From positions 5,518,001 through 5,582,000 of the forward strand of contig NZ_JAMLFW010000001.1 in assembly GCF_024256385.1 (NCBI RefSeq): DNA of 64,000 bases, written 5' to 3'. The translations under genes were made by a program, and so were the position numbers. The notes beneath the pieces were generated by a model that saw only the letters and a program-made list of their open reading frames with translations, did no database searches and was not told the DNA's origin. This stretch comes from Anatilimnocola floriformis (GTDB lineage Bacteria; Planctomycetota; Planctomycetia; Pirellulales; Pirellulaceae). Shown here piece after piece: positions 1 through 64,000 of this stretch (positions are counted from its first letter, which is position 1; every line of letters starts with the position of its first letter).

Positions 1-1288
1 GTTCCGGCAGAATCGTCTGCGGATTGGCCGGTGGGCCGGCAACTTTCGTCAGCCAGTCGTGCACAGGCTCGGCTTTGGTCGCAAGTGCTTTGGCCTGCGA
101 GCGAGCAAGGAATCGCTTCCAGCCGAGAAGCGGTTCCATGGCAGTGCGATAAGCGGCGACTTCTTTGTCGAGGCCGGCTTTGGTCGCGAGCGCAGTGAGC
201 GCTGGAGTGAACGCAGTATCGAGCTCTTGGCGTGAGCCAATCGCGCACAAGCCGGCCGCTGCGGCTACGTATTGCGGATAGAGTGTGCTGGCGTCGGGTG
301 CAGCGGCGCGCAATGCATCACTGCTAACAATGGCTGCCAGCAAACCGGGGAGTGATTTGGCGAATTGCTCCTGCGCGGCGGCAAGCGTCTGATATTGATT
401 CGGGTTGGAATCGCGAATGAAGTCGCTGGTCCAAGTCGCCATGGCGGCTCGCTGGAGACCGGCTTGCACCTTGGGCCATTTCAATTGCCAGGCGGCGAGA
501 AACTCCGGACCGCTCAACATCTTCCCATCGGCAGAGACCTGACCGGTGGCGCCGATTTGGGTGGCAGCTTGAGTCAGTTCGTTTTTCAGATCAGCCACCT
601 TGGGCGCTTTGTCGATAATGTCCTGCAGATCGGCGAGGGCCTGATCGCGGCGCTGCTGACGAGGCTGAGGAAAGTCGCGCAGGAACGGCTTGAACATTAA
701 ATGGAGATCGGCCCCCGGAAACCAAACGGCGCTTGACGACATTTCGTCGAGGATCTCGAACAACTCCCCTTCAGCTTGCACGAACTTTTGCTGATTGACG
801 AGCGCTTCGATGCGTGGCAACTGCTTCAGGCCCGCCGCATGCGACTTCTCAAGTTGAGCCTGAGGAGACTTGGTGCTCATTCCCGGCAGCGTGAGAATTT
901 TGGCAACGACACTTTCGATCAACCTGTTGTAAGTGGAGACCCGCAAGGCCAGGTCGTGGCCGGAAGCCTCGCCACGCAACGCGAGATAATCGGCATCGCG
1001 TTTCAACTTCGCCGTGAGTAAATACAGCGGCGCGATTTGCTTGGCATCGCCGAGAGTCAGTTTGTCGGCAGCGAGTTTGCCGGCAAGTTCATCGGCGATT
1101 TTCCTGGCCCGAGCATAGCGTTCGGAGATCACCTTGTAGTCAAGCGTAAGGTAGTCGTTCGCGACTTCTTTGCCGGGATAGATTTTTAACAGCGTTTCAG
1201 GAGTTTTGGTGGCTGGGTTGGCGGACAAATTCGCCAAGCCCACCACAAAGCACAGGGCGACGAGCGCAACACAAGAGTATCGATTCAT
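1..1288 (-). CDS. Secreted hypothetical protein, C-terminus cut off by window edge
   Basis: An open frame of 429 codons runs from an ATG at 1288 to base 1 without a stop, so the gene continues to the left. I translated it by hand. The first ~23 residues (MNRYSCVALVALCFVVG, then LANLSAN) are a typical signal peptide, so the product is probably exported. The rest is mainly alpha-helical and rich in Ala, Leu, Lys and Gln, with no cysteine cluster or catalytic motif I recognise. It lies 33 bases downstream of the lipoprotein gene at 1322-1957 on the same strand, and the two are probably co-transcribed. Function is unknown. Confidence 0.75.
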   Translation of the reverse strand, partial: MNRYSCVALVALCFVVGLANLSANPATKTPETLLKIYPGKEVANDYLTLDYKVISERYARARKIADELAGKLAADKLTLGDAKQIAPLYLLTAKLKRDADYLALRGEASGHDLALRVSTYNRLIESVVAKILTLPGMSTKSPQAQLEKSHAAGLKQLPRIEALVNQQKFVQAEGELFEILDEMSSSAVWFPGADLHLMFKPFLRDFPQPRQQRRDQALADLQDIIDKAPKVADLKNELTQAATQIGATGQVSADGKMLSGPEFLAAWQLKWPKVQAGLQRAAMATWTSDFIRDSNPNQYQTLAAAQEQFAKSLPGLLAAIVSSDALRAAAPDASTLYPQYVAAAAGLCAIGSRQELDTAFTPALTALATKAGLDKEVAAYRTAMEPLLGWKRFLARSQAKALATKAEPVHDWLTKVAGPPANPQTILPE

Positions 1289-1321
1289 GAATGGTTCTCC
1301 AGGTTAAGTGAAATGGCGGAA

Positions 1322-1957
1322 CTAGGGCTGCACCGCGCCGACGAGCGTTCCCGCGACCGGCACGGTCAGTGCCTGGCCAGTGGGAGACGGATCGAGGCTG
1401 GTGAGTTCCGCGGCCTGGAGCTGACAGGTCACGATGTTGTTTTCGAGCTTCATGATTTGCAATTGAACCGGCTTGTCTGCCGTCGATTGAAAATGTCCTT
1501 GCGATTCACTCTTCGCCACGAAGACTTGCGCGGGAATCGTTTGACCCACGAGTCCTTGCAGACTGGCCGCAGTGGTCGGCGCGTGAATGAACACGGCGGG
1601 GAAGCTCTTCGGTCCCGAGGTTACACTGGTGCCGATTTGAAAGACGCCCGGACGACCATTGGCGGGTGCGAGGAAGCGCGCGGCGCAGGTGGTGGCGTTG
1701 AGCGGAGTATCGAGTGTCAGTTTGATATCGCCCGCAGTTACGGCAGCGACTGCCCCCGGCAGCTTTTGCATCTCTTGAGCGCCCTTCTGGACACTCTGCG
1801 AAACATCGTTCGCTTGTTTCTTGGCTCCTTCGATGCCTTGCTTCGCTTTCGCGGCCAGGTCTTCGAGTTGTTTGTTGCCACAGCCGCTGTTGCCGATCAG
1901 CAACAGCAGGAGCAGGGCAATGATGCACCGCCACCGCTCCCAAATCTCATGAGTCAT
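1322..1957 (-). CDS. Putative lipoprotein of unknown function
   Basis: The 211-residue product begins with a short charged segment, a leucine-rich helix and a lipobox-like NSGC at about residues 23-26, so it is probably lipidated. Residues 30-65 are a Lys/Gln/Ala-rich amphipathic stretch that could be a coiled coil. The C-terminal part looks like a small beta domain (KPVQLQIMKLENNIVTCQL). The ATG at 1957 has GAGGAGC just upstream. It heads a likely two-gene unit with the secreted protein at 1-1288. I do not recognise the family. Confidence 0.7.
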   Translation of the reverse strand: MTHEIWERWRCIIALLLLLLIGNSGCGNKQLEDLAAKAKQGIEGAKKQANDVSQSVQKGAQEMQKLPGAVAAVTAGDIKLTLDTPLNATTCAARFLAPANGRPGVFQIGTSVTSGPKSFPAVFIHAPTTAASLQGLVGQTIPAQVFVAKSESQGHFQSTADKPVQLQIMKLENNIVTCQLQAAELTSLDPSPTGQALTVPVAGTLVGAVQP

Positions 1958-2419
1958 AAAAGCTCCTCGGGTTCGTCAGGCGAACCCCCGCATGCGGGCA
2001 GAAAAATAAAAATGATAAATGCAGTGCCCACCCGTGCTGCTACTGCGAATACGCAGACTGCATTACTTTTATAAGCTGCTTCACGGAATGGCTCTATCTT
2101 TGCTGGCAGGAAGTCGCCACATTTTTGCCGAGAAAAAGTTTGACTCGATGCAGTCACAGGTCTAGATTTGCGCTTGGCTGATCGTGCTCTCGATTAGTCA
2201 CTTCGGTCGCTGCTGCTTCGGCAACGGCGGCTCGAAATCCCAGGCGGAAGCAAACGTATTACGGGCTGTTCAGCCCATTAGTTTGAGGGTTGGGCCGGGT
2301 TCCGCGGCTTGCCTCCTTGTCTCGCTGGCACATCGCAATTGGCTGGCACAAGGCGTTGCTGCTCTCGGTCCTTTTGTCGCTGCGTGTTCGTTCTGAGCCG
2401 CTGCGAGAAGGAGGTTCCC
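1958..2419. other. Intergenic region with two small palindromes
   Basis: This is a divergent gap between the lipoprotein gene (minus) and the hemerythrin-like gene (plus), so it should hold both promoters. On the minus strand, just before the lipoprotein ribosome-binding site, lie the palindrome CCCGCATGCGGG and the hairpin GGGTTCG-CCTGA-CGAACCC (about 1971-2003). No convincing gene was found. A minus-strand frame ending at 1954 contains LPACGG and overlaps the next ATG by one TGA, but it has no good start. Confidence 0.5.
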
Positions 2420-2899
2420 ATGAGCAGCGTTGTGATGACCCGCACCGTCACCGTGAATGCGGCGTTTCTGCAGGAGATCAAGGAAGTCAACACCGAGCTC
2501 TGGCACCGGCTGGAAGAACTCCGCCATCGTTGCCAACGGCCGATTTCTCCGGCCAACTGTCGAATGTTGGTCGATCGCCTCTCGCAAATGCGCGATCAAC
2601 TGGCCCTGCACTTTGCCCTGGAAGAAGCCTACGGCTATTTCGACGATCCAGTCGATGTCGCGCCGCGGCTGAGCTATGCGGCTGAAAATTTGCGGAGCGA
2701 GCACCGCACCTTGTATCTAGAACTCACCAACATCGTCGATCGGGCCGAACGGCTGATCCACTGCGAACAACTCGCCACGCTGGCCCTTTGGTTCGGACCT
2801 GAGTTCTTGGAATTTGATCAAGCGCTGCGCGACCACGAATCGCGTGAGAACGAATTGATCTATGAAGCTTACGAAACCGACATCGGCACCGGCGATTAG
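2420..2899 (+). CDS. Hemerythrin-like (HHE) domain protein
   Basis: The product has 159 residues. The ATG at 2420 was chosen because GAGAAGGAGG lies at 2404-2413; longer upstream frames are Cys/Arg-rich noise. The protein is almost all helical, with histidines and acids spaced as in the HHE four-helix bundle: H29, H64 with E68, H95, and H139 with E143. Members of that family bind a di-iron centre and take part in oxygen, nitric-oxide or redox sensing. The site is not fully canonical, so metal binding is an inference. No neighbour suggests a pathway. Confidence 0.55.
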   Translation: MSSVVMTRTVTVNAAFLQEIKEVNTELWHRLEELRHRCQRPISPANCRMLVDRLSQMRDQLALHFALEEAYGYFDDPVDVAPRLSYAAENLRSEHRTLYLELTNIVDRAERLIHCEQLATLALWFGPEFLEFDQALRDHESRENELIYEAYETDIGTGD

Positions 2900-2915
2900 C
2901 CGGAGCGAAGAAGAA

Positions 2916-2991
2916 AGTTCTGAGTTCTGAGTTTTGAGTTTTGAGACAGGAAGTTGCGAGCAAGGTTTCTCTTGTCTCAGAACTCAGAACT
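2916..2991. repeat. Heptanucleotide repeat array, inverted pair
   Basis: Two AGTTCTG and two AGTTTTG units run head to tail at 2916-2943 and are followed by AGACAGG. An inverted copy follows at 2971-2991: CTTGTCT, CAGAACT, CAGAACT. The period is exactly seven bases and the two arms could pair into a hairpin. The array starts 17 bases after the stop of the hemerythrin-like gene. Confidence 0.85.
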
Positions 2992-3008
2992 TCATCCCCG
3001 CTTCCAAT

Positions 3009-3029
3009 CGGACCAATGGTCCGGCCTAC
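3009..3029 (-). repeat. REP-like palindrome with GTAG tetranucleotide
   Basis: The perfect palindrome CGGACC-AAT-GGTCCG (3009-3023) is followed by GGCCTAC. On the minus strand it therefore reads GTAG, then a short hairpin, which is the layout of REP elements used by RAYT-type transposases. It sits between two heptamer arrays. Confidence 0.55.
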
Positions 3030-3059
3030 GTAGGAAGGCGGGCTTCTTCTTGTGCGGGC

Positions 3060-3101
3060 AGTTCTGTGTCTCAGAACTACAATCTCAAAACTCAAAACTT
3101 C
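3060..3101. repeat. Second heptanucleotide repeat cluster in the same gap
   Basis: One AGTTCTG at 3060-3066 is followed by TGTCTCAGAACT, then CTCAAAA twice at 3084-3097. It repeats the inverted arrangement seen at 2916-2991. The remainder of the gap to 3247 shows no gene. Confidence 0.7.
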
Positions 3102-3247
3102 TCCCACCGCTGGCAGTTGGCGAACCGCCGATTCCTGGGCATAATGGCGGATTCCCCAGACAGCTGTCTAATTTTTCCGTTCGTGTCGTCCCTGGCTCAC
3201 GCCATGGCCCATGACGAGTGCGAACGCGTCCGTGAGGAGCCTCTCCC

Positions 3248-4210
3248 CTGAGTACTTATCGCGTTACTGTTGGTTGGTGGGTGGTCGCGGCGATCGTCGC
3301 CCTCCGCGTCGGCGTGGGCATCCACTTCTACATGGAAGGGACCACCAAGCTAAAGGACAAAAAGCCGTTCTCGGGTCCATTCTTTGCCAATGCCAAAGGC
3401 CCGCTGGCCGAAGCCTTTCGCGGCCGAGTCTGGGATATCGATGGCACGTGGCGGATGAACTCCAAAGCCACCGAAGCTCATTGGAAAAACTACGAGGAAA
3501 AAGCTGCCAGCCACTTCGGCTTCGATGATAAGCAGAAGAAGAAAGCCGAGACGCTCGTCAAGAATTACAGCAAGCGGATGAACTCCTACCTGGGTTCGAA
3601 GCGCGACGAGATCGACGAATATTACAAGCAGCTCGATCGCCGCGACGCCGATCGCAATGTCGCTTATCGCCAGGCCATGACTTCGATGCAGGCGCACGAC
3701 GCCCGTATCGAATCGGATCGCAACGCCCTGAAGATGCCGATCCTCACCTTTGTCGACAAAGTCTGGATCGATCTCCAGAACGACATGAACGCAATCGCCA
3801 CCGACAAGCAAATGCTGCGGCATGGCGTGCTGAAGATTGGCAAGGTCGGCCAACGCTTCGGCGATACCGAATTCATGGACGCCGTGGTCCCGTACTTCGA
3901 TCTCATCATCGGGCTGTGCCTCATCACCGGCCTGTTCACTCGCGTGGCCGCGATCGCTGGAGCGATCTTTCTCGCTGGCGTGTGTGCCTCGCAGTGGCCC
4001 GGTTACGGCGGAGCGCCGATCTTCAATCAGTTTGTCGAAATGCTCACGCTGCTGGCCCTCGCGGCCCTCGGCGCTGGTCAGTTCTGTGGTTTGGATTACG
4101 TGATCACCGGCTTGCGACGCATGACTCGCAAACCTGCAGCCAATACGCCCGCCAAAAATTCAGCAGCCTCTCGACCAGCGCCCGCGCTGGCTTCAGCCAA
4201 AGGAGCCTAA
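3248..4210 (+). CDS. DoxX-like membrane protein with large soluble insert
   Basis: The frame continues upstream of the first usual start (GTG at 3281) to a CTG at 3248 that has GTGAGGAG eight bases before it. Starting there gives 320 residues and restores a full first membrane helix (about residues 9-27, TVGWWVVAAIVALRVGVG) followed by HFYMEG, as in DoxX-like proteins. A charged soluble section of about 170 residues follows, then three further helices (PYFDLIIGLCLITGLF onward). The tail is Ala/Pro-rich. The stop is three bases from the start of the Gfo/Idh/MocA gene, so the two are translated as a pair; this combination is common in planctomycetes. DoxX relatives are linked to quinone or thiol redox, but the function here is unknown. 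If CTG is not used, the protein has 309 residues from 3281. Confidence 0.75.
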   Translation: MSTYRVTVGWWVVAAIVALRVGVGIHFYMEGTTKLKDKKPFSGPFFANAKGPLAEAFRGRVWDIDGTWRMNSKATEAHWKNYEEKAASHFGFDDKQKKKAETLVKNYSKRMNSYLGSKRDEIDEYYKQLDRRDADRNVAYRQAMTSMQAHDARIESDRNALKMPILTFVDKVWIDLQNDMNAIATDKQMLRHGVLKIGKVGQRFGDTEFMDAVVPYFDLIIGLCLITGLFTRVAAIAGAIFLAGVCASQWPGYGGAPIFNQFVEMLTLLALAALGAGQFCGLDYVITGLRRMTRKPAANTPAKNSAASRPAPALASAKGA

Positions 4211-4213
4211 GGT

Positions 4214-6043
4214 ATGAATCTCACTCCCGAAGAACGTGCAGTTGGTCAGGATAACTATCACGCCGCGATGGACGCTTACGACCGCAGCCCAGCGGCCGAG
4301 CCGTTCAATCGGCGCGACTTCCTCAAGGGCGTGGTCGGCGCAGGGATTGTCTCCGGTGCAGGCCTCGGCGCGACCTATTTCTGGAAGCAGAAAGAAAAGC
4401 TCGCCAGCCCCGTTCGCATCGCCGTGATCGGCGCTGGCGACGAAGGCCAGGTGCTAATCAACGCTTGCAATCCGGAATATGTCGACGTCATTCAGATCTG
4501 CGACATCCGGCCGTACAACGTCCATCGCGCCTTCCACGGCGACTGGGCTGGCGACGTGGCGCTAGCCAATCGTCAAGGCTTGATCAAGCGGTTTGGCTTT
4601 GCGGATGAAGCGGCAGCCAAGGAACACATCAAGGTTACGGAAGACTACAAGGAAGTCCTGAAGAACCCCGAAGTCGAAGCGATCATCATCGCCCTGCCGC
4701 TGCACTTGCATGCGATCGTCGCCATCGAAGCCATGCAAGCCGGCAAGCACGTGCTCACCGAAAAGCTGATGGCCCACAACGTGGCCCAGTGCAAACTGAT
4801 GGGCCGCGTGGCCGAAAAGACCGGCAAGATCCTTTGCGTCGGCCATCAACGCCACTACAGCGTGCTCTATGACAACGCGGTGAACCTGCTCCGCTGGGGC
4901 GTCCTCGGCGAATTGCATCACATTCGCGCTCAATGGCACCGCGGCAACTTGCCTGGAAACGACAGCTGGCAACAGCCCCTGCCCTGGGAAGTCGATGCGG
5001 TCACTAAGGACGGCAAGGAGACGAAGATCAACTTCGTGCTCAAGAAGCTGAAGGAACTCGAAGCCGAATTGGGGAGCAACCCATCCGACGGTTCGAAGGT
5101 TGCCAAGCAAGTGGCTCAGTGGAAGGCCTGGCTGCTCGACGCCGAAGTCGACGCCAAGAAGTACGGCTATCAGGATTTCCACATTGGCAAGGGCAAGCTC
5201 CGTGAAGCTCGCGAAGAGCTGGCCCGTTGGCGGTTGTTTGCACGCACGGGCGGCGGCTTGATGGCCGAGCTCGGCAGCCATCAGCTCGATGCCTCGACCA
5301 TCTTCTGCACCGCCCTCCGCAAGGACGGCAAGAAGGCCCACCCGCTGAGCGTCCACGCAGTCGGTGGCCGGCATACCTTCCCGCTTGATCGCGATGCCGA
5401 AGATCACGTCTATTGCATGTATGAGTTCCCGGGCCCGGGTTACGAAGCGGGCTTCGACGTGGGCTATTACGATCCGGCCATGAGCTATCCGAAGGGTGGC
5501 ATCCCGGCCTACGACGCCGTGCAAAACCCTGAGAAGAAGATCGTCGTCACTTACTCGTCGATCAACGGCAACGGCTGGGGCGGCTACGGCGAAACCGTGA
5601 TGGGAACGAAGGGAACGCTGCTGCTCGAACGCGAGCAAGAAGTGCTGCTGTTCAAGAACAGCGACACCTCGACCAAGATCGGCGTGAAGGACGACAAGGG
5701 TGGCCCGACGCTCGACACGCAAGCCAGCGGCAAGGGGCCAAGTCTCGCTAAGGCCGCAGCCACTTCGGGGCCTGTCAGCCGCGGTTACACCGAAGAAATC
5801 GAGCACTTCGCCTGGTGCATCCGCAATCCTGCTCCGGAAAATCAGCCCCGCTGTAATCCGAAGGTCGCCCTCGGCGACGCCGTGATCGCGCTCGCCACCA
5901 ACGTCGCCATCGACAACGCCAACAAGGGCAAGGGCGGCTACCTGGCGTTCAGCGAAGATTGGTACGACATCCACAACGACGCCACGCCCGACGGCAGCAA
6001 CATCAAGGAAGAAGCGGGCAAGATGGGCGCCGAAATGGCGTGA
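4214..6043 (+). CDS. Tat-exported Gfo/Idh/MocA family oxidoreductase
   Basis: The product has 609 residues. The twin-arginine motif RRDFLKG (R33, R34) precedes a hydrophobic stretch, so it is probably exported folded with its cofactor. The NAD(P)-binding fold follows, with VIGAGDEG at 71-78, and the family motif appears as TEKLM (E183, K184). The substrate domain carries AELGSHQLD, where His is the usual catalytic-site residue. A charged helical insert of about 100 residues lies between the two halves (KKLKELEAELG and on), which makes the protein longer than the usual 350-450. Such planctomycete proteins are thought to oxidise or reduce sugars or cyclitols, but the substrate cannot be read from sequence. 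It starts three bases after the DoxX-like gene. Confidence 0.88.
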   Translation: MNLTPEERAVGQDNYHAAMDAYDRSPAAEPFNRRDFLKGVVGAGIVSGAGLGATYFWKQKEKLASPVRIAVIGAGDEGQVLINACNPEYVDVIQICDIRPYNVHRAFHGDWAGDVALANRQGLIKRFGFADEAAAKEHIKVTEDYKEVLKNPEVEAIIIALPLHLHAIVAIEAMQAGKHVLTEKLMAHNVAQCKLMGRVAEKTGKILCVGHQRHYSVLYDNAVNLLRWGVLGELHHIRAQWHRGNLPGNDSWQQPLPWEVDAVTKDGKETKINFVLKKLKELEAELGSNPSDGSKVAKQVAQWKAWLLDAEVDAKKYGYQDFHIGKGKLREAREELARWRLFARTGGGLMAELGSHQLDASTIFCTALRKDGKKAHPLSVHAVGGRHTFPLDRDAEDHVYCMYEFPGPGYEAGFDVGYYDPAMSYPKGGIPAYDAVQNPEKKIVVTYSSINGNGWGGYGETVMGTKGTLLLEREQEVLLFKNSDTSTKIGVKDDKGGPTLDTQASGKGPSLAKAAATSGPVSRGYTEEIEHFAWCIRNPAPENQPRCNPKVALGDAVIALATNVAIDNANKGKGGYLAFSEDWYDIHNDATPDGSNIKEEAGKMGAEMA

Positions 6044-6050
6044 GGGGAAA

Positions 6051-6106
6051 TGCAGAAGTGAGAACGCAGAATGCAGAAGTGAATTCCGAATTCAGAAGGC
6101 AAGAAG
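6051..6106. repeat. Heptamer repeat array upstream of the macro-domain gene
   Basis: CAGAAGT, GAGAACG, CAGAATG and CAGAAGT run consecutively from 6053, then degenerate units with the same seven-base step (GAATTCC, GAATTCA). An inverted partner lies at 6783-6810, on the far side of the macro-domain gene. Confidence 0.75.
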
Positions 6107-6263
6107 AGGAATTCGCTTTTGCGAATGTTTTGCTCCCTCGCCCCGGTACTCCGGGGAGAGGGTTGGGGTGAGGGCTGAAGCGGAGCGAAACTCACCATCT
6201 TCGAGCGACTCCGAAACTGGTGGCGTCGCCTCGCCGGTTGTTGCTCAAGACGTTCGTCGCGAT

Positions 6264-6797
6264 ATGATCAAATGGCAAGTCATCCACGGCGATCTGCTTG
6301 ATATCTCCGCCGATGGCTTGATCTGTTCCGCCAACCCCAACTTGAATCTCTCCGGCGGCGTTGGCGGCGCGTTCTCCATGCGTTACGGCGGCGAGATGCA
6401 AGAGTTCTTGCACGCGCATCTGCGGGAACAAAAGCTGCGCGTCGTTCCGCCGGGAACCGTCGTTATTTCGCCCGGCTTCAGTTCGCCTTTTCCTCACGTC
6501 GCCCACGCAGTCGCCATTGATGTCTTCTATGACACGAATGCCGAATTGATTCTGCAAACCTATTTCACTGCGATTCAGCAGCTGGCCGCGGCTGGCTGTC
6601 GTTCCATCGCCGCCGCTTGTCTCGGCTGCGGCTATGGCCGATGCCCCGAAGCGGAATTTCTAAAATCCATCGAGCGCTTGATCGCCACACTGATTGCCAC
6701 GCCGCTGGAAAATGTCGACCATATCACTCTTGCTACCACGAACGAAGCGCTCGCCGATTCGCTGCGGCAACTTCCCGCCTTTCATTCTGCATTCTGA
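6264..6797 (+). CDS. Macro domain (ADP-ribose-binding) protein
   Basis: The product has 177 residues and is a single domain. The N-terminus matches the macro fold: a strand and loop HGDLLDISADGLICSANPNL, where ANPN replaces the usual AAN, then GGVGGAFSMRYG for the glycine-rich phosphate-binding loop, and GCGYG near residue 120 for the second loop. Macro domains bind ADP-ribose or remove it from proteins, nucleic acids or O-acetyl-ADP-ribose. I started at ATG 6264 because upstream residues look non-coding. No ADP-ribosyltransferase or DarT-like toxin is adjacent, so the partner is unknown. The last codons overlap a heptamer repeat, and the stop TGA lies inside it. Confidence 0.72.
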   Translation: MIKWQVIHGDLLDISADGLICSANPNLNLSGGVGGAFSMRYGGEMQEFLHAHLREQKLRVVPPGTVVISPGFSSPFPHVAHAVAIDVFYDTNAELILQTYFTAIQQLAAAGCRSIAAACLGCGYGRCPEAEFLKSIERLIATLIATPLENVDHITLATTNEALADSLRQLPAFHSAF

Positions 6798-6817
6798 CTT
6801 CTTCATTCTGCCTTTCC
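6783..6817. repeat. Heptamer repeat array overlapping the macro gene stop
   Basis: CATTCTG, CATTCTG, ACTTCTT, CATTCTG lie at 6783-6810. These are the reverse complement of the CAGAATG units at 6053-6080, so the two arrays bracket the macro-domain gene in inverted orientation. The array covers the last five codons and the stop. Confidence 0.75.
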
Positions 6818-6827
6818 GGAATCTCCC

Positions 6828-7811
6828 ATGCCCCGCGCTCTCATCACTCCCGCCGTTTACGCGAACGGCCAAGGTCCTTGGCGTGAAGTTCTCGATGCGG
6901 CGGGCGTGGAGGTGGTGATTCCTCCGGTCGATTGCACGACGCTGACCGAAGCCGAGTTCATCGCGCAACTGCAGGGAATCGATTTCACGCTGGCCAGCAT
7001 GGAGCGCTACACCGAGAACGTGTTCGCCGGTAGCAAACTGCGCGCGGTCGCTCGCGTGGGAGTCGGCTACGACGCCGTGGATGTGGCCGCAGCGACCAGG
7101 CATGGCGCCGCGGTTTGCATTACTCCCGGAACGAATGAGCACTCGGTCGCCGAGCAGGCCATCGCGCTCATCACTGCCGTCTTTCGCGACACCTGTCGGC
7201 GCGATCGCGAAATCCGCGGCGGCAAGTGGCGTCGCGATTGCCCGCGGCGTCTGGCGGGCAACACCATCGGTCTGGTCGGCCTCGGTCGCATCGGCCGGGC
7301 GATGACTCCGCGCTGCCAGGGGCTCGGCTTGAAGGTAATCGCCTACGATCCCTACGCCGATGCTGCCTTCGCGGCCCAGCGCGGCATCGAGCTCGTGTCG
7401 TTTCACGAACTGCTCGCCCAAGCCGACATCGTCAGCCTGCACATGCCTTGCACGCCCGAGACGACCGACATCATCAATGCCAAAACGCTCGCCCTGATGA
7501 AGCCCAACAGCACACTGATCAACACGTCGCGCGGCGGCCTCGTCGATGAAGATGCGCTTTGCGATGCGCTCGCCAGCGGCCATTTGTTTGGCGCGGGTCT
7601 CGACGTTTGCAAGACCGAACCGCTCCCAGCCCTGAGCCGGCTGCGGCAGTTCGACAATCTCGTCTTTGCGCCGCATCTCGGCGGCATCGATCAAGACGCC
7701 CTCGATGCCATGGGCCGCCTCGCCGCGCAGTGTCTCGTTGATCTCTCGCAGAACCGTTGGCCGACGGGCTGCGTCGTGAATGAAACGCTGCGGGCCGGCT
7801 GGTCTTGGTAA
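6828..7811 (+). CDS. D-2-hydroxyacid dehydrogenase (SerA-like)
   Basis: The product has 327 residues, the normal length for a short-form D-isomer-specific 2-hydroxyacid dehydrogenase. The NAD motif is GLGRIG at 151-156. The catalytic triad can be placed at R235 (NTSRGG), E264 (DVCKTEP) and H283 (APHLGG). The family includes phosphoglycerate, glyoxylate and lactate dehydrogenases; there is no ACT regulatory domain, so a classical feedback-controlled SerA is unlikely. The gene follows the macro gene by 30 bases with a heptamer array in between, and converges with truB, the two stops being about 17 bases apart. Confidence 0.88.
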   Translation: MPRALITPAVYANGQGPWREVLDAAGVEVVIPPVDCTTLTEAEFIAQLQGIDFTLASMERYTENVFAGSKLRAVARVGVGYDAVDVAAATRHGAAVCITPGTNEHSVAEQAIALITAVFRDTCRRDREIRGGKWRRDCPRRLAGNTIGLVGLGRIGRAMTPRCQGLGLKVIAYDPYADAAFAAQRGIELVSFHELLAQADIVSLHMPCTPETTDIINAKTLALMKPNSTLINTSRGGLVDEDALCDALASGHLFGAGLDVCKTEPLPALSRLRQFDNLVFAPHLGGIDQDALDAMGRLAAQCLVDLSQNRWPTGCVVNETLRAGWSW

Positions 7812-7827
7812 AACACACGTCGGGCGT

Positions 7828-8793
7828 TTACGACTCATCCGCAGTGGGAGGACCGCCCGCACCCACCAGCACTTTCACCTTCCAGCGATCTCCGCGGCTG
7901 GGGGTGAGCACGGCAAACAGCCTGCCGTCCGGCGCGATTCCGGCGACCTCGGCGTCGCTGGCAAATTGGGTGGCCTCCAGCGGTAGATCAAACAGCACAC
8001 CCGTCGCAGTAAGTTCTGCGACCTGTTGTTCACTCAGCGGCGTGCGCTGCATCGCTCCCACGGCCAGCAGCGACGGCAGCAGATGTTCCAGCAGATTGTC
8101 CTTGTTGATTTGCTCGGGCGCAACGGCCTGCGAAAGCAGAAACGGCCCGATGACGGTGCGCGAGAGTACCGACATGGCTGCTTCGCTGCCGACCGCGCGG
8201 GCCAGATCGCGCCCCAGCGACCGAATGTACGTGCCGCTGCTGCATTCGATTTCGGCTTGCAGCTCCGGATATTCGTAGCGTGTGATTTCCAGCCGATGAA
8301 CATCCACCGGCCGAGCATTCAACTCCACCTTCTTCCCTTTGCGGGCCAGTTTATAAGCTCGCTTGCCGGCAACTTTCAACGCGGAAAAAGCCGGCGGTTG
8401 CTGCTGAATGGTTCCCAAAAACATCGGAACTGCCGCATCGAGTTCCGCGCGCGACGGAGCTCGCGCGTCCGTCAGCATCGTGACGTTGCCCGTGATGTCT
8501 TCGGTATCGCTCGACCGCCCCAGCAGAAATGACGCCCGGTACGTTTTCGGAAAACGATGTAGATAGTCGATCAGTTTCGTTCCGCGACCCACGCCCACTA
8601 CCAGCACGCCCGTCGCCATGGGATCGAGCGTTCCCGCATGACCGACGGCAAGTGGTTTGAGCGCGTGTTCGAGTTGCGTCACGACATGCCGCGAAGAAAC
8701 ACCGGCTGGCTTGGCGATATTCAGCAGGCCGTGGGTACGGGACGAGTTCTGAGTTCTGAGTTCTGAGTTCTGAGACAAGAGTTGGTCGTTCAT
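7828..8793 (-). CDS. truB: tRNA pseudouridine(55) synthase TruB
   Basis: The product has 321 residues. It makes the universal pseudouridine 55 in the T-loop of tRNA. The core motif GHAGTLDPMATGVL contains the catalytic aspartate (D57); HGLLNIAKPAGVSS before it is the normal start region of the family, and FSALKVAGKRAYKLAR and GTYIRSLGRDLA are later family blocks. The ATG at 8793 has AAGGAGA at ideal distance. This start puts about 19 extra residues (including SQNSELRTQNS) before the family's usual N-terminus, and they are encoded by four CTCAGAA heptamers. The MATE gene lies upstream on the same strand, ending 40 bases before. Confidence 0.93.
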   Translation of the reverse strand: MNDQLLSQNSELRTQNSSRTHGLLNIAKPAGVSSRHVVTQLEHALKPLAVGHAGTLDPMATGVLVVGVGRGTKLIDYLHRFPKTYRASFLLGRSSDTEDITGNVTMLTDARAPSRAELDAAVPMFLGTIQQQPPAFSALKVAGKRAYKLARKGKKVELNARPVDVHRLEITRYEYPELQAEIECSSGTYIRSLGRDLARAVGSEAAMSVLSRTVIGPFLLSQAVAPEQINKDNLLEHLLPSLLAVGAMQRTPLSEQQVAELTATGVLFDLPLEATQFASDAEVAGIAPDGRLFAVLTPSRGDRWKVKVLVGAGGPPTADES

Positions 8794-8833
8794 CGCAAAT
8801 TCTCCTTCCTGTCTTCAAACTCAAAACTCAGAA
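8745..8833. repeat. Heptamer array in the truB 5' end, with inverted partner
   Basis: Four perfect AGTTCTG units occupy 8745-8772, followed by AGACAAG. They lie inside codons 6-17 of truB. The inverted partner at 8813-8833 (CTTCAAA, CTCAAAA, CTCAGAA) fills the gap up to the MATE stop codon. Pairing of the arms would enclose the truB ribosome-binding site and start codon. Confidence 0.85.
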
Positions 8834-10231
8834 CTACTTCCCCACCAACTCCGGCTCGATCACTCGCATCTTCCGCCAGCCGCCGTGCAGGAAGCGCAGC
8901 AGATAAACGACCGCCATCGCAAAGATCCAAGCCGTCATCACGTACCACCAACCCATCACGCCGAAGTGTAGGTACATTTCCGCGACGCGGCCGCCGACGA
9001 TGAACACCGCCGTGAGGGCCACCGCAGCATACAGCACAAACCGTGTGTCGCCCGCGCCCTTCAGGGCGCTGACGAACGTCATTTGCGTAGCATCGAATAA
9101 GCAGTAGACGGCCACGAACCGCAGCAGCACGATGGTCAGGTCGCGGACCTTGCCGAATTCGCTGGCGCTCGCCCCTCGCTCGTGAAAATAGATGAACCAA
9201 TCGGGAACGAACCAATATGCCGCGGCAAACAGCGCGCTAAATCCGAGCGCGAACTGCAACCCGGTCCACGTCGAGCGCGCAGCCAGCTCTTCTTTGTTTT
9301 CACCCAAATATTGCCCAACGAGAGTCGACACACCGATCCCCAAACCGATCACCGGCACGAAGGCGACCGCATTGACATTGAAGGCCAGCGAAGTCGCCGC
9401 CCCTTCGACATCGCCGATTCCTGTGATGAACCGCGTCAGCAGGGCAAATCCAAACGACTCGATCAGCATCGGCAAGCCGCTCGGCAAACCGAACCACAAC
9501 AGTCGCGACATTAGCGGCCAGTCGAACCGCAACGAGTCGGCCAGGCCGTACTCTTTCCATTCCACGCGGCGCAGCATGAGCACTGCGAACACGATCACAT
9601 TGAACCAATGGCCAATGCCGGTCGAAATTCCCGCGCCGATGATTCCCCACGCAGGAAAGCCAAACTTGCCGAAGACCATCGCGTAATCGAGAAATAAATC
9701 AACCGAGCTGCCGGCGATATTCACGGCCATCACCAGGCCGGTCTTGCCTCGACCGGTGTAGAACGCGCTGAGCGCGTTGCTGATGACCATCGCCGGCGCA
9801 CCAAAGAGCAGCGATTGAAAATAAAGCGTCTGAAATTTCACCTGCACCGGATTCTGCGACGCTCCCGCGAAGATGTACGGCGACAACGGTACGAGGAGCG
9901 CAAATAGCGGCAGACAAAGAATGGCAAACCACACGCCTTGCCCGACGACGTGGCCGATCCGCCGCTGCTGCCCAGCGCCGTAATACTGCGCGACGAACGT
10001 ATTCACATACGAAGCCACCCCCGACGGCAAACAAACGATCGTCCAGTGCAGCATGCCCGCTGGCATCGACGCAGCCATGGCCTGGTTGTCGTACCACGTG
10101 AGGAACAACCGATCGAAGAACCAACTGATCGCCCAAAAGCTGGTGGAAATGATCAGCGGCAGCGAGAGCGCGAGCACCTCGCGCCCGCCGGCTGGGCGAT
10201 TCCACCAGTTGAATCCGTTCTGCTTGCTCAT
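8834..10231 (-). CDS. MATE family multidrug/metabolite efflux transporter
   Basis: The product has 465 residues with about twelve hydrophobic segments. The N-terminal part (VLALSLPLIISTSFWAISWFFDRLFLTWY) and the repeat in the second half (FGLPSGLPMLIESFGFALLTRFI) fit the two six-helix halves of MATE exporters, which exchange Na+ or H+ for drugs or metabolites across the inner membrane. The substrate is unknown. It is followed on the same strand by truB with only a heptamer repeat between. The protein begins MSKQNGFNWWNRPAGG. Confidence 0.87.
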   Translation of the reverse strand: MSKQNGFNWWNRPAGGREVLALSLPLIISTSFWAISWFFDRLFLTWYDNQAMAASMPAGMLHWTIVCLPSGVASYVNTFVAQYYGAGQQRRIGHVVGQGVWFAILCLPLFALLVPLSPYIFAGASQNPVQVKFQTLYFQSLLFGAPAMVISNALSAFYTGRGKTGLVMAVNIAGSSVDLFLDYAMVFGKFGFPAWGIIGAGISTGIGHWFNVIVFAVLMLRRVEWKEYGLADSLRFDWPLMSRLLWFGLPSGLPMLIESFGFALLTRFITGIGDVEGAATSLAFNVNAVAFVPVIGLGIGVSTLVGQYLGENKEELAARSTWTGLQFALGFSALFAAAYWFVPDWFIYFHERGASASEFGKVRDLTIVLLRFVAVYCLFDATQMTFVSALKGAGDTRFVLYAAVALTAVFIVGGRVAEMYLHFGVMGWWYVMTAWIFAMAVVYLLRFLHGGWRKMRVIEPELVGK

Positions 10232-10269
10232 GGGCTCTTCGTTCGATTGCCGGCCTCAGCCGGTGAATT

Positions 10270-10329
10270 GTAGAGTCCGCTCGGCGGACCAAAGACGGCG
10301 CGAAGGACGATACGCAGAGCGGACCCTAC
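10270..10329. repeat. REPIN-like inverted pair with GTAG/CTAC ends
   Basis: GTAG at 10270-10273 precedes the perfect hairpin GTCCGC-TCG-GCGGAC (10275-10289). After about 25 bases the reversed copy GAGCGGACCCTAC ends at 10329. Two REP-like units facing each other is the REPIN arrangement. It lies between the MATE gene and the small response-regulator-like gene. Confidence 0.6.
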
Positions 10330-10347
10330 GAAGCGCGCAAACTATCC

Positions 10348-10707
10348 CTAAGACTCAGACAACAGCCCTTGCAGCAGGTTCACATACCGCTGATTGAATT
10401 CCCCATTCGACATCGTCACGCAGCCAGCCGCGGTCGCCTTCTCTAACAATTCATGATCGACATGCGGACCAAAGGCGATGATTTTTGCATGCGGCGTGGC
10501 TTGCTGAATTCCCGTCACCACTGCCATCAGATCGGCGGCAGCGCTCGAACCAAGATCGATCATCGCCAGTCGGCAATCTGCCGGCAGTTTCGTCGCCACC
10601 TCGGCGGCAGACCGCAAAATAACCAACGGCAACCCCAGCGTCTTCGCCGCCGCGGCGATTCGCATCGCGAAAAACATCTCACTGGAAATTACGACGGCGG
10701 TGGGCAT
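10348..10707 (-). CDS. Small receiver-like (CheY-fold) protein
   Basis: The product has 119 residues, the size of one receiver domain. Alternating hydrophobic strands and helices (AVVISSEMFFAMRIAAAAKTLG, LAMIDLGSS, KIIAFGPHVDHELLEKATAAGC) suggest a CheY-like Rossmann fold, with D52 of LAMIDL in the place of the phospho-acceptor. The acidic pair at the end of strand 1 and the conserved Lys are not evident, so it is probably degenerate and not phosphorylated. It has no output domain. Assignment is by fold pattern only. Confidence 0.55.
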   Translation of the reverse strand: MPTAVVISSEMFFAMRIAAAAKTLGLPLVILRSAAEVATKLPADCRLAMIDLGSSAAADLMAVVTGIQQATPHAKIIAFGPHVDHELLEKATAAGCVTMSNGEFNQRYVNLLQGLLSES

Positions 10708-10822
10708 GAGAACGAACCATTTGCGGAATCGAATGCTCTTGATGTCAGCTTCGATCTTAGCCGAAATGCCTCACATACTTCAGGCGGGAGAGGCGAAAGG
10801 AGTAACGCTGTGAATGCAATCA

Positions 10823-11179
10823 TTATTGCGAACTCCCTAAATCCGGCACTCCAGCCGAAGGCTCGATCTGTATCTGCTTATTCTCTTCATCAATCGCCAG
10901 CCAGCGTGTGACTTCTTCTGTTGGAAGCAATGTCTCCCAAGCAATATCTGCTTGCGCCTCGTACGATTTGTCCAGGAACAAAGTGAACCGCCACTTCTTT
11001 TGCTTCGGCCCATCGCAGATCCAGGCCCGACCTTCGATCCTGGGCTCGCCGTCGCCAAGGAGATATCGTTCAGGGATAAAGCCATCACACCACCAATTCC
11101 GCCGGTGCCCCTCAGCAAGCCCGGCAAATTCGCGGCCAAGTCGGTATTCGAGCGCGATCCAGTAGTGGCCTTCGTCCAT
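10823..11179 (-). CDS. Hypothetical protein (Trp-rich, about 118 residues)
   Basis: The product is a soluble, acidic, tryptophan-rich protein (GHYWIALEYRLG, RNWWCDGFIP, AWICDGPKQKKWRFTLFLD). No signal peptide or known motif was seen. The alternating charged and aromatic pattern looks like a small beta-sheet protein of the kind found as accessory or immunity proteins, but I cannot name it. Another frame at 10837-11187 has less natural composition and was left out. Confidence 0.6.
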   Translation of the reverse strand: MDEGHYWIALEYRLGREFAGLAEGHRRNWWCDGFIPERYLLGDGEPRIEGRAWICDGPKQKKWRFTLFLDKSYEAQADIAWETLLPTEEVTRWLAIDEENKQIQIEPSAGVPDLGSSQ

Positions 11180-11279
11180 TTTCTCATTCTACCTGCGCTT
11201 CAATCCCAGGACTTCGGATCGAGAATTGGTTACATTGAACCTTCCGATTTCGAATTTCACCGGCAGGGATTTGGCACAG

Positions 11280-11699
11280 ATGAGCGAGCAGCCTTGGTAT
11301 CACGCGGGCTTGCGGTTTGAATGCACGCAGTGCGGCGATTGCTGCACGGGCGCGCCGGGCTATGTGTGGGTCAACAACGAAGAGATCGCCGCGATCGCTG
11401 CCGTCGTCATGCCCGAGGATCCCGAAAAATTCGAGGAGCTCTACGTCCGCAAGGTTGGCGTGCGCAAGAGTCTCAAGGAATTTCCCGACGGCGCGTGTGT
11501 CTTTCTCGATCCGGTGAAGCGCAATTGCACGGTCTACACCGCCCGTCCCCGCCAGTGCAAAACCTGGCCCTGGTGGGACAGCAATCTCAAGAGCCCGGCC
11601 ACCTGGAAGCAAACCTGCGAAGTCTGCCCCGGCAGCGGCGAAGGCAAGCTCCATCAGCTCGGGCACATCGAAGAGCAACGGAAGATCATGAAGGTGTAG
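11280..11699 (+). CDS. YkgJ family cysteine-cluster protein
   Basis: The product has 139 residues from ATG 11280, which has CAGGGA upstream; a TTG at 11226 would add 18 residues. The family pattern is clear: CTQCGDCC (C15, C18, C21, C22), then CVFLDP, NCTVYTARPRQCKTWPWW and a final CEVCPG. These cysteines are believed to bind zinc or an iron-sulfur cluster. The biological role of YkgJ proteins is not established. The gene stands alone, transcribed away from the preceding minus-strand gene. Confidence 0.82.
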   Translation: MSEQPWYHAGLRFECTQCGDCCTGAPGYVWVNNEEIAAIAAVVMPEDPEKFEELYVRKVGVRKSLKEFPDGACVFLDPVKRNCTVYTARPRQCKTWPWWDSNLKSPATWKQTCEVCPGSGEGKLHQLGHIEEQRKIMKV

Positions 11700-11720
11700 G
11701 TTATCGCACGAGGAAGCCTG

Positions 11721-12159
11721 TCATCCTCGGCCGTAGAACGCTGTTTCGGCGCCGATGATCGCTACCATGAGAAACCACGTCCACAGCAGAAAGCGATAGT
11801 GGAAATAAGGGCCGACGGCGAGTGGCAGCAGGAGCGTTAACAGCCACGGTATCGGAATCATCAACATCATACTTCGGTCCTCTTGGCCAACCGTTGATGT
11901 GGAATTCAAACGCGCCGAAATAGGTCGGGCAAACAGGATTAGGCTCGGCAAAGAATCCACGCTCTCGATCGTCGACCAAATAGGTCACCAGGCGAATATT
12001 CGCATCGACGCCCACAGCGCTGTAGCTTCGTCCCGTAAAGATGCGGTGCCAACCAAAAACGCAGAAGATGCTCGCAAGCCAAGCCGCGACGAGCACCACC
12101 ATCATCGCCAGCGGCGAATAGCGTAGCGCGAACAGCAGCAAGTTGAGAACCTTATTCAT
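11721..12159 (-). pseudogene. Two-helix membrane protein, frameshifted copy 1
   Basis: From ATG 12159 the frame reads MNKVLNLLLFALRYSPLAMM and continues through FEFHINGWPRGPKY, then loses similarity. In the next frame, ending at 11721, the expected C-terminus appears (MLMIPIPWLLTLLLPLAVGP, ending GAETAFYGRG). The intact relative at 12187-12654 has both halves in one frame. The shift is +1, near base 11870. This is a broken gene, a base-call error, or recoding. Confidence 0.7.
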
Positions 12160-12186
12160 CGCCTCAATGTAGATTCTGGGCGATCG

Positions 12187-12654
12187 CTAACCAATCGTTC
12201 GCCCGTAGAACGCGGTTTCCGCCCCGACGATGGCGACCATGACGAACCAACTCCACAGCGGAAAGCGATAGCGGACTAAGGGTCCGACGGCGAGCGGTAA
12301 GAGGAGCGTGAGTAGCCAGGGAATGGGGATGGAAACGACGTTGGGATGAACGGAATCGTCGTAGATAGTCTCTTTCATCCAAGCCGAAGCCACGAACTCA
12401 AATTCGCCGAGCTGTTCCCAGCCGCGGGAATTCACTGCTATCGTCTTGAATCCCGGAGTTTCTCCTAAGGAGTCGATTCCAATGTAGCGCAGGCTGCCGA
12501 TACGAAAGAACACGCTGTGACTACGTTCCGGCCCTACATATCGCCAACCGTAGATGGCAGTCAGGCTGAAATACCAGCCAACCGCCAACAGCACCATGAT
12601 CGCCAAAGGCGAGTACCGTAGTGCAAACGACAAACTGGCGCGGGCGAACTTCAT
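12187..12654 (-). CDS. Two-helix membrane protein, intact copy
   Basis: The product has 155 residues from ATG 12654. It has an N-terminal helix (SPLAIMVLLAVGWYFSLTAI), a soluble middle containing GPERSHSVFFRIGSLRYIGI, and two C-terminal hydrophobic segments (SIPIPWLLTLLLPLAVGPLV and FVMVAIVGAETAFYG). It is the only unbroken member of a local family of three, with 11721-12159 and 14598-15076. The block IPWLLTLLLPLAVGP-x-x-x-YRFxLW is shared with copy 1. Function is unknown; similar short membrane proteins are abundant in planctomycetes. Confidence 0.72.
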   Translation of the reverse strand: MKFARASLSFALRYSPLAIMVLLAVGWYFSLTAIYGWRYVGPERSHSVFFRIGSLRYIGIDSLGETPGFKTIAVNSRGWEQLGEFEFVASAWMKETIYDDSVHPNVVSIPIPWLLTLLLPLAVGPLVRYRFPLWSWFVMVAIVGAETAFYGRTIG

Positions 12655-12737
12655 CGCCGCATTATACAAGCCTGAAGCGCAAGCGAAGGATCCGGCGTTC
12701 CTTCGCTTGCGCTCCAGACGAGTGACATCGCCGAAAC

Positions 12738-14330
12738 TTATTCCAAATCCTTCTTCTCAATCTTATACAGCGGCAAGTAACGGTAGTAAACTTCGAGTGT
12801 CAGGCACGAAAGGCTGGTGCACATTAAGCGGCCACCTTGGCGGCCCCAGGCATCGGGCGTGGGCTTGATTGGATCCCAGCTCCCCGCTTCGCAGCCATTC
12901 TTGGCTTGCGAGTTGATGAGGAGCGACCGCATGTTGCGATTCCACACATCCCACTCAGGCCCTTGCACGTTGTGCATCACCTGCGTGGCGTAGTACCAGT
13001 AGTAAATGTTGCGGCGATCGAGCGACGGCTGATTCTTGGAGAGATATTCGACGCCGCCGGTGATGACCGGATCGTCGCGGTTAGCGCCCAGGTATTGAGT
13101 GGCAAGCAAACCGACCGAAGTCATTGGCAGCGTCGGTCCACCGCCCGGCATGTAGCCGAACTGCTCGCGATAACGGCCTCCGGTCGCCACCAGCTTCAAG
13201 TAGCTCTTCGAGCCGGCAATTGTTTGCTCGCTGACTTCCAGGCCAGCCATCTGACCACTCTTGAGCGCCATCACTTGCCAACCGTGCACGCTAGTATCGG
13301 AATCATCCGAACCATGCGAGTACCGCCACGAGCCTTCTCGATTCTGTCCCGTTTGAATGAAACGAATCGCCGCCTGAGCAGCCAAGCCGATGCGAGAATC
13401 TTGCGACATGCCATAGGCTTCGCACAGGGCGATCGTGGCCAGGCCGTGCGTATACATCTGCGAGCTGCTGCCGGCCGAAAGATCGCCATTCTGTTTTTGA
13501 TTACTGATCAACCAGATGAGCCCGCCTTCGACGTTTCGCCGGTAGACTCCCTTGCCCTGATGCGTTTGTCCCGCCGCGAGAAATGGCAACAGCGCGAGCG
13601 CCGTGGCCGCGGCATCGCTGTTGATTTCACCCTGCCCGCTGCAGCCACCTTTGTCGCAACTGGCGCGATGATCGAGGCTCCAACTGCCGTTCTTGTTTTG
13701 ATGGCGGGCGATCCAATTGAGCGCCAAAGCGACCGCGCGTTCCGTAGGCTTCGTAGCGCCGCTGATTCCAATTCGGTCGCCGGTGCCTCTTGGCCCAAAG
13801 CCTTTGCCGTGACCACCTTTCCCCATAGTATCGCCAGACCCACCGCCACCACCGAGGCCCGTGGGCCCGGGAACTCGAGGACCGAAAGGCTTGAATGAGG
13901 GGATGCCGTTGCCGGTGCTGAGCGCACGCTCGTTGTCGCCCGCGGTGCCGCCACCACCATACTGAAAGTTAGGGCTGCTATCGTTGTGTTGCGCTTCGAT
14001 CGTGATTGGTTTGGTGTCGACGATCGTCTCGAGGTCCAGAATTGTTGGCTCCTCAGGGATCGGCGATGATTCAAATGCCATCAAGGTTGGTTCCGGCTGC
14101 GTGTCTTCATTAACCGCCGAAAACGATGGCGCGCTCGTCACTGTCCGCACAACTTGAATGGTGCCAAGCACAAGTGCCATGCATAGCAGCACGATGAGAT
14201 GCAACATCATGCTCGCCAGCCAGGCCTGCGCGCTGGCGCCCATGATCCACTCGCTCAGGCTGTGAGTGAGCGACGGCGAATCAGACTCTTCCACAACAGC
14301 ATCGTCGGCTGGTTTGGATGCGAAGAACAT
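12738..14330 (-). CDS. Squalene-cyclase-like repeat protein, membrane-anchored
   Basis: The product has 530 residues. One helix near residues 35-60 (AWLASMMLHLIVLLCMALVLGTI) anchors it, with the bulk probably outside. A Gly/Pro-rich linker (about 130-190) follows. The C-terminal half consists of alpha-alpha repeats like those of prenyltransferases and squalene cyclases, each with a QxxxGSW-type motif: RHQNKNGSWSL, SNQKQNGDLSAG, TGQNREGSWRYSH, SKNQPSLDRRNIYYWYYATQ. No DxDD-type catalytic motif was seen, so it is more likely a binding or scaffold protein than a cyclase. This architecture is typical of planctomycetes. Confidence 0.78.
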   Translation of the reverse strand: MFFASKPADDAVVEESDSPSLTHSLSEWIMGASAQAWLASMMLHLIVLLCMALVLGTIQVVRTVTSAPSFSAVNEDTQPEPTLMAFESSPIPEEPTILDLETIVDTKPITIEAQHNDSSPNFQYGGGGTAGDNERALSTGNGIPSFKPFGPRVPGPTGLGGGGGSGDTMGKGGHGKGFGPRGTGDRIGISGATKPTERAVALALNWIARHQNKNGSWSLDHRASCDKGGCSGQGEINSDAAATALALLPFLAAGQTHQGKGVYRRNVEGGLIWLISNQKQNGDLSAGSSSQMYTHGLATIALCEAYGMSQDSRIGLAAQAAIRFIQTGQNREGSWRYSHGSDDSDTSVHGWQVMALKSGQMAGLEVSEQTIAGSKSYLKLVATGGRYREQFGYMPGGGPTLPMTSVGLLATQYLGANRDDPVITGGVEYLSKNQPSLDRRNIYYWYYATQVMHNVQGPEWDVWNRNMRSLLINSQAKNGCEAGSWDPIKPTPDAWGRQGGRLMCTSLSCLTLEVYYRYLPLYKIEKKDLE

Positions 14331-14597
14331 CAGGACACCTCTGGCGGAGTGTGTGCGCGCAGTTGCAGACAGTTACGAAATCGAGCTGGATCCTGCGCAA
14401 GGAAATGGCAGTAAAGGAACGCCGGCGCGCAATGCGGATATGCGCGCACTTAGGCCGAATAGGTTTTGATGAGATCGAATTTAGTTCGAGCTCAATTGCT
14501 GAGGACGTGTATTAAGTCCTCGCCCCTTCATTCGCGGGCAGTGCTGGTGTTTATTCCCGCCGCGAACGAAATTTTTGCTACGCGGCTAGCAAGACGA

Positions 14598-15076
14598 TTA
14601 GAAGCTGGATCGAGCAAATTGCGCATAGAACGCCAATTCGGCCGCGACGACTGCCATGAAGAAGAACCAAGACCAGAGCGGAAAGCGGAATCGCCAGATG
14701 GCCCCCGCGGCGAGCGGAATGAGTCCGGTGAACAGAACGGCGAACGGAATCATGATCACATTGGCGTTGTATGGCCCGTAGAGTCCCGACGGCCGGGCTG
14801 CAATTTCGAATTCGAACCTGCCCATCGGCTTCTGATGCAGGAGATACGCGAGCCTTTCGTTCCCGCGCCACTCGGCCACGAAGCCGGGTTTACCGACCAT
14901 GAGATATCCGCGCTAGCGAGGCGTAAGCTGCCATCGACGCAAAAAACGCTTGCGTGAGTGGACTTGCCCTGCCAGGTCCAGCCATACGAGTAAAACAGGG
15001 TGAAGCCCCACAGTACGCACACCAGTACAACCAGCGCGCTGGGAAAATACTGCAGTGATTGTAGAAGCGTCCGCAT
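14598..15076 (-). pseudogene. Two-helix membrane protein, frameshifted copy 3
   Basis: From ATG 15076 the frame encodes MRTLLQSLQYFPSALVV and goes on to GSLRLASADIS, matching the N-terminal half of the intact relative (FRIGSLRYIGI). The second half (KPGFVAEWRGNE to RFRFPLWSWFFFMAVVAAEL) is in another frame ending at 14598. The change is -1, close to base 14900. It is a second broken copy within 3 kb. Confidence 0.68.
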
Positions 15077-15106
15077 GCCGACATCATAAGCTCTAAGTTG
15101 AATCAC

Positions 15107-15146
15107 AAGAAATAAAGAAGGCCAGGTAGAAATCTACCTGGCCTTC
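15107..15146 (-). terminator. Intrinsic terminator of fusA
   Basis: On the minus strand a perfect 13-base-pair stem GAAGGCCAGGTAG / CTACCTGGCCTTC with a four-base loop (15117-15146) is followed by TTTATTTCTT. It lies about 40 bases after the fusA stop. Confidence 0.92.
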
Positions 15147-15187
15147 CGAATGGTTAGCTGTTGCGAGTCACGGAGTGACTACGCCTA

Positions 15188-17314
15188 CTACTTCGCGCCG
15201 ACGAGTTGCTTCGATTGCTTCTTCTTCTCGGCGATGATTTCTTCCTGAACGTTGCTCGGAGCCTTGGCGTACTTCGAAAGTTCCATCGTGAAGGTGCCTT
15301 GGCCCTTGGTCATGCTGCGGATGTCCGTTGCATAACCGAAGACTTCGCTCAGTGGCACTTCAGCGATGATCTGGCAGACACCTTCGCGGGTGTCGCTGTT
15401 CATGATGATGCCGCGGCGACGGTTCACGTCGCCGGTGACGTCACCCTGATAGTTGTCCGGGCACTCGATTTCGACCTTCATGATCGGTTCGAGAATGGCC
15501 GGCTTCGTATCGATGAAGTGCGTCCGCAAGCAGTCTTGAGCACAAATCTGGAAGGCACGATCCGACGAGTCGACGTCGTGGTACGAACCATCCGTCACGA
15601 CAACCTTGAGACCGACGATCGGATATTCCGCGAGCGGGCCTTTGTTGAGGAGCGCGCGGAAACCCTTTTCGATCGAGTTTTCGAATTCGCCTGGAATGCG
15701 ACCGCCGGTCACTTTCCATTCGAAGACGAAGTTTTCGGTCGAGTCAGCTTCGAGCGGTTCGAAGTAACCGACGACGTGACCGTATTGGCCCGAACCACCG
15801 GTTTGCTTCTTGTGCTTGTAGTTGTACTCATACTTCTTGGTTGGCGATTCGCGATAGCTCACCTTCGGCGCACCGACTTCGAGCTCGACCTTGTATTCAC
15901 GACGAATGCGTTCGACGTAAATATCGAGGTGCAACTCACCCATGCCCGCGATGATCGTCTCGCTGGTTTCCTCGTCGTTGAAGACGCGGAAGGTCGGGTC
16001 TTCCTTGCGGAAGCGTTGCAAAGCCTTACCCATCTTGTCGGAGTCCGCACGGCTCGTCGGCGTGACGGCGACCTTGATCACCGGCTCGGGGACGAACATG
16101 CTTTCCAGCGAGCAATACTTGTTCTCCGACGCATAGGTATCACCACTCGCACAGTCGATGCCTGTGATCGCGACGATATCGCCCGCCTCGGCTCCGTCGA
16201 CAACTTCACGCTTGTTAGCGTGCATCTTGACGATTTGGCTGAAGCGGTCTTTCTTCTGCGTACGTTGGTTGTAGTAAAACTCGCCCTTCTTGATCGAACC
16301 TTGATAGATTCGCAAGAAGGTCAACTGACCGAAGGGATCTTCGACGATCTTGAACGCCATGCCGACGAAGGGGGCCTTCGGATCGGGCTTCAGTTCCATG
16401 GTCTCGGCCGGATTGTCCCACTTCTTGGCCGTCAGCTCGCGTTCGAGCGGGGAAGGCAAGTAGCGAACGATGGCGTCGAGCAGCAACTGCACGCCCTTGT
16501 TCTTATAAGCCGAGCCAATCATGACCGGGGTCATGCCCTGCTGTTGGGTCGCCTTCTTGATCACGTCGTAGACCAACTGAATGGTTGGTTCTTGCTCGCT
16601 GAGCAGGATTTCCATCAGTTCGTCGCTGTACATGGCCAGCGCTTCGAGCATTTTGTGCCGCCATTCCTTGACGGGAGCTTCGTATTCGGCGGGGATTGGC
16701 TCCTCGCGAACGACTTCGCCCTTGTTGCCGTCAAAAAAGTAGGCCTTTTGCGTAATCATATCGATGACGCCGGCGAAGTCGTCGCCGCCGCCCATCGGAT
16801 ATTGAATGAGCACTGGATTGGCGTTCAGCTTGGTCTTCAGATCGTCGAGGATCGAGAGCGGACGAGCACCGGTGCGGTCCATCTTGTTGATGAACGCGAT
16901 GCGGGGAACGTGGTACCGCTTCATCTGGCGATCGACCGTCATCGATTGCGATTGCACTCCGCCGACCGCGCACAGCACGAGCACGGCGCCATCGAGCACG
17001 CGGAGCGAACGTTCGACTTCAATGGTGAAGTCCACGTGCCCGGGGGTGTCGATGAGGTTCATGACGTGCATGTGGCTCTCATCGCCAGGAAACGCGGGGT
17101 CGTTCCATTCCAAGTGCGTTGCCGCGCTGGTGATGGTGATGCCGCGTTCCTTTTCGAGTTCCATGTGATCCATGGTCGCGCCGTCGCCGCCACCCTTGAC
17201 CTCTTCGATCTTATGGATGCGGCCAGAGTAGAACAGGATCCGCTCGCTGAGGGTCGTCTTACCCGAGTCGATGTGAGCCGAAATACCGAAGTTGCGAACT
17301 TTTGTGAGATCCAT
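15188..17314 (-). CDS. fusA: Translation elongation factor G
   Basis: The product has 708 residues, full length. It is the GTPase that moves tRNAs and mRNA through the ribosome after each peptide bond. GTP-binding motifs are visible: AHIDSGKTT (G1), RGITITSA (G2), DTPGH (G3), NKMD (G4). The C-terminal ribosome-binding domains are present (YSHVVGYFEP-like stretch, then GDVNRRRG). G1 with Ser (DSGKTT) is usual for the EF-G1 type found in spirochaetes, planctomycetes, deltaproteobacteria and mitochondria, as far as I recall. It stands alone, with its own terminator, away from rpsL/rpsG/tuf. The ATG at 17314 has AGGTG upstream. Confidence 0.96.
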   Translation of the reverse strand: MDLTKVRNFGISAHIDSGKTTLSERILFYSGRIHKIEEVKGGGDGATMDHMELEKERGITITSAATHLEWNDPAFPGDESHMHVMNLIDTPGHVDFTIEVERSLRVLDGAVLVLCAVGGVQSQSMTVDRQMKRYHVPRIAFINKMDRTGARPLSILDDLKTKLNANPVLIQYPMGGGDDFAGVIDMITQKAYFFDGNKGEVVREEPIPAEYEAPVKEWRHKMLEALAMYSDELMEILLSEQEPTIQLVYDVIKKATQQQGMTPVMIGSAYKNKGVQLLLDAIVRYLPSPLERELTAKKWDNPAETMELKPDPKAPFVGMAFKIVEDPFGQLTFLRIYQGSIKKGEFYYNQRTQKKDRFSQIVKMHANKREVVDGAEAGDIVAITGIDCASGDTYASENKYCSLESMFVPEPVIKVAVTPTSRADSDKMGKALQRFRKEDPTFRVFNDEETSETIIAGMGELHLDIYVERIRREYKVELEVGAPKVSYRESPTKKYEYNYKHKKQTGGSGQYGHVVGYFEPLEADSTENFVFEWKVTGGRIPGEFENSIEKGFRALLNKGPLAEYPIVGLKVVVTDGSYHDVDSSDRAFQICAQDCLRTHFIDTKPAILEPIMKVEIECPDNYQGDVTGDVNRRRGIIMNSDTREGVCQIIAEVPLSEVFGYATDIRSMTKGQGTFTMELSKYAKAPSNVQEEIIAEKKKQSKQLVGAK

Positions 17315-17800
17315 AACTACACCTAAAACAGAATGTTGCGTTCGTCAGCAACAACGCTGCGACTCGCACCATCAAAACACGACGCCAAAAAAGCATCGAG
17401 ACGCCAAAACGGCAGTCCCGAATCTTCCAATCTACACGAATCCTCGGCTTAGCAGGGTTACCCAGCCGGAGAGGCTCCGCCTGAGTACGACCAGCCTTGG
17501 CCACTCGCACTTAACTCGCTTGCTGGACGAGAGTTGCGACTTTAGCGAGAAACGTTGGCCGAGCTTGGAACCGAAGTTCCTTCGCAGGCGATAAGCCACC
17601 TGCAACGCAACGGAGTTTTTGGCCCATTGTTTCTGCTCCTTTCTCAAAGAGCAAAAGTCAGGCCCAGAGTTCGGCCACTCGTCGCGAAAAAATTCGTCCT
17701 CGTAACCCTCAATCTTATCCGAAAGCGCCCCCACGGAAAGGTCAAATTCGCAGCCGCGCCAGCGAAGGGAGGGGAATTCGCGGAAGATTTACATTGGGAT
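17315..17800. other. 486-base gap upstream of fusA
   Basis: It must contain the fusA promoter, which I could not place with confidence. A minus-strand frame (17432-17734) has no recognisable features and no ribosome-binding site. No structured RNA was recognised. Confidence 0.4.
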
Positions 17801-18019
17801 TCAATCGTTAGCGGCGGGCCAGATCGAGACTCGGAGCAATTCGCTGACTGGACATCCAAACTCGGGCAGCAACGTGCTGGAAAGCTGGTCGCCACCTCTC
17901 AAGACCACGTAGTCTTCGGCTCCGCGAAATTGATGAACTTCCTTGCTGCGCGGATAAATGTACCAAACCTCTTGAACTCCGCCTGCAAAGTACGCCATTG
18001 CTGAAGAACGACGGCTCAC
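17801..18019 (-). pseudogene. Uma2-family nuclease remnant (C-terminal third)
   Basis: The 72-residue frame matches only the end of Uma2/DUF820 proteins: AYFAGGVQEVWYIYPRSKEV, then YVVLRGGDQLSSTLLPEF and the hydrophobic end. Full members have about 190 residues and keep their PD-(D/E)XK-type catalytic residues further upstream, which are missing here. The break coincides with palindromic sequence at 18008-18077. It is best read as a leftover after deletion. Confidence 0.65.
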
Positions 18020-18049
18020 GAAATGGCTAAAGCCGCGTCCGACTTTGAT

Positions 18050-18077
18050 GTAGGTGCCACCGACTAAAGCCGGTGGC
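18050..18077 (+). repeat. REP-like palindrome with GTAG head
   Basis: GTAG (18050-18053) is followed by GCCACCG, a loop of ACTAAAG, and CCGGTGGC. It abuts the queG stop codon and the broken Uma2 gene. Confidence 0.55.
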
Positions 18078-19204
18078 TAAGAAGCATTCCCGATGGCGAT
18101 TTCAATCTCACCCTTAACTTCCAAATGAGGCTCCACGACGATCCTTGCTTGCAGAGCGGTTCTCGCGGCGTCACCTCCGATTTTCCCAAGCGCCCAGGCA
18201 GACGCGCCGCGGATCAGTGGTTCGTTGTCATTCAAGCCGCGGATAAGCGCCGGAATAGCCGCTTCATGCTGCTGATTCCCGAGCACAATCGCCGCGTTGC
18301 GAAGGATGCCGCGGCGTTTCGATCGCCAGAGCGGGGAGTGGCGGAAGCGGGCTTTGAAACCGGCATCGTCTAGTTCGAACAGGGCGATGAGATCGACCGG
18401 GTTTTCATCGTCGCGCGGCTGGAAAGAAAGTTCGCCGGACAACGGCGCGCGGTGATTCCAGGGGCAGACATCCTGGCAAACATCGCAGCCGAAGAGCCAA
18501 TCGCCGAGGCCGGGTCGCAACTCTTCTGGAATTGCTTCCCGCAGTTCGATGGTCAGATAGCTGATGCACTTCGTCGCATCGAGCACGTAAGGCTGCGGAA
18601 AGGCCTGCGTCGGACAGGCATCGAGACAAGCCCGACATGTGCCGCAGTGATCGGTCGCGAACGGCGCGTCGGCGGGAAGGTCGAGATTCGTCAGCAGGGC
18701 TGCGAGAAAGAAATAGCTGCCGGCCGGCTTGTTCAGCAGCAGCGTGTTCTTACCAATCCAGCCGAGACCAGCGGCGACGGCAAATTCCCGTTCGAGCAAC
18801 GGCGCGCTATCGACCACGCCGCGGCACTCAGCGCCGGAAACCTCCGCTCGCAACCAATCGGCCAAGGCGTGCAACTTGTCGTGAATCACATCGTGATAGT
18901 CGCCGGGCCCCCACGCATAACGAGAAATGCGTCCTTCACCGGGTTGGCATTCCTTTGGCTCCTCCGTCCGATACGGCATCGCGAGCATCAGCACGCTGCG
19001 AACCGACTCGAGCACACTTCGCGGATGCCGATAGGCTTCGGCGCGGTTGCTCAGATAGTGCATCTGCCCGGCGTAACCACTAGCCAGCCATTCCTGCAGC
19101 TTCGGATAGCCCGCCGCGTCCCTGGCCGGGCAAACGCCGGCCAGCGCGAAGCCGAGCTCGGCGGCGCGGGCTTTCAAATCGGCAGCGACTAAGGACGGGT
19201 TCAA
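18077..19204 (-). CDS. queG: Epoxyqueuosine reductase
   Basis: The product has 375 residues. It performs the last step of queuosine synthesis, reducing epoxyqueuosine in tRNA with a cobalamin cofactor and two 4Fe-4S clusters. The cluster cysteines are C187, C190, C193, C197 (HCGTCRACLDACPTQAF) and C213, C240, C243, C247 (GCDVCQDVCPWN). D132 in VDSAPLLERE is the catalytic acid. The C-terminus has a HEAT-like repeat (LIRGASAWALGKIGG), also usual in the family. The start is a TTG at 19204 with no clear ribosome-binding site, directly beside a heptamer array, so the true start may differ slightly. Confidence 0.93.
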   Translation of the reverse strand: MNPSLVAADLKARAAELGFALAGVCPARDAAGYPKLQEWLASGYAGQMHYLSNRAEAYRHPRSVLESVRSVLMLAMPYRTEEPKECQPGEGRISRYAWGPGDYHDVIHDKLHALADWLRAEVSGAECRGVVDSAPLLEREFAVAAGLGWIGKNTLLLNKPAGSYFFLAALLTNLDLPADAPFATDHCGTCRACLDACPTQAFPQPYVLDATKCISYLTIELREAIPEELRPGLGDWLFGCDVCQDVCPWNHRAPLSGELSFQPRDDENPVDLIALFELDDAGFKARFRHSPLWRSKRRGILRNAAIVLGNQQHEAAIPALIRGLNDNEPLIRGASAWALGKIGGDAARTALQARIVVEPHLEVKGEIEIAIGNAS

Positions 19205-19213
19205 CGGAATTTG

Positions 19214-19291
19214 AGTTTGAAGTTTGCAGTTGAAGTTCGTAGTTGTTACATCTTATCAACTTCGAACTCCAAACTTCGAACTCCGAACTTA
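19214..19291. repeat. Heptamer repeat arrays, inverted pair
   Basis: AGTTTGA, AGTTTGC, AGTTGAA and related units (19214-19247) face CAACTTC, GAACTCC, AAACTTC, GAACTCC, GAACTTA (19257-19291). The second array has an exact seven-base step. The pair fills the gap between the DUF1501 stop and the queG start. Confidence 0.75.
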
Positions 19292-19296
19292 TTGCG

Positions 19297-20766
19297 TTAC
19301 GAAAGCACATCCCGCACAACCTTCCCACCCTGATCGGTCAGCCGCACATTCAGTCCTTTGAAAGGCAAGGCAAGCTGGCGGTGGTCGAAGCCGAACTGGT
19401 GCAGGATGGTAGCGTGAAAATCGTTGACGTGAACGGGATTTTCCGTCACCGACCAGCCGAGCTCGTCCGTCGCGCCGTAGGTGAGCCCCGGCTTGATGCC
19501 GCCGCCGGCCATCCACAGGCTGAAGGCGCTGGGATGATGATCGCGGCCGACTTTGTCGGGAAGTTTGCCGCCACGATTCTCGGCGAGCGGCGTGCGCCCG
19601 AACTCGCCAGCGAAAATCACCATCGTGCTGTCGAGCAGGCCGCGCTCTTTCAAATCCTGCACGAGCGCCGCCAGCGGCTGATCGGCCATACCGGTGTTGT
19701 GAGCGAGCTCTTCGTCGAGATTGCTGTGATGATCCCACGAGGCATGCACGAGGGTGACGAACCGCACTCCGCGCTCGACGAGCCGCCGGGCTAAAAGGCA
19801 GTTCCGCGCGAATTGCTTGTACACATTGGGCCCGCCGCCGCGATAGCTGTTCTTCGCCGGCTCGGGGCGATCGCAGCCGTAGCGATCGAGCGTGGCTTGC
19901 GTCTCCTGCGACAGATCGACCAGTTCCGGCGCCGCCGACTGCATGCGAAAGGCGAGCTCATAACTGGCGATGCGACTTTCAATCTCTGGGTCATGCACTT
20001 CCTGCAAGTGACGCCGATTCAACCTGCCGAGCGAACCGAGGCTCCGCTCCTGCATCTCGCGAGTCACTCCTGGTGGATTGCCGAGATTCAATACGGGGTC
20101 ACCCTTGTCGCGAAACAACACGCCCTGATAAGTCGACGGCAGAAAACCGCTCGACCAGTTCGACACGCCACCACTGCCGCCGCGGCCCGCAGTCAGCACG
20201 ACATATCCAGGCAGATTTTCCGATTCGCTGCCGAGACCATACGTCAGCCACGATCCCATGCTCGGCCTGCCGAACCGCGGCACACCGCTCATCAGCATCA
20301 GCTGGGCCGGGTGGTGATTGAACGCATCGGTGTGCATCGAACGGACAAGTGCGATGTCGTCGGCACACTTGCCGAGATGCGGCAGATAATCCGAGAGCTC
20401 CATGCCGCACTGACCATGCTTCGTGAACTTCCGCTTGCTCCCCCACAGAACGGCAGTCTCTTTTTTCAGAAACGCGAAGCGAACTTTTTCGGTGAGCGAC
20501 GGTGGCAACTGCTGGCCGTGCTGCTCCTGCAACTTCGGCTTGGGATCGAAGAGATCGATGTGGCTCGGCGCGCCTTCGGGCAGAATAAAAATGCAGGCCT
20601 TGGCCTTGGCTGGATGATGCGGTTGCTTCGGCGTAAGTGGATTGGCGGAAGCTTCACCCGCCAAGAGGCCTTCGCGTTGCAACAGCGACGACAACGCCAC
20701 GAGGCCGAGCCCTGACGCACTCGAGGTAAGGAATTTGCGGCGAGCGGATTGAATGAAAGGGTGCAT
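19297..20766 (-). CDS. DUF1501 protein with Tat signal
   Basis: The product has 489 residues from ATG 20766; an in-frame ATG at 20811 is possible but has no ribosome-binding site. It begins with a Tat-like signal (SARRKFLTSSASGLGLVALSSLL). DUF1501 proteins belong to the alkaline-phosphatase/sulfatase fold group; blocks seen here are EGAPSHIDLFDPKP, NHHPAQLMLMSG, PSMGSWLTYGLGSE, FAGEFGRTPL and GRDHHPSAFSLWMAGGG. It is encoded 110 bases downstream of a PSCyt1/DUF1549/DUF1553 gene on the same strand, the standard planctomycete pair. These pairs are suspected to act in degrading complex polysaccharides. The reaction is unknown. Confidence 0.88.
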   Translation of the reverse strand: MHPFIQSARRKFLTSSASGLGLVALSSLLQREGLLAGEASANPLTPKQPHHPAKAKACIFILPEGAPSHIDLFDPKPKLQEQHGQQLPPSLTEKVRFAFLKKETAVLWGSKRKFTKHGQCGMELSDYLPHLGKCADDIALVRSMHTDAFNHHPAQLMLMSGVPRFGRPSMGSWLTYGLGSESENLPGYVVLTAGRGGSGGVSNWSSGFLPSTYQGVLFRDKGDPVLNLGNPPGVTREMQERSLGSLGRLNRRHLQEVHDPEIESRIASYELAFRMQSAAPELVDLSQETQATLDRYGCDRPEPAKNSYRGGGPNVYKQFARNCLLARRLVERGVRFVTLVHASWDHHSNLDEELAHNTGMADQPLAALVQDLKERGLLDSTMVIFAGEFGRTPLAENRGGKLPDKVGRDHHPSAFSLWMAGGGIKPGLTYGATDELGWSVTENPVHVNDFHATILHQFGFDHRQLALPFKGLNVRLTDQGGKVVRDVLS

Positions 20767-20876
20767 AATAGTCGTCGATTCGCTCCGCGATCGATGAATG
20801 GAGGTAGCCATCGGTTTGAAGTACGACCGTGCAGCAAAAACTCGAGTTCTTTCATCGACCGCGGAGCGTTCGACGC

Positions 20877-23423
20877 CTATTCCCGTGTCACAAATTCATC
20901 GAGGTTCATCAGCGTCCGCGAAACATTTACCCACGCGGCAAGCTCGCTGAGAGTCGCTCCTTCGGCAGGTTGATTTCCAGCAACGGCAACAGACGCGGCG
21001 CTGTTTGCGCCGGCAAGTTGAAGCTGATCTTGATACAGCGAAATCACATCATCGACCTCGGCCTGGCTGGGAACGCGGCCGATGCATAATCGCAGGGCAT
21101 GCGTGGCTCGCGCGCGGACGGTTTGTTCCGCGCTCATTCCAGCCGGCACTTCGCGGACAACTCGTCGAGCAAGATGCTGGGCCGATTCGAAGAAGACGGT
21201 GTCGTTCCACAGCGTGAGCGATTGAATCGGAGTATTGCTTGTTTGCCGTTTGACGGTGCATTCCGTGGAATCAGGCGTGTCGAAGGTTGCGAGGAGTGGA
21301 TACGGCGAGGTGCGCTGGAAAAACGTGTACAAACCACGGCGATAACGATCGGCCCCTTTGCTGTCGACCCACTTTGCACTGCCGGCGTAGGTGAGGCTGG
21401 CATAATCGGAGGGCTGCGGCGGATGAACGCTGGGGCCGCCGAGTTTGCCGACGAGCAGACCGCTCGTCGCGAGCGACACATCGCGGAGAATTTCTGCCTC
21501 GACGCGCCGCCGTGTTTGGCGGGCGAGAAGTTCGTTGTCGGGGTCGCGCATACGCAGTTCGCGGCGGGCTGCTGACGATTGTTGATAAGTGGCCGAGGTG
21601 ACAATGCGGCGATGGAGTTGTTTTAAGCTCCAACCCTGCGCGCGGAAGTCGTTGGCGAGCCAATCGAGCAACTCCGGATGCGATGGCTTGTCTCCCTGCC
21701 GGCCAAAGTCATCGCTGGTGGCGACCAGGCCGCGGCCGAAGAGTTGCTGCCAGTGGCGATTGACAGTCACTCGCGCGGTGAGCGGGTTTTCGTTGCCAAC
21801 CAACCAGCGGGCGAGATCGAGTCGCGTCAGCTTTTCAGCAGAGTTCACGGCAGGCAGGATCTCGGGCGTACCGCGGTGCACGACATCACCCGGACTCAGA
21901 AAATCACCTCGCTGATGCAGACGTGTTTCGCGCGGCTGAGCGAGCTCCGTCACCGTCTGCGCCATCCGTTGCGGCGGCAACTTTGGCGACTTGGCCTGAT
22001 GATCGGTGAGCGTTTTATTGAGCTTCGTCCATTCCTCATCCAGCAGCCGATGATGCTTTTCTAGCTCGGCTTGCTCCGCCGGCTTGCGATCTTCCTTCGC
22101 TTTCGCAAGCGTCTTGATGATTTTCGGCGGGGTTCCTTCCGGCGGTTTGCCGGCGTCTTTCGCCGCTTGCTCCCAGGCTTCGAGCGCCGCGGGTTGCAGG
22201 TTCGTTTCATACGCCGTGAGCGCGGCTTTTAGCTCAGTGGTCTTCGCCGAGTGCACTTCCTTGTCGGCCGCGAGCTTGGCTGCTTCTTCGGGCGTCGGCG
22301 CTTCGAGGTCGTGTTCTTGAATGCTGTTGAAGAGAGCGTAGAGCGAGAAATATTCGCGCTGCGTGATCGGGTCGTACTTGTGTGAATGGCACTGAGCACA
22401 GCCGAGCGTGAGTCCGAGCCAAACCGCGCCGAGCGTATTGGTGCGATCGACCGTTTTCTTCACGCGGTCTTCTTCGGGATCGATGCCACCTTCGGTGTTG
22501 TGCAACGTGTTGCGATGCAAGCCGGTCGCTATCCGCTGCTCGACGGTCGCGTTGGGCAGCAGATCGCCGGCAAGCTGCTCGACGGTGAACTGGTCGAAGG
22601 GCATGTCGGCGTTGAGGGCTGCGATCACCCAGTCTCGATAGCGATAGGCGAACGGCCGCGGCTTGTCTTTTTCATAACCGTCGCTGTCGGCGTAGCGGGC
22701 CTGGTCGAGCCAATGTCGGCCCCAGCGTTCGCCGTAGTGGGGCGAGGAAAGCAGGCGATCGACGAGTTGCTCGAGTGCATCAGGCCGCGGATCGGCGATG
22801 AAGGCATCCACTTCCGTTGGCGTCGGCGGCAATCCGAGTAGATCGAGCGACAACCGGCGAATGAGCGTTGCACGATCAGCCGTGGGCGATGGTTCGAGAT
22901 TTTCTTTCGCCAGGCGAGCAATCACAAAAGCATCGATTGGCTGCCGCTGTTCTTTTGCGTGCGCGACAAGCGGCGGAACCGGCGAACGAATCGGTTGCAA
23001 CGACCAATGCCGGGCGGCTTGCAGTTGGGCTAGCGATTGATCGGGCCAAGCCGCGCCTTGATCGATCCAGGCCCGCAGAGTGCCAACGTCTTTCGCGCTG
23101 AGTCGTTCACCTTTATCAGCGGGCGGCATGATCTCGTTGTCGAGACCGGCCACGAGATGAATCAACCGACTTTCTGCGCTTTTGCCCACCACAATCACCG
23201 CGCCACTGTCGCCGCCGGTGAGGGCATGTTTTTTGACATCGAGTCGCAGGCCGCTTTCGGCCTTCTCAGCGCCGTGGCAGTTGAAGCAGTGCTTTTGCAA
23301 AATCGGCAGCACGTCGTCGACGAAATCAACCTGGCGATTCGCCGGCGCGGGGAGCTTGCCCGGCTCGGCAGCAATAGTCGCTGCGCAGCAGAGCAAGATC
23401 GTCCAGAAGAAGTAGCGAAGCAT
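20877..23423 (-). CDS. PSCyt1-DUF1549-DUF1553 protein (planctomycete cytochrome-like)
   Basis: The product has 848 residues. A signal peptide (MLRYFFWTILLCCAATIAAE) leads to a cytochrome-c-like PSCyt1 domain with haem motif CFNCH (about residue 46). DUF1549 follows (DAFVIARLAKENLEPSPTAD, then HYGERWGRHWLDQARYADSDG and FDQFTVEQLAGDLLP), with a second motif CAQCH. A Lys/Glu-rich linker (about 370-470) precedes DUF1553 (ENPLTARVTVNRHWQQLFGRGLV, SNTPIQSLTLWND). It should be exported and may transfer electrons for its DUF1501 partner, but no activity is proven. Confidence 0.9.
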   Translation of the reverse strand: MLRYFFWTILLCCAATIAAEPGKLPAPANRQVDFVDDVLPILQKHCFNCHGAEKAESGLRLDVKKHALTGGDSGAVIVVGKSAESRLIHLVAGLDNEIMPPADKGERLSAKDVGTLRAWIDQGAAWPDQSLAQLQAARHWSLQPIRSPVPPLVAHAKEQRQPIDAFVIARLAKENLEPSPTADRATLIRRLSLDLLGLPPTPTEVDAFIADPRPDALEQLVDRLLSSPHYGERWGRHWLDQARYADSDGYEKDKPRPFAYRYRDWVIAALNADMPFDQFTVEQLAGDLLPNATVEQRIATGLHRNTLHNTEGGIDPEEDRVKKTVDRTNTLGAVWLGLTLGCAQCHSHKYDPITQREYFSLYALFNSIQEHDLEAPTPEEAAKLAADKEVHSAKTTELKAALTAYETNLQPAALEAWEQAAKDAGKPPEGTPPKIIKTLAKAKEDRKPAEQAELEKHHRLLDEEWTKLNKTLTDHQAKSPKLPPQRMAQTVTELAQPRETRLHQRGDFLSPGDVVHRGTPEILPAVNSAEKLTRLDLARWLVGNENPLTARVTVNRHWQQLFGRGLVATSDDFGRQGDKPSHPELLDWLANDFRAQGWSLKQLHRRIVTSATYQQSSAARRELRMRDPDNELLARQTRRRVEAEILRDVSLATSGLLVGKLGGPSVHPPQPSDYASLTYAGSAKWVDSKGADRYRRGLYTFFQRTSPYPLLATFDTPDSTECTVKRQTSNTPIQSLTLWNDTVFFESAQHLARRVVREVPAGMSAEQTVRARATHALRLCIGRVPSQAEVDDVISLYQDQLQLAGANSAASVAVAGNQPAEGATLSELAAWVNVSRTLMNLDEFVTRE

Positions 23424-23627
23424 GAGAGCTTCCTAGAGCGACCGGCGGAGGGAGGGAATAGTGGCGGGACGCAGGTAAGTGAGTTATTAGAACTGGCGTT
23501 TTCAGGTGGGGCAAATCAATTTCTGCTGCGCAAACTCGCCAGGCAATTTGCCTACTTGAATCCCTCTCCTCGGGTGGTTGAGAATACCGCCTCTCCTCCG
23601 CTTTCTTTCTTTCTCGTAAGGCAGCTC

Positions 23628-24056
23628 ATGATCGCCATTCGTGGAAAAGCGCTCGGAAGAAAAAAGCCGTTGTTTGCCGACTTCTCGATCCCTCTGCCGC
23701 CCGACTTGGGCGATGGCGGGGCACTCACGTTGCGGAGTCTCATCGAGCGGATCGTTCGGCAGGAAGTGATCGCCTTCCGGCAGCGACAAACCGACCGGCA
23801 ACTCCTCAAAGCACTCTCGGCAGCACAGATCGAAGCCGGCACGGCGGCGGGCAAGATTACGTCCGGCGAAAGCGAAGTCGCGCCGCAAGAGGTCGACGAA
23901 GACCAGGCGATCGGCACCGCATTGCAAGCCTTTGAGGACGGCATTTATCTGGTTGCCATCGATGGCAACGAGCAGCGAAAGCTCGAAGACCAGATTTTTC
24001 TCCGCGACGATTCGACCGTCACGTTCATCCGCCTGACGCTCTTGGCCGGCGGTTGA
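23628..24056 (+). CDS. Beta-grasp/ubiquitin-like protein ending in Gly-Gly (putative)
   Basis: The product has 142 residues from ATG 23628 (AAGGCAG upstream); the longer frame to 23037 is antisense to the PSCyt1 gene and was rejected. The N-terminus is strand-like (MIAIRGKALGRKKPLFADFS), then a helix (LRSLIERIVRQEVIAFRQR). The C-terminus reads YLVAIDGNEQRKLEDQIFL, then DDSTVTFIRLTLLAGG. That order resembles the end of MoaD, ThiS and ubiquitin-like proteins: strand, short helix, strand, then a terminal Gly-Gly. A helical insert of about 55 residues sits in the middle. A giant HEAT-like/DUF4132-type protein starts 60 bases downstream. The fold is inferred by eye, and conjugation is not shown. 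No E1, JAB protease or molybdopterin gene is nearby. Confidence 0.72.
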   Translation: MIAIRGKALGRKKPLFADFSIPLPPDLGDGGALTLRSLIERIVRQEVIAFRQRQTDRQLLKALSAAQIEAGTAAGKITSGESEVAPQEVDEDQAIGTALQAFEDGIYLVAIDGNEQRKLEDQIFLRDDSTVTFIRLTLLAGG

Positions 24057-24116
24057 TTTCGATTTTGCTCCGTGGTTTCCATCCTGTCACTTCCTCTCTA
24101 CCCCTGCGCAAACATC

Positions 24117-27100
24117 ATGCTCAAGCCCGAAGCCGCTCAGAATCAACTCGAAAAGTGGAAAATCGAAGATGGCCATGCCAAGGTCATCGCCGCCATGAAG
24201 AAGGAGCCTGCCAAGATCCGCAGCATCGGCATGGCGATTCTTCAACAAGATGAAAAGGGTAAGCCCTACGAAATGAATCGTTGGGCCGAAAAGAGCCGCA
24301 TCCAGAGGGAACAGAAGGAGGCCCTCGAGAACCTGAGCAAAGGGGATCGAGCGAAGCTGTTCAAGACGCTGTATGGCGCGCTCGGGCCAGCCGTGGAATT
24401 GACCTTTGAGCATCTAAAGACCACGCCCTATCAATCGCACGACTCTGGTACGCGGCGGTCCTTTCGCGCGCCGAGTAACCCAGCCGCTTCGCGCGACATG
24501 CGGTTCAGCTGGTTGCAAGATTTGATTCACACAACGACCGATTATCAGCCGCAGATTCAAACACCCGAGTGGTATGCGGCCTGGACGCCGCATCATTCGA
24601 GCTATGGCGGCGGCGAGATCGGCCGACTGCTGGCCGCGGTCATCGATGGCGGCGGCAAAACGGGCCAGGCCGTGTACGACATTTTGTATCAATCGGCGAC
24701 CAACGAACACGAAATCGGCATCATGGGCCGGCACGTGACCCACGGTCTGCTCGGAGCCGCCCGCGAGGATGGCTGGCAGCTGATGGAGAAATTGTTGCTC
24801 GCAGCGCAGCGACAAGAAGGCTTGCGGCAGGTCGTGCTCGAAGCGGTCGACGAAGCTCATCCCACGGCGTTCCGGCGGATGCTGCGGATCATCGTCGATC
24901 AAAAGCTGGCGCGATTTTCCGCCGTCGCCCGCGCGGTCGATGTCTGGTTCGGTCTGCAGTGGGACCCGGCGAGTGTGACGACGATCAACAACACCTGCGA
25001 GATCGCGCTGCAATTACTCGACAGCAAAAAGGCCCGCGACGAAGCCCTGCAATCGAAGTCGGCCGAGCAAGTCTTCTATGGGCTGTGGGCCATGGCCTTT
25101 GACGATGTTACTCCTTCGATCAAAGCCGCAGAAAAAATTGCCCAGCATCGAGAAGCGGGGCATCGTCTGGTGGCTGCTTATCATCTGAAGCAGGCGAGCA
25201 TTGACGAAGCTCAGCCGCAACTGCTCAAGCTGCTCGATGACCCGGAACTGCAGGTGGCGCTGCAAGCACTCCAGGGAATCGGGCGCCGCGATGAATTTGG
25301 CGACGAAGAACCGACCGGCAATTCGAAAACGGCCGCTGTCACGTTCGCCGCGCTCGAGCGACTCTTCCAACGTTTGCCGACCAAGTCGATCAAGCTCAAG
25401 GCTCTCGTCTTTCCCTGGACGGCTCGCGAGACCGATCGGAGCGAAGTCGCGGCCAGCATGATCAACTGCCTGGCCGATTTGCCTCCTTCCAAGTTGCTCC
25501 CTTACTTGCAGGAGTTCGATGCTCAGACTCGCTGGCGAGCTTGTCGCTTTTTATCCGAACAAGACAAGTGGGACAACGAAACGCGCGAGAGCCTGGTCGG
25601 GTTGATCGGCGATTCGTCGAAAGACGTTCGCTGCTCTGCGATCGAAGCCTTTGCGAAAAAGCCGCTCACGCCGGCCGAAGCGGAGCGGGTCGAAGGATTT
25701 CTCAGTCGCAGCGCCAGCGATTTGCGCCAAGGGGCGGTGCGATTGCTGCTCTCGCAAAAAGATGCGCCCGCCCTCGCCAGTTCGCGGCGGCTCGCGAGTT
25801 CGAAGAACGCCAGTCAACGACTCTCCGGCTTGGAACTCCTCAAGGAGCTCGCCGAGGCCGATCGCGGGCGCAAGGAGTGCCTCGTCATTGCTCGCGAGTT
25901 TCAAACGAGCCAGAAGAAGCTCAGCAAGGACGAAGAAACTCAGCTGAAGGTGATTCTCGCCTCGGGCGAAGAAAAAGTAACGCTCGACAACGGCTTGGGG
26001 TTGTTCAACCCCGCCGAGCGCTCGCCTCGCAAACAGCCTCAAAAGCACAAGGTTGCCGCCGTCACCACTGCCGCGATGAAGCTGCTGGCGAGTCTCGACG
26101 AGCTCGTTCACAAGCATCGCGCCGAACCGATTCAGACCAAGAATTGGCGAGACGAGGTGAACGAAGAGCCGCTGGGCGGCATTCGTTATGGCTTTCCCAC
26201 GCCCACGTGGGATAAGTCGGCAAAAGACCAATTGGAAAAACTCCCGCTCAAACAGATCTGGCTCGACTGGGAAAAGAACCGGCCGGCTGCACTCCGCGAC
26301 GACGACGGCGGTGAACTCTTTCGGGCGCGGTACACGTTGAAAATGCGCGACGGCTGGCGCTGGGATGACAGCAAGGAATGGTTGAAGAAACGGAAAGAAC
26401 TGCAACAGTTCGTCGTCGGCAGCGCGGCCTTTCCCAAGATCAAGTACGAAAGCGTCGTCGACGATTTGCTCGATTGGTTTGTCCGTCTGCAAGCCGAAAC
26501 TTCGCAAGGGGCCAAGAACCTCACGCTGAGTCAGGATCTGTGCGAAACCTTCTTTGCCCTGATTCCGCCGAATGACCACAAGTTCCTCGTAGAACTGAGA
26601 AAGAAGCGCGGTGGTCGTGATCACGACTACGACGACGATGAGGCCGACTGGCGTGAAGCAGATCTGCACGACGAATGGCTCGATAGTCCGACACGTCTGC
26701 TCTTGCCGGCGGGGCGCGACCGAGAATTGCCCGCAGCTCCACGCGCTCGACAATGGCAACTGCTGCATTGGCTCGACGAGCCAGTCGAAGGCGCCGCGCG
26801 CAAACGCCCAGGACTGACGGAGCTCCTCGCGGCTTATTCGGCCGGTACTGCCAACCTGGCCGATCTGATGGATCAACTGATTGGTCCCGACAACAGCCGG
26901 TTTGATTGCCTGGAATCGATGACCGCGCCGCGACCCAGCGCAGAGCTGGCGAAGTTTTTCAAAGCACATCCGGAAGTGACCGAGGGCATGGATCGTATTC
27001 GGGCTCGCGTGCTCGACATCGAGCTGGCCCGCGGCGATTTGCCCACGCCTGCCACCGAGCCAGCGGCGTCGTTGGGTTCACTCTACGGCGTGGCCACTCT

Positions 27101-29222
27101 AGTGCGAATCCTGACCACGCTGGGTAAGGAACGTTTCAAGCAGGAACGCTACTCGTGGCGGAGCAGCGGCGGAAAAGCCGAGAGCCTGACTTCGCTCGTC
27201 AAGGCTTGCTATCCCACCGCAGCCGATACGAGTGAAGTCTTCAATCGCCTACTGAAAGCAGCCATCAAAGAGGGAGCTTTCGGCGAAGAGAAAGTCTTGC
27301 AACTGGCGTTTCTCGCGCCGCAGTGGACACAACTCGTGAAGGACTACTACGGCTGGGAGGGGCTCGACGAGGGCTTGTACTGGTTCCTCGCGCATATGCG
27401 GTTCGTATCGGGTGGCGAGGAAGCGGCCCTCGCGGCGGGCGTGGAAGACGACACGGCCGAGGAAAGTGAATCGTCGGACGACGACGATGGCGATGATTCG
27501 CCGAGCGGAGAAGCCAAGCCCCGCAAGCTATCGGCGTGGGAGCGCTTGGTTCTCGAGCGCACGCCGCTCAGCGACGAGGATCGCAACAACGGCGTTGTTG
27601 ATGTCGCCTGGTTTCATCGCACTTTTGAACAGCTGGGCCGCAAAAAGTGGGAAGCGATTGCCGAGGCTTCGCGATTCGCGGCTTCTTCGGCGCAGTCGAA
27701 GCGGGCGCAGTTCATCGCCGACGTGCTCCTTGGCAATGTCAAGAAAACAGAACTGATTACCTCGATTCGCGACCGCAAGTTGAAAGAACAAGTGCGCTTG
27801 CTCGGCTTGTTGCCGCTGGCGGATGGCGCCAAGCGTGATGCTGATCTGCAAGATCGCTATCAAGTGCTGCAGGAGTACAAAAAGTATGCGAAGGGGCTGA
27901 GTTCGCTCTCGCGCCCCGATGCGGAACTCGCCGCGCAGATCGGCCTGCAGAATCTCGCGCAGCTCGCAGGCTTTCCCGATCCGCTGAGACTCGAATGGGC
28001 CATGGAAGCCGAAGCGACGCAGGACTTGCTGAAGGGGCCGATCGTGCTGTCGAAGAAGGGGCTGACGATGACCCTGTCGCTCGACGACCGCGCGCAGCCG
28101 CAAGTCAGCATCGAGAAGGAAGGCAAGGTCATGAAGTCCCTGCCGAAGACGCACAAGGACGATAAGGACTTTGCCGCGCTCGCCGATCGCAACAAGGAAC
28201 TCAAACGGCAGGCTTCGCGCGTGCGTGGTTCGCTCGAAGCGGCCATGCTCCGCGGCGACGAGTTCACGGGCACCGAGCTAGGCCAGATCGCGCGTCACGC
28301 GTTGCTCAAACCGATGCTCGAACGCCTCGTGCTGATCGGCGAAGGGATCATGGGCTATGCCGACAAGCAGGGGAAAGCGCTCCGCAGTCACGATGGTTCG
28401 CTCGAACCCGTGAAGAAGAACGAAAAGTTCCGCGTCGCGCACACGCACGATCTGCTGGCCTCGAAGGAGTGGGACCAATGGCAGAAGGAGTGTTTTCAAG
28501 CCGAACGGCTGCAACCCTTCAAGCAGATATTTCGTGAGTTGTATGTCGTCACCAGTCCGGAGAAGTCAGATAAGACGAAGTCGCAGCGATACGCCGGTCA
28601 GCAGGTGAATCCCAAGCAAGCCTACGCGCTGTGGGGTTCGCGCGGCTGGAAGGTCGACGAAGGCGTGTTCAAAGTTTTCCATGGCGAAGAGATAACCGCG
28701 ATGGTCAACTTCAACTACGGTGTGACCACGCCCTTGGAAGTGGAAGGGCTGACGCTCGACACCGTGCAGTTCTTCGGCAAGGGATACAAGCCGCTCGAAC
28801 TGACGAAAGTGCCGCCACGGATCTTCAGCGAAGTGATGCGTGACATCGACCTGGTGGTGAGCGTTGCCCATCGTGGCGGCGTCGATCCCGAAGCCTCGGC
28901 TTCGACGGTGGAGATGCGGACCGCGCTCTTGAACGAAACGTGCGAGTTGCTTGGCATCAAGAACGTGAAGCTCAACAAGTCGCATGCGGTCATCAAGGGT
29001 CACTTGAGCGACTACACCGTTCACTTGGGAAGCGCGGTGGTGCATCGCATGCCGGGCGGCTCGGTTTGCCTGGTTCCCGTGCATGCTCAGCACCGCGGCC
29101 GACTGTTTCTGCCCTTCGCCGATGATGATCCGAAGACTGCCGAAGTGATCAGCAAGACGCTGCTCCTCGCCAAGGACAAAGAGATTCTCGATCCGGCGAT
29201 CCTGGAGCAACTGCGGGCGTAA
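24117..29222 (+). CDS. Giant HEAT-like repeat protein with DUF4132/DUF5724-type domain
   Basis: The product has 1,701 residues from ATG 24117 (a GTG at 24072 is possible; neither has a good ribosome-binding site). There is no signal peptide or membrane helix. The first ~620 residues are helical HEAT-like repeats (AAVTFAALERLFQRLPTKS, DVRCSAIEAFAKKPLTPAEA). An acidic, unstructured patch lies near 1120-1145 (DDDDGDDSPSGE). The last ~600 residues carry DUF4132-like blocks (KSLPKTHKDDKDFAALADR, LYVVTSPEKSD, RYAGQQVNPKQAYALWGSRGW) ending with a domain rich in RxFSEVMRDIDLVVSVAH. E. coli MolR/YehI also has DUF4132, and its role is poorly known. It follows a Gly-Gly-ending beta-grasp-like gene and probably works with it. 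Confidence 0.85.
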   Translation: MLKPEAAQNQLEKWKIEDGHAKVIAAMKKEPAKIRSIGMAILQQDEKGKPYEMNRWAEKSRIQREQKEALENLSKGDRAKLFKTLYGALGPAVELTFEHLKTTPYQSHDSGTRRSFRAPSNPAASRDMRFSWLQDLIHTTTDYQPQIQTPEWYAAWTPHHSSYGGGEIGRLLAAVIDGGGKTGQAVYDILYQSATNEHEIGIMGRHVTHGLLGAAREDGWQLMEKLLLAAQRQEGLRQVVLEAVDEAHPTAFRRMLRIIVDQKLARFSAVARAVDVWFGLQWDPASVTTINNTCEIALQLLDSKKARDEALQSKSAEQVFYGLWAMAFDDVTPSIKAAEKIAQHREAGHRLVAAYHLKQASIDEAQPQLLKLLDDPELQVALQALQGIGRRDEFGDEEPTGNSKTAAVTFAALERLFQRLPTKSIKLKALVFPWTARETDRSEVAASMINCLADLPPSKLLPYLQEFDAQTRWRACRFLSEQDKWDNETRESLVGLIGDSSKDVRCSAIEAFAKKPLTPAEAERVEGFLSRSASDLRQGAVRLLLSQKDAPALASSRRLASSKNASQRLSGLELLKELAEADRGRKECLVIAREFQTSQKKLSKDEETQLKVILASGEEKVTLDNGLGLFNPAERSPRKQPQKHKVAAVTTAAMKLLASLDELVHKHRAEPIQTKNWRDEVNEEPLGGIRYGFPTPTWDKSAKDQLEKLPLKQIWLDWEKNRPAALRDDDGGELFRARYTLKMRDGWRWDDSKEWLKKRKELQQFVVGSAAFPKIKYESVVDDLLDWFVRLQAETSQGAKNLTLSQDLCETFFALIPPNDHKFLVELRKKRGGRDHDYDDDEADWREADLHDEWLDSPTRLLLPAGRDRELPAAPRARQWQLLHWLDEPVEGAARKRPGLTELLAAYSAGTANLADLMDQLIGPDNSRFDCLESMTAPRPSAELAKFFKAHPEVTEGMDRIRARVLDIELARGDLPTPATEPAASLGSLYGVATLVRILTTLGKERFKQERYSWRSSGGKAESLTSLVKACYPTAADTSEVFNRLLKAAIKEGAFGEEKVLQLAFLAPQWTQLVKDYYGWEGLDEGLYWFLAHMRFVSGGEEAALAAGVEDDTAEESESSDDDDGDDSPSGEAKPRKLSAWERLVLERTPLSDEDRNNGVVDVAWFHRTFEQLGRKKWEAIAEASRFAASSAQSKRAQFIADVLLGNVKKTELITSIRDRKLKEQVRLLGLLPLADGAKRDADLQDRYQVLQEYKKYAKGLSSLSRPDAELAAQIGLQNLAQLAGFPDPLRLEWAMEAEATQDLLKGPIVLSKKGLTMTLSLDDRAQPQVSIEKEGKVMKSLPKTHKDDKDFAALADRNKELKRQASRVRGSLEAAMLRGDEFTGTELGQIARHALLKPMLERLVLIGEGIMGYADKQGKALRSHDGSLEPVKKNEKFRVAHTHDLLASKEWDQWQKECFQAERLQPFKQIFRELYVVTSPEKSDKTKSQRYAGQQVNPKQAYALWGSRGWKVDEGVFKVFHGEEITAMVNFNYGVTTPLEVEGLTLDTVQFFGKGYKPLELTKVPPRIFSEVMRDIDLVVSVAHRGGVDPEASASTVEMRTALLNETCELLGIKNVKLNKSHAVIKGHLSDYTVHLGSAVVHRMPGGSVCLVPVHAQHRGRLFLPFADDDPKTAEVISKTLLLAKDKEILDPAILEQLRA

Positions 29223-29225
29223 TCG

Positions 29226-30431
29226 TTACGTCTCGTCGCTCGGCGATTCGTCGCTGAAGACGCGGAGATGATTTTTCGGCCGCGAGAGCAGAATCTCGGC
29301 CTTGCTATGGGCACGAAACGCCTGTTCGTGCTCTTCGGCTTCGTTGTCGCGACCTTGCTGGCGGAGAACCTCGGCCAGCGTGTGATGTGAATCGGCGTGG
29401 GTGGCGACGAGTTGCAGTGCGCGGCGAAGGGCTGCTTCGGCAACGTTCCAATCGCCACGATGGGCCGCGATGCTACCGAGGTTGTGCCACGCCATGGCGA
29501 AGTTGGGATCGAGCTGCGTGGCCCGCTCGAAGGAAGTTCGCGCGGCAACCTGGCGGCCCAGTTGAAAGAGGACGTTGCCCAGATCGAAGTGCAGCGTCGG
29601 ATGCTCCGGCTGCAGTTCGAGTGCCCGCTCGTACGTTTGCCGGGCTTCGTCCCAGCGGTTTTCCTCTTCGAGCACGAGGGCCTGATCGCACAGATCGTGA
29701 AAATTGCTTTCGATCGATCTGGCGTAGAGCGTTGCTTCTTCGTCCGAGTGATTTTCGAAATCAAAATACTGCTGGCCGGTTTGATCGACGAGCTGATCGC
29801 GCAAACGCAGCAACACTCGGCCGTCGTGTTCGATGTTGGCCCATTGCTCGAAGAGAGCTGACCGATGCGGCAGCAGATCTTGCGTTCGTTCCACGCCACG
29901 ACGAATGGCAGCGAGCGACGCGCCACCTTCGAGCAGGTCCTTCAGGTGCTTGATGAACGAAACCTGGTGGTAATCGAAATAAGGAATGGAATACTGCGTT
30001 GCCACCGGCCGCAGCAAACCGGCCCGCAACCAGCGGCGGAGTTGCACCGTCGGGATTTCCAGAATGCGGCTGAGATCGCTGAGCGTGTGAGGGCCGCGGA
30101 TTGCGTTGGCAGAATTGCCGAGGCCCATCCGATCGAGAAAATCTTCTTCGCTGATGAATTCAACGGGATAGCCGTAGGCTTGCAGTCGGCGGGCACGCGT
30201 GACGGTTTGGCCCAGCGAAGGTGTGTGCTCTGGCTCTTCGGAATTACGACGTCGGGCAGCATCGCCCATGACGAGCAGGAAACCGGTTCGCCGCGGATGG
30301 TGCAGGAATTCGCCGCCGCAAGCCGTGACAAGTTGACCGAGCTCAGCATGCGTCATCGAAGCCAATCGGCCGGCAACGCAGACGCGGCGGTCTTTTAAAG
30401 CTTCGGCGTTGAGGTGCGCAAGGTCATCCAT
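29226..30431 (-). CDS. BRCT-MerR-TPR protein
   Basis: The product has 401 residues from ATG 30431. Residues ~12-105 look like a BRCT domain (DRRVCVAGRLASMTHAELGQLVTACGGEF, as in DNA ligase). Residues ~115-185 match a MerR-type winged helix (TLSDLSRILEIPTVQLRRWLRAGLLRP, then FDYHQVSFIKHLKDLLEGGASL). From ~255 on there are three to four TPR units (ALVLEEENRWDEARQTYERALELQPEHP). This suggests a cytoplasmic regulator that binds DNA with the middle domain and partners with the ends. Planctomycetes have related proteins, but the role is unknown. Its stop is four bases from that of the DUF4132-type gene, so they converge. Confidence 0.8.
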   Translation of the reverse strand: MDDLAHLNAEALKDRRVCVAGRLASMTHAELGQLVTACGGEFLHHPRRTGFLLVMGDAARRRNSEEPEHTPSLGQTVTRARRLQAYGYPVEFISEEDFLDRMGLGNSANAIRGPHTLSDLSRILEIPTVQLRRWLRAGLLRPVATQYSIPYFDYHQVSFIKHLKDLLEGGASLAAIRRGVERTQDLLPHRSALFEQWANIEHDGRVLLRLRDQLVDQTGQQYFDFENHSDEEATLYARSIESNFHDLCDQALVLEEENRWDEARQTYERALELQPEHPTLHFDLGNVLFQLGRQVAARTSFERATQLDPNFAMAWHNLGSIAAHRGDWNVAEAALRRALQLVATHADSHHTLAEVLRQQGRDNEAEEHEQAFRAHSKAEILLSRPKNHLRVFSDESPSDET

Positions 30432-30466
30432 GCGACCATCGTACTCGCGATGATTCGCCGAGTGGA

Positions 30467-30928
30467 CTAACCGAACTGTTGGCGATTGGCTTGCCGAGTG
30501 GGAATGCTGCGCGACAGTCGCGGCGCGATGCGGGACGAGGCCTGCTTGGCCGGGTAGTACCACTCGGGCGATTCTCCCGCGCCGGTGCGATAGCCATCCT
30601 CGCGGCAGGCTTCCAGCACGCGCTCGGCATCGGCTTCGACGAGCTCCCAAGCCATTTCCTTGCTCACTTCCAATCCATCGGCGGGGATTTCGTTGCCCGC
30701 GGCATCGAAGTGATTCACAGCAACAATGTCGACGGCTTCGATCGTTGGCCCCCAGGGAGCATGAGGATCGTCAGTCGGATCGTAGTCGTTCCAGGAGTAA
30801 TGCACCCGCAGCTCCAGGTTGCGGCCGTGCGGGGCAAAGTCCTCATCCTCCAGAACGTATTCGAGGCAGCCGGCAAACTTGCAGCGGCCTTCCCCACGAG
30901 CACGCGGATTGAAATGAGGTTGGTTCAT
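30467..30928 (-). CDS. Hypothetical acidic protein
   Basis: The product has 153 residues with no signal peptide. The first half contains CKFAGCLEYVLEDEDF and a strand-rich section (NLELRVHYSWNDYDPTDDPHAPWG). The tail is basic and probably disordered (SSRIAPRLSRSIPTRQANR). I do not recognise the family. It is followed by the BRCT-MerR-TPR gene 36 bases downstream on the same strand, and is divergent from the primase-HAD gene. Confidence 0.6.
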   Translation of the reverse strand: MNQPHFNPRARGEGRCKFAGCLEYVLEDEDFAPHGRNLELRVHYSWNDYDPTDDPHAPWGPTIEAVDIVAVNHFDAAGNEIPADGLEVSKEMAWELVEADAERVLEACREDGYRTGAGESPEWYYPAKQASSRIAPRLSRSIPTRQANRQQFG

Positions 30929-31094
30929 GAGGTTTCTCGCGGGCGTGCGGCGACCTGAACTACAATCAAGCTCTACTTAAAAATAGTGGCTGTTCGCCGC
31001 TGCCAGCAATGCTAGCATCGATTATCTGGCAAGACAATTTCGTGGCGGGCGTTGCGTTGTGCGGGCTGTAGGGAAATCGCAGGCTAGGAATCGG

Positions 31095-32192
31095 ATGTCT
31101 GAATACTTCGACCGGATTGGCGACGAATGGCGGCAGCGGGCCGCAGACCTGGCCGATTGGTCGATGTTGCACCTGGTGAATCGCACCGACGTCTGGGGCC
31201 GCTACCTATCGAAAAAGCAGCGGAAGACGGAGTTCGGCCTGGCGAACACTGCCATCACGGCGCCGTTTCGCGAAGAGCGGGGCAAGGTTTTTCTCAACGC
31301 TGAGTCGCTGAAGAAGCACTTCAAAACACGCGACGTCGGCGGCGTGCTCGGCTTGCATAGCATGAGCGCAGATCTGACTTCGCGCTGGCTGGCGATCGAC
31401 ATCGACTTGCACGACGAAGACGACCTGTCGGCGAGCCCGCAGCAAAATTTCGTCGCCGCGCGAGGTTGGCACAAGCAACTCGTCGAGTTGGGCTGCGATC
31501 CGTTGCTGTTCGATAGCAACGGCAAGGGCGGCTTTCATCTGTTGACGATTTTTGCCGAGCCGCTGGAAACAAAGAGCGTCAATCGCTTCGGCAAACAGCT
31601 GGTCGCTGATTTTGAACTTCGCGGCCTCGATCAGGAGCCCGAGATTTTCCCCAACACCCCGACGTGGGATCATTACGGCGGTTGGCTGCGCTTGGTTGGC
31701 CGGCACCACACGCGAGAGCACTATACGCGGGTCTTCAACGATGAACCGTGGGCCGAGGGGGATAATCTTTGGCTCGAAGGGCACGATGCCATCGACCGAA
31801 TTCTCCGCACGCAACCACTTGCTGCCGAAGCGGCCGAGAAGATCGGCTTGGTGCGGGCACGACGAACGGTTTGTCTCGATTTCGACGGCGTGATTCACTC
31901 GTATCGCTCGGGTTGGTGTGGCGCCGAGATCATTCCCGATCCGCCGATTCACGGCACACGCGAATCGATCGCTCAGCTGCGCAAGCGGTTTCGCGTGGTG
32001 GTGCATTCGGCCCGTTGTGCAACCGACGCCGGCGTGGCTGCGGTTACGGCTTGGCTGGTGAAGCATAAGATCGAGGTCGACGAAGTCTGCCGCTTCAAGC
32101 CGCCGGCTGCCGTTTATGTTGACGATCGCGCCGTGCCGTTTCGCGGCGACTGGCAAGCGGCGATTGCCGAGATTCATGAGTTCCGTAAATGA
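31095..32192 (+). CDS. Primase-like (AEP/TOTE type) domain fused to HAD domain
   Basis: The product has 365 residues from ATG 31095 (AGGAA upstream). Residues ~1-230 resemble the archaeo-eukaryotic primase fold of the TOTE type: catalytic D102-x-D104 in WLAIDIDLHD, then SNGKGGFHLL with S141 and H148 (SxH motif), and GGWLRLVGRHH for the third motif. Residues ~255-365 are a HAD phosphohydrolase domain: D262/D264 in CLDFDGVIHS, S304 in VVVHSAR, and YVDDRAVPF for the last acidic motif. A primase or polymerase joined to a nucleotidase or phosphatase could act in repair, in nucleotide clean-up or in defence. The fusion is seen in sequence; the function is inferred. Its stop overlaps the next start (ATGA). 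Confidence 0.72.
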   Translation: MSEYFDRIGDEWRQRAADLADWSMLHLVNRTDVWGRYLSKKQRKTEFGLANTAITAPFREERGKVFLNAESLKKHFKTRDVGGVLGLHSMSADLTSRWLAIDIDLHDEDDLSASPQQNFVAARGWHKQLVELGCDPLLFDSNGKGGFHLLTIFAEPLETKSVNRFGKQLVADFELRGLDQEPEIFPNTPTWDHYGGWLRLVGRHHTREHYTRVFNDEPWAEGDNLWLEGHDAIDRILRTQPLAAEAAEKIGLVRARRTVCLDFDGVIHSYRSGWCGAEIIPDPPIHGTRESIAQLRKRFRVVVHSARCATDAGVAAVTAWLVKHKIEVDEVCRFKPPAAVYVDDRAVPFRGDWQAAIAEIHEFRK

Positions 32193-32806
32193 CGGCGAAC
32201 CTGCGACGTCACCGTTTGAAATCGATCTGGCTCCATTGGGTCGTGGCGAGTACGGCAGGCGCTACAACGCTCGTCAATTGGGTCCTACTTTTGGATTGGC
32301 TGTGCCCTAATCCTCAGCTGTTGGCGATCGTCTTCCTCTGGGCGTCGGTCCTGGCCGTTTTCGGCGGGCTTGGTTACGGGCAACAATTGATTCTGCAATC
32401 AGCGGGCGTGCGGGCGAAAAGGTGGGCTTTGGCTTCGCTGGGCGGAGGTTTTGCAGGTGCGTTTTTCGCCTATTTGAGCGGGGGCTTTATGTCTTCCCTA
32501 ATTGGCCCATATCTCAATTTTTGGGAAACCATCACCTTCAGCCTGCTTGCCGCCTCCCTTTCGTTCGGCATCGTGCTGGGCGTGGTGCAATATGCCGCGG
32601 TCGGCGGCAGCAATTGGCGGCATTTCTTTTGGACGGTCAGCAGCGGACTAGGAATGGTTTCTGGTGTGGCCACCGTCCTGGCTTCAGAGTTCATGGTGCC
32701 AAGTCCCGTGGTTCGCTCGCTGCTCTTTGGCGGAGCGTATGGGATTGTCACTGGCACCACTTTGGCAATCTTTCTCGCGCAGAGAACTACGAAAGACGAC
32801 GCGTGA
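32189..32806 (+). CDS. Polytopic membrane protein coupled to primase-HAD gene
   Basis: The product has 205 residues with about five to six hydrophobic helices (ASTAGATTLVNWVLLLDWL, LLAIVFLWASVLAVFGGLG, ALASLGGGFAGAFFAYLSGG, FSLLAASLSFGIVLGVVQYA, GLGMVSGVATVLAS, LLFGGAYGIVTGTTLAIFL). It overlaps the primase-HAD gene by four bases (ATGA), a sign of coupled translation. No family is recognised. If the pair is a functional unit, this would be its membrane part. Confidence 0.7.
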   Translation: MTANLRRHRLKSIWLHWVVASTAGATTLVNWVLLLDWLCPNPQLLAIVFLWASVLAVFGGLGYGQQLILQSAGVRAKRWALASLGGGFAGAFFAYLSGGFMSSLIGPYLNFWETITFSLLAASLSFGIVLGVVQYAAVGGSNWRHFFWTVSSGLGMVSGVATVLASEFMVPSPVVRSLLFGGAYGIVTGTTLAIFLAQRTTKDDA

Positions 32807-32879
32807 TTTTCTGGTGAATTCCCCGGCAGACCGCTAAGATAAGAGTCGGTCCTCTCCCTCCCGCCAGCTTGCGCTCGCC

Positions 32880-35207
32880 ATGAAATTCTCGCCGCTTTGC
32901 TTGCTACCGCTGTTTGCCGTTTCGCTGTCAGCCGCGGAGCCCGTTGATTATTTGCGCGATATCAAGCCGGTCATCCAAGCTGCCTGCGTCAAGTGTCACG
33001 GCAAACTGACGCAGAAAAGCGATCTCAAGCTCGACACCGCCGCGGCGGCGATTGCCGGTGGCGTGAGTGGGCCTTCGATCGTGCCCGGCAAAAGTGCTGA
33101 AAGCATTTTCATTCAGACAATCGAGGGCAAGCACGACTACGTGCCGAAGATGCCGTACAAACGGCCGCCGCTAGATGCGGCCCAGGTCGCGCTGCTGAAG
33201 CGGTGGATCGACGAAGGAGCCAAAGCGCCTGCCGATGAACAACCAAGCGACGATCGCCACTGGGCTTTCATCGCGCCCAAGAAAGCGCCGCTGCCAGACG
33301 TCGGCGTGAAGCATCCGATTGATGCGTTCGTTGTCGCGCGATTGAAGCAAGACAAACTCGAACTCTCTTCACCGGCCGCCAAGCACACCCTGATTCGCCG
33401 TTTGTATCTCGATCTGCTCGGCCTGCCGCCCACGCCGGCGCAGGTCGCGGCCTTCGTTGCCGATGACAGTCCGCAGGCCTGGGAGCGGGCGGTCGACCAA
33501 GTTTTGGAATCGCCTCACTACGGCGAACGGTGGGGTCGCTGGTGGCTCGACCAGGCCCGCTACGCCGATAGCAATGGCTATAGCATCGACGCGCCGCGGC
33601 AGATCTGGAAGTATCGCGACTGGGTCGTCAGTGCTCTCAACCGCGACTTGCCTTTCGATCAATTCACCGTCGAGCAACTCGCCGGCGATCTGCTGGCCGA
33701 TGCGACCGAGCCGCAGAAGATAGCGACCGGTTTTCATCGCAACACACAGATCAATCAGGAAGGTGGCATCGATCCCGAGCAGTTCCGCATCGAGAGCGTG
33801 ATCGATCGCGTTGGCACGACGGGCACGGTTTGGCTCGGCTTGACGATCGCTTGCGCGCAGTGCCACGACCACAAGTTCGATCCGATTTCGCACAAGGAGT
33901 ATTACCAGCTCTTTGCGTTCTTCAACAATCAAAGCGAACCGACGCTGCGAGTGATTGACGGCGATGTCGATCCTAAGGAAGTCGATGCCGAGATCAAGGA
34001 ACTCGAACAAAAGCTGAAAGCGTACTTCAAAAAGTACGCCGACGATTATGCGAAGTGGGAAGAAGAGCTTGGCCCGATGTCGCGCTCGCTCTTCACGCCC
34101 GAAGCGACGAAGGCCATTGCGATCGAGAAGAAAAAGCGATCTTTCGAACACACGCGGGCGCTGTTTCAAGTCGGTCCGGGCGCTGCCGATCAGGATTATC
34201 GAGCCATCAACGAGCGGTATCTCGAACTCGTCGCGCTGCAAAAGGGTGGCGTGACGACGATGGTCATGGAAGAGATGAAGCAACCGAGGAAAACGACGAT
34301 CTTTCTCAAGGGAGATTTCACTCGGCCTGATGCGGAAGTGACCGAAGGTGTTCCCGCCGTGCTGCCACCGCTGAAAACCGAGAAGCGGCCGAACCGGTTG
34401 CAACTCGCCAACTGGCTGGTGACCGCTGAGAATCCGCTCACCGCGCGGGTGATTGTGAATCGCGTCTGGCAGCAGTACTTCGGCCGCGGACTGGTCGAAA
34501 CCGAGAACGACTTTGGCACGATGGGTTCGCCGCCGACGCATCCGGAGTTGCTCGACTGGCTGGCGGTCGACTTTCGCGACAACGGCTGGAGCCTGAAGAA
34601 GCTCCACAAGTTAATTGTCACGTCGGATACTTATCGTCAATCGAGCACGGTCACGCCGCAGAGCCGTGGCCTCGTGGTCGATCCGAAAAACTATCTCCTT
34701 TGGCGACAAACTCGGCTGCGACTTGATGCCGAGATTGTGCGCGATGTTTCGCTGGCAGCGAGTGGTCTGCTCGCCGAGAAACAAGGCGGCCCACCCGTTT
34801 ATCCGCCGATTCCCGAGGGCGTTCTCGGCCTCGGCCAGGTGAAGCGTCCTTGGCCGCTGAGCAAGGGTGACGATCGTTATCGCCGCGGCCTCTACACCTT
34901 TGTCTTCCGCGCCACGCCACCGCCATCGCTCAGCGTGTTCGACGCGCCGGAAGGTTTTAGTACGTGTACGCGCCGCATCCGCAGCAATACGCCGTTGCAA
35001 GCGCTCTCGCTGCTCAATGATGCCGCCCATTTTGAATTTGCCCAGTCACTGGAAAAGGTGATTCAAAAAGATGGCCTCGTTGTGGCGTTTGAACGCTGTG
35101 TTTCGCGGCCGCCGACGATGCAAGAGAAAGAACTGCTGAGCAAATTGGATACGCTCAGCCAGGCACGAGTGTTATTGAATTTGGATGAGACCATCACAAG
35201 AGAATAA
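32880..35207 (+). CDS. PSCyt1-DUF1549-DUF1553 protein, second copy
   Basis: The product has 775 residues. A signal peptide (MKFSPLCLLPLFAVSLSAAE) precedes the PSCyt1 domain with haem motif CVKCH. DUF1549 follows (DAFVVARLKQDKLELSSPAA, then HYGERWGRWWLDQARYADSNG), with second motif CAQCH, a charged linker, and DUF1553 (ENPLTARVIVNRVWQQYFGRGL, SNTPLQALSLLND). It shares the domain order of the minus-strand copy at 20877-23423, but the linker and many positions differ, so it is an older paralogue. A DUF1501 gene follows on the same strand. Confidence 0.9.
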   Translation: MKFSPLCLLPLFAVSLSAAEPVDYLRDIKPVIQAACVKCHGKLTQKSDLKLDTAAAAIAGGVSGPSIVPGKSAESIFIQTIEGKHDYVPKMPYKRPPLDAAQVALLKRWIDEGAKAPADEQPSDDRHWAFIAPKKAPLPDVGVKHPIDAFVVARLKQDKLELSSPAAKHTLIRRLYLDLLGLPPTPAQVAAFVADDSPQAWERAVDQVLESPHYGERWGRWWLDQARYADSNGYSIDAPRQIWKYRDWVVSALNRDLPFDQFTVEQLAGDLLADATEPQKIATGFHRNTQINQEGGIDPEQFRIESVIDRVGTTGTVWLGLTIACAQCHDHKFDPISHKEYYQLFAFFNNQSEPTLRVIDGDVDPKEVDAEIKELEQKLKAYFKKYADDYAKWEEELGPMSRSLFTPEATKAIAIEKKKRSFEHTRALFQVGPGAADQDYRAINERYLELVALQKGGVTTMVMEEMKQPRKTTIFLKGDFTRPDAEVTEGVPAVLPPLKTEKRPNRLQLANWLVTAENPLTARVIVNRVWQQYFGRGLVETENDFGTMGSPPTHPELLDWLAVDFRDNGWSLKKLHKLIVTSDTYRQSSTVTPQSRGLVVDPKNYLLWRQTRLRLDAEIVRDVSLAASGLLAEKQGGPPVYPPIPEGVLGLGQVKRPWPLSKGDDRYRRGLYTFVFRATPPPSLSVFDAPEGFSTCTRRIRSNTPLQALSLLNDAAHFEFAQSLEKVIQKDGLVVAFERCVSRPPTMQEKELLSKLDTLSQARVLLNLDETITRE

Positions 35208-35214
35208 GGATCAC

Positions 35215-35300
35215 GTAGTCCGCAGCCATGCTGCGGACCAGTGAGCCCGGCCCATTTTGCAAAAGAACGTCCCGTCTCTCGAAGCATGGCTTCGAGCTAC
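35215..35300. repeat. REPIN-like pair of GTAG palindromes
   Basis: GTAG (35215-35218) overlaps the perfect hairpin GTCCGCAGC-CAT-GCTGCGGAC. The reversed unit CTCGAAGC-ATG-GCTTCGAG ends in CTAC at 35300. The stems differ in sequence but share the CATGC centre on the element strand, with paired changes in the arms. It lies between the PSCyt1 and DUF1501 genes. Confidence 0.65.
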
Positions 35301-35323
35301 GGGACCTGGAATCTGTGCTTCCC

Positions 35324-36745
<1,422 letters not shown>

Positions 36746-36926
36746 TAAGCCTATCTTGGCTGAATTACGCCAATTTGTCGCATTAGATTACACCTTCTTC
36801 ATCGAATTTGTACTGTGCGAAATATCTGATTATCGTGCCAGAAATCCCTGCGTTATGCGCGAGCGCGGCCAATCGTATAGCCAGATTGCCGTGCCGATGT
36901 CGCGCACCTGCGGAAGGAGCAACGGC

Positions 36927-38264
36927 ATGTCTCGTATCGTCGTATTGGTGTTGTTGTTGAGCTTTGTCAGTACGGCGGTCGCCGGCAACAATCGCAACTT
37001 TGGTTACGGCAATCAGGTCGGTGGTGTATCGATTAGCGCGGAAGGCGCGATCGGCAAAGTCGATCCGCTGGCTCTGAAAGAAACGAACGACGTCTTTCAG
37101 GAATTGCTGCAGGGTCCTTCGGCGAAACTGAAAAAGCCGGTCGAACTCCGCAAGATTTCGCTCAAGGCGATCGAAGAGACCCTCTCCACGCTCGGCCAGG
37201 CGCCGATCTCGTCGTTGCCCGAAGAAATCAAATACATGGCCGGCATTCAGCGGCTGCAATATGTGCTGCTCTATCCCGAAACCAACGACATCGTGCTCGC
37301 TGGTCCCGGCGAAGGCTGGAAGCTCGACGGCAAGGGAAGCATGGTCGGCGTGACGACGGGCCGACCGGTGTTGTACCTCGAAGATTTGCTCATTGCGTTT
37401 CGCACGGTTGAAGCCGCTCGACGCGGACAACTCTCCTGCTCGATCGATCCGACGGCGGAAGGGCGGCAACGCTATGAGCAACTCATGTCAACACAAAAGA
37501 CGTTCACGCCGGCGATTGTCGGCGCCATCGAAAAGGCCTTTGGCGATCAACAGATCACCATCAGCGGCGCGCCGGAAACTTCGCACTTTGCCTGCGTGCT
37601 GGTAGCTGCCGACTACAAGATGAAACGGATTGGCATGAAGCTGGAAGCATCGCCCGTGAAAGGTTTGTCGAGCTTCATCGACATGGCCCCGGCCCGTCTC
37701 GACAACATGATGCCGCGCTGGTGGATGGCCTGCAATTACGAACCGATGGGCCGCAGCGAAGATGGCCTCGCCTGGGAACTGCGCGGCCAGGGGGTGAAGG
37801 TGCAGACCGAAGATGAATTTGTGAACAACGCCGAAGGCACGGTGCGCGGCAGCGGCAAGGCGAGCCCGGCGGCTCAGAAATGGAGCGACCAGTTCACGGC
37901 AAAATACGATGAGCTCGCGGTGCATGAGCCGGTGTTTGGCGATCTCCGCAACCTGATGGATATGTGCGTGATCGCGGCTCTCTTCTCCAAGGAGAATCTC
38001 GCCGCGAAAGCGAAATGCGATCTGCCTCAGCTGACGTCGGCCAAGGGTTCGACATCGCTCGATAAGTGGAACGCCCCGAAAAAGGTCGCCACGCAATCGA
38101 GCGCGACGAAAAAGGGGAGTAACTGGGTCATTACTGCCTCCGGCGGCGTGTCGATCAACAGCTGGGAAGCCGCGGACAAGTCGGTCGTGCAGCCGGCGGT
38201 TGCCGTCACCCGCGACAAAGCCAAGGCCGTCGCCGGGGCTGGCGAAGGGCTGTGGTGGAACTAA
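36927..38264 (+). CDS. Secreted DUF1598-like protein, copy 1 of 3
   Basis: The product has 445 residues. The ATG at 36927 has GGAAGGAG upstream, and the signal peptide ends at TAVAGNN. The mature protein has the family opening GNQVGGVSISAEGAI, then GIQRLQYVLLYPETNDIVLAGPGEGWK, CSIDPTAEGRQRYEQLM, MMPRWWMACNYEPM, and ends with ASGGVSINSWEAADK and WWN. No catalytic motif is evident. I believe this is the planctomycete DUF1598 family, without certainty. Two further copies follow in the same direction. Copies 2 and 3 have a common leader that this copy lacks. Confidence 0.8.
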   Translation: MSRIVVLVLLLSFVSTAVAGNNRNFGYGNQVGGVSISAEGAIGKVDPLALKETNDVFQELLQGPSAKLKKPVELRKISLKAIEETLSTLGQAPISSLPEEIKYMAGIQRLQYVLLYPETNDIVLAGPGEGWKLDGKGSMVGVTTGRPVLYLEDLLIAFRTVEAARRGQLSCSIDPTAEGRQRYEQLMSTQKTFTPAIVGAIEKAFGDQQITISGAPETSHFACVLVAADYKMKRIGMKLEASPVKGLSSFIDMAPARLDNMMPRWWMACNYEPMGRSEDGLAWELRGQGVKVQTEDEFVNNAEGTVRGSGKASPAAQKWSDQFTAKYDELAVHEPVFGDLRNLMDMCVIAALFSKENLAAKAKCDLPQLTSAKGSTSLDKWNAPKKVATQSSATKKGSNWVITASGGVSINSWEAADKSVVQPAVAVTRDKAKAVAGAGEGLWWN

Positions 38265-38397
38265 GCTAACGATTCCGAAATATTCCGCCCGATTTTGCCG
38301 TACGACCGCCCGGATTTCGCCGATTTCTGGCCAAATTGTCGTAGTTGGCGAGCTTCTTGATTGTGTTGAAAACGACGAACAATTAACGTTGGAGGAA

Positions 38398-38424
38398 ATG
38401 GCTTCAGGGGCTTTGTCGCCATAA
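38398..38424 (+). other. Short leader ORF before copy 2 (8 codons)
   Basis: ATG at 38398 opens an eight-codon frame, MASGALSP, ending in TAA at 38422-38424. GGAGG lies just before the start. The near-identical frame MASGTMSP lies 72 bases before copy 3. The ends (ATGGC / GCCAT) can also pair as a stem. Confidence 0.5.
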
Positions 38425-38496
38425 AACTGCCGGGTAGGTGGAGGCTACTTCCACAGCGCTCGGCATGGGCGTTTCTTTGGTGAGGAGTCCTTATCC
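38398..38496 (+). promoter_or_regulatory. Conserved leader of copy 2
   Basis: About 99 bases between the leader peptide ATG and the copy 2 start. A second stem GTGGA...TCCAC follows the leader ORF, then GGTGAGGAGTCC as the ribosome-binding site. The layout matches the copy 3 leader (39970-40067) in order and spacing, while the loops differ. Confidence 0.55.
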
Positions 38497-39846
38497 ATGT
38501 CTTGGCGTGTCTCTGTTCTGGTGGCGTTTTTGTGGACGGTGGGTTTCGTCAGCGCGGCCTTCGCCGGCAACCGCAATAACAATGGCTTCGGCAATCAGGT
38601 CGGTGGTGTATCGATCAGCGCCGAAGGGGCGATTAGCACGACCGATCCCCTGCAGCTCAAGCAGGTGAACGAACTCCTGCAAGAACAATTGCAAGGTCCC
38701 TCGGGCAAGCTCAAGAAGCCCGTGGAACTGCGGAAGATTTCGCTCCGCGCCATCGAAGAAGCCCTGGCGATGAACGGCGGGGCGCCGGTCACCAACCTGC
38801 CCGAAGAAATTCGCTTCCTCGCCGGCATTCAACGGCTGCAATACGTCCTGCTCTATCCCGAGAGCAACGACATCGTCCTGGCTGGTCCCGGCGAAGGTTG
38901 GAAGCTCGACGGCAAGGGCAACATGGTCGGCGTGACCACGGGCCGGCCCGTTTTGAATCTCGACGATTTCATCGTCGCCTTTCGCACCATCGAAGCCGCT
39001 CGGCAAGGTCAGCTCTCGTGCTCGATCGATCCGACTGCCGAAGGTCGGCAGCGTTTCGAACAGCTGATGTCGGCGCAAAAGACGTTCAGTCCAGCGATCG
39101 TCGGCGCCGTGGAAAAAGCCTTTGGCGATCAACAGGTGACGGTCAGCGGTGCGCCGGAGACTTCGCACTTTGCCTGCGTGCTGGTCGCAGCCGATTACAA
39201 GATGAAGCGGATCGGCATGAAGCTGGAAGCCTCGCCCGTTAAGGGCCTCAGCAGTTACATCGACATGGCTCCGGCCCGCGTCGACAACATGATGCCTCGC
39301 TGGTGGATGGCCTGCAATTACGAACCGCTGGGCAAATCGGAAGATGGCCTGTCTTGGGAAATTCGCGGCCAAGGGGTGAAGGTCGAAACCGAAGACGAAT
39401 TTGTGAACAACGCCGCCGGCACGGTGCGCGGCAGCGGCAAGACCAGCCCAGCCGCTCAGAAGTGGAGCGAGCAGTTCACGTCGAAGTACGATGAACTCGC
39501 CGTGCAGGAACCGATCTTCGGTGAACTCCGTAACGTGATGGACATGTGCGTCATCGCCGCCCTCTTCGCGAAAGAAGACTTTGCCGCCAAGGCCAAGTGC
39601 GAACTGCCGCAGCTCACCTCGAGCCAAAGCAAGATCGCGCTCGACAAGTGGCTCGCGCCGAAGAAAGTAGCGACTCAAAGCAGCGCGACCAAGAAGGGTG
39701 CCAACTGGGTGATCACGGCTTCGGGCGGCGTATCGATCAACAGCTGGGAAGCGGCCGATAAGACCGTGGTTCAGCCAGCCGTTGGTGAAGTTCGTGGCAA
39801 GGCGAAGCAAGTCGCCGGCGCCAGCGAAAATCTGTGGTGGAACTAG
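38497..39846 (+). CDS. Secreted DUF1598-like protein, copy 2 of 3
   Basis: The product has 449 residues. The ATG at 38497 follows GGTGAGGAGTCC. The signal peptide ends at SAAFAGN. The opening GNQVGGVSISAEGAI and most internal blocks equal those of copies 1 and 3, with small changes (IEEALAMNGGAPVTN and FGELRNVMDMC). Long runs of identity suggest recent duplication or gene conversion. The ending SSENLWWN-like tail with a final Trp-Trp-Asn is common to all three. Confidence 0.85.
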   Translation: MSWRVSVLVAFLWTVGFVSAAFAGNRNNNGFGNQVGGVSISAEGAISTTDPLQLKQVNELLQEQLQGPSGKLKKPVELRKISLRAIEEALAMNGGAPVTNLPEEIRFLAGIQRLQYVLLYPESNDIVLAGPGEGWKLDGKGNMVGVTTGRPVLNLDDFIVAFRTIEAARQGQLSCSIDPTAEGRQRFEQLMSAQKTFSPAIVGAVEKAFGDQQVTVSGAPETSHFACVLVAADYKMKRIGMKLEASPVKGLSSYIDMAPARVDNMMPRWWMACNYEPLGKSEDGLSWEIRGQGVKVETEDEFVNNAAGTVRGSGKTSPAAQKWSEQFTSKYDELAVQEPIFGELRNVMDMCVIAALFAKEDFAAKAKCELPQLTSSQSKIALDKWLAPKKVATQSSATKKGANWVITASGGVSINSWEAADKTVVQPAVGEVRGKAKQVAGASENLWWN

Positions 39847-39885
39847 CCGCCACTGGGGTGGGCGCTGTGCCTGAGTAATCCGGAA

Positions 39886-39912
39886 CTCTTTCGTTTATTT
39901 GCAACGAAAGAG
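39886..39912. terminator. Hairpin between copies 2 and 3
   Basis: A perfect 10-base stem CTCTTTCGTT / AACGAAAGAG with loop TATTTGC, 40 bases after the copy 2 stop. There is no T-run after it, so it may be a rho-type or processing hairpin, not a classical terminator. Confidence 0.5.
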
Positions 39913-39969
39913 CATCCCCGTCTACTTCTTTGTTGTATTACCCAGCAGCAACCAGTAAGGTTGGTTCAT

Positions 39970-40067
39970 GGCTTCAGGGACTATGTCGCCATAACCACTG
40001 TCGCGCAAGTGGAAATTCTTTCCACCGTTCTTTGCGCTGACAGGCTCTTTTGGTGAGGAGTCCACTG
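39970..40067 (+). promoter_or_regulatory. Conserved leader of copy 3 with 8-codon ORF
   Basis: ATG 39970 encodes MASGTMSP and stops with TAA at 39994-39996. AAGG lies 7 bases before the start. A stem GTGGAAA / TTTCCAC follows, then GGTGAGGAGTCC before the main gene. It mirrors 38398-38496. Confidence 0.55.
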
Positions 40068-41417
40068 ATGTCTGTTCGCGTCTGCGCGGTGCTTGCGCTC
40101 GTACTCTCTCTCGTTGCCTGCACCTCAGCTTTTGCTGGCAACAACCGTGGTAACGGCTATGGCAATCAAGTCGGCGGTGTTTCGATCAGCGCCGAGGGGG
40201 CGCTTGGAAACACCGACCCGCTGGAACTCAAACAGCTGAACGAATTGTTGCTCGAGCAACTGCAGGGGCCTACTGCTAAGCAGAAGAAACCGACCGAACT
40301 TCGTAAGATTTCGCTCCGATCCATCGAACAAGCCTTGAGCGAGCATGGCCAGAATACCTGCCGCACGCTGCCGGAAGAAATCAAATTCCTGGCCGGCATT
40401 CAGCGGTTGCAGTATGTGCTGCTCTATCCCGAGAGCAACGACATCGTGCTGGCAGGTCCGGGCGAAGGCTGGAAAATGGACGGCAAGGGAAACACCGTGG
40501 GTGTGACCACAGGTCGGCCGGTGCTCAATCTCGAAGATCTGCTCGTTGCATTTCGCACCGTCGAATCGGCACGGCAGGGGAAGCTCTCTTGCTCGATCGA
40601 TCCGACTGCGGAGGGGCGTCAACGATACGAGCAACTGATGTCGACTCAGAAGACGTTTACGGCCGGTATCGTCGGCGCCATCGAAAAGGCCTTCGGAGAT
40701 CAGCAGATCACGATCAGCGGTGCGCCGGAGACTTCGCACTTCGCCTGCGTGCTGGTCGCAGCCGATTACAAGATGAAACGCATCGGCATGAAGCTCGAGC
40801 CTTCGCCGGTGAAAGGGCTGGTGAGTTTTATCGATATGGCCCCAGCCAAGATCGACAACATGATGCCCCGCTGGTGGATGGCGTGCAACTACGAACCTAT
40901 GGGGCGCAGCGAAGACGGCTTGGCTTGGGAGCTGCGAGGTAAAGGAGTGAAAGTTCAGACCGAAGATGAATTTGTAAACAACGCAGCCGGCACAGTTCGC
41001 GGCACCGGCAAGGCCAGCCCGATCGCGCAAAAGTGGAGCGACCAGTTCACTTCCAAGTACGACGAACTCGCCGTGCAGGAGCCCGTCTTCGGCGAACTCC
41101 GCAACGTAATGGACATGTGCGTCATCGCCGCCCTCTTCGCCAAGGAAGGTCTACCCGCCAAGGCCAAATGCGATCTGCCGCAGCTCACTTCCACCTCAAG
41201 CAAGAGCGGACTCGATAAGTGGAATTCGCCGAAGAAAGTCGCCACGCAATCGAGTGCAACGAAGAAGGGAAATAACTGGGTCATCACGGCGTCGGGCGGC
41301 GTGTCGATCAACAGCTGGGAGGCAGCCGATAAAACGGTTGTGCAACCAGCAATCAGCGGTACTCGCGACAGCGCGAAGGCCCGTACCGGCGCTGCTGAAG
41401 CCCCGTGGTGGAATTAG
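40068..41417 (+). CDS. Secreted DUF1598-like protein, copy 3 of 3
   Basis: The product has 449 residues from ATG 40068; an in-frame start at 40050 lies upstream of the ribosome-binding site and was rejected. Signal peptide SVRVCAVLALVLSLVACTSAFA. The LVACTS is not taken as a lipobox because the common AFAGNN cleavage follows. Blocks match copies 1 and 2 (GVSISAEGAL, ETSHFACVLVAADYKMKRIG, WWMACNYEPM). The gene ends 11 bases before the convergent acyltransferase gene. Confidence 0.85.
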   Translation: MSVRVCAVLALVLSLVACTSAFAGNNRGNGYGNQVGGVSISAEGALGNTDPLELKQLNELLLEQLQGPTAKQKKPTELRKISLRSIEQALSEHGQNTCRTLPEEIKFLAGIQRLQYVLLYPESNDIVLAGPGEGWKMDGKGNTVGVTTGRPVLNLEDLLVAFRTVESARQGKLSCSIDPTAEGRQRYEQLMSTQKTFTAGIVGAIEKAFGDQQITISGAPETSHFACVLVAADYKMKRIGMKLEPSPVKGLVSFIDMAPAKIDNMMPRWWMACNYEPMGRSEDGLAWELRGKGVKVQTEDEFVNNAAGTVRGTGKASPIAQKWSDQFTSKYDELAVQEPVFGELRNVMDMCVIAALFAKEGLPAKAKCDLPQLTSTSSKSGLDKWNSPKKVATQSSATKKGNNWVITASGGVSINSWEAADKTVVQPAISGTRDSAKARTGAAEAPWWN

Positions 41418-41427
41418 CTCGACTGAA

Positions 41428-42327
41428 CTAGCTCGGTGTGAGCCAGTCGATCGTGGGCAGCACAACCCGTTGCAAAAACGGTTGGTGAAATAACAGCCCC
41501 AGCGGTCCGAGCACGAAGAGTGCAGCGAATGCTCGGCCGCGCCAACCGCGGCTGAGTTGCCAACGTTTCCCGAGCGGGCTTCGTTCGAAGAGTACCGCAA
41601 CTCCCTGCAGCAGGAAGTAGATCGTCGGCAATCCCCAGCCGCCGCGGGCAGGAATCGACATCGCCAGATCATGGATGACGCCCGAGAATAAAAAGACGGC
41701 CATCGTCGCCGTCGGCCAGCCGAAGCGCTTCGCGACCGGCCGCCAAACAAAGATCCTGCCGATGTCATGAAACGGCAAGTTCCATCGCGCGCCCCAAAAG
41801 TCAGCCAGCGACGTTGCTCGCATCGGCTTGTTCATGATCGGCTGCGCATCGACACCGCAAATTCGCCAGGCGATCGAGATTGTCTGGGCGACGCCGAACA
41901 GCAGAAACAAGGCAATCGCTACGAGGGCGGTCCAGCCGCGCACTTCCGTCGAGAGCGGGAGCGTTGGTAACGCAAAGATCGTGATCAGCCCCAGCAGCAT
42001 CAGCGCCGCCGCCGAAGCAACTTCGCGGACGTTCGGTTGCGTCACTGGACGCTCGGTCAAAAACGCATCCGCATCCATCCCCGGCCAGAGAAGCAGAAAC
42101 AATAACGAATCGCGCCGCGATGCCCGCCGCGCGACCGATGAGTTGGCGAAGGCGAGCCACTTGAATCCAACATAGATCGACGCCGCCAACAACCACGCCG
42201 ACACCGCCGGATGCAACGACGCGCCGCACAGCAGCACGATGGCAATCAGCGCCAAAAGTGGCACCCACGGCAGCACGCGATCGCGGCGCGCAGGGGCATT
42301 CGACATGTGACTGGCAACGGCACTCAT
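41428..42327 (-). CDS. MBOAT/wax-synthase-like membrane acyltransferase
   Basis: The product has 299 residues and about seven to eight membrane helices. The signature SLADFWGARWNLPFHDIGRIFVWRP resembles the DFWxxRWN motif of MBOAT_2/wax-synthase proteins, and FLFSGVIHDLAMSIPAR holds the expected histidine in a helix. Such enzymes move acyl groups from thioesters to alcohols or polysaccharides in the membrane. The substrate is unknown; long-chain ester synthesis is one option. A shorter start at 42306 (MSNAPARRD) is possible. It converges with the DUF1598-like genes. Confidence 0.75.
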   Translation of the reverse strand: MSAVASHMSNAPARRDRVLPWVPLLALIAIVLLCGASLHPAVSAWLLAASIYVGFKWLAFANSSVARRASRRDSLLFLLLWPGMDADAFLTERPVTQPNVREVASAAALMLLGLITIFALPTLPLSTEVRGWTALVAIALFLLFGVAQTISIAWRICGVDAQPIMNKPMRATSLADFWGARWNLPFHDIGRIFVWRPVAKRFGWPTATMAVFLFSGVIHDLAMSIPARGGWGLPTIYFLLQGVAVLFERSPLGKRWQLSRGWRGRAFAALFVLGPLGLLFHQPFLQRVVLPTIDWLTPS

Positions 42328-42394
42328 AGTGGTTCTCTGCCATCAGAACCGCAAATGGAATGCCGGGATCACAGACACCGATCGCCACTCCGAA

Positions 42395-44203
42395 TTAGGG
42401 GGAGATCAGCGTTAAATTCAGTTCCAACAGTTGCATCACTTCCTTGCCGGGAATTTCTAATGCCCGCAGCGTGAGCGGCCCGCGGCCAGCCTGTAACTCC
42501 AGCGTGCCGAGCGACAAGGAGCGGAACGGCTTCATTTTCGACTCCCCTGCCGGCCGTGCAATCGTGTCCTGATTGGTGTACAGCGGCGGATCCCAACCGG
42601 GCGCGACTTTGCCCGCTAGCTTGTTTTGTTGATGCGTCAACTCGATCGTCGAGCCCGCCGACTCCAGCGGACAGGTGTAAAGAATCTCAACGGCATACTT
42701 GCCGGTCGTCAGCACGTCGATTTCCCAAACGAGCGAATCGTCCTTGCTCGTCCAGTTCACAAAATACGAACTGTTCGGCGCACTCGAACTTCGTTTCACA
42801 CCGCCATTCGGTTCGCCATCGCGGGCCGGCAGCCAGGTGCGCGGCAGCGGTTTGTAGCCCACGGGAATCGGTCGCGGATCGACGCTCTTCTTCGCCCCCT
42901 TCGGCGTCTCCATTGGTTGTGCTCCTAGGCCGACGTCTTTTTTCCAGGCCTTCACTTCAGCGAGCAACTTGTCTGCGACGGCCATATGCTCTTTCGTCAC
43001 CGCGGTCATTTGACCGGGATCATTTGCGAGATCGAACAACTCGCCTTTGTTATCGAGACGATACTGTTGCGTTCGCGCGCTCACATTGCGATTCCAACTC
43101 GAAAAGATCGTCCGCTCCGGCCACTCGCTGCTCGTTCCCAGCAACAGCGGCGACAGATCACGGCCGTCGAGTGGTTTATCACCAACTCGCTCGATGCTCA
43201 CGAGTGACAACAGCGTCGGCAGCAGATCGATCGCGCCGGCGATTTCTTTCACGGTGCGATCCTTCGGCAATCTCGCCGGCCAGCGCAGGAAGCAAGTCGA
43301 GCGCACGCCTCCTTCGTCGGTCGTTCCCTTCTTCCCTTTCATGCCGCCGGTCCAGCGCGGCGTGCTCGGGCCGTTGTCGCTGAAGTAGAGCACGATGGTG
43401 TTGTCGCTCAGTTTCAGTTCATCCAGTTTCGCCAGCACGCGGCCGACGTTGCCGTCTTGGTTTTCGAGCATGGCCAGAGCGCAGCGCGTTTCGTCGAGGT
43501 CTTCCTGCGGTCCGCCGCGCTGCGTGATCGGCTTGTCTTTGAAGCGGGCCCAATCTTTTTCCGGCACCGCCCAAGGCGAATGAGGCGTGGTGAAGGGGAC
43601 GTAGCAGAAGAATGATTTCTCGCGGTTCTTGTCGATGAAGGCGAGCGCTTGATCGGTGCAGAGATCAACGATGTAGCCCTTGCCGCGAATGGCCTGCCCG
43701 TTGTGCTCGAGCGGCGGGTCGAAATATTCGCCCCAGTGGCCCGAGGTGTAGCCGTAGTACTCATCAAACCCGCGGGCCAGCGGATGGTAGGGTCCCTGGC
43801 TGCCGTTGTGCCATTTGCCGAAGGCGCCGGTTGCGTAGCCGGCGCGTTGAAATGCTTCGGCGATAGTTCGTTCGTCGAGGTTCATCCGCTCCTGGCCGGT
43901 CGACACGCCATGCACGCCGGTTCGCGGATGGTACCTGCCAGTGAGGAACTCGGCCCGCGTCGGTGCACAAACGGGGCAAACGAAAAAGCGATCGAGCGTC
44001 ACGCCGCTCGCCCCGATCGAATCGATGTGCGGCGTAGAGACCTGCCGGTTGCCGTTGCGGCTGTAATCGCCCCAGCCGGCGTCATCGGCCAGGAAAATCA
44101 CCACGTTGGGCCGTTTTTCGGCAGACCGCAATTCACTGCAAATAACCAACAAGTTCAGTAACAACAGCAGTGGCAGCGACCAACGGATGGCAGTAACACG
44201 CAT
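42395..44203 (-). CDS. Secreted sulfatase (arylsulfatase type)
   Basis: The product has 602 residues from ATG 44203, with a signal peptide (MRVTAIRWSLPLLLLLNLLV and on). Metal-binding Asp pair D40-D41 in FLADDAGWGD. The active site CAPTRAEFLTG fits C-x-P-x-R-x(3)-[LT]-x-G, with C79 expected to be converted to formylglycine. GYATGAFGKWHNG and FDEYYGYTSGHWGE are further family blocks. It removes sulfate esters, most likely from sulfated polysaccharides, outside the cytoplasm. A C-terminal ~150-residue domain (SYFVNWTSKDDSLVWEIDVLT) is probably carbohydrate-related. It is divergent from a GH17-like gene, and the two may share a regulatory region. Confidence 0.92.
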   Translation of the reverse strand: MRVTAIRWSLPLLLLLNLLVICSELRSAEKRPNVVIFLADDAGWGDYSRNGNRQVSTPHIDSIGASGVTLDRFFVCPVCAPTRAEFLTGRYHPRTGVHGVSTGQERMNLDERTIAEAFQRAGYATGAFGKWHNGSQGPYHPLARGFDEYYGYTSGHWGEYFDPPLEHNGQAIRGKGYIVDLCTDQALAFIDKNREKSFFCYVPFTTPHSPWAVPEKDWARFKDKPITQRGGPQEDLDETRCALAMLENQDGNVGRVLAKLDELKLSDNTIVLYFSDNGPSTPRWTGGMKGKKGTTDEGGVRSTCFLRWPARLPKDRTVKEIAGAIDLLPTLLSLVSIERVGDKPLDGRDLSPLLLGTSSEWPERTIFSSWNRNVSARTQQYRLDNKGELFDLANDPGQMTAVTKEHMAVADKLLAEVKAWKKDVGLGAQPMETPKGAKKSVDPRPIPVGYKPLPRTWLPARDGEPNGGVKRSSSAPNSSYFVNWTSKDDSLVWEIDVLTTGKYAVEILYTCPLESAGSTIELTHQQNKLAGKVAPGWDPPLYTNQDTIARPAGESKMKPFRSLSLGTLELQAGRGPLTLRALEIPGKEVMQLLELNLTLISP

Positions 44204-44317
44204 TGCAGATTCCCTCGCTGAATTCCTGAGCTCATTTCCTTGGCCGCGAATTGGCTCTACATTTTGAGGGTATCTTTTCGCGTCTCGCAATCCCATCCTC
44301 CCCGTCTGGCGAGTTCC

Positions 44318-45295
44318 ATGAAGTTCCCACTGTCATCGTTCGTTGTCCTGATTGCACTCGTTGGCCTCCTTTCGCCGGCGCTGGCACAGCACAAAGAGGA
44401 TCACTCCTATCCGCTCTATTCCTACCTCACGGCCAAGGAAAATCCGGGCCGGATGATTTGCTATACGCCCGCCGAGCTCGATCCGCGCAACGAAGCCAAT
44501 CAGGGGAAGTTGCTGACGAGCTCGATCCGTGCCGATCTCGCGGCGTTGCGGCCGGCCTTCGATGGCTTGGTGCTGTACGGTTATCACGAGCAATGCACGC
44601 CGCGCGTGCTCGGCGTGGCCAAGGAACTGGGCTATCGCGCAGTGCTCCTCGCCATTTGGAATCCGAAATCGACGAATGAAATCGACGGCGTCGCTGCTCT
44701 CGCACGACAATACGATGGCAAGCTCGTGATGGGCGTGCTCGTCGGCAACGAAGGGATTACTTTCAAACGCTATGAGCTCGAAGATCTCGCCATTGCCGAA
44801 CAGCGCATCCGCCCGTTGCTGCCGAAGAACGTGCCGATTAGCACCAGCGAACCGCTGCACGGTTACACGAACGACGTGATCCTCAAGTTCGGCGAGTTCT
44901 GCTGCCCGAACATTCACCCGGTCTTCGATCGCAAAGACCTCGCCGCTGAAAAAGCCGCGGCCTGGACTCGCGAGGAAGCCGCCAAGATCGCCAAGCGCGC
45001 CGGCAAAGCAGTTCTCGTGAAAGAGACCGGCTTTCCGCACGCCGGCAATGCGATGTACACGCCCACTTCGCAGAGCGAGTACTGGCATCACTACACCGCC
45101 GCCGGCACCATCGCCGTGATCGACGACAAACCGACGGCCCCGGTCTGGGTCAGCCACGGCATCGGCTTCGAAGCCTTCGATCTTCCGTGGAAGAGCCAGG
45201 AATCGAAACTCGAAATCGAAAAATCCTGGGGCCTGCTTGATCCCAAACGCCAACCGCATCCGGCATTTCGCGTGTGGAAAGAACTGGCGGAATAA
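44318..45295 (+). CDS. GH17-like secreted beta-1,3-glucanase
   Basis: The product has 325 residues from ATG 44318 with a signal peptide ending at SPALAQH. The TIM-barrel pattern of GH17 is visible: YGYHEQCTPRVLGVAKELG, the acid/base region VGNEGITFKR (Glu at ~144), and VKETGFPHAG with the nucleophile Glu (~245). These relatives of yeast exo-glucanases cut beta-1,3-glucan. It is divergent from the sulfatase gene by 114 bases, consistent with shared polysaccharide breakdown. Exact substrate is not known. Confidence 0.78.
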   Translation: MKFPLSSFVVLIALVGLLSPALAQHKEDHSYPLYSYLTAKENPGRMICYTPAELDPRNEANQGKLLTSSIRADLAALRPAFDGLVLYGYHEQCTPRVLGVAKELGYRAVLLAIWNPKSTNEIDGVAALARQYDGKLVMGVLVGNEGITFKRYELEDLAIAEQRIRPLLPKNVPISTSEPLHGYTNDVILKFGEFCCPNIHPVFDRKDLAAEKAAAWTREEAAKIAKRAGKAVLVKETGFPHAGNAMYTPTSQSEYWHHYTAAGTIAVIDDKPTAPVWVSHGIGFEAFDLPWKSQESKLEIEKSWGLLDPKRQPHPAFRVWKELAE

Positions 45296-45324
45296 AGTCG
45301 ATACGTGGCCCCGAATGAATCAGC

Positions 45325-45939
45325 ATGCGGGCCACGCCGAGAATCAAACCGCTGCTGCGTCGAAATCGTCAGCCCGAGAACGGTGCTCCGCGAGCATCGT
45401 TCTCGCTGCGAAAATTTCTGCTATTCGGCGTTGGCATGTCCGTGCTGTTTGGTCTGCGCTGCTTCGTGCCGGCCCTGTGCTTATTTGTTTATGCAGTCAT
45501 TTTCTATGGATGCCTGGGGCTGGGCGCGAGCCTGACCCGCCAGGATCCGCAGGCTGCACAACTCTCGTCGATCGATATTCGCAATCGGTTCACTCTGCCA
45601 GCACTCGGCACCGTGATTATCTGCACCGTCGCGAGCCATTTTCTTTGGACTCTGTTCATTCTCTTTCTTCCGCTGGATGCGGATATGAAACACGCGTTTC
45701 TTGAAGTGCCCGTGGTCGGCGGCTTCGCATTGTTCCAGGTTCAACAATGGCTGTATGCGCTGCTACATACGGCGTTGCTCTTTTCCTTCTTTGCCAACTG
45801 CTGGAATGCAACCCGGGTCGATGGCTGCGAATGTCGCACGACGGCGGCCTTCAGCACGCTGTTGACGTTCAGTCATTTCGCGCAGCCCTACTTCGCCAAG
45901 TATTGGTTCGAATTTGTCTGCGGCACTCTTTCTCGCTAG
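45325..45939 (+). CDS. Hypothetical membrane protein
   Basis: The product has 204 residues: a basic N-terminus, then four hydrophobic helices (LFGVGMSVLFGLRCFVPALCLFVY, LGTVIICTVASHFLWTLFILF, and two near 140-190). No family is recognised. It is followed by tRNA-Leu after 58 bases. The start at 45325 has no clear ribosome-binding site. Confidence 0.6.
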   Translation: MRATPRIKPLLRRNRQPENGAPRASFSLRKFLLFGVGMSVLFGLRCFVPALCLFVYAVIFYGCLGLGASLTRQDPQAAQLSSIDIRNRFTLPALGTVIICTVASHFLWTLFILFLPLDADMKHAFLEVPVVGGFALFQVQQWLYALLHTALLFSFFANCWNATRVDGCECRTTAAFSTLLTFSHFAQPYFAKYWFEFVCGTLSR

Positions 45940-45997
45940 AACCGCTTGCCGAGCAGCCTGGAAGTGTCACTCCGTTCACAGTAAACTGATTCAAACT

Positions 45998-46079
45998 GGC
46001 CGCTTGGTGAAATTGGCAGACACGCAAGACTTAGGATCTTGTGCCGAAAGGTGTGTGGGTTCAAGTCCCACAGCGGCCA
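45998..46079 (+). tRNA. tRNA-Leu (anticodon UAG)
   Basis: An 82-base cloverleaf: acceptor GGCCGCT pairs with AGCGGCC, and the anticodon stem CAAGA/TCTTG encloses CTTAGGA, giving TAG in DNA. The T-arm is GTGGG-TTCAAGT-CCCAC, and the long variable arm fits class II tRNAs. CCA is not encoded. Confidence 0.95.
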
Positions 46080-46198
46080 CTGTCCCCCCTCTTCCAGCTA
46101 CGGCTGCGCGACGATTTCCTTCCTTTGACGACTGCCAATTTCTGCGGTACAACGGAGCCATCGCTTCCGCCCGCGTCTTCTTTCGCGTGAGTCCCGTC

Positions 46199-46855
46199 AT
46201 GAGCACTGCCTTCTGCGAGAATACTGCGCAAACTGCCCTAGAACTCAAACATCCGCTGGTGCAGCACCACCTGGCCCGACTCCGCGATCAGACGACGCAG
46301 CCCGAAGAATTTCGGCAGCTCATTCAGCGCCTCGGCGTGCTACTGGCCTATGAAGCGACCAAAGACCTCGGCACGGAACCGGTCGAGGTGCAAACGCCCC
46401 TGACCACCACCACCTGCCACACGCTCGCGCAGCGGATCGGCCTCGTGCCGATTCTGCGGGCTGGGCTGGGTTTGGTCGATCCGATTTTAAATTTGATTCC
46501 GTGCGCCGAAGTCTGGCACCTCGGTTTGTATCGCGACGAAGCCACCGCCACACCCGTGGAGTACTACAGCAAACTGCCGATGTCGCATCCGGTTGACGTA
46601 GCTCTGGTGCTCGACCCCATGCTCGCCACCGGCGGCTCAGCCGTGGCCGCCCTGCAAGCCTTGCAACGCTGGGGCGTGAAGCAAGTCAAGCTTCTCTCGG
46701 TCATTGCCTCACGCGAGGGTGTCGAAACCGTGCAACGCGAATTTCCCGATACGCAAATCTATGTCTGCGTCATCGATCCGGAACTCAACAGTCGGAAGTA
46801 CATCATTCCGGGCTTGGGTGACGCGGGGGATCGGATTTTTAATACCGGTTGTTAA
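46199..46855 (+). CDS. upp: Uracil phosphoribosyltransferase
   Basis: The product has 218 residues from ATG 46199. It makes UMP from uracil and PRPP in pyrimidine salvage. The PRPP loop is LVLDPMLATGGSA, with ILRAGLGLVDPIL earlier and the uracil-binding end YIIPGLGDAGDRIFNT. A longer frame back to 45914 passes through the tRNA and is not used. A DUF2314 lipoprotein gene starts 10 bases after the stop. Confidence 0.95.
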   Translation: MSTAFCENTAQTALELKHPLVQHHLARLRDQTTQPEEFRQLIQRLGVLLAYEATKDLGTEPVEVQTPLTTTTCHTLAQRIGLVPILRAGLGLVDPILNLIPCAEVWHLGLYRDEATATPVEYYSKLPMSHPVDVALVLDPMLATGGSAVAALQALQRWGVKQVKLLSVIASREGVETVQREFPDTQIYVCVIDPELNSRKYIIPGLGDAGDRIFNTGC

Positions 46856-46865
46856 GGCGCTGCGA

Positions 46866-47351
46866 ATGAATCGTCGACCAGTTGTCCTCGCATTGTTGGT
46901 AACCCTGCTGGCACTCGTTGGCTGCGGCGGCGCATTGGATCGCGATCGGACGGTGAACGTCCAAGGCGACGACGCCGAGATGAACGCTGCCATTGAAAAA
47001 GCCCGCGAAACTCTGCCGAATTTCTGGGAGGCCTTTGAGAAGCGCGATCGCGGCGTTGGTGACTTTGCCATCAAGGTGAGAATCACCGATGCCAACGGAG
47101 TGGAGCATTTCTGGGCCAACAACGTCGAACGCAAAGATGGCAAGATCTTCGGCGTGATCAACAACGATCCGAACACGGTGAAGAGCGTGAAGATGGGCGA
47201 TCGCATCGAGATCCCCGAAGCCGACATCTCCGATTGGCTCTACATGCGAGCCGACGGCAAAATGGTCGGCAACCGCACGCTCAGGCCGTTGCTGAAAACC
47301 TTGTCAGCCGATGAAGCAGCGAAGCTGCGGAGCATTCTGGCCGAGCCGTAA
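46866..47351 (+). CDS. DUF2314 lipoprotein
   Basis: The product has 161 residues with the lipobox LVGC (C about residue 20) after a hydrophobic leader. The domain TLPNFWEAFEKRDRGVGDFA, VEHFWANNVERKDGKIFG and IEIPEADISDWLYMRADGKM matches DUF2314, known from E. coli YegJ-like proteins of unknown function. It starts 10 bases after upp on the same strand. Confidence 0.8.
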   Translation: MNRRPVVLALLVTLLALVGCGGALDRDRTVNVQGDDAEMNAAIEKARETLPNFWEAFEKRDRGVGDFAIKVRITDANGVEHFWANNVERKDGKIFGVINNDPNTVKSVKMGDRIEIPEADISDWLYMRADGKMVGNRTLRPLLKTLSADEAAKLRSILAEP

Positions 47352-47421
47352 GCAACTGGCTCAGTCTTTGCTTTCTGCCCGGTGAGGAGACCGAAACTCT
47401 TCAACAAACAGCCCGCTCTCG

Positions 47422-47832
47422 TCAGCAGCACGACGGGCCTTGGGGCAAGGCTGCGGCACGCCGATAGTCATAGCCGACGTGAACAAAGGCGTTGTCGGCT
47501 TCGAATCGGCACCAGAATTCCTCGCGCAAAACGCCGCGCAATGCTTCGCGGAGTTGCTCGATCGTCAGCTGCTCACCTTCAGCAACCGGCGGATAGTCAA
47601 TCAACGCGAGTTCGAGCCCGCAAACGGTAACTTGTGCCACCTGTGCTTCACTCAGAAAGGCAGCCGCCGCGCCGAGGTAGGCATCTTCTACTCGCTGATA
47701 TTCCGCGAGAGTTAACTCGACGCCTTCATACACTCGACCAATATCGCTGCGCGACGTCCATTCGCTGCGCGAGTATGTACCCCGCGGCGTACGGAACTGC
47801 GGGTTGTACTTGGTGACGCGGAATTCGTGCAT
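47422..47832 (-). CDS. Small unknown protein (immunity-like)
   Basis: The product has 136 residues from ATG 47832; GAGAATC lies upstream. The N-terminus (MHEFRVTKYNPQFRTPRGTY, then EWTSRSDIGRVYEGVELTLA and VEDAYLGA) looks like a widespread small-protein family that I associate with contact-dependent and polymorphic-toxin gene clusters. This is recall, not a search result. The second half ends in EEFWCRFEADNAFVHVGYDY. It is followed upstream by the beta-propeller-like gene on the same strand, 13 bases away. Confidence 0.6.
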   Translation of the reverse strand: MHEFRVTKYNPQFRTPRGTYSRSEWTSRSDIGRVYEGVELTLAEYQRVEDAYLGAAAAFLSEAQVAQVTVCGLELALIDYPPVAEGEQLTIEQLREALRGVLREEFWCRFEADNAFVHVGYDYRRAAALPQGPSCC

Positions 47833-47845
47833 GTCGATTCTCGAA

Positions 47846-48892
47846 TCAAACAGGCCACCTTGCCCGAAACCAGAGCAAGCTATCTTTCCAATTCTCCAAA
47901 CCCGATTCTTTGTCGCGGCGGTAGACGAAAACAATGAGGTCGCCAAGTTGCCCAAAATGCGAGATGTCGGTTGCTACTCCGGTCTCCTTCGCCAGTTCTG
48001 GAAAGTAATCTCCGACCAGTCGAGGTTCGTGGCCTGCGATGGCAACTTCCTGTTCGATTTTCATCCCTTCGGTGTCGACTGCATAGACTCGTCCTTCGTT
48101 GGTGCCGGCTAGCGCCCATCGATCGTCGAGCCAGGCAAAGGATTCGGAGAACATATCGTCATCATCGTCCAGCGTCGCTTCCGCGAACTTTACCATCGAG
48201 TCAAAGTCAAAACGAACAATCTCCAGCCTCTCGGTGAGGAAAACCTGAAAGCTGCGACCACTGGGCGAAAAGACTGGCGGTGTAGTATTCGCTAGGTGTT
48301 GAACTAACGTGCAGGAAATTCCACTCTCTGTTTGCTGCAACCAATATATTTGCTGACCGTCTTGTCCCGCGCCCAACCACAGCGCGATCATTCCTGCGTA
48401 GTTGCCGACGTGAAACGAACAATAGCTGCCGGAGAAAGGGTCGTCGATTATTGTCTTCCCAACAATGTCACCCGACCGAGACTCGACGAGTTGGATTTCG
48501 CAATGTTCGCTGTCACGATTGGCAACGAGCCATAAGTAATCGCCCGTCGAATCAAAATGACAGTCCTCCCAGCCCTGTAAGGGCCAACTTTCCGAGCCGG
48601 GCAGGTGCTTTGTAATTTGAGTCCCAGTCTCGCCAAAATCATGAATTCGAAGCGAGCCGGTAGTTGCATCAATCCACGCAAAGCACTCCAACGTTGGATG
48701 CGGACAAACCGCCCGAATCTTTTCAGGCAGTTGAATGAGTTGCACTGATTGCGAACCGGGATGAACAATTGAAAGCAAGCGATCGTGAGTGGTTGCCAAG
48801 AATCGTTGCTGACTGCCGCGCAGAAAGAACGTTGCTCGATGCTCAAGATCAACTCCGCCATCTGGCTTTAGGTGCAACACGCCGATCTCCAA
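47846..48892 (-). CDS. Beta-propeller-like hypothetical protein
   Basis: The product has 348 residues and repeated blade-like sections (HPTLECFAWIDATTGSLRIHD, YLWLVANRDSEHCEIQLVE, FSPSGRSFQVFLTERLEIV, FAWLDDRWALAGTNEGRVYAVD). This resembles WD40/quinoprotein-type repeats without a sharp motif. No signal peptide. It precedes the immunity-like gene by 13 bases and is likely co-transcribed. Base composition is poorer in GC than its neighbours. Confidence 0.6.
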   Translation of the reverse strand: MEIGVLHLKPDGGVDLEHRATFFLRGSQQRFLATTHDRLLSIVHPGSQSVQLIQLPEKIRAVCPHPTLECFAWIDATTGSLRIHDFGETGTQITKHLPGSESWPLQGWEDCHFDSTGDYLWLVANRDSEHCEIQLVESRSGDIVGKTIIDDPFSGSYCSFHVGNYAGMIALWLGAGQDGQQIYWLQQTESGISCTLVQHLANTTPPVFSPSGRSFQVFLTERLEIVRFDFDSMVKFAEATLDDDDDMFSESFAWLDDRWALAGTNEGRVYAVDTEGMKIEQEVAIAGHEPRLVGDYFPELAKETGVATDISHFGQLGDLIVFVYRRDKESGLENWKDSLLWFRARWPV

Positions 48893-48902
48893 TGACGCGC
48901 TC

Positions 48903-48927
48903 GCACGAACCTAGGGGTTCGTGCTAC
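48903..48927 (-). repeat. REP-like palindrome, GTAG-CACGAACC type, copy 1
   Basis: GCACGAACC-TAGG-GGTTCGTGC ending in CTAC, so the minus strand begins GTAG. Copies lie at 49744-49768 and 51127-51148. Confidence 0.75.
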
Positions 48928-48948
48928 GCGACTTGACCTTTGCGACTT

Positions 48949-49122
48949 TTAGTTCATCAACCATCCCACAATTATTGAACCAATCCAAAGCAGTGCCGGA
49001 ATCACGATGGCGAGCATGATAAATGATACGAGGCACGAACCTGGGAGTCTGCTTAGCAGATGACGGTACCAGGCCGGCTCAGGATCAAACGGGTCGGGCG
49101 ATAAGTTTGGATCCGGATTCAT
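48949..49122 (-). CDS. 57-residue membrane protein
   Basis: I found this by translating the gap. ATG 49122 gives 57 residues: an acidic, proline-rich head (MNPDPNLSPDPFDPEPAWYR), then one strong helix (SFIMLAIVIPALLWIGSIIV) and WLMN at the end. The stop TAA is at 48949-48951. Single-span protein of unknown function, upstream of the beta-propeller gene on the same strand. Confidence 0.55.
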   Translation of the reverse strand: MNPDPNLSPDPFDPEPAWYRHLLSRLPGSCLVSFIMLAIVIPALLWIGSIIVGWLMN

Positions 49123-49313
49123 TCGTTAACGCTCCGATCACGGGATGATGCCACTCGATTTTACCAGCCACAGCAGCGCGTCGTTACCTAAGAAAGGCTT
49201 CGATTTTGCGTGGCATTGCGGTACGACCTCGTGCAAAATTCATCGGCATACATGGGTAGAACCCATGCCACCCTGCCGAGCTGGGGATTGTCCCAATTAG
49301 ATAGGAGTTTGTG

Positions 49314-49676
49314 ATGGTAATAGAGACACGACTTGCTTGGCAAAAAGGTGATTTCGCAAAGTATGCTGAAGTCGCTCTAGAGGTTTCTGTATTGGAGGCT
49401 ACGGGGCTCCAGGTGACCTACAGGCGTGAACTGACAGCGGCGCATCGACTTGCGATTGAATTTGGCGCAGCGATGTTTATCGAACGCTACAGCGCTGTTC
49501 TGCCGCACTGCCGTCAGTGTAAAATTGACGTAGTTAGCGTCCGAACCGCAGAGCCAGATACCACGTTGCAGTCGATTGCGTACGTAGTTTTTCAGGCATT
49601 GTGTAAGTTTTTCCAAGTTGGCAGCGGCGACTCATTCTATTTTTGCACCGAATCAGGCTGTTTTTCGACAAGGTAA
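49314..49676 (+). CDS. Hypothetical protein
   Basis: The product has 120 residues from ATG 49314 with TAGGAG seven bases upstream; the GTG at 49311 is less likely. It is a soluble mixed alpha/beta protein (LAWQKGDFAKYAEVALEVSV, then CRQCKIDVVSVRT and FQALCKFFQVGS). CxxC at about residue 66 may be incidental. GC content is visibly lower than in the rest of the window. It is alone on the plus strand inside a minus-strand island. Family unknown. Confidence 0.5.
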   Translation: MVIETRLAWQKGDFAKYAEVALEVSVLEATGLQVTYRRELTAAHRLAIEFGAAMFIERYSAVLPHCRQCKIDVVSVRTAEPDTTLQSIAYVVFQALCKFFQVGSGDSFYFCTESGCFSTR

Positions 49677-49743
49677 TTTCGGCACCACGATACACCGATC
49701 CTCGAGTTTGCTCGCGGCCCATTGAGTTTATTCGATCTCGCTC

Positions 49744-49768
49744 GCACAAACCTAGGGATTCGTGCTAT
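49744..49768 (-). repeat. REP-like palindrome, copy 2
   Basis: GCACAAACC-TAGG-GATTCGTGC with CTAT in place of CTAC. It lies between two genes of the small-gene island. Confidence 0.65.
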
Positions 49769-49800
49769 GTGACTTTGTTAGCAAGTGATGGCCGTTGCGG

Positions 49801-50301
49801 CTACCAAAACCGCCACCACGGTTTTCCTTGCGGTGGCGTCGATGTCTTGAGCGGAGTTGCTGTGGCAGCTGGCTTTCGTTTTTTCTCTTTCGCCGCGTCT
49901 CTCACTGCTCGTTCAACATCGGCGCGAAACTCCTGTAAGCTCGCAGGCGGAGCCTCGCCTTCGTAGCTAACCACGGCGTCAAAAGATTCAGCCAGTGCAA
50001 ATGATGCGATCATCGCACACGCGCACTCGCGCATACTCCCACCCCAACGAAACGTGATGCAGCAGTCTCGCGAGCCGACGAGGTGGCGATAGGAATTCAT
50101 AAAGTCGGCCGCATTTTCGAAATGCATCTCCACGCCGGAATCATCGCCGTTGAGTTGGCACGGAACATATCCAACCACCGTGCGAGGCTGCAGCGCCGGA
50201 TTCAGCTGAAGGTCAAAGCCGGCTTGAGTTATCGCCAATTGCCACTGTTCACGCGCGGGCAGCTTGCTCGACTGCAAAAACGCATGCTGTTCGTTTGCCA
50301 T
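49801..50301 (-). CDS. Small unknown protein (immunity-like)
   Basis: The product has 166 residues from ATG 50301. The N-terminus FLQSSKLPAREQWQLAITQAGF, DLQLNPALQ and VGYVPCQLNGDDSGVEMHFE looks like a family of small cytoplasmic proteins seen near toxin loci in other bacteria; this is recall, not a search. The C-terminal tail is Lys/Pro-rich and ends in KPWWRFW. The neighbours are other small unknowns with REP elements between them. Confidence 0.6.
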   Translation of the reverse strand: MANEQHAFLQSSKLPAREQWQLAITQAGFDLQLNPALQPRTVVGYVPCQLNGDDSGVEMHFENAADFMNSYRHLVGSRDCCITFRWGGSMRECACAMIASFALAESFDAVVSYEGEAPPASLQEFRADVERAVRDAAKEKKRKPAATATPLKTSTPPQGKPWWRFW

Positions 50302-50404
50302 AAGGGGCGTCTCTCGGCGGAGTACCGACCTGATCTACCGAAGCTTAGTGTCGTTTATTTTGGGCGGGTATTCGTTGGAGGTAATGAGATTCGACCTCAG
50401 TGAT

Positions 50405-51046
50405 TTAGTTTCGATTTCGCCCGGATTTCTGTGGATAGACGATTTCGAGTTTGCAAAACGGGCAATTTTCAGCTTCCAATTCGCTACCGTCGGCGATCCA
50501 CGACTTGAACAGACCATTGCAACGCTTGCAAATTCGAGCTGTATGCGTAGTTACGCCTGTTCGAAAGCTCTGCTCAATTTGGTAGTTCAGCAATTGCAGA
50601 AACTTTGCGGTGCTTGCATGAGAAAGTCGCCTGTCATGGCGATAGTCCAAAATCATGTTGCCTAAATTTTTGATTTCCTCTTGCTCTGAATTCCTCATCT
50701 CCTCGACAACGCGGCAGCGCTCGTAAACCTGTTCAAGTTGCGCTAATTGTGCGGTTCTGTATTCAGCAAACGGTATCATCCCTTGGAACCTGGAGAACTG
50801 GTACGGTAATTGACGAAGCGAATACAAGTAGTGCACGAGGCGATGGACCAATCCGACCGTAAAGATGATCCGCTTTGTCGACGTCCGATTTTGAGCGAAC
50901 CTGAGTAACTCCCGGTCATTGCAGTTCGCAATGATATGGTGATCGAACCAATCTGAATCCTCCTCCTGCAGATGAGCAAACTCTTCGTCGACTTCGCTCG
51001 TTTCTGCCCAGCGAGTAATCTCCTCGATTGTGAGTTTCATAGTCAC
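50405..51046 (-). CDS. Zinc-ribbon hypothetical protein
   Basis: The product has 213 residues. A GTG at 51046 has GAGGAG eight bases upstream; an ATG two codons on is also possible. Mostly helical, with a C-terminal zinc-ribbon pattern CKRC...CPFC (about residues 174-199). An arginine-rich helix RHDRRLSHASTAKF precedes it. DNA or RNA binding is possible but not shown. Family unknown. Confidence 0.6.
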   Translation of the reverse strand: MTMKLTIEEITRWAETSEVDEEFAHLQEEDSDWFDHHIIANCNDRELLRFAQNRTSTKRIIFTVGLVHRLVHYLYSLRQLPYQFSRFQGMIPFAEYRTAQLAQLEQVYERCRVVEEMRNSEQEEIKNLGNMILDYRHDRRLSHASTAKFLQLLNYQIEQSFRTGVTTHTARICKRCNGLFKSWIADGSELEAENCPFCKLEIVYPQKSGRNRN

Positions 51047-51126
51047 TGTGATTACTCCTCAACAGGGGCGCAAGATGTGGGCCGCGAGTTTCCTCGCGGC
51101 CCGTTGAGTTTCGATGATGCACGCTC

Positions 51127-51148
51127 GCACGAACCTAGGGGTTCGTGC
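51127..51148 (-). repeat. REP-like palindrome, copy 3
   Basis: GCACGAACC-TAGG-GGTTCGTGC without the CTAC end. It lies between the zinc-ribbon gene and metK. Confidence 0.7.
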
Positions 51149-51174
51149 GGAGCGACATGTTTGGCGAACGCTAC

Positions 51175-52338
<1,164 letters not shown>

Positions 52339-52529
52339 TGCTACGCTCCTGACGAAACAAGAAAAATTCGGAAGTGGCTGATTATAGAGCTTGGGATAGG
52401 CACTTCACAACGGCTAATTGGGGGATGGAACGGGCTTTGCCCAGTAAGCCCTAGCCAGCGGTGACTAGTTAGGAAACAGCGGTTTGCTGGTGGGGTGGCG
52501 TGGCGCTCGCAATTGCTTGCGGTCAATTC

Positions 52530-52592
52530 ACCGCCCAAGCGCAACGCCCATAGCAGTATCAGCCAGAACTAATCGCGCAGCGTGAATTTCAT
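52530..52592 (-). pseudogene. Decayed copy of LRDLFWL gene (early stop)
   Basis: ATG 52592 reads MKFTLRD, then TAG (52569-52571), then FWLILLWA. The two intact neighbours read MKLNLRDLFWLLL and MQLNLRDLFWLIL, so the Leu codon TTG became TAG. Similarity fades after about 15 codons. The remainder of the gap from 52339 to 52663 shows nothing recognisable. Confidence 0.6.
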
Positions 52593-52663
52593 CGCCCGAT
52601 ACAACCCTCGTATGAAAGAGCTCAGCCGGAGCGACGGCCAGCCATGATTGTGATGACGTTTCA

Positions 52664-52870
52664 TCATCGTTTATCAATCTGCGTCGTCGGTCCGCTTTTG
52701 TACTCAATGACTCTCGCTCTCTCTAACAAGCTCTTCAGTTCCGCGTTCGCTGCATCTCGTTGCCTCAACTGGGTACGCAGCCGTCCTTCGGCGGCACGCG
52801 ACAGCCACAAAGCAGTTCCCAGTCCCACGACTAAGATTAGCCAAAACAGATCGCGCAGGTTGAGTTGCAT
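52664..52870 (-). CDS. LRDLFWL-type small membrane protein
   Basis: The product has 68 residues from ATG 52870: NLRDLFWLILVVGLGTALWL as one helix, then a charged helix (RAAEGRLRTQLRQRDAANAELKSLLERARV) able to form a coiled coil. Upstream residues of the longer frame are not conserved with the relative at 53269-53598. Planctomycetes have many proteins with this LRDLFWL opening; the role is unknown. Confidence 0.6.
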   Translation of the reverse strand: MQLNLRDLFWLILVVGLGTALWLSRAAEGRLRTQLRQRDAANAELKSLLERARVIEYKSGPTTQIDKR

Positions 52871-52988
52871 GCACGTCAGTCTACCCAGTTCGTCAAGCTG
52901 AACGCCAATCCGACTTGTTGGGCAACGGGGCTTATTGGGCAAAGCCCGCTGGAACGCGGACAAAACATCCACGCACTTAGACAACTAA

Positions 52989-53288
52989 TTACCCCCGGCG
53001 AGGAACTAATTGGCCCGTCCGGATAAGGCGCTCTCGCTCTGCCCGCTGTTCCTTGCGGTTCATTTCCCGCCAAACTCGCCGATCAATTGTCTCTAGCGGC
53101 CAGAAAAAGCGGTTGGCCCACAATCCACAGTAGCGATAGTTGCTCTCACCATTCCGCCACCGGGAGTATTTTTCAAACTTTTCCGCCACTGGGTCGACTA
53201 GCACCAGATAGCTTCCCACGTAGATCGCCATGATCAAAAGCACACTTGCGAAGATCGGTGGGACGGCGCTACGCATCCTCGCTTTCAT
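52989..53288 (-). CDS. Small membrane protein
   Basis: The product has 99 residues with one N-terminal helix (PPIFASVLLIMAIYVGSYLVLV), then a basic and acidic tail (RRVWREMNRKEQRAERERLIRTGQ). Its start overlaps the end of the upstream gene by 20 bases. It sits between the two intact LRDLFWL genes on the same strand. Confidence 0.6.
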   Translation of the reverse strand: MKARMRSAVPPIFASVLLIMAIYVGSYLVLVDPVAEKFEKYSRWRNGESNYRYCGLWANRFFWPLETIDRRVWREMNRKEQRAERERLIRTGQLVPRRG

Positions 53289-53598
53289 GCGAAATCACCT
53301 TCCACTTGCCGGCTACGAACGTGACTCGCCAACGCTCAACCGCACCGGAGACTCCATTGCCAGAGCGGAACATTATCATTATCTCCCCATCATGATCTTG
53401 GTTTACCCTGGCGAGGCGGAAATGAGGACCGACATCACTGTTCTTGCGGGCAAATTCAACCGCATCAATGAACGGTGCGGGAATCAGCGCTGACACACGC
53501 TGGTATTCGCGGCGCACCTTGGAAGTTTCAGTCCACCAGCCAATCGCAATTGCGATCACCAAAAGCAGCCAGAACAAATCGCGCAGGTTTAGTTTCAT
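53269..53598 (-). CDS. LRDLFWL-type protein with C-terminal soluble domain
   Basis: The product has 109 residues: MKLNLRDLFWLLLVIAIAIG as an anchor, then a soluble part (PHFRLARVNQDHDGEIMIMF, ERWRVTFVAGKWKVISH) that looks like a small beta domain. The N-terminal DNA is close to that of 52870 and 52592. First gene of a likely three-gene unit on the minus strand. Confidence 0.65.
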   Translation of the reverse strand: MKLNLRDLFWLLLVIAIAIGWWTETSKVRREYQRVSALIPAPFIDAVEFARKNSDVGPHFRLARVNQDHDGEIMIMFRSGNGVSGAVERWRVTFVAGKWKVISHESEDA

Positions 53599-53831
53599 TA
53601 GGCGGGCTCTGATTGCACGTATGCTTTGATGACCAAGAGCGAATTGACAGTTACAATCGCGGCGACGAAGACCAACCCAAATCTCGCACCGTGAGTTCCA
53701 CTTGTCAATTTACAAACGGCAACGTCACGAGAGTGGCACTTTCCCGTTGATAATCGCCCGCCCACGGCGAACAATGAAAGAGTTCGTGTGTCTGTTAGTG
53801 CGAGTCGCATGGATTTACCAGGAATAGCCTT

Positions 53832-54482
53832 ATGGCGAGCAATGCTCCCCAAGTCGCCAGTTTTGCCCCGGCCGTCCGCACTAAGCGGAGCGGCAACGGG
53901 CTGCCGATCTGGGCCAAGATCGTGCTCGGTGTGCTGGGCACGCTCTCCTGCATCGCCATGGTCTATGGCTTTGTGAGCCTGTTTGGCCGGGTGCATGGGA
54001 CAGAGTTGTGCGCCGAGACGCTCGAACGGCGGTCGTTTTCGTTCCTCGAGGTGCCGTTCATCGGCTGGCAGATTCAAGCCACGAAATATGTCGACATCAG
54101 CGGCACGCTCGAAGGCTACCTGGCCACGGAAAAGCTCGTGCCGGCTCCGCCAGCCGCGAAAAAGACCTGGCACCTCATCACTTTGACTCGTGGCATGACC
54201 AGCGTCCGTCGCGGCCAACCCCAAATTCTCTGCCGCTATCTCGACGCCCTCAACAGCAAACACGAGAGCGCCTGGCTGGCCTGGAGCAAAGACAACCCGC
54301 AACTCGCCCCGCATGTCTGGCAAGGCGTGTGCGATCTGGCCTTGGCCGGTGAATACACGGCAGTGCCCGACCTGATGGAGCTGCCCCGAGGAGCTACCGA
54401 TGCCGTGGCTCTGCAAAAGGAGATTCAGCGGGTGGTAAAAGAAGCGGTGACGGCGCCAGCACCAGTGGAACCGAAGAAATAG
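53832..54482 (+). CDS. Hypothetical single-span membrane protein
   Basis: The product has 216 residues. A basic head (VRTKRSGNGLPIWAK) precedes one helix (IVLGVLGTLSCIAMVYGFVSLF). The rest is soluble, with FIGWQIQATKYVDISGTLEGYL and WLAWSKDNPQLAPHVWQGVCDLALAG and a Pro/Ala-rich end. Family unknown. It is followed by several perfect inverted repeats and converges with the DHDPS-family gene. Confidence 0.65.
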   Translation: MASNAPQVASFAPAVRTKRSGNGLPIWAKIVLGVLGTLSCIAMVYGFVSLFGRVHGTELCAETLERRSFSFLEVPFIGWQIQATKYVDISGTLEGYLATEKLVPAPPAAKKTWHLITLTRGMTSVRRGQPQILCRYLDALNSKHESAWLAWSKDNPQLAPHVWQGVCDLALAGEYTAVPDLMELPRGATDAVALQKEIQRVVKEAVTAPAPVEPKK

Positions 54483-54488
54483 CAAAAA

Positions 54489-54633
54489 GCCATCGCATAA
54501 ATGGCATATCGGGCAGGTGTTATAAAATGTTATATTCTGGACCGAATATAACACTCCATTTTCGGCGCAAGTCGTTCTCTACAAACGACTTTTACAAGAA
54601 ACAGAAAATCTCGCCGGGTGTTATATAACACCC
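54489..54633. terminator. Cluster of four inverted repeats between convergent genes
   Basis: GCCAT/ATGGC (54489-54505); TGTTATATTC-TGGACC-GAATATAACA (54528-54553); AAGTCGTT/AACGACTT followed by TTAC (54569-54591); GGGTGTTATATAACACCC (54616-54633). The third can act as a terminator for the plus-strand gene. The two TGTTATA palindromes are AT-rich and share a motif with 54517-54524. Confidence 0.6.
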
Positions 54634-54667
54634 CCTCGGTATAGCGTGATCGCTGGCCCGCGGCAAG

Positions 54668-55690
54668 TTAGGCAATACCGCGCTTGCGGAGTTCGCCGAC
54701 GACGTTTTGGACGATCCGCGCGACGTGGTCGGCATCGACCGGCGGCGGCACCTTGCAACCGCCGGCGGGCTCTGAGGTGAAGCCTTCGGCAGCGAGGAGG
54801 CATTGCAACTGGTCGCTCAGTTTGCGGAGCTGGTCGAGCTGCACATCAGACTTCGGTTGGCGACTCGGGCCGGGATCGATGCCGCGGAGCTTGAGCGCAG
54901 CGCGGAAGCCGTCGGGGAACTCGGCCGAATAGAGCATGGTGTCGAACAGCGGTAGCAGGCGATATTGCAGATCGCGGGCTTCGTCGATCTTGCCGGCGAT
55001 AGTCAGTTCGTAGAGCTTCTTGGTGATCTCGGGTGCCACGCCGCTGGTGGCGTTCGTTCCGCCATCGCAGCCGATCAGCAGCATGGGCATGAGGGCGGCA
55101 TCCCAACCAGTGAAGAAGCTAAAGTCGGGCCGCAGCGACCGAACGGCGGCGATCATGCGCATCATGTGCGGCAGATCGCCCGAGCTGTCTTTGATGGCGA
55201 CCACGCGCGGGCACTCTTCGGCCAGACGTTGCACGGTCGGCACGTCGATGGGCGAGGCGAACATCGGGATGTTATAGAGCGTGATATCGATCGGGCTGTT
55301 GTCGGCGATCTCTTTGAAATAGGCATACACGCCGGCCGGCGACAGCTTGTAATAAAAGGGCGAAACAATGGCGACGGCGCGGCAACCCAGCGTGTGGTAA
55401 TGCTCGCAAGCCTTGATCGTTTCGCGAGCGTTGGCTTCGGCGGCCCCGGCGAGAATCGGCACGCGGCCGCGAGTTTGATCGGCCATGATCTCGATCACGC
55501 GGCGGCGTTCCTCGACCGTGAACCGCGTGAACTCGCCGGTGCTGCCGTTGGGATACAAGCCATGCACGCCGTGATCGATCAGCCAATCGACATACCGCCG
55601 CAGCTCGGGCTCGTTGATGTCGGCGTTCTTATCGAGCGGCACGATGTTCGGAGTGAAGATGCCGCGAAGGCGGTTGTCGGCGGTGGGCAT
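54668..55690 (-). CDS. Dihydrodipicolinate synthase family lyase
   Basis: The product has 340 residues from ATG 55690; an upstream ATG at 55756 gives a less typical N-terminus. Class I aldolase of the DHDPS/N-acetylneuraminate lyase family: GSTGE at 49-53, Tyr in LYNIP (Y139), and Schiff-base Lys in VAIKDSSGD (K167). Family members cleave or form pyruvate-linked C-C bonds. Core length is about 300; a C-terminal extension of ~30 residues is present. No lysine-pathway gene is adjacent, so it may act in sugar acid metabolism. Confidence 0.85.
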
Positions 55691-55908
55691 GGTGGTGAAT
55701 CGTGCGGGGAGGAATATTCGGGCGGGCTCGATGCGAATGCGAGTCTTGCGGAACAATACAGGCTAATTCGGCTGGCGACCGCTGCAAGTTTTCGCAAGCT
55801 GCGGTTCATGCTGCTGGTATCGAAAATGCCGGCCAGCTAGTACAAAAAGCACTGCGAACTCGACACTGCTCAGCATAGCGTAAATGTCCTTTCCCGAGGT
55901 TCCTCTCC

Positions 55909-58413
55909 GTGCAATCAGGCCGTTCACCGAAAAAACGCCCGCGGCCCGGCCGCGAGGATTTGCCCCGCAAGGAACCGGCCCGCGAAGAAAAACCACGCGA
56001 GGCCGCAGCCATCGCTCGGCAGCAATTTGAATCCAGCGAATTGCTCGCGCGACTAGGCCTGCGCTGGACGGGCACAGCAGCCATCCTGGCCGGCATTCTT
56101 TTTTTCTGGACCTGGCTGTTTCTCGATAGTGCTAACCGCGGCACAATCTTGCTCGGCATCATGCGGCCGGAAGATCTGATCGGCCAATGGTTGGGCCATA
56201 TTGGTCACGCCAAACCGCCGCTGGGATTTTTCGATCGCGCGCCGATCGTGCTCACGGCTTTATTCATTCTGGTGGCGAGTCTCGGGCCTGGCTCGCTGCT
56301 GGTGAGTTGGCTCACGGGAAAAAAAGTCGAAGACAAACTTGAACACATCGTGCTCGCGCTCGGCGCGGGATTGAACCTAGGCTCGCTGCTGGTGCTCGCC
56401 GGTGGCATGTCGACACCGGGCGCACTGCGCGAGCCCTGGTGGATTTGGCTGGGACTGCTGATCGGCCTGTTATTGCTGCCGGTTGCCGTGTGGAGATTGT
56501 TGGGAACTGCCGACGAGAACGTGGAGCAAATCCCGCTCACGAAAGACGAGAAGCAAAGCTGGCTGGCTCGCTGGGGTTGGATTTTTATCGCTCTGCTGAG
56601 TCTGCCGTATTTGTTCGGCGGTGTGCTGCTGTCGTGGGACTTCGACGTACGCGAGTATCACCTGCAAGCGCCGAAGGAATGGATGCAGCGCGGGCAGATT
56701 GAATTTCTGCCGCACAATGTCTATGCCAACATGCCGCTCGGAGCCGAGATGCATGCGATCACGGCTACGTCGATTCTCGGCGCCGGCGATGAAGCCTGGT
56801 GGCTCGGCGGCTTGACCGGCAAGCTGATCGTTTCGCTCTACGCGCCGCTCACCGCACTGTTGCTGTGGAGCATCGGTCGGCGACTGGGGAACGTGCAAGT
56901 CGGACTGATTGCTGCCGTTTGCTACTTGACGCTGCCCTGGGTCGGGCACGTTGCCATCAGCGGCTTGAACGACGCGGTCCTCGGCTTTTATCTGCTCGCT
57001 TGCTGGTGGGTTTGGTGGCGGGGCGAAGCAAATTGGCGGGCGCTGTTGCTGGCTGGTTTCTTTGCCGGAGCAGGCGCCGCCGTGAAATATCCCGCGGCAA
57101 TCTTCGTGGTCATGCCGCTGGTGATCGAGACGCTGCTGCGAAAGTTCCGCCTCCGCGGCGGTCAGGCCGCGCAGGTCTCACACCTAGAGAAACTTCGTCA
57201 GGCCGCGATCGCCATGGTCTTGCTGCTGATCGGTGGTCTGGCCGGCAGTGGCCTGTGGTATGCCAAAAATGCGATGCTGACCGGCAACCCGGTTTATCCA
57301 CTCCTCGCCAAGACGCTCGGCGGCGAAACCCGTACGCCGGAGAAAGATGCCCGCTGGGTCAAAGCCCACGCCGTGCCGGAGGATAAAGCGGGGCGCCGGT
57401 TCACCGTCGCCGATGTCATCCAGCGAGCGAGTTCCTTTGCCATTCGCTCACCACTAGCCAGCCCGTTGCTCGTGCCGCTGGCCCTCTGCGGTTGCCTCGC
57501 GGTGCTGCAACAGTGGCGTTCCAAGTCGCGGCAGTCACAAACGATCGAGCGATTCGCCCGGCTTGCCGTCGGCCTCGTCGCGTTTAATTTTGTCGCCTGG
57601 TATCTGCTGACGCACCGCATCGATCGATTTCTGGTTCCCGCCCTGCCGCTGCTTGCGCTCTTGGCGGGGTTTGGTTATGCCTGGCTAAAGGACAACGCCG
57701 GCTCAGCCATCGCCCGCACATTTCTCGCGGTTGGTTTGCTTTACAGCGTGCTCGTGCTCACCGGCTTTGCTGCCGTGGTCGATGCTCGGTGGTTCGTCGC
57801 GCTGAAGTATCTGCGCGAGGATCCGGTAATCTCCAATGACCCCATGGACCTCGCACTTTTGCGTCTCACGCCAGCCGAGCACTGGCTGAACGAACGTCTG
57901 ACCGGCGACGGCGGCGTGCTGCTGGTCGGCGGCGCCTGCGTGTGGGATTTGAACGGCAAGTCGCAAGCGACGAATGTTTATTACAACACGTGCTTCGACG
58001 ATTGCGTGCTGCTGAATTGGCGATCGGGAAAAAAGACCGTCGAGGAATTTCGCGAGGAGTTCACCAAACGCAACGTGAAGTATCTCTGCGTCGATTGGAA
58101 CGAACTGCGGCGATACATGAGCGAGGGGAACTACGGCTACGATCGACGTTTCTCGGCCAAGGATTCGCTGAGTCTGTTCAACAATTTCGAACACACGCGA
58201 CTGCTCAAGCAGGAGATCAGCTTCGGCGAGGAGCGGGAATTTCTCGGTTTCGCGCCCCGGCCGTCGCAGGTGATCTATCGCGTGCTGACGGCAGCCGAAG
58301 CAGCGTCGGAAGCGGCGGCTGAGCGTCGCCAGAAAGCGGCGACGAAAAACATCAAGCCCACTCCGCAAGCGGAGCCGCCGAAGTCGGCGAACCAATCGAG
58401 CACGTCGGAATGA
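55909..58413 (+). CDS. GT39-like polytopic membrane glycosyltransferase
   Basis: The product has 834 residues from GTG 55909. A basic, disordered head (KKRPRPGREDLPRKE) precedes about twelve helices. The first external loop has DFDVREYHLQAPKEWMQRG with acidic residues as in the ArnT/PMT (GT39) fold, and HNVYANMPLGAEMHA follows. The C-terminal ~200 residues are a soluble domain (LTGDGGVLLVGGACVWDLNG). Such proteins transfer sugars from polyprenyl phosphate; donor and acceptor unknown. The last 139 bases overlap the VanZ-like gene on the other strand. Confidence 0.78.
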   Translation: MQSGRSPKKRPRPGREDLPRKEPAREEKPREAAAIARQQFESSELLARLGLRWTGTAAILAGILFFWTWLFLDSANRGTILLGIMRPEDLIGQWLGHIGHAKPPLGFFDRAPIVLTALFILVASLGPGSLLVSWLTGKKVEDKLEHIVLALGAGLNLGSLLVLAGGMSTPGALREPWWIWLGLLIGLLLLPVAVWRLLGTADENVEQIPLTKDEKQSWLARWGWIFIALLSLPYLFGGVLLSWDFDVREYHLQAPKEWMQRGQIEFLPHNVYANMPLGAEMHAITATSILGAGDEAWWLGGLTGKLIVSLYAPLTALLLWSIGRRLGNVQVGLIAAVCYLTLPWVGHVAISGLNDAVLGFYLLACWWVWWRGEANWRALLLAGFFAGAGAAVKYPAAIFVVMPLVIETLLRKFRLRGGQAAQVSHLEKLRQAAIAMVLLLIGGLAGSGLWYAKNAMLTGNPVYPLLAKTLGGETRTPEKDARWVKAHAVPEDKAGRRFTVADVIQRASSFAIRSPLASPLLVPLALCGCLAVLQQWRSKSRQSQTIERFARLAVGLVAFNFVAWYLLTHRIDRFLVPALPLLALLAGFGYAWLKDNAGSAIARTFLAVGLLYSVLVLTGFAAVVDARWFVALKYLREDPVISNDPMDLALLRLTPAEHWLNERLTGDGGVLLVGGACVWDLNGKSQATNVYYNTCFDDCVLLNWRSGKKTVEEFREEFTKRNVKYLCVDWNELRRYMSEGNYGYDRRFSAKDSLSLFNNFEHTRLLKQEISFGEEREFLGFAPRPSQVIYRVLTAAEAASEAAAERRQKAATKNIKPTPQAEPPKSANQSSTSE

Positions 58414-58724
58414 CGGCCGACGAACGACTGAGTCCACTCATCCAGACCGCCGTAGGCAATCACGAGCAGGAACACGCCGAAGTAACCCCACTCCCGCCGC
58501 GGTCGCCAGGTTTCATAGGCCGAGCATAAGAGAATGGTGAGGACGCAGAACGCACTCGAGTGCTGATATTTGTCGAGCGAGTTCGCCGCCCCCGGCAAGG
58601 CGATCGGCACGTGGGTGGCAATGAACTGCAGCGTCCACCAGGCTCCCGCCACCAGCGACAGCAAGAACAGCCGCGAGCGAAAAGCATGGGCCGGCTTGGC
58701 GTAAGGTGGGTCGAAGGTGCTCAT
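58275..58724 (-). CDS. VanZ-like membrane protein
   Basis: The product has 149 residues and about four helices. The block LDEWTQSFVGRHSDVLDWFADFGGSACG is the VanZ-like signature, after LDKYQHSSAFCVLTILL. VanZ relatives affect cell-envelope processes, with no known reaction. Its last 139 bases are antisense to the end of the GT39-like gene, and the C-terminal AASDAASAAVSTR may be non-essential. Confidence 0.8.
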   Translation of the reverse strand: MSTFDPPYAKPAHAFRSRLFLLSLVAGAWWTLQFIATHVPIALPGAANSLDKYQHSSAFCVLTILLCSAYETWRPRREWGYFGVFLLVIAYGGLDEWTQSFVGRHSDVLDWFADFGGSACGVGLMFFVAAFWRRSAAASDAASAAVSTR

Positions 58725-58838
58725 GATCGGCGAATCGACCGGCGCGGCAAGAAAATCGGCTCAGAACAATGGAGTATAACATTGGAATCGAAGTTGGCTC
58801 AGGCTTGATGCTGCGTGACGCAGTTCGCGGGATGATTT

Positions 58839-59801
58839 ATGACGGTTTTGGTGACAGGTGGCGCGGGTTTTATCGGCAGTCACCTAGCGCATGCGCTTTT
58901 AGAGCACTCCGCAGCCGCAAATTCGCCGCTGGCCAGTTCTACGATCGTCGTCCTTGATAATTTCAACGATTACTACGACCCGCAGCTAAAACGCCAAAAT
59001 GCTGCCGAACTGGCGAAGTCGCCTCGGGTGCGGATTGTCGAAGCCGACTTCTGCGATACTGCCGCGATGGAGCAACTGTTTGCTGAGCAGCGTTTCACGC
59101 ACGTCGTGCATCTGGGTGGTTCTCCGGGCGTCCCTTACAGCGTGAATCATCCGGCCGAAGTGCTGCACAACAATGTGCAAGGAACGCTGTCGTTGCTCGA
59201 AGCTGCCCGGCGACATCCGGTCGAGCGGTTTTTGTTCAGCAGCAGTTCGACGGTCTACGGCCCGGGAGCGAAAGCGCCGTTCGTCGAAGACGCGCCGCTC
59301 GGCACCCCGGCCAGTCCCTATGGCGTGAGCAAGCGCGCCGCGGAATTGCTGGGACTCAACTACGCCAAGCTCCACGGCGTGCCGTTTGTTTCGCTCCGGC
59401 TGTTCAATGTTTACGGCGTGCGGATGCGCCCCGAGTTATCGCTCGCGGCATTTGCCACTGCCGTGAAAAACGAAAAGCCGATTCGCCTCTTCGGCGATGG
59501 AAGCGTGCTGCGCGACTTTACGCACGTCAGCGATATTTGCCGCGGCGTGATCAGCGCGCTCACCGCGCCGAACATCGCGGGCGAATGCCTGAACCTCGGC
59601 CATGATCAGCCGGTGATGATGCGCGATCTGATCACGCTCATTGAGAAATGCGCGGCGAAGAAGGCGCTCATCGAGCGCCTTCCCGCGCGATCGGAAGACA
59701 TGCCGCTGACACACGCTGATCTGACGAAGGCCCGCCGGCTGCTGGGATATCAACCGGCGGTTTCGCTCGAACAGGGCGTGCGCGATTTTGTGAGCTACTA
59801 G
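58839..59801 (+). CDS. NAD-dependent sugar epimerase/dehydratase
   Basis: The product has 320 residues. NAD motif GGAGFIG at 7-13, the SSSTVYG serine site, and YGVSK with catalytic Tyr and Lys. [14 protein letters not shown] after strand 2 resembles UDP-glucuronate 4-epimerases. It would supply a nucleotide sugar for envelope polymers, which fits the GT39-like gene nearby. The stop TAG overlaps the convergent alpha-CTD-like gene by four bases. Confidence 0.88.
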
Positions 59802-60076
59802 CGAACGGCCAATTGGGCGCGCGACGCACGGAAGAAGCCGAACTTCTCCAGCGACTTATAAACTTCCTCAAGCGTCTTCTCGCCGAAGTTGGCGATGCTG
59901 AGGAGCTGCGACGGGGTGCTGTTGAGCAGGTCGCGGACAGTGAAGATGCCGCGCTCTTCCAGGCAGTTGGTGGTGCGGACCGAGAGGCCGATTTCGGCCG
60001 TGCTCATTTCCAACCGTTCCTTTTGTTGGCGAGCTTGTTCGTCTTGGCGGCTGAGCGGAATGCGGGTACGGCTCAT
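59798..60076 (-). CDS. Stand-alone RNA polymerase alpha-CTD-like protein
   Basis: The product has 92 residues from ATG 60076 with GGGAGGG upstream. Residues ~24-82 ([20 protein letters not shown], then [25 protein letters not shown]) match the alpha C-terminal domain of RNA polymerase, which contacts UP elements and activators. The usual N-terminal domain is absent. It could modulate transcription by competing for DNA or partners; that is inference. Confidence 0.8.
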
Positions 60077-60287
60077 GGGGTTCCCTCCCGAAAAACTGGG
60101 TTCAAACTGCAAACCTGGCTGGGCGTCCAATCGTTGGAAGCCAATCAGCCGGGCGAAAGTATAATGGCTCGTCACTCATTTTCCACATGCTAGCGTGAAT
60201 TTTTCCAAGAATGATTCATGAAGTGACAGCAGACTTATGCTAGCTCGCCTCCGCCGCAAACGGCGACGAATTTGGTAAAATCGAAGC

Positions 60288-62666
60288 ATGGACGCCGAGC
60301 AAAACCACCTCCCCCTGACGGATCTCTTCGCCTCGCTGACTGCCGCCCAACTGGCCGCTGTGGAGCACATTGATGGCCCGATGCTCACGCTGGCCGGGCC
60401 GGGATCGGGCAAAACCCGCGTCGTCACGCATCGCATCGCAAACTTGCTCCGCCACGGCATTCAGCCGCGGAGCATTCTGGCGCTGACCTTTACCAACAAA
60501 GCAGCCGCCGAAATGAAATCCCGCCTCGCGAAGCTCGCGCCTGGGCAGCCCGTGTGGATGGGGACGTTCCACCGCTTTTGCGCTCGCATGCTCCGCATCT
60601 ACGCGCGGTATGTCGGCCTCGGCGAGAACTATTCCATCTACGACATGGACGACAGCCGCAAGTTGCTGAAGCTCGTGCTCGAGGAGCAACAGGTCTCACT
60701 GTCGCACACCTCGCCCGATGCGATTGCCCACGCCATCAGCACGGCCAAGAACAATCTGATCACGCCCGACAAGTATCGCGAAGCCTCGCTCTACGGCAGT
60801 TCGCTCAGTCACACGGTCGATCGCGTTTATCCCGCGTATCAAAAGGCGTTGCTCGCCGCGAACGCGGTTGATTTCGACGACATGCTGCAACACGTCGCGG
60901 TGCTGCTGCGCGAGAGTCCTGAGGTACGGAAGAAACTCGACTCGCAATATCGCTACATCCTGGTCGACGAGTATCAAGACACGAACCTGGCTCAGTATGC
61001 GATCATTCGCGCCTTATCGATCGACCATCCGAACCTGAGCGTGACCGGCGATCCCGATCAATCGATCTACGGCTGGCGCGGCGCGAGCGTGCGAAACATT
61101 CTCGAATTCGAGCACGATTTTTCGAACGTGAAAACAGTGCGGCTCGAGCAGAACTACCGCAGCACGCAGGCGATTCTGCGTGTGGCCGATGTGCTCATCT
61201 CGCACAACACACGGCGGAAGAAAAAGAAACTCTGGACCGAAAACCCTGAAGGTGAAAAAGTTCGGCTGACCTGCTACCCCACGTCGAACGACGAAGCCGA
61301 GCAGATCGCTAATCAGATTGCGACCTACGTGCGGCAGGGGCGGTATCGGCCGCGCGACTTCGCGATTTTCTTCCGCACCAACGCGCTTTCGCGGCAGTTC
61401 GAGCACGGCCTGCGCGAGCACGTCATTCCGTATCAAATCGTCAACGGCCTCGAGTTCTATCAGCGGATGGAAATCAAGGACGTGATGGCTTATTTGCAAC
61501 TGCTGAACAATCCGCGCGACAACGTCGCGCTGCGGCGGATCATCAATACGCCGACCCGCGGCATTGGCAAAAGCACGCTCAACAAGCTGCAGGACCATGC
61601 AGGCCGCAAAAACATCTCGATGCTCGAAGCCGCCCGCCAGGCCGGAGTTGTCGAAGGGCTGCCGAAAAAATCGGCAGTGGCCGTTGCCAAGTTCGTCGCG
61701 CTCGTCGACAAGTTGAACGTCGCCCTCACAGCCGAGGTCGAACACATCGTCGGCTTGGTGTTGAGCGAATCGGGCTATCGCGAAGTGCTGCAGAATTCCG
61801 AGAGCGAGGAAGACCAAGAACGCTTGGCGAACTTGGAAGAACTCCTCACGGCAGCGAGGCAGTTCGACGTAACGCATCCCGAAGGTGGCAAGCTCGAAGC
61901 CTTTTTGGAAGAGACCGCGCTCGTCTCCGATACCGATGCCTTCGATTCCGAAAACGACCGCGTCTCGCTGATGACGATGCACGCGGCGAAGGGCCTGGAA
62001 TTTCCCGTCGTCTTCATCGTCGCCTGCGAACAGGGCTTGCTGCCGCACGAACGGAGCCGGCATGACGAAGAAAAACTCGAAGAAGAACGGCGACTGCTGT
62101 TTGTGGGCATCACCCGAGCTCGCGAAGAGTTGCAGCTGAGTTACGCCGGGTACCGCATGTTCCGCGGTGTGAATGCGCCGACCGTGCCGAGCTCATTTTT
62201 GAATGAACTGCCGAAGGAAGAGATGCAGCGGCAGTTGCCGAGTAGTTCGTTACGCAGAGCCTGGCAGGATCCCGAATCGCAGTTGCCCGACGATGACGAT
62301 TTTGCCGCCGAGTTGCCGCCTGATGAACTGCCGACGCCAAAGTCGAAAACGCGAATCGATCCCGAGGAGGATTTTTCGCAGATCGAACCGCCGGCTGCCA
62401 AGAAGAAGGTGCTCGATAAGCGGTTCTCGCTGATGAGCGGCGCCGATCTTCTTTCGCAGCAAGCCGACACTGGCCCCCGTTTTGCACCACATCTGTTCAA
62501 GCACGGCATGAGCGTGTTGCACCCTGAGCACGGCCTGGGCACGATCGTGGCGTTGGGCGGCGAAGGACCAAAACGAACGGTCACCGTTCACTTCGAAAAG
62601 GAAGGCCGCGAACGGCGGTTCTTTTTGATTCACGCCAAATTGGAACCGGTGGAGATGGATTCATAG
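60288..62666 (+). CDS. pcrA: UvrD/PcrA-type DNA helicase
   Basis: The product has 792 residues, full length for SF1A helicases of repair and replication. Walker A GPGSGKT at 37-43; LTFTNKAAAEMKSRL; DEYQDTN (Walker B); VTGDPDQSIYGWRGA; VRLEQNYRST; MTMHAAKGLEFPVVF; and VGITRAREEL. The C-terminus has a short tail with a beta-rich end (HPEHGLGTIVALGGEG) typical of the PcrA/UvrD tudor-like region. Whether UvrD or PcrA is the better name is open. Confidence 0.93.
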   Translation: MDAEQNHLPLTDLFASLTAAQLAAVEHIDGPMLTLAGPGSGKTRVVTHRIANLLRHGIQPRSILALTFTNKAAAEMKSRLAKLAPGQPVWMGTFHRFCARMLRIYARYVGLGENYSIYDMDDSRKLLKLVLEEQQVSLSHTSPDAIAHAISTAKNNLITPDKYREASLYGSSLSHTVDRVYPAYQKALLAANAVDFDDMLQHVAVLLRESPEVRKKLDSQYRYILVDEYQDTNLAQYAIIRALSIDHPNLSVTGDPDQSIYGWRGASVRNILEFEHDFSNVKTVRLEQNYRSTQAILRVADVLISHNTRRKKKKLWTENPEGEKVRLTCYPTSNDEAEQIANQIATYVRQGRYRPRDFAIFFRTNALSRQFEHGLREHVIPYQIVNGLEFYQRMEIKDVMAYLQLLNNPRDNVALRRIINTPTRGIGKSTLNKLQDHAGRKNISMLEAARQAGVVEGLPKKSAVAVAKFVALVDKLNVALTAEVEHIVGLVLSESGYREVLQNSESEEDQERLANLEELLTAARQFDVTHPEGGKLEAFLEETALVSDTDAFDSENDRVSLMTMHAAKGLEFPVVFIVACEQGLLPHERSRHDEEKLEEERRLLFVGITRAREELQLSYAGYRMFRGVNAPTVPSSFLNELPKEEMQRQLPSSSLRRAWQDPESQLPDDDDFAAELPPDELPTPKSKTRIDPEEDFSQIEPPAAKKKVLDKRFSLMSGADLLSQQADTGPRFAPHLFKHGMSVLHPEHGLGTIVALGGEGPKRTVTVHFEKEGRERRFFLIHAKLEPVEMDS

Positions 62667-62762
62667 ATTTGAGCATTGAAAACATCACCCGGTGAATTGT
62701 TCGCGCCGAATGCGGATACTAAAGCAGCGACACATTTTTCACTGACAACGAGAGCAGACATC

Positions 62763-63671
62763 ATGAAGGCCTTAATCACTGGCGCGACCGGCTTTGTCGG
62801 TAAGCGTTTGCTGCATCGTTTGAACGAACCCGCCGTAGTCCTCTCGCGTAACGCGGCGAAAGCGGAGAAGACGCTGTCGGCGTTCAAGGTGAAGGCGTTT
62901 AACTGGGACGCTGAAAATCAACCCGCGCCGGCTGAAGCATTCGATGGCGTGGACGCGGTTTTTCACCTAGCTGGCGATCCGGTTGCCGAAGGGCGCTGGA
63001 CGGAAGAGAAAAAACGTCGCATGCGGGCCAGTCGCGTCGAGGGAACTCGGAACCTGGTGAATACGCTCGCTCAGTTGCCGAAAAAACCGCGAGTACTCGT
63101 AAGCGCGTCGGCAGTCGGCTACTACGGCGACCGTGGCGACGAAGTCCTTACCGAAGATGCCGATCCACGCGATGATCTGCTCGCCGAAGTGTGTGTTGCC
63201 TGGGAGCGCGAGTCGCACGCGGCCCGCCACGCCGGCATTCGCGTCGTCAACCCGCGCATCGGGATCGTACTCGGTGAAAAAGGGGGCGCGATCAGCAAAA
63301 TGCTCACGCCGTTCAAATTCGGCGTCGGCAGCCCGCTCGGCACGGGCAAGCAATACATGCCCTGGATTCACATCAACGATCTCGTCAGCTTGATGCTATT
63401 TGCTGCCGAGCGCGATTCCATCAGCGGTCCGCTGAATGGAACGGCGCCAAATCCGGTGACCAACTATGAATTCACCAAGACGCTCGGCCGCGTTTTGAAC
63501 CGGCCGACGTTCATGCCAGCGCCGCCCAACTTCATGCTGAAGTTGCTCATTGGCGAGTTTGCCAACGTGCTGCTGGCTTCGCAAAACGCCGTGCCGAAGC
63601 GGCCGCTCGACGCCGGGTTTCAATTTCAATATCCCACGCTAGAACCGGCGCTGCGGGAAATCTTGAATTAG
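62763..63671 (+). CDS. SDR39U1/TIGR01777-type epimerase
   Basis: The product has 302 residues from ATG 62763. NAD motif GATGFVG at 7-13; VFHLAGDPVAEGRWTEEKKR and SRVEGTRNLV are family blocks; SASAVGYYGDRGDE holds the active-site region; IRVVNPRIGIVLGEKGGAI and PWIHINDLVSLMLF follow. Members belong to the short-chain dehydrogenase superfamily and have no firmly established substrate. An earlier in-frame start at 62676 lacks conservation. Confidence 0.88.
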   Translation: MKALITGATGFVGKRLLHRLNEPAVVLSRNAAKAEKTLSAFKVKAFNWDAENQPAPAEAFDGVDAVFHLAGDPVAEGRWTEEKKRRMRASRVEGTRNLVNTLAQLPKKPRVLVSASAVGYYGDRGDEVLTEDADPRDDLLAEVCVAWERESHAARHAGIRVVNPRIGIVLGEKGGAISKMLTPFKFGVGSPLGTGKQYMPWIHINDLVSLMLFAAERDSISGPLNGTAPNPVTNYEFTKTLGRVLNRPTFMPAPPNFMLKLLIGEFANVLLASQNAVPKRPLDAGFQFQYPTLEPALREILN

Positions 63672-63692
63672 GCATCTCGTGGGAACTGCACG

Positions 63693-64000
63693 ATGGGATT
63701 TTCGATCTCGTACGCGACGACGCGCCCGCTCACGCCGTCTGAAGCAACGCAAATACGCGCCGCAGCCGATGAGTTGATCCAAGGCTACACCTGGCTCAGC
63801 TGCGAGCCGGTTTACTTTGGTCAGGATCTGCAGGCCGGTCGACTCAGCGGTTCGAGCAAACCGAATTTCACGCCGCACGAGGATGACATTGCCTCGGCCA
63901 GCGCTGAAGACTTACCCGATGGCACGGTGCACGAAATGCTCGACATTCTCTGCGAGCTATCACGGCGTTTTGGCGTCGATTTCGAATGTGCTCACGACCA
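63693..64000 (+). CDS. Hypothetical protein, cut off at right edge
   Basis: ATG 63693 opens a frame of 102 codons with no stop before the window end. GTGGGAAC is upstream. The product starts MGFSISYATTRPLTPSEATQ, then a Tyr/Trp section (GYTWLSCEPVYFG) and HEMLDILCELSRRFGVDFE, a helix with sheet around it. Family not recognised. It lies 21 bases after the epimerase gene on the same strand. Confidence 0.6.
   Translation, partial: MGFSISYATTRPLTPSEATQIRAAADELIQGYTWLSCEPVYFGQDLQAGRLSGSSKPNFTPHEDDIASASAEDLPDGTVHEMLDILCELSRRFGVDFECAHD

Follow-up and report, generated by a model that had tools for sequence, protein, structure and literature searches.

What a small protein ending in a free Gly-Gly pair does beside the very large protein encoded immediately downstream is the question raised by a tandem gene pair of Anatilimnocola floriformis (Planctomycetota). 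The pair lies in a window of 64,000 nucleotides, which is the whole stretch of DNA that was analysed, and presents the following features:

23628..24056, + strand: small gene, 142 aa, predicted MoaD/Urm1-like beta-grasp protein with C-terminal Gly-Gly (open reading frame, AlphaFold2 and Foldseek)
24048..24053, + strand: terminal Gly-Gly codons GGC GGT, followed by the stop codon TGA (translation of the open reading frame)
24117..29222, + strand: giant partner, 1,701 aa, DUF5724-DUF4132-DUF7737 (open reading frame and profile search)
24243..27404, + strand: best stretch of DUF5724, aa 43-1096, with the HEAT_2 match inside (profile match converted to bases)
28122..28649, + strand: DUF4132 domain, aa 1336-1511 (profile match converted to bases)
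28908..29213, + strand: DUF7737 domain, aa 1598-1699, co-occurring with the small gene (profile match and genome co-occurrence)
29067..29069, + strand: Cys codon TGC, aa 1651, covarying with the Gly-Gly tail (alignments of pairs)

A sequence-only reading of this DNA had described a 142-residue product ending in Gly-Gly and, 60 bases past its stop codon, an open reading frame of 1,701 residues, both of which proved exact. The small protein terminates in VTFIRLTLLAGG, with the stop codon directly after the two glycines. The HEAT-like, DUF4132-type character attributed to the giant protein is borne out by profile matches to DUF5724 (E 2e-190), DUF4132 (3.9e-40), DUF7737 (1.7e-34) and HEAT_2 (8.2e-07), and the DUF4132 match, with 138.1 bits against a Pfam cut-off of 27, makes it a member of the DUF4132 family. 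It has no WGR match, and in this it differs from the MolR (WGR-DUF4132) subfamily. A Foldseek search with the whole-chain model of the giant protein gave no match at E <= 0.001, and the best 50 of its 769 matches are mostly helical-repeat proteins.

The small protein gave nothing above the Pfam or NCBIfam cut-offs, and the ThiS profile does not match the protein of the window; it is visible in 5 of 74 members of the small family (best E 0.066), without reaching its cut-off. Searches of PDB chain sequences with the family profiles yielded only weak matches without evident meaning. An identity as DUF3509, weakly matched by the small protein (E 0.0035, 17.6 bits against a cut-off of 25), was rejected, the match being present in one of the 74 family members. 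The AlphaFold2 model (pLDDT 84.3, pTM 0.73) resembles a beta-grasp of the MoaD/Urm1 type with a helical insert, and its best Foldseek match in the PDB is the MoaD chain 1fm0_D (probability 0.96, E 0.043). Among ranks 1-13, ten are chains of the MoaD, Urm1, SAMP1, ThiS or CysO type, and the other three are tyrosyl-tRNA synthetases. These E-values are weak, none being <= 0.001. Within these limits, the beta-grasp core that the sequence-only reading had inferred is upheld, and the interpretation of the small protein as a predicted MoaD/ThiS/Urm1-type carrier that contains a helical insertion is supported. The part described there as having a strand-turn-strand order corresponds to residues 111-130, and the strands of the model are at 107-111, 114-116, 122-124 and 130-135. 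The same kind of structural match has been reported for the Deinococcus relative (PMC9650054).

Relatives of the small protein occur in many phyla, and both the retention of Gly-Gly and the linkage to a DUF4132-type gene are found in other bacteria. None of the three conditions that the sequence-only reading named as refuting, a structure lacking the beta-grasp core, homologues lacking Gly-Gly or a missing linkage to the large gene, applies to the family overall. The C-terminus is exactly GG in 115 of the 128 complete, deduplicated relatives. Among 832 control ORFs, the remaining ones with a length of 150 aa or more in 100 of these loci, it is GG in 7. Most of the 13 relatives without Gly-Gly have an altered partner too. 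Each of the four glycine codons occurs within the terminal pair (GGC 71, GGG 56, GGA 55 and GGT 50, in 116 rows including one duplicate), which indicates selection at the protein level. Part of the sample was collected by scanning genome contigs with a pattern derived from the tail (80 of 264 kept) and is biased toward GG; of these 80, the 32 whose protein contains the other pattern comprise 31 with GG and one cut by the contig, and a profile search of the phylum without tail filter found GG in 18 of 21. A DUF4132-family ORF, with ORFs taken from stop to stop, lies within 1,200 bases on the same strand in 120 of the 128 relatives, often after a gap of few bases. Ten duplicate loci, and later also L260 (= L090), were removed, and the counts for the 128 relatives and for the scored pairs exclude all of them; the 32-locus subset and the intergenic gaps were drawn from a set that still held six duplicate loci. 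Of 392 genomes from this phylum, 20 carry the small gene, 24 carry DUF7737 and 19 carry both (Fisher 8.5e-27, uncorrected for kinship).

The new observation made here is that the cysteine of DUF7737 (29067-29069) covaries with the Gly-Gly tail. The scored pairs consist of 103 with GG and Cys and 11 with neither, there being no GG tail without Cys and no Cys with another tail. In these 11 pairs, with tails such as GA, SG or GxYW, the residue at the site is Ser, Phe, Ala or Asn, Phe accompanying GA or SG, and Ser, Ala or Asn accompanying G-x-[YIL]-W. As a control, the 35 columns that are invariant in GG rows were followed in the non-GG rows (97 rows with GG and 10 without, L050 and L234 being too short to include): 29 are kept in all ten, three in most, and three are lost, of which only the Cys column is filled in every GG row that reaches it. 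The tree requires three changes of tail, two of them forced by well-supported branches, as where L042 and L044 (GA, Phe) stand beside L048 (GG, Cys). The covariation rests on two to three independent events, and an independent-pairs test had too few pairs (p 0.5). A first-pass alignment contained five GG rows without Cys, of which L068, L079 and L099 were misaligned (the Cys appears in alignment A6) and L103 and L110 have an unaligned C-terminus. The latter two were left out of the count, together with L234, which failed the alignment filter and has a non-GG tail with Asn at the site, L089, at a contig end, and 11 small ORFs for which no DUF7737 ORF lies closer than 2,000 bases. Two divergent DUF7737 proteins without a small neighbour have, in a weak alignment, Ala in one case and Cys in the other. 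The DUF7737 protein of G151, whose gene stands at the start of its contig, has Val at the site, and for its small partner the covariation would predict a tail other than GG. Taken from the alignments, the covariation suggests that tail and cysteine work together, and the cysteine is probably the residue at which the two proteins meet.

The reading preferred here, with a probability of about 0.5, is that the two genes form one machine, in which a Gly-Gly carrier activated by an E1 is either passed on via the cysteine of DUF7737 or docks there, the covalent chemistry being inferred. An E1 of the MoeB/ThiF type, usually encoded elsewhere, would adenylate the terminal glycine, an inference for which there is one locus with the E1 as third gene. 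Retention of the free Gly-Gly would be due to its action at this cysteine, as deduced from the covariation, and the activated C-terminus might be received there as a thioester or acyl-disulfide. The giant protein, with its helical-repeat scaffold and alpha/beta region, would then presumably hand the carrier, or its acyl or sulfur load, to a target. In Deinococcus the pair is turned on by DNA damage, according to published work, and its operator was found again here. A further version, in which the single giant replaces E2 and E3, is offered only tentatively, as possible but doubtful. In it, a MoaD-like modifier would be loaded on the invariant cysteine of DUF7737, taken to be a catalytic domain and without a match in the whole-chain structure search, and would be transferred, under DNA-damage or oxidative stress, to targets that the helical repeats bring in.

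The locus with an E1 belongs to Bacteroidota (L240) and has gaps of 2 bases; its E1 scores best against the MoeB and ThiF models, and the MoeB match (E 2.5e-56) is nevertheless below the cut-off of the model. It is the only E1 gene in 129 loci, as judged with a small three-sequence profile, and no JAB or E2 was found in 123 loci by phmmer, for which JAB was represented by two queries and E2 by one, a search of limited sensitivity in loci that are often incomplete. These two results count against the mechanism, as do the small number of independent events behind the covariation, the two DUF7737 proteins without a small neighbour, the contacts of tagged DRA0165 described below and the lack of any experiment with a covalent product; the pairing of Phe with GA or SG and of Ser, Ala or Asn with GxYW, which could be steric packing, was also counted against it. 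E1-like genes, which the sequence-only reading had proposed to look for in the same genome, are present at five ThiF-family places above the cut-off, elsewhere in the genome, and their activity on the small protein is only inferred. The genome also holds a separate Ubl-E2-JAB-E1 island, away from the gene pair. The suggested role in modification remains unproved, there being no demonstration of a conjugate, a thioester or a thiocarboxylate.

The same data can be read without any activation or transfer, the small protein being a structural subunit whose tail docks in a Cys-lined pocket of DUF7737, with covariation of shape only. The substitutions do look like an exchange of size, Phe going with the blunted tails and the smaller residues with the longer, aromatic ones; an E1 is encoded in a single locus, and the pairs with altered tails are still intact and in tandem, and thus still do something. 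However, a strict Gly-Gly-COOH without extension, together with Cys in 103 of 103 GG partners, exceeds the usual demands of packing, and the one E1 locus and the MoaD-like fold also speak against non-covalent docking, which is considered rather unlikely. A sulfur carrier would instead bear a Gly-Gly thiocarboxylate, the cysteine forming an acyl-disulfide or accepting sulfur destined for a cofactor, a tRNA or a metabolite, as with ThiS, MoaD, CysO and Urm1. Such a role fits the nearest folds, which are sulfur carriers, the affinity of the L240 E1 to MoeB and ThiF, the redox phenotypes touched by the Deinococcus relative (PMC9650054) and the annotation of modA and thiD less than 9 kb from the pair in D. 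radiodurans; it is held to be quite improbable, given that the annotations of the remaining three Deinococcus loci include neither gene and that, among 100 deduplicated neighbourhoods, no gene cluster besides the partner is shared by more than 10.

A molybdenum link by the name of MolR was set aside on gene annotation alone, modA being downstream in D. radiodurans and not annotated in the other three loci of the genus. An inhibitor of thioredoxin 1 without Gly-Gly chemistry, the function proposed in print for DRA0165, draws on a pull-down with Trx1 and on the phenotype of a deletion under H2O2 (PMC9650054). This explanation is given very little weight; trxC is annotated beside the pair in only one of four Deinococcus loci, and the family extends over many phyla beside DUF4132 proteins. 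With regard to anti-phage defence, the small protein has no PADLOC match at E <= 1, and two small-protein queries found no match among 50,697 phage records; L240 adjoins an integrase, so such a role is not excluded for single copies.

Returning to the preferred carrier reading, the small protein shares with MoaD, ThiS, Urm1, SAMP1 and CysO the predicted fold and the C-terminal Gly-Gly, and differs from them by a helical insertion before strand 3 and by its fixed partner, a DUF4132 protein where the others have MoaE, ThiG or an E1. It has in common with the Bil/Bub ubiquitination-like operons (Ubl-E2-JAB-E1 islands) a ubiquitin-like protein, and differs from them in that no E2 or JAB gene was found in 123 loci of the pair and an E1 in only one of 129. 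Should the cysteine indeed carry Gly-Gly, the pathway would be ubiquitin-like and have no E2 or JAB genes nearby. Some of the bacterial ubiquitination-like operons are under DNA-damage control (PMC13373217). The DUF4132 domain of the giant protein is shared with proteins of the MolR/YehI type, MolR being described with a WGR domain in PMC8533742. The Cys-bearing DUF7737, in contrast, is absent from all 14 control genomes, E. coli included, and from both further DUF4132 proteins encoded in the genome to which the window belongs. DUF4132 is also matched in E. coli, presumably in MolR/YehI. DUF4132 proteins, here found in many phyla, are almost undescribed in the open-licence literature searched, where DUF4132 occurs in 3 papers and DUF5724 and DUF7737 are unmentioned, and connecting one of their branches with a ubiquitin-like Gly-Gly protein, with a probable meeting residue, provides a first testable mechanism for the family.

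The closest link to experiment is the Deinococcus pair DRA0165-DRA0166, which belongs to the same family and gene pair, with 38-40% identity between DR_A0165 (SEP068184) and the small protein of the window, a Gly-Gly tail and a DUF5724-DUF4132-DUF7737 partner. PMC9650054 presents DR_A0165 as restricted to Deinococcus and without a DNA-damage (RDRM) operator, and in the sections consulted does not discuss Gly-Gly, a general tie to DUF4132 proteins or the cysteine; here, in contrast, the family is found across phyla and the operator upstream of the pair. Induction of DRA0166-V5 by mitomycin C, dependent on IrrE, has been reported (PMC8533742). In 15 actinobacterial loci, no LexA-type box (GAAC-N4-GTTC) was found ahead of the two genes, so motif-based DNA-damage control is shown for Deinococcus only. 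PMC9650054 also lists 157 co-immunoprecipitated proteins common to N- and C-tagged DRA0165, contacts that consequently need no free Gly-Gly. The 'Deinococcus-only' small protein is here placed in a broad family, and it comes from an organism, D. radiodurans, in which radiation and oxidative stress are open to direct experiment.

From the perspective of their arrangement, the two open reading frames proposed by the sequence-only reading, 23628-24056 and 24117-29222, proved exact in their coordinates, lie on a common strand and are separated by 60 bases, on contig C1 of an 8.9 Mb genome that appears planctomycete-like, judging by named relatives and the neighbouring genes. The features of the large protein are as follows.

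Features of the large partner protein (plus strand)
aa 43-1096, best stretch: DUF5724 (domain search)
within the protein: HEAT_2 (domain search)
aa 1336-1511: DUF4132 (domain search)
aa 1598-1699: DUF7737 (domain search)
aa 1651, TGC at 29067-29069: cysteine covarying with the small protein's tail, C791 in the partner of locus L065 (A6, the alignment of partner proteins)

The small protein matched nothing at cut-off in Pfam or NCBIfam, and nothing in PADLOC at E <= 1. Two further DUF4132 genes of the same genome have neither DUF7737 nor a small neighbour. Downstream, the ORF at 31059-32192 scored 28.3 bits against a cut-off of 27 for a TOTE-conflict archaeo-eukaryotic primase, and its C-terminal part appears HAD-like by eye.

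The association with a DUF4132/DUF7737 partner is a general trait of the family. A DUF4132-family ORF lies at most 1,200 bases off on the same strand in 120 of 128 cases (stop-to-stop ORFs), the exceptions being L009, L012, L053, L059, L090, L093, where the contig leaves just 181 bases beside the small ORF, L115 and L212. Gaps between the two genes are often -11 to +9 bases, and the order is inverted in a few loci (L050, L069, L084). Counted with non-overlapping ORFs, the partner recurs in 80 of 100 neighbourhoods, and no other gene cluster, smaller ones being left unnamed, occurs in more than 10 of them. Across 392 genomes of the phylum, DUF7737 was found in 24 (23 above cut-off), the small gene in 20 (profile built from five sequences) and both in 19 (Fisher 8.5e-27, uncorrected for kinship). 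Five genomes have DUF7737 alone: in G151 the contig starts at that gene, in G403 it is a 57-aa remnant, in G181 the match is under cut-off, and in G327 and G432 it is divergent and no small neighbour was found. The sole genome with the small gene alone is G174. Two DUF4132-family genes adjoin one small gene in L073 (10424-15580, tandem) and L113 (7369-12846, divergent).

Relatives of the small gene were detected in 6 of 117 near genomes, own genome counted (single-sequence search), and in 11/395, 3/329 and 6/319 genomes of the phyla of G501 (L102, Chryseosolibacter), G513 (L123) and G508 (L087), respectively. Scanning a single genome for each species yielded 264 relatives, of which 80 were kept; by record titles these include Planctomycetota, cyanobacteria, actinobacteria, Bacteroidota, Acidobacteria, Nitrospirae, Calditrichia, Anaerolineae, Omnitrophota, SAR324 and alphaproteobacteria, the phylum being our own assignment in some cases. 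Plasmid records add four Deinococcus, Bacteroides finegoldii, Novosphingobium humi and Nonomuraea gerenzanensis. According to the alignment, the family can be separated into two types. Partners of type a, which includes the window, Deinococcus and B. finegoldii among others, measure about 1,620-1,730 aa, and those of the window, D. radiodurans and B. finegoldii, the three that were scanned, all contain DUF5724; type b partners are mostly 800-1,130 aa, and the one scanned (L065) carries DUF4132 and DUF7737 only. A model of this 843-aa partner (pLDDT 89.1, pTM 0.82) is helical up to about residue 370 and alpha/beta after it, with mostly helical repeats among the PDB matches listed. In B. finegoldii (L138) a rhomboid-family protease gene (7233-8987) lies directly upstream of the pair.

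An AF2 model of the small protein, built from the window sequence and 73 relatives (pLDDT 84.3, pTM 0.73), places strands at 2-8, 19-21, 32-34, 107-111, 114-116, 122-124 and 130-135, with helices 35-71 and 91-103 between the third and fourth strands and a free tail. Foldseek against the PDB ranked the MoaD chain 1fm0_D first (probability 0.96, E 0.043), and the first 13 ranks comprise 10 MoaD/Urm1/SAMP1/ThiS/CysO-type chains, some of which we name from their entry codes by assumption, and three tyrosyl-tRNA synthetases. No match reaches E 0.001, so the assignment depends on how well the match list, the order of the strands and the tail agree; together they make a beta-grasp of the MoaD/Urm1 kind the likely predicted fold. 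PMC9650054 describes matches of DR_A0165 to MOCS2, SAMP1 and other entries that it links with MPT synthase.

The 129 deduplicated loci yielded 128 uncut small ORFs, 115 ending in Gly-Gly and 13 otherwise (AGSYW 4, AGA 2, SGAYW 2, and DSHHN, LSG, SGRLW, AGSIW and TGTYW once each). The final 12 residues of the former read V-T/S-F-L-K/R-L-x-P-L-V-G-G, the four glycine codons being used about equally at the terminal pair; in a control set drawn from 100 loci, Gly-Gly terminates 7 of 832 other ORFs (150 aa or longer). Since the species scan used a tail pattern, its Gly-Gly share is biased; fairer figures come from the phylum profile (18/21) and from those uncut scan hits that hold the other pattern (31/31). 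Small proteins of the Bacteroidota-type branch (L138, L213, L233-L239) end in G-[STAR]-[YIL]-W. A lone relative without Gly-Gly (L009 6114-6557, G059) has no DUF4132 neighbour within the visible 6 kb, which would be expected were the tail freed by loss of the partner.

The tail covaries with the DUF7737 cysteine, which is invariant in 59 aligned partners of A6. The final count gave 103 pairs with both Gly-Gly and cysteine, 11 with neither and none with only one (Fisher 1.6e-15, uncorrected for kinship); L234 (SGAYW, Asn at the site) was dropped by the alignment filter. The replacing residue is Ser in six, Phe in three and Ala and Asn in one each, with Ser, Ala or Asn throughout the Bacteroidota-type branch. 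Specificity was checked on the 35 columns whose invariance across 97 Gly-Gly rows is 98% or more: in the 10 non-Gly-Gly rows, 29 are kept in all, three in most, and three are lost. Two of the lost, W711 and Y723, are also gapped in nine Gly-Gly rows, which leaves the cysteine alone as a tail-specific loss. A tree of 27 rows implies three changes of the tail (the Bacteroidota-type clade, L042+L044 beside L048, and L050), two of them forced by well-supported branches; with so few events, an independent-pairs test (p 0.5) was unable to reach significance. G432 departs mildly from the rule, having the cysteine without any small neighbour that was found, and for G151, with Val at the site and the small gene off contig, a small protein without Gly-Gly is predicted.

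The analysis supports the gene pairing, the Gly-Gly tail, a likely fold, the covariation and the Deinococcus operator; the mechanism is inferred. A ThiF-family E1 (activating enzyme) would activate the small protein, the activated tail would be transferred to the DUF7737 cysteine, and the giant partner may deliver it to a target. The window's genome has five places above the ThiF-family cut-off, candidates whose activity is not shown. The main rival is that the tail docks purely non-covalently in the partner. The swaps also fit this, Phe accompanying blunt tails and small residues aromatic ones, and under this reading the chemistry would be gone from the Bacteroidota-type branch, or docking alone retained. 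As to the proposed activation, one E1-like gene was found in the 129 loci (2.1 Mb; phmmer and a three-sequence profile), third in a run with 2-base gaps.

The L240 run (minus strand)
7938-8327: small gene
5368-7935: partner
4664-5365: E1-like gene

The best NCBIfam match of the E1-like gene is among MoeB/ThiF (E 2.5e-56), under the cut-off of every family listed. The spacing resembles that of an operon, but with a single case chance is possible. The run sits beside a phage-type integrase and a YhcG/DUF1016 nuclease, in a region covering 4664-11305.

Gly-Gly carriers as such are already known. In the open-licence literature searched, neither the family's breadth, nor pairing as a family trait, nor the DUF7737 cysteine was found in print; DUF4132 is named in three papers, and no mention of DUF5724 or DUF7737 was found; word searches of the beta-grasp papers PMC1779556 and PMC1949818 gave no occurrence of MolR, WGR or HEAT repeat.

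The D. radiodurans pair, annotated as 'hypothetical protein' and 'DUF4132 domain-containing protein', sits between trxC and a DUF99 gene and is equated with DRA0165-DRA0166 by its operator and the neighbours given in PMC9650054. PMC8533742 names DRA0165 among the targets of DdrO, placing the operator at -83, and describes how mitomycin C raises DRA0166-V5 in the wild type and not in an irrE mutant. The published operator 20-mer matches exactly at 8913-8932 of the D. radiodurans locus (L137), upstream of the gene at 8995; its 15-base core is also present in L139 and L140, and an altered form in L141. PMC9650054 states that the RDRM (the DNA-damage operator) is absent and the protein restricted to Deinococcus, and both statements conflict with the present results. 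The L137 RDRM, listed in one paper and called absent in the other, is contained in the sequence. PMC9650054 also reports that irradiation and H2O2 raise DR_A0165 protein, that its deletion survives H2O2 better, that 157 co-IP proteins are common to N- and C-terminal tagged versions, and that it binds Trx1; a word search of its main text gave no occurrence of 'kDa' or 'ubiquitin'.

In a congener (G001), a fragment at L004 1501-1644, 66% identical to small-protein residues 19-65 with the remainder missing, looks like a decayed copy, judging from sequence. A separate ubiquitin-like island of the window's genome (L186 4979-10409, about 234,978-240,408 of C1, minus strand) holds a YukD-like Ubl of 103 aa ending in VAG, two UQ_con E2-like proteins, a ThiF E1 and two JAB proteins.
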